Shown here piece by piece: positions 1-6,674 of a DNA stretch of 6,674 bases. The notes under the pieces are model-generated. The model was given only the letters and a program-made list of their open reading frames with translations. It made no database searches and had not been told where the DNA came from. Positions within the stretch are counted from its first letter, which is position 1, and each line of letters starts with the position of its first letter. The position numbers and the translations under genes were made by a program. Location of the stretch: assembly GCA_937881145.1 (NCBI GenBank), contig CALGFL010000307.1, positions 1-6,674 of the forward strand. Reading direction: 5' to 3'. Source of the stretch: an uncultured Bordetella sp. (GTDB lineage Bacteria; Pseudomonadota; Gammaproteobacteria; Burkholderiales; Burkholderiaceae_B).

Positions 1-221
1 TGCTGCCCTCTTGCTGCTGCTGGGCCAGCAGTTCGTTTCCGGTCTGCCGGCAAAACGCCTGAAAATCCCGTACTGCGCTGGGATCGGTCGTAATCACACA
101 GAGTACTTCGCCGCTGGCCATCTGGGCCAGGGTTTTCTTGGCGCGCAGGATGGGCAGCGGGCAGTTCAGCCCGCTGGCGTCCACCTCGTGCTGCCAAGCC
201 GGCAGGCCGGCGGCGCAGAGA

Positions 222-235
<14 letters not shown>
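1..235 (-). CDS. TusA/SirA-family sulfur carrier protein, 3' end outside window
   Basis: This is a small TusA-like protein, of which the first 78 residues are visible. I read it directly from the minus strand, starting at the ATG at 235-233. The family signature CPLP lies at about residues 25-28, in the context [14 protein letters not shown]. Its Cys25 corresponds to the cysteine that carries persulfide sulfur in TusA. The following segment (about 43-63: [20 protein letters not shown]) fits the beta-strand and helix of the TusA fold. TusA proteins relay sulfur in the cytoplasm, for example for tRNA 2-thiouridine formation or molybdenum cofactor synthesis; which role applies here cannot be told. 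The start codon lies within the last codons of alaS in another frame (14-nt overlap), which suggests translational coupling. No strong Shine-Dalgarno sequence is visible. The family call is firm, but paralogues such as YedF are possible. Confidence 0.87.
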
Positions 236-2840
<2,605 letters not shown>

Positions 2841-2876
2841 CGTCGACGAAGGAAAGGGAATTTAGGCGAATCTTTC

Positions 2877-2885
2877 ATTTTAGCA
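2877..2885 (-). promoter_or_regulatory. Candidate extended -10 promoter element for alaS
   Basis: Read on the minus strand, the element is TGCTAAAAT. This is a TG extension followed by a hexamer with one mismatch to TATAAT. It lies 36 nt before the alaS ATG, which predicts a leader of roughly 30 nt. TTGACC lies upstream, overlapping the pilV stop codon, but only 13 bp separate it from the hexamer. That is too short for a normal -35, so the element would have to act as an extended -10 promoter. The 8-bp palindrome GTGCGCAC (2888-2895) sits in this spacer and may be chance. No rho-independent terminator is seen between pilV and alaS, so read-through from the pilus operon is possible. Confidence 0.35.
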
Positions 2886-2897
2886 GTGTGCGCACGG

Positions 2898-3944
2898 TCA
2901 AGGGATGCACGCGTAGATGGTTCTATCAAATGAATAGCCGTTGGATGAAGCCTGCCCGGAAAGACTCACATACCTGGTTCGGGGCGGACATGAGCAGGAA
3001 CCCGTGACCGCATTGGGGGAAACGCATCCGCCGCCGAACGTCGGGACCGTATAAAAAGTCGTCGAGCCTGCGAAGCCGGTCCATACGCCGGACTGGCAGG
3101 AAAGCAGCAGCCCCTCGGGCGTGCGTCCCACCAGGCCGTTGGGGCTGCAGACGCTGCCCGGTGCGGCCTGGCCCGCTATCTGCAAATATTCGTTGGCGTG
3201 CAGGCGCTTGCCCGTCACCGATCCGGCCACGGTCAGCCCACCCTTGAGTTGCGGATCGCGTTCGTCGAAACGACGCACATATTGGGCGGCCGTGGCCATG
3301 TCCATGCCTGCCCAAAGGACCGGGGTGCCCGCCGGCAAGGCCTCGCTCGCCGATATGTAGGGATTGGGAAAGTCGAACGTCTTGCCGCGCAGCCGACTCT
3401 CGGTTCCCGCCGTGGCATGGCCGCCGTAGCCTGCGGCCGCATCGGCAAATACCGCCATGCGCATCATGTCCGGCCGACCTTGCACGTCCGACAAGGGCAT
3501 CGAGGCGTAGATCACCGCATCGACCCGGCATGCCTCCCCCGGGCAGGCCGAAGGCGCGGCCAGGCGCACCCGAGCCGTGCCGCCCATTGGCGCCGATTCC
3601 GGAAAACCCTGCGGCAGCAGGCCCTGTGACTTGAATTCGGCCAGTGTCGGCGCATGCATATCGGCGTACAAGAGCGCGCCTTGCGGTCCGACGGGCGGCC
3701 TTCCCTCGGACAGCGCGTCGAAATGGCGCTCCAGCATGCGATAGGCGGCATTGCGTATTTCCAGCATCCAGGCGCCCGTCGCGCGGGCCGCCGCGTCGTC
3801 GGCCTGGCGCATCAGGGCGGCCGCGCCCCACACCAGCAGCAAAGTCCCGATGAGCAGGGCGACGGACAGTTCGAGCAGGGCGAAGCCTTGCTGCCGCACC
3901 GGCGGCCGCGCGGATCGGCGGCCTCGCATAGCCACGGCGCGCAT
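2898..3944 (-). CDS. pilV: PilV-like minor pilin / tip adhesin of the shufflon family (type IVb pilus)
   Basis: This 348-residue minor pilin would be exported and placed at the pilus tip, where R64-type PilV selects the recipient cell. It has a basic leader of 20 residues ending in RQQG, cut before FALLE (Phe +1, Glu +5), then the hydrophobic pilin helix LSVALLIGTLLLVWGAAAL (about 26-44). The body (45-288) ends in the conserved shufflon-family stretch: LKGGLTVAGSVTG (233-245), EYLQIAGQAAPG (252-263), CSPNGLVGR (266-274) and SCQSGVW (282-288). A 60-residue tail follows (289-348) with four cysteines (C307, C317, C319, C346). It resembles the variable C-terminal tips that R64 swaps by DNA inversion. 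The ATG at 3944 lies 3 nt after the pilS stop; an in-frame ATG at 3929 is possible but would leave a 15-residue leader. No recombinase or alternative tail lies downstream, where alaS follows. The family call comes from remembered R64 PilV features. Confidence 0.88.
   Translation of the reverse strand: MRAVAMRGRRSARPPVRQQGFALLELSVALLIGTLLLVWGAAALMRQADDAAARATGAWMLEIRNAAYRMLERHFDALSEGRPPVGPQGALLYADMHAPTLAEFKSQGLLPQGFPESAPMGGTARVRLAAPSACPGEACRVDAVIYASMPLSDVQGRPDMMRMAVFADAAAGYGGHATAGTESRLRGKTFDFPNPYISASEALPAGTPVLWAGMDMATAAQYVRRFDERDPQLKGGLTVAGSVTGKRLHANEYLQIAGQAAPGSVCSPNGLVGRTPEGLLLSCQSGVWTGFAGSTTFYTVPTFGGGCVSPNAVTGSCSCPPRTRYVSLSGQASSNGYSFDRTIYACIP
3081..3099 (-). other. Shufflon sfx-like recombination site remnant inside pilV
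   Basis: On the minus strand these 19 bases read CTGCCAGTCCGGCGTATGG. The R64 sfx repeat as I remember it is GTGCCAATCCGGTNNNTGG. The two agree at 13 of the 16 specified positions and share the same reading frame, coding CQSGxW. The site falls exactly at the junction between the conserved PilV body and the variable tail, where the first sfx site lies in R64. Two of the three mismatches are synonymous third-position changes (CAA to CAG, GGT to GGC); the third is the first base, also a third codon position. No second copy was found in the window. The resemblance may therefore reflect conserved protein sequence rather than a working site. Confidence 0.5.
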
Positions 3945-3947
3945 GGC

Positions 3948-4558
3948 TCAACGCACCGTGAAAACGAAGGTGTTGCTGTCGCCCTGCGCGCACTGCGCCT
4001 GCGCGCGCGCCGCCACGTAGGTCAAGGGCGGCGTGGCCGTGCTGTCCTTGACAAGGACGGAACCGCCCACCCCTTGCACGGCGATGATTTCGGCGGAGCG
4101 CTGCATGACCGAAGCCAGGCTGGGACAGGCGGCATGGCTGACGCGGTTGAGCGTGAGGGCAAAGCCAGACCCTGCGCCGCCCGACGCGAAGGACACCGGC
4201 TCACGGTGATCACGCCGTTGCCGGAGGTTCCCGCCCCGCCCAGGCCATGCGCCACCACTGCGGCAGCTCCCGTGCCGTTGACCGACAGCACGCTGGAATC
4301 GCGCACGGCATTGGCCAGCGTGCCGGTATCGACCTCGGCATAAGGCGTGGTTCCCGCTCCCTGCGCATTGGTCTTGGTGCGGACCACGAAACGTTGCAGT
4401 TCGCGGCCGACCTCGGGCACCTTGTTCTCGATCACATAATTGCCTATGGCTGGAATGCCAATGATGGCGGCGAGCAGGATGATGGCCGCGACGATGGACA
4501 CCTCGATCAGCGAAAAGCCGCGCTGGCGCGAAATCGGACGGGGAATGGCAATGGACAT
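3948..4558 (-). pseudogene. pilS: PilS-like major type IVb prepilin, disrupted by a frameshift near 4199
   Basis: This gene encodes the main fibre subunit. The ATG at 4558 has a Shine-Dalgarno AGGAG 7 nt upstream and is preferred over the TTG at 4582. The leader is 14 residues (ending RQRG) before FSLIEVS (Phe +1, Glu +5), followed by the hydrophobic helix IVAAIILLAAIIGIPAIG (22-39). The first frame codes sensible pilin up to about S120 (GNGVITVS). After that it becomes Arg/Pro/Ser-rich and runs on to a stop at 4022. The sensible continuation is in the frame that passes VSFASGGAGSGFALTLN and ends NTFVFTVR at 3948. It carries the two cysteines (HAACPSL and AQCAQ) expected for the C-terminal disulfide loop. 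Adding one C to the AGCCGG run joins the halves into 203 residues (about 189 mature), a normal PilS size. The lesion could be a real mutation or a sequencing error. No slippery sequence is seen that would suggest programmed frameshifting. Confidence 0.82.
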
Positions 4559-4565
4559 GAAAGGG

Positions 4566-4570
4566 CTCCT
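4566..4570 (-). promoter_or_regulatory. Shine-Dalgarno site deciding the pilS start
   Basis: AGGAG on the minus strand lies 7 nt before the ATG at 4558. It is the best ribosome-binding site in the window, which suits a highly expressed major pilin. It makes the ATG at 4558 the start rather than the in-frame TTG at 4582, which lies upstream of this site. The 46-nt gap between pilR and pilS that contains it is unusually AT-rich for this region. Confidence 0.75.
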
Positions 4571-4604
4571 GGCAAATTGCAATAAAAGAAGAACTGCGTG
4601 CGAC

Positions 4605-5756
4605 CTAGCCGGAGGCGTGGAACTGCATCAGGGCACGCCTGAGTTCGTCGATGGCCGCGTAGTGCCATAAAGTCAGCCCGATCACCGCGCCGGCCGAACC
4701 CAGCAGGCACACCCAGCGCAGAACCTGCGCCTGCCGCCGCAGACGCGCCGCGGCGTGGGATTCGACGCGCAGGCGGGTCTGCTGCAAACCGTCGGCCAGA
4801 CCATGTGCCGCGCTCATGTCGGCGAGAAACCACCAGAGCTCGCGGTCGAGCAGCCCCGTGTCCAGGCTGTCCACGCCGACGATGCCCGCGTCGATGCGCG
4901 CCAGCATCGCCGCGACGTGAGCAGCCAGCCAGGGACGCGCGTTCCAGGCCAGGTTGGACAGGGCTTCGCGCAACCGGGTGTCGATATTGCCGCGCCGGCG
5001 CAACAGCACCCCGAGCATGGCCAGAAAGCGGATGGCATGGAAATCGCGATACAGCCGCCAGAATAGAAAGCGGTCCAGGCGCCCGCGCAGTCGCCCCGTC
5101 AGATTGGGCAGGCTCCAGAAGACCAGTGCCACACAGGCCGGCAACCCGAAAGCCCAGGCGGCAAGCGTGCGCCGCACGGCATGGGCCAGGGCATACAGAT
5201 TGCGCGTAACCGGCCCCAGATAATCCTCGGGCAAATTCTGGAATACCTGCTGCAGCCGCGGAACCGTGAAATACGGCACGGCGCAAAGCAGCGCGCAGGC
5301 CACGCATGCGGCGGCCAGTCCCGCCGCGGTCGTGGCGATCAGTTCGCCGCGCAAGCCGTGCATCAGGCGCGTCACATGAGCCAAATCCCGCAACACCTCG
5401 ATGAGCGCATCGCCGCCCGCTTGCTGGCCGGCGGCGATCAGCAGACATTCGTCGGCCGGCAGCACGTCCGCCCAGGCAGCAGCCAAGTCGCCGCCGGTTT
5501 CCTGGTAGCGGCGGGCCCAATGCTTCGATAGACGGCCCCGCACCGATGCCGGCCCGTAGCGCCCGGCGTCGTCTTCGAAGTGATCCAGCAAGGTCTTGCG
5601 TCCCTGCAAGGCGCGCAGTATTTCGGCCAGGTAGGCGTAGTAGTCCGCCCGCGCGGCCCTGAATCGCCAGGCGTCCAGACGCGCTTGATTGCGCAGCATC
5701 GAGCGCGACCAAGCCGCGGCCGATGCCGCCAACCACATACCGGACAACGACTTCAC
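4605..5756 (-). CDS. pilR: PilR-like inner-membrane platform protein (type II secretion F / PilC family)
   Basis: This polytopic inner-membrane protein would act as the platform on which the cytoplasmic ATPase drives pilin assembly. As called it has 383 residues. The N-terminal cytoplasmic part contains an F-domain-like stretch (about 38-140). Three hydrophobic spans follow: about 138-164 (LIATTAAGLAAACVACALLC region), about 197-217 (LAAWAFGLPACVALVFWSL) and about 345-368 (VLRWVCLLGSAGAVIGLTLW). The second F-like domain lies between the last two spans. The layout of two cytoplasmic domains and a final membrane span near the C-terminus fits the GspF/PilC fold. The position between an assembly ATPase and a pilin supports R64 PilR. 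The chosen GTG at 5756 overlaps the ATPase stop as GTGA, a coupling arrangement, with a weak GGCGGG upstream. A GTG at 5786 would add 10 residues, and an ATG at 5738 would remove 6. Sequence conservation is low, so the call leans on topology and order. Confidence 0.82.
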   Translation of the reverse strand: MKSLSGMWLAASAAAWSRSMLRNQARLDAWRFRAARADYYAYLAEILRALQGRKTLLDHFEDDAGRYGPASVRGRLSKHWARRYQETGGDLAAAWADVLPADECLLIAAGQQAGGDALIEVLRDLAHVTRLMHGLRGELIATTAAGLAAACVACALLCAVPYFTVPRLQQVFQNLPEDYLGPVTRNLYALAHAVRRTLAAWAFGLPACVALVFWSLPNLTGRLRGRLDRFLFWRLYRDFHAIRFLAMLGVLLRRRGNIDTRLREALSNLAWNARPWLAAHVAAMLARIDAGIVGVDSLDTGLLDRELWWFLADMSAAHGLADGLQQTRLRVESHAAARLRRQAQVLRWVCLLGSAGAVIGLTLWHYAAIDELRRALMQFHASG

Positions 5757-6674
5757 GGCGACGCCCGCCTGCGCGCCCAGCCGCACAAACCGAATTGACG
5801 GGCCAGCACGCGGGCATCGATCTCGCCTTGCAGCGCCTTATAGACGGCGCACAGGCTGACGGGCTTGCCGGTCATATCGGAGTCGCCCGCCGGCGTTCGC
5901 GGCAAACCGGCAAGATGGCGCATCAAGGCCGGATTGTCGCGGCGGCGTATGCAGTCGAGCAGGACTGCGTCCTCGGCAGGCTCGAACATTTCGGCCACCA
6001 CTGTGCGACCGGTGCGTCCCGACAAAGCCAGGCGGTCCAGGCCCGGGCGATTGCACGCCGGGCAGCCTGCCGGATCGCGCACCCGCAGCCGGCCGGGGTC
6101 GACATCGAACACGCGGCCGAATTCATCGGCCCAGGCACGCCAGGCCGGACGTTCGTCATGCGGATGTTCGTCGGACGGATGCCCGCCGCGCGGATGCCCG
6201 CCGCGCCACAAGACCTCGATAGGCAAGGCGCAGTCCGGGCACAGGCGTGGCAGGAGCGTCTGATAGACCAGCAGCTTGAGCACGCCCGGCGTGGCGAGGA
6301 AATCCCGCGATACGCCGATGAAGTCCGAGGCCAGGCGTTCGGGAATCATCAGCGCCGACCCGGTATGGGTGGTGGTATAGACGCTGGCGCCGCTGCCGGC
6401 CAGATCCATGAAGGCTCGGCCGGTCTCATGATCTCGCACCTCGCCGATCAATAAATCGTTCATGGCTGAACGCTTGATGGTCCGCAGCTTGGCGTCGAAA
6501 GGATGCTGCGGCTCGGCGTCCAGCGATCGGCCCACCGTGTTCTGCAAGGCATTGCCTATCAGGTACTCGACGGGATCTTCCAGCGTGATGACCTTGCGCG
6601 CCGGGTCGATGCCGCGCATCAAGGTCGCCAGCGTCGTCGATTTGCCCGAACCCACGATCCCGGCAATGACGATG
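5753..6674 (-). CDS. pilQ: PilQ-like type IVb pilus assembly ATPase (GspE/PilB family), 5' end outside window
   Basis: This is the C-terminal 306 residues of a cytoplasmic hexameric ATPase that powers pilus extension. The frame is open to the window edge, and the visible part begins just before the Walker A motif GIVGSGKS. A GTG within that motif is therefore not the start. Further motifs follow: KVITLEDPVEYLIG (Asp-box region), LLIGEVRD (Walker B) and TTTHTGSA (His box). Two CxxC pairs, CPDC and CPAC, match the metal-binding element of GspE/PilB proteins. They are 55 residues apart, against roughly 30 in typical GspE. Most of the excess is a 20-residue repeat insert (RGGHP-RGGHP-SDEHP-HDERP). 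The name follows R64, where PilQ is the ATPase; it is not the secretin PilQ of type IVa systems. The stop overlaps the preferred pilR start by 4 nt. Confidence 0.93.
   Translation of the reverse strand, partial: IVIAGIVGSGKSTTLATLMRGIDPARKVITLEDPVEYLIGNALQNTVGRSLDAEPQHPFDAKLRTIKRSAMNDLLIGEVRDHETGRAFMDLAGSGASVYTTTHTGSALMIPERLASDFIGVSRDFLATPGVLKLLVYQTLLPRLCPDCALPIEVLWRGGHPRGGHPSDEHPHDERPAWRAWADEFGRVFDVDPGRLRVRDPAGCPACNRPGLDRLALSGRTGRTVVAEMFEPAEDAVLLDCIRRRDNPALMRHLAGLPRTPAGDSDMTGKPVSLCAVYKALQGEIDARVLARQFGLCGWARRRASP
6146..6205 (-). repeat. Four-unit 15-bp tandem repeat in the ATPase gene
   Basis: Four consecutive 15-bp units lie at 6146-6160, 6161-6175, 6176-6190 and 6191-6205. The last two are identical (plus strand cggatgcccgccgcg). 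The unit at 6161 matches them at 10 of 15 positions, and matches the unit at 6146 at 11 of 15. Because the unit is a multiple of three, the repeat keeps the frame and codes RGGHP, RGGHP, SDEHP and HDERP in protein order. The identical pair suggests recent duplication by slippage or unequal exchange. Confidence 0.8.

Follow-up and report, generated by a model that had tools for sequence, protein, structure and literature searches.

The question raised by this locus is whether a pilV gene lying next to alaS, with a body/tail junction that resembles the sfx recombination sites of plasmid R64, is what is left of a shufflon. Shufflons are within-cell switches of mobile elements. The stretch of DNA analysed here, 6,674 nucleotides from an uncultured Bordetella sp. 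(the window), carries pilV in the setting of an R64-like type IVb pilus, with genes for T2SSE, T2SSF and N_methyl proteins upstream (Table 1). PilV matches the end of the Pfam profile Shufflon_N at residues 235-286 (E 7.6e-8; 32.6 bits, cut-off 27.5), while the N_methyl match at its N-terminus reaches 20.1 bits, just below the cut-off of 21.2. The CQSGVW motif comprises residues 283-288, with the end of the Trp codon at 3081. In an AlphaFold2 model (mean pLDDT 73.9), the junction falls at strands 280-284 and 287-290 and is preceded by a low-confidence stretch, 223-257. The best match among solved structures was not meaningful (E 0.15).

Table 1 Features of the pilV region in the window (all positions refer to the window).
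Feature	Position	Strand	Evidence or remark
pilV, predicted minor pilin / pilus-tip adhesin	2898..3944	-	ORF, 348 codons; Pfam Shufflon_N match
PilV body to motif, residues 1-282	3099..3944	-	66-89% identity in 18 other clade members (counted with the motif included)
Body/tail junction, third base of codon 282 plus CQSGVW	3081..3099	-	sfx-like, 13/16; edge of similarity in the clade
Tail type T1, 60 residues	2901..3080	-	in 9/19 clade members; also on unrelated bodies P0030/P0031
pilV-alaS spacer, 57 nt	2841..2897	.	similarity to relatives is back within about 10 nt past the stop (by eye)
alaS, directly downstream of pilV	222..2840	-	ORF; adjoins pilV in 22/30 relative loci
Predicted major pilin gene (pilS-like), N_methyl protein	3948..4582	-	ORFs/Pfam; two reading frames here
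pilR-like inner-membrane protein (T2SSF)	4605..5786	-	Pfam
pilQ-like ATPase (T2SSE)	5753..6674	-	ORF/Pfam; truncated by contig end

A shufflon would combine a Shufflon_N constant region on PilV with rci beside pilV, several sfx sites and alternative tail cassettes. The window has the constant region. The gene next to pilV is alaS, there is a single sfx-like site and the genome count of such sites is at control level, a single tail precedes alaS, and the tail has one match in its own genome. In full agreement with the preliminary description, we found one site, a single tail of 60 residues and an alaS gene that starts at 2840, 57 nt beyond the pilV stop. The statement that rci is missing also holds: no Rci homologue was detected at E <= 1e-3 in the window or in the draft genome, which is 77% complete and consists of 547 contigs.

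On the minus strand, positions 3081-3099 read CTGCCAGTCCGGCGTATGG, in agreement with the R64 sfx sequence GTGCCAATCCGGTNNNTGG at 13 of 16 specified positions, and scanning of both strands of the window returned no other site with three mismatches or fewer. The match had been described as lying in the CQSGxW codon register, and this was borne out by re-reading the window and the seven R64 sfx sites in NC_005014, all of which are perfect matches in that register. Each of the three mismatches of the window site falls at a third codon position. When codons for S-CQSGVW were simulated with the codon usage of the window, the mean score was 12.4/16 and the probability of 13 or more was 0.49. A DNA match of 13/16 is therefore not diagnostic of recombination. 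Among 53 pilV junctions compared (L001-L024 without L022, plus 30 loci of genus g4, probably Achromobacter; L025-L030 were left out), 20 score at least 13. Two of the g4 junctions reach 15/16, and this better match in loci without tail replacement argues against the proposal that the 19 bp are a remnant recombination site. G013 (Bordetella sp. FB-8), the genome nearest to the window, scores 11/16 at its junction even though its body is 81% identical. A search for further sfx copies, suggested earlier, yielded no excess in the draft genome, with 20 matches at three mismatches or fewer versus 17 for a control pattern. As far as its DNA match goes, 3081-3099 is rejected as a relic, since the codons alone account for that match. 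The resemblance is, on this reckoning, a by-product of conserved codons, which fits the alternative, raised at the outset, that sfx was built on a CQSGxW coding motif. In line with this, C, G and W of the motif are invariant in 22 aligned proteins, a set without P0013-P0019.

A resident shufflon could still have collapsed in place, if an ancestor had had multiple cassettes together with rci in the pilV-alaS interval and one tail had been kept. Multiple tails within a single clade and a similarity edge in the sfx register, both described below, would be in keeping with such a history. A laboratory example of a locked tail is known from TP114, where, according to the accessible part of the report (PMC9045228), deletion of rci leaves pilV on a single tail; that mutant is man-made and retains its other cassettes. 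However, the relatives of the window tell against a collapse. Thirty wide loci from 29 relatives were inspected: pilV adjoins alaS in 22, alaS lies about 7 kb off in one, and the other seven have no alaS within the stretch. None of the 30 contains a homologue of R64 Rci at E <= 1e-3, the own tail is present as one copy in 20/20 loci tested, and the gap between pilV and alaS measures 57-58 nt in the window and G013. A looser sfx pattern occurs once across the 30 relative loci, at the own junction of that locus. Chromosomal pilV-alaS pairs that have no recombinase close by are widespread. Rci-like integrases as such do occur in the genus: 14 of 15 genomes have a match, the exception being the window's own genome, and among the matches listed the one nearest to an alaS-linked pilV is about 32 kb away. 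With no trace of either Rci or additional tails in the relative loci inspected, and sfx at control level genome-wide, we consider collapse of a resident shufflon, one of the two origins first proposed, very improbable and have rejected it.

Bodies and tails were compared across relatives. Counting that of the window, protein searches returned 19 PilV proteins in which body identity to the window is 66% or higher; a second body search yielded no clade members beyond these, and a scan with the body alignment found five loci, all titled Bordetella. Window-type tails occur in 9 of the 19 (the other eight are 55-95% identical to the window tail), four tails have 85 residues and six are of other kinds. 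Among these six, the 171-residue tail of P0019 (451 aa) includes a collagen-like Gly-Pro stretch and is unlike all others seen. In a body tree of 73 rows, the 19 proteins form a single clade (support 100/98) that comprises seven tail types, while 53 of the other 54 rows carry T0, with one exception. P0010 and P0012, which have other tails, nest among rows with window-type tails, and well-supported branches force at least three changes for the window tail type. Note that the tree took 14 L loci (L016, L017, L019, L020 and L027-L029 were left out, and L001-L005 enter as protein rows) and that its rows were cut by the pattern C....W, which fixes C and W by construction; the claim of their invariance thus rests on the alignment of 22 proteins. 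L022, L025, L026 and L030 among the first 30 relative loci have no C....W beyond residue 200.

The break is abrupt. Of the 30 residues that end with the Trp, P0008 and P0010 have 29 in common, and of the next 30 they share 4; some rows stem from short metagenome contigs (3.5 kb for P0010), in which assembly chimeras are possible. Identities to the window for body and tail, respectively, are 87 and 32% for P0010, 81 and 36% for P0011, 83 and 34% for P0012, 71-77 and 27-39% for P0013-P0016, and 66-68 and 21-28% for P0017-P0019. Averaged over all 171 pairs within the clade, bodies are 75% and tails 41% identical; of the 84 pairs with a body identity of 75% or more, 42 have tails below 45%. In the sister group (P0020-P0029, 45 pairs) the corresponding means are 61 and 64%, with seven tails below 45%. 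In the genus g4 control (31 sequences, 465 pairs) they are 61 and 75%, with no pair below 50% in the tail; 31 of 36 matching genomes were used, G082, G086, G090, G093 and G099 being left out for split or partial matches, and neighbourhoods were read over 3 kb except in G017. In the protein alignments of the clade, very similar bodies stop matching after the Trp and continue into different tails, which makes the junction a genuine break in this group. An abrupt rise in divergence at 3081, with very similar bodies followed by unrelated tails, had been named beforehand as a sign of past recombination; it is present in the clade at the level of protein, DNA covering two of its members (the window and G013). 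The other proposed origin, an ancestor that never exchanged tails, is not supported, as the sister group and outgroups hold another tail type. The tail had also been called frozen; this is accurate within a cell, but, as we infer, not over evolutionary time.

The same data bear on the idea that protein conservation is all there is, with CQSGxW as a structural motif at the base of a tail that diverges fast in place. The invariant C, G and W and the sufficiency of codons for the DNA match agree with it, genus g4 and the sister group require no swap, and P0007 (body 89%, tail 55% identical to the window) exemplifies fast tail change, its T1 tail being much more diverged than its body. T0, T1, T3 and T4 tails also have Cys, Asn and Thr positions in common, whereby the step from T0 to T1 could be fast divergence. 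On the other hand, the many clade pairs with similar bodies and dissimilar tails speak against it, and one tail type is found on an unrelated body. A search with the tail alone returned ten proteins, including P0030 and P0031, whose 403-residue bodies are unrelated to that of the window: body and tail are 24 and 78% identical for P0030, and 26 and 73% for P0031. The window's T1 tail, as aligned, thus also sits on an unrelated PilV body. Furthermore, T2 tails match plasmid cassettes and no T0 or T1 tail. It is for T2 and the P0030 pair that the case for tail replacement is strongest, and there fast divergence in place is already hard to hold. Overall, we regard protein conservation alone as quite unlikely.

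Where could the tails come from? Two plasmid records matched the window tail, both from Pseudomonas (P. koreensis P19E3 p2 and Pseudomonas sp. GXZC). The database-wide E-values are 0.01 and 0.07 for a query that includes the shared CQSGVW; both matches begin at the site and span nearly the whole window tail, and against a pool of 143 tails (L027 and L029 left out) E stays near 1e-8 once the motif is removed. The cassettes are 47 and 46% identical to the window tail, and they differ from the window in being accompanied by 17 and 8 sfx-like sites, respectively, and by Rci homologues 49 and 48% identical to R64 Rci. By similarity, then, distant relatives of the window tail are found as Rci-linked cassettes on Pseudomonas plasmids. 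In the accessible part of its description (PMC6158609), the P19E3 p2 shufflon is reported to be rearranged in reads. Its 17 sfx-like cassette starts and the Rci homologue occupy 5705-10644 of the stretch examined (L121), from a record (CP027479.1) in which no cassette is annotated. On the GXZC plasmid (L122), the cassettes at 6001 (+) and 7932 (-) have about 32 first residues in common and then differ, a break inside the tail.

Other tails of the clade also lead to shufflons. The P0010 tail fits best to a cassette of an array in G195 (L111; 60% over 45 residues) that has an Rci homologue (51%) alongside; on plasmids, the P0010 tail had no match. Outside their own type, the tails of P0013-P0016 match shufflon cassettes and no T0 tail, with an additional weak match of the P0016 tail to P0019. 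The P0013 tail matched 1646 plasmid records, mostly from Escherichia and Salmonella. No source was found in the pool or on plasmids for the tails of P0017 and P0018, and the P0019 tail gave weak pool matches only; P0011, P0012, P0014-P0016 and P0019 were left out of the plasmid searches. Scans with the tail alignment produced 27 candidate stretches in genome_contigs and 95 in viral_contigs, none confirmed as a locus, and the window tail matched three of 399 genomes of the order, namely the window and two weak ones. A relative of the P0030-type body (57%) was found in G214, on a contig of 4106 bases (L110, G214:C67) with ten sfx-like sites, each of which starts a CQSGVW tail; none of the ten tails is of the window type. 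This contig, from the same family, stops before any rci is seen. In a tail tree with the Pseudomonas cassettes as outgroup, the nine T1 tails of the clade group together (94/96) and P0030 and P0031 fall outside, which fits one import into the clade. The direction of transfer would accordingly be into the clade, although with some 60 residues and unsettled bootstrap values the reverse is possible.

We favour, with a probability of roughly 0.6, the reading that pilV by alaS is a fixed single-tail gene whose lineage likely replaced its tail at CQSGxW from a mobile shufflon pool. Visiting plasmids or islands would have supplied tails to the clade, and their later spread would be due to ordinary homologous recombination in the conserved final part of the body. 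Between alleles that share a body, such recombination could move tails, and the edge seen would mark where homology ceases, whatever the position of the crossover. As similarity downstream is back so soon after the stop, just before alaS, the exchanged stretch would have its right-hand limit in the spacer and comprise little more than the tail. The diverged tail of P0007, the positions shared by T0 and T1 tails, the weak E-values of the plasmid matches and the tails without a traced source count against this reading. Alignments of P0010-P0019, P0030 and P0031 were made at the protein level, and linkage to alaS and absence of rci were established on other loci. No tail replacement in a chromosomal Rci-less PilV appeared among the literature matches listed, which comprised titles and starts of abstracts and few subscription papers.

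A recombinase could also have made the join. The Rci of a visiting shufflon would then act in trans on the chromosomal CQSGxW codons and install a cassette, and a recombinase-less chromosomal pilV would be a docking point for plasmid-made receptor-binding tails. The position of the similarity edge in the sfx register agrees with this, as does the distribution of CQSG at the junction, which is commoner in the tail-changing clade (12/19) than in the sister group (0/10) or the others (9/44), in counts that ignore descent. G013 moreover has two further PilV-like loci, which indicates that PilV-bearing elements do enter the genus, but neither has an Rci match or an sfx-like pattern over 19 kb. In sfx, the crossover is placed in a 7-bp core in the accessible part of one report (PMC9045228), and two of the three mismatches of the window fall in this core. 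The residue that precedes the Trp is common to P0008 and P0010 despite their different tails, a hint that the join lies past the core. In addition, Rci reportedly favours inversion (PMC11852207, accessible part), and a lone site is insufficient for a lasting swap. We regard action of Rci in trans as an unlikely origin of the tails. If it did occur, the adhesin of the host itself would be diversified by mobile shufflons in the course of evolution. Further PilV-like genes were seen in other pil clusters, at the two G013 loci (L112 and L113) and on a B. pseudohinzii plasmid (L163); L112 and L113 have no Rci match, L163 has no annotated integrase, and the sfx-like pattern is absent from the stretches read.

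The window resembles several known systems and differs from each of them. R64 (IncI1) likewise has a Shufflon_N protein in which body and tail meet at CQSGxW, read in the codon register of the window, and one of its cassettes, L039_28715, is a homologue of the T2 tails found in the clade. However, it has seven sfx sites and rci (NC_005014); the window lacks rci and any site besides the one at 3081-3099, it has a single tail, and no match of the window tail among R64 cassettes was reported in the tail-pool comparison. For PilV2 of PAPI-1 from Pseudomonas aeruginosa, in the accessible part of its description (PMC5297154), the C-terminal segment resembles the R64 PilV adhesins and rci is absent among ten named pil genes, but PAPI-1 is a conjugative genomic island and not an alaS-linked cluster. 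The same source reports LPS binding for the tails of R64 and PAPI-1 PilV, and tails of TP114 determine which strains get recognised, as stated in the accessible part of PMC9045228. By analogy with R64, TP114 and PAPI-1, the window tail would set what the pilus tip binds. A mobile tail pool appears to feed a switchless chromosomal adhesin, with tails replaced from lineage to lineage at the codon boundary that shufflons use. If this is true, there is a link between the recipient-recognition modules of plasmids and the way in which the pilus tip of a bacterium itself evolves. In pilV, sfx look-alikes should not be read as recombination sites unless tails are compared.

Some observations concern the state of the genes. 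The pilS-like gene, split across two frames in the window, has its matching pieces in a single frame in G013 (L050) and in L051. The split may be real decay, in which case the strain possibly lacks the pilus, or an error in the draft. The alaS-linked pilV of G014 (C1:659631-660523) consists of two overlapping pieces in different open frames, and pilV of L022 (G008) has no C....W motif in its 286-residue reading, which points to possible decay of the gene in some Bordetella. The pilV-alaS spacer, so short in the window and G013, is roughly 80 nt or longer in the other relatives compared. A TATAAT-like box, presumably a promoter, precedes alaS in these other relatives and reads TAAAAT in the window and G013.
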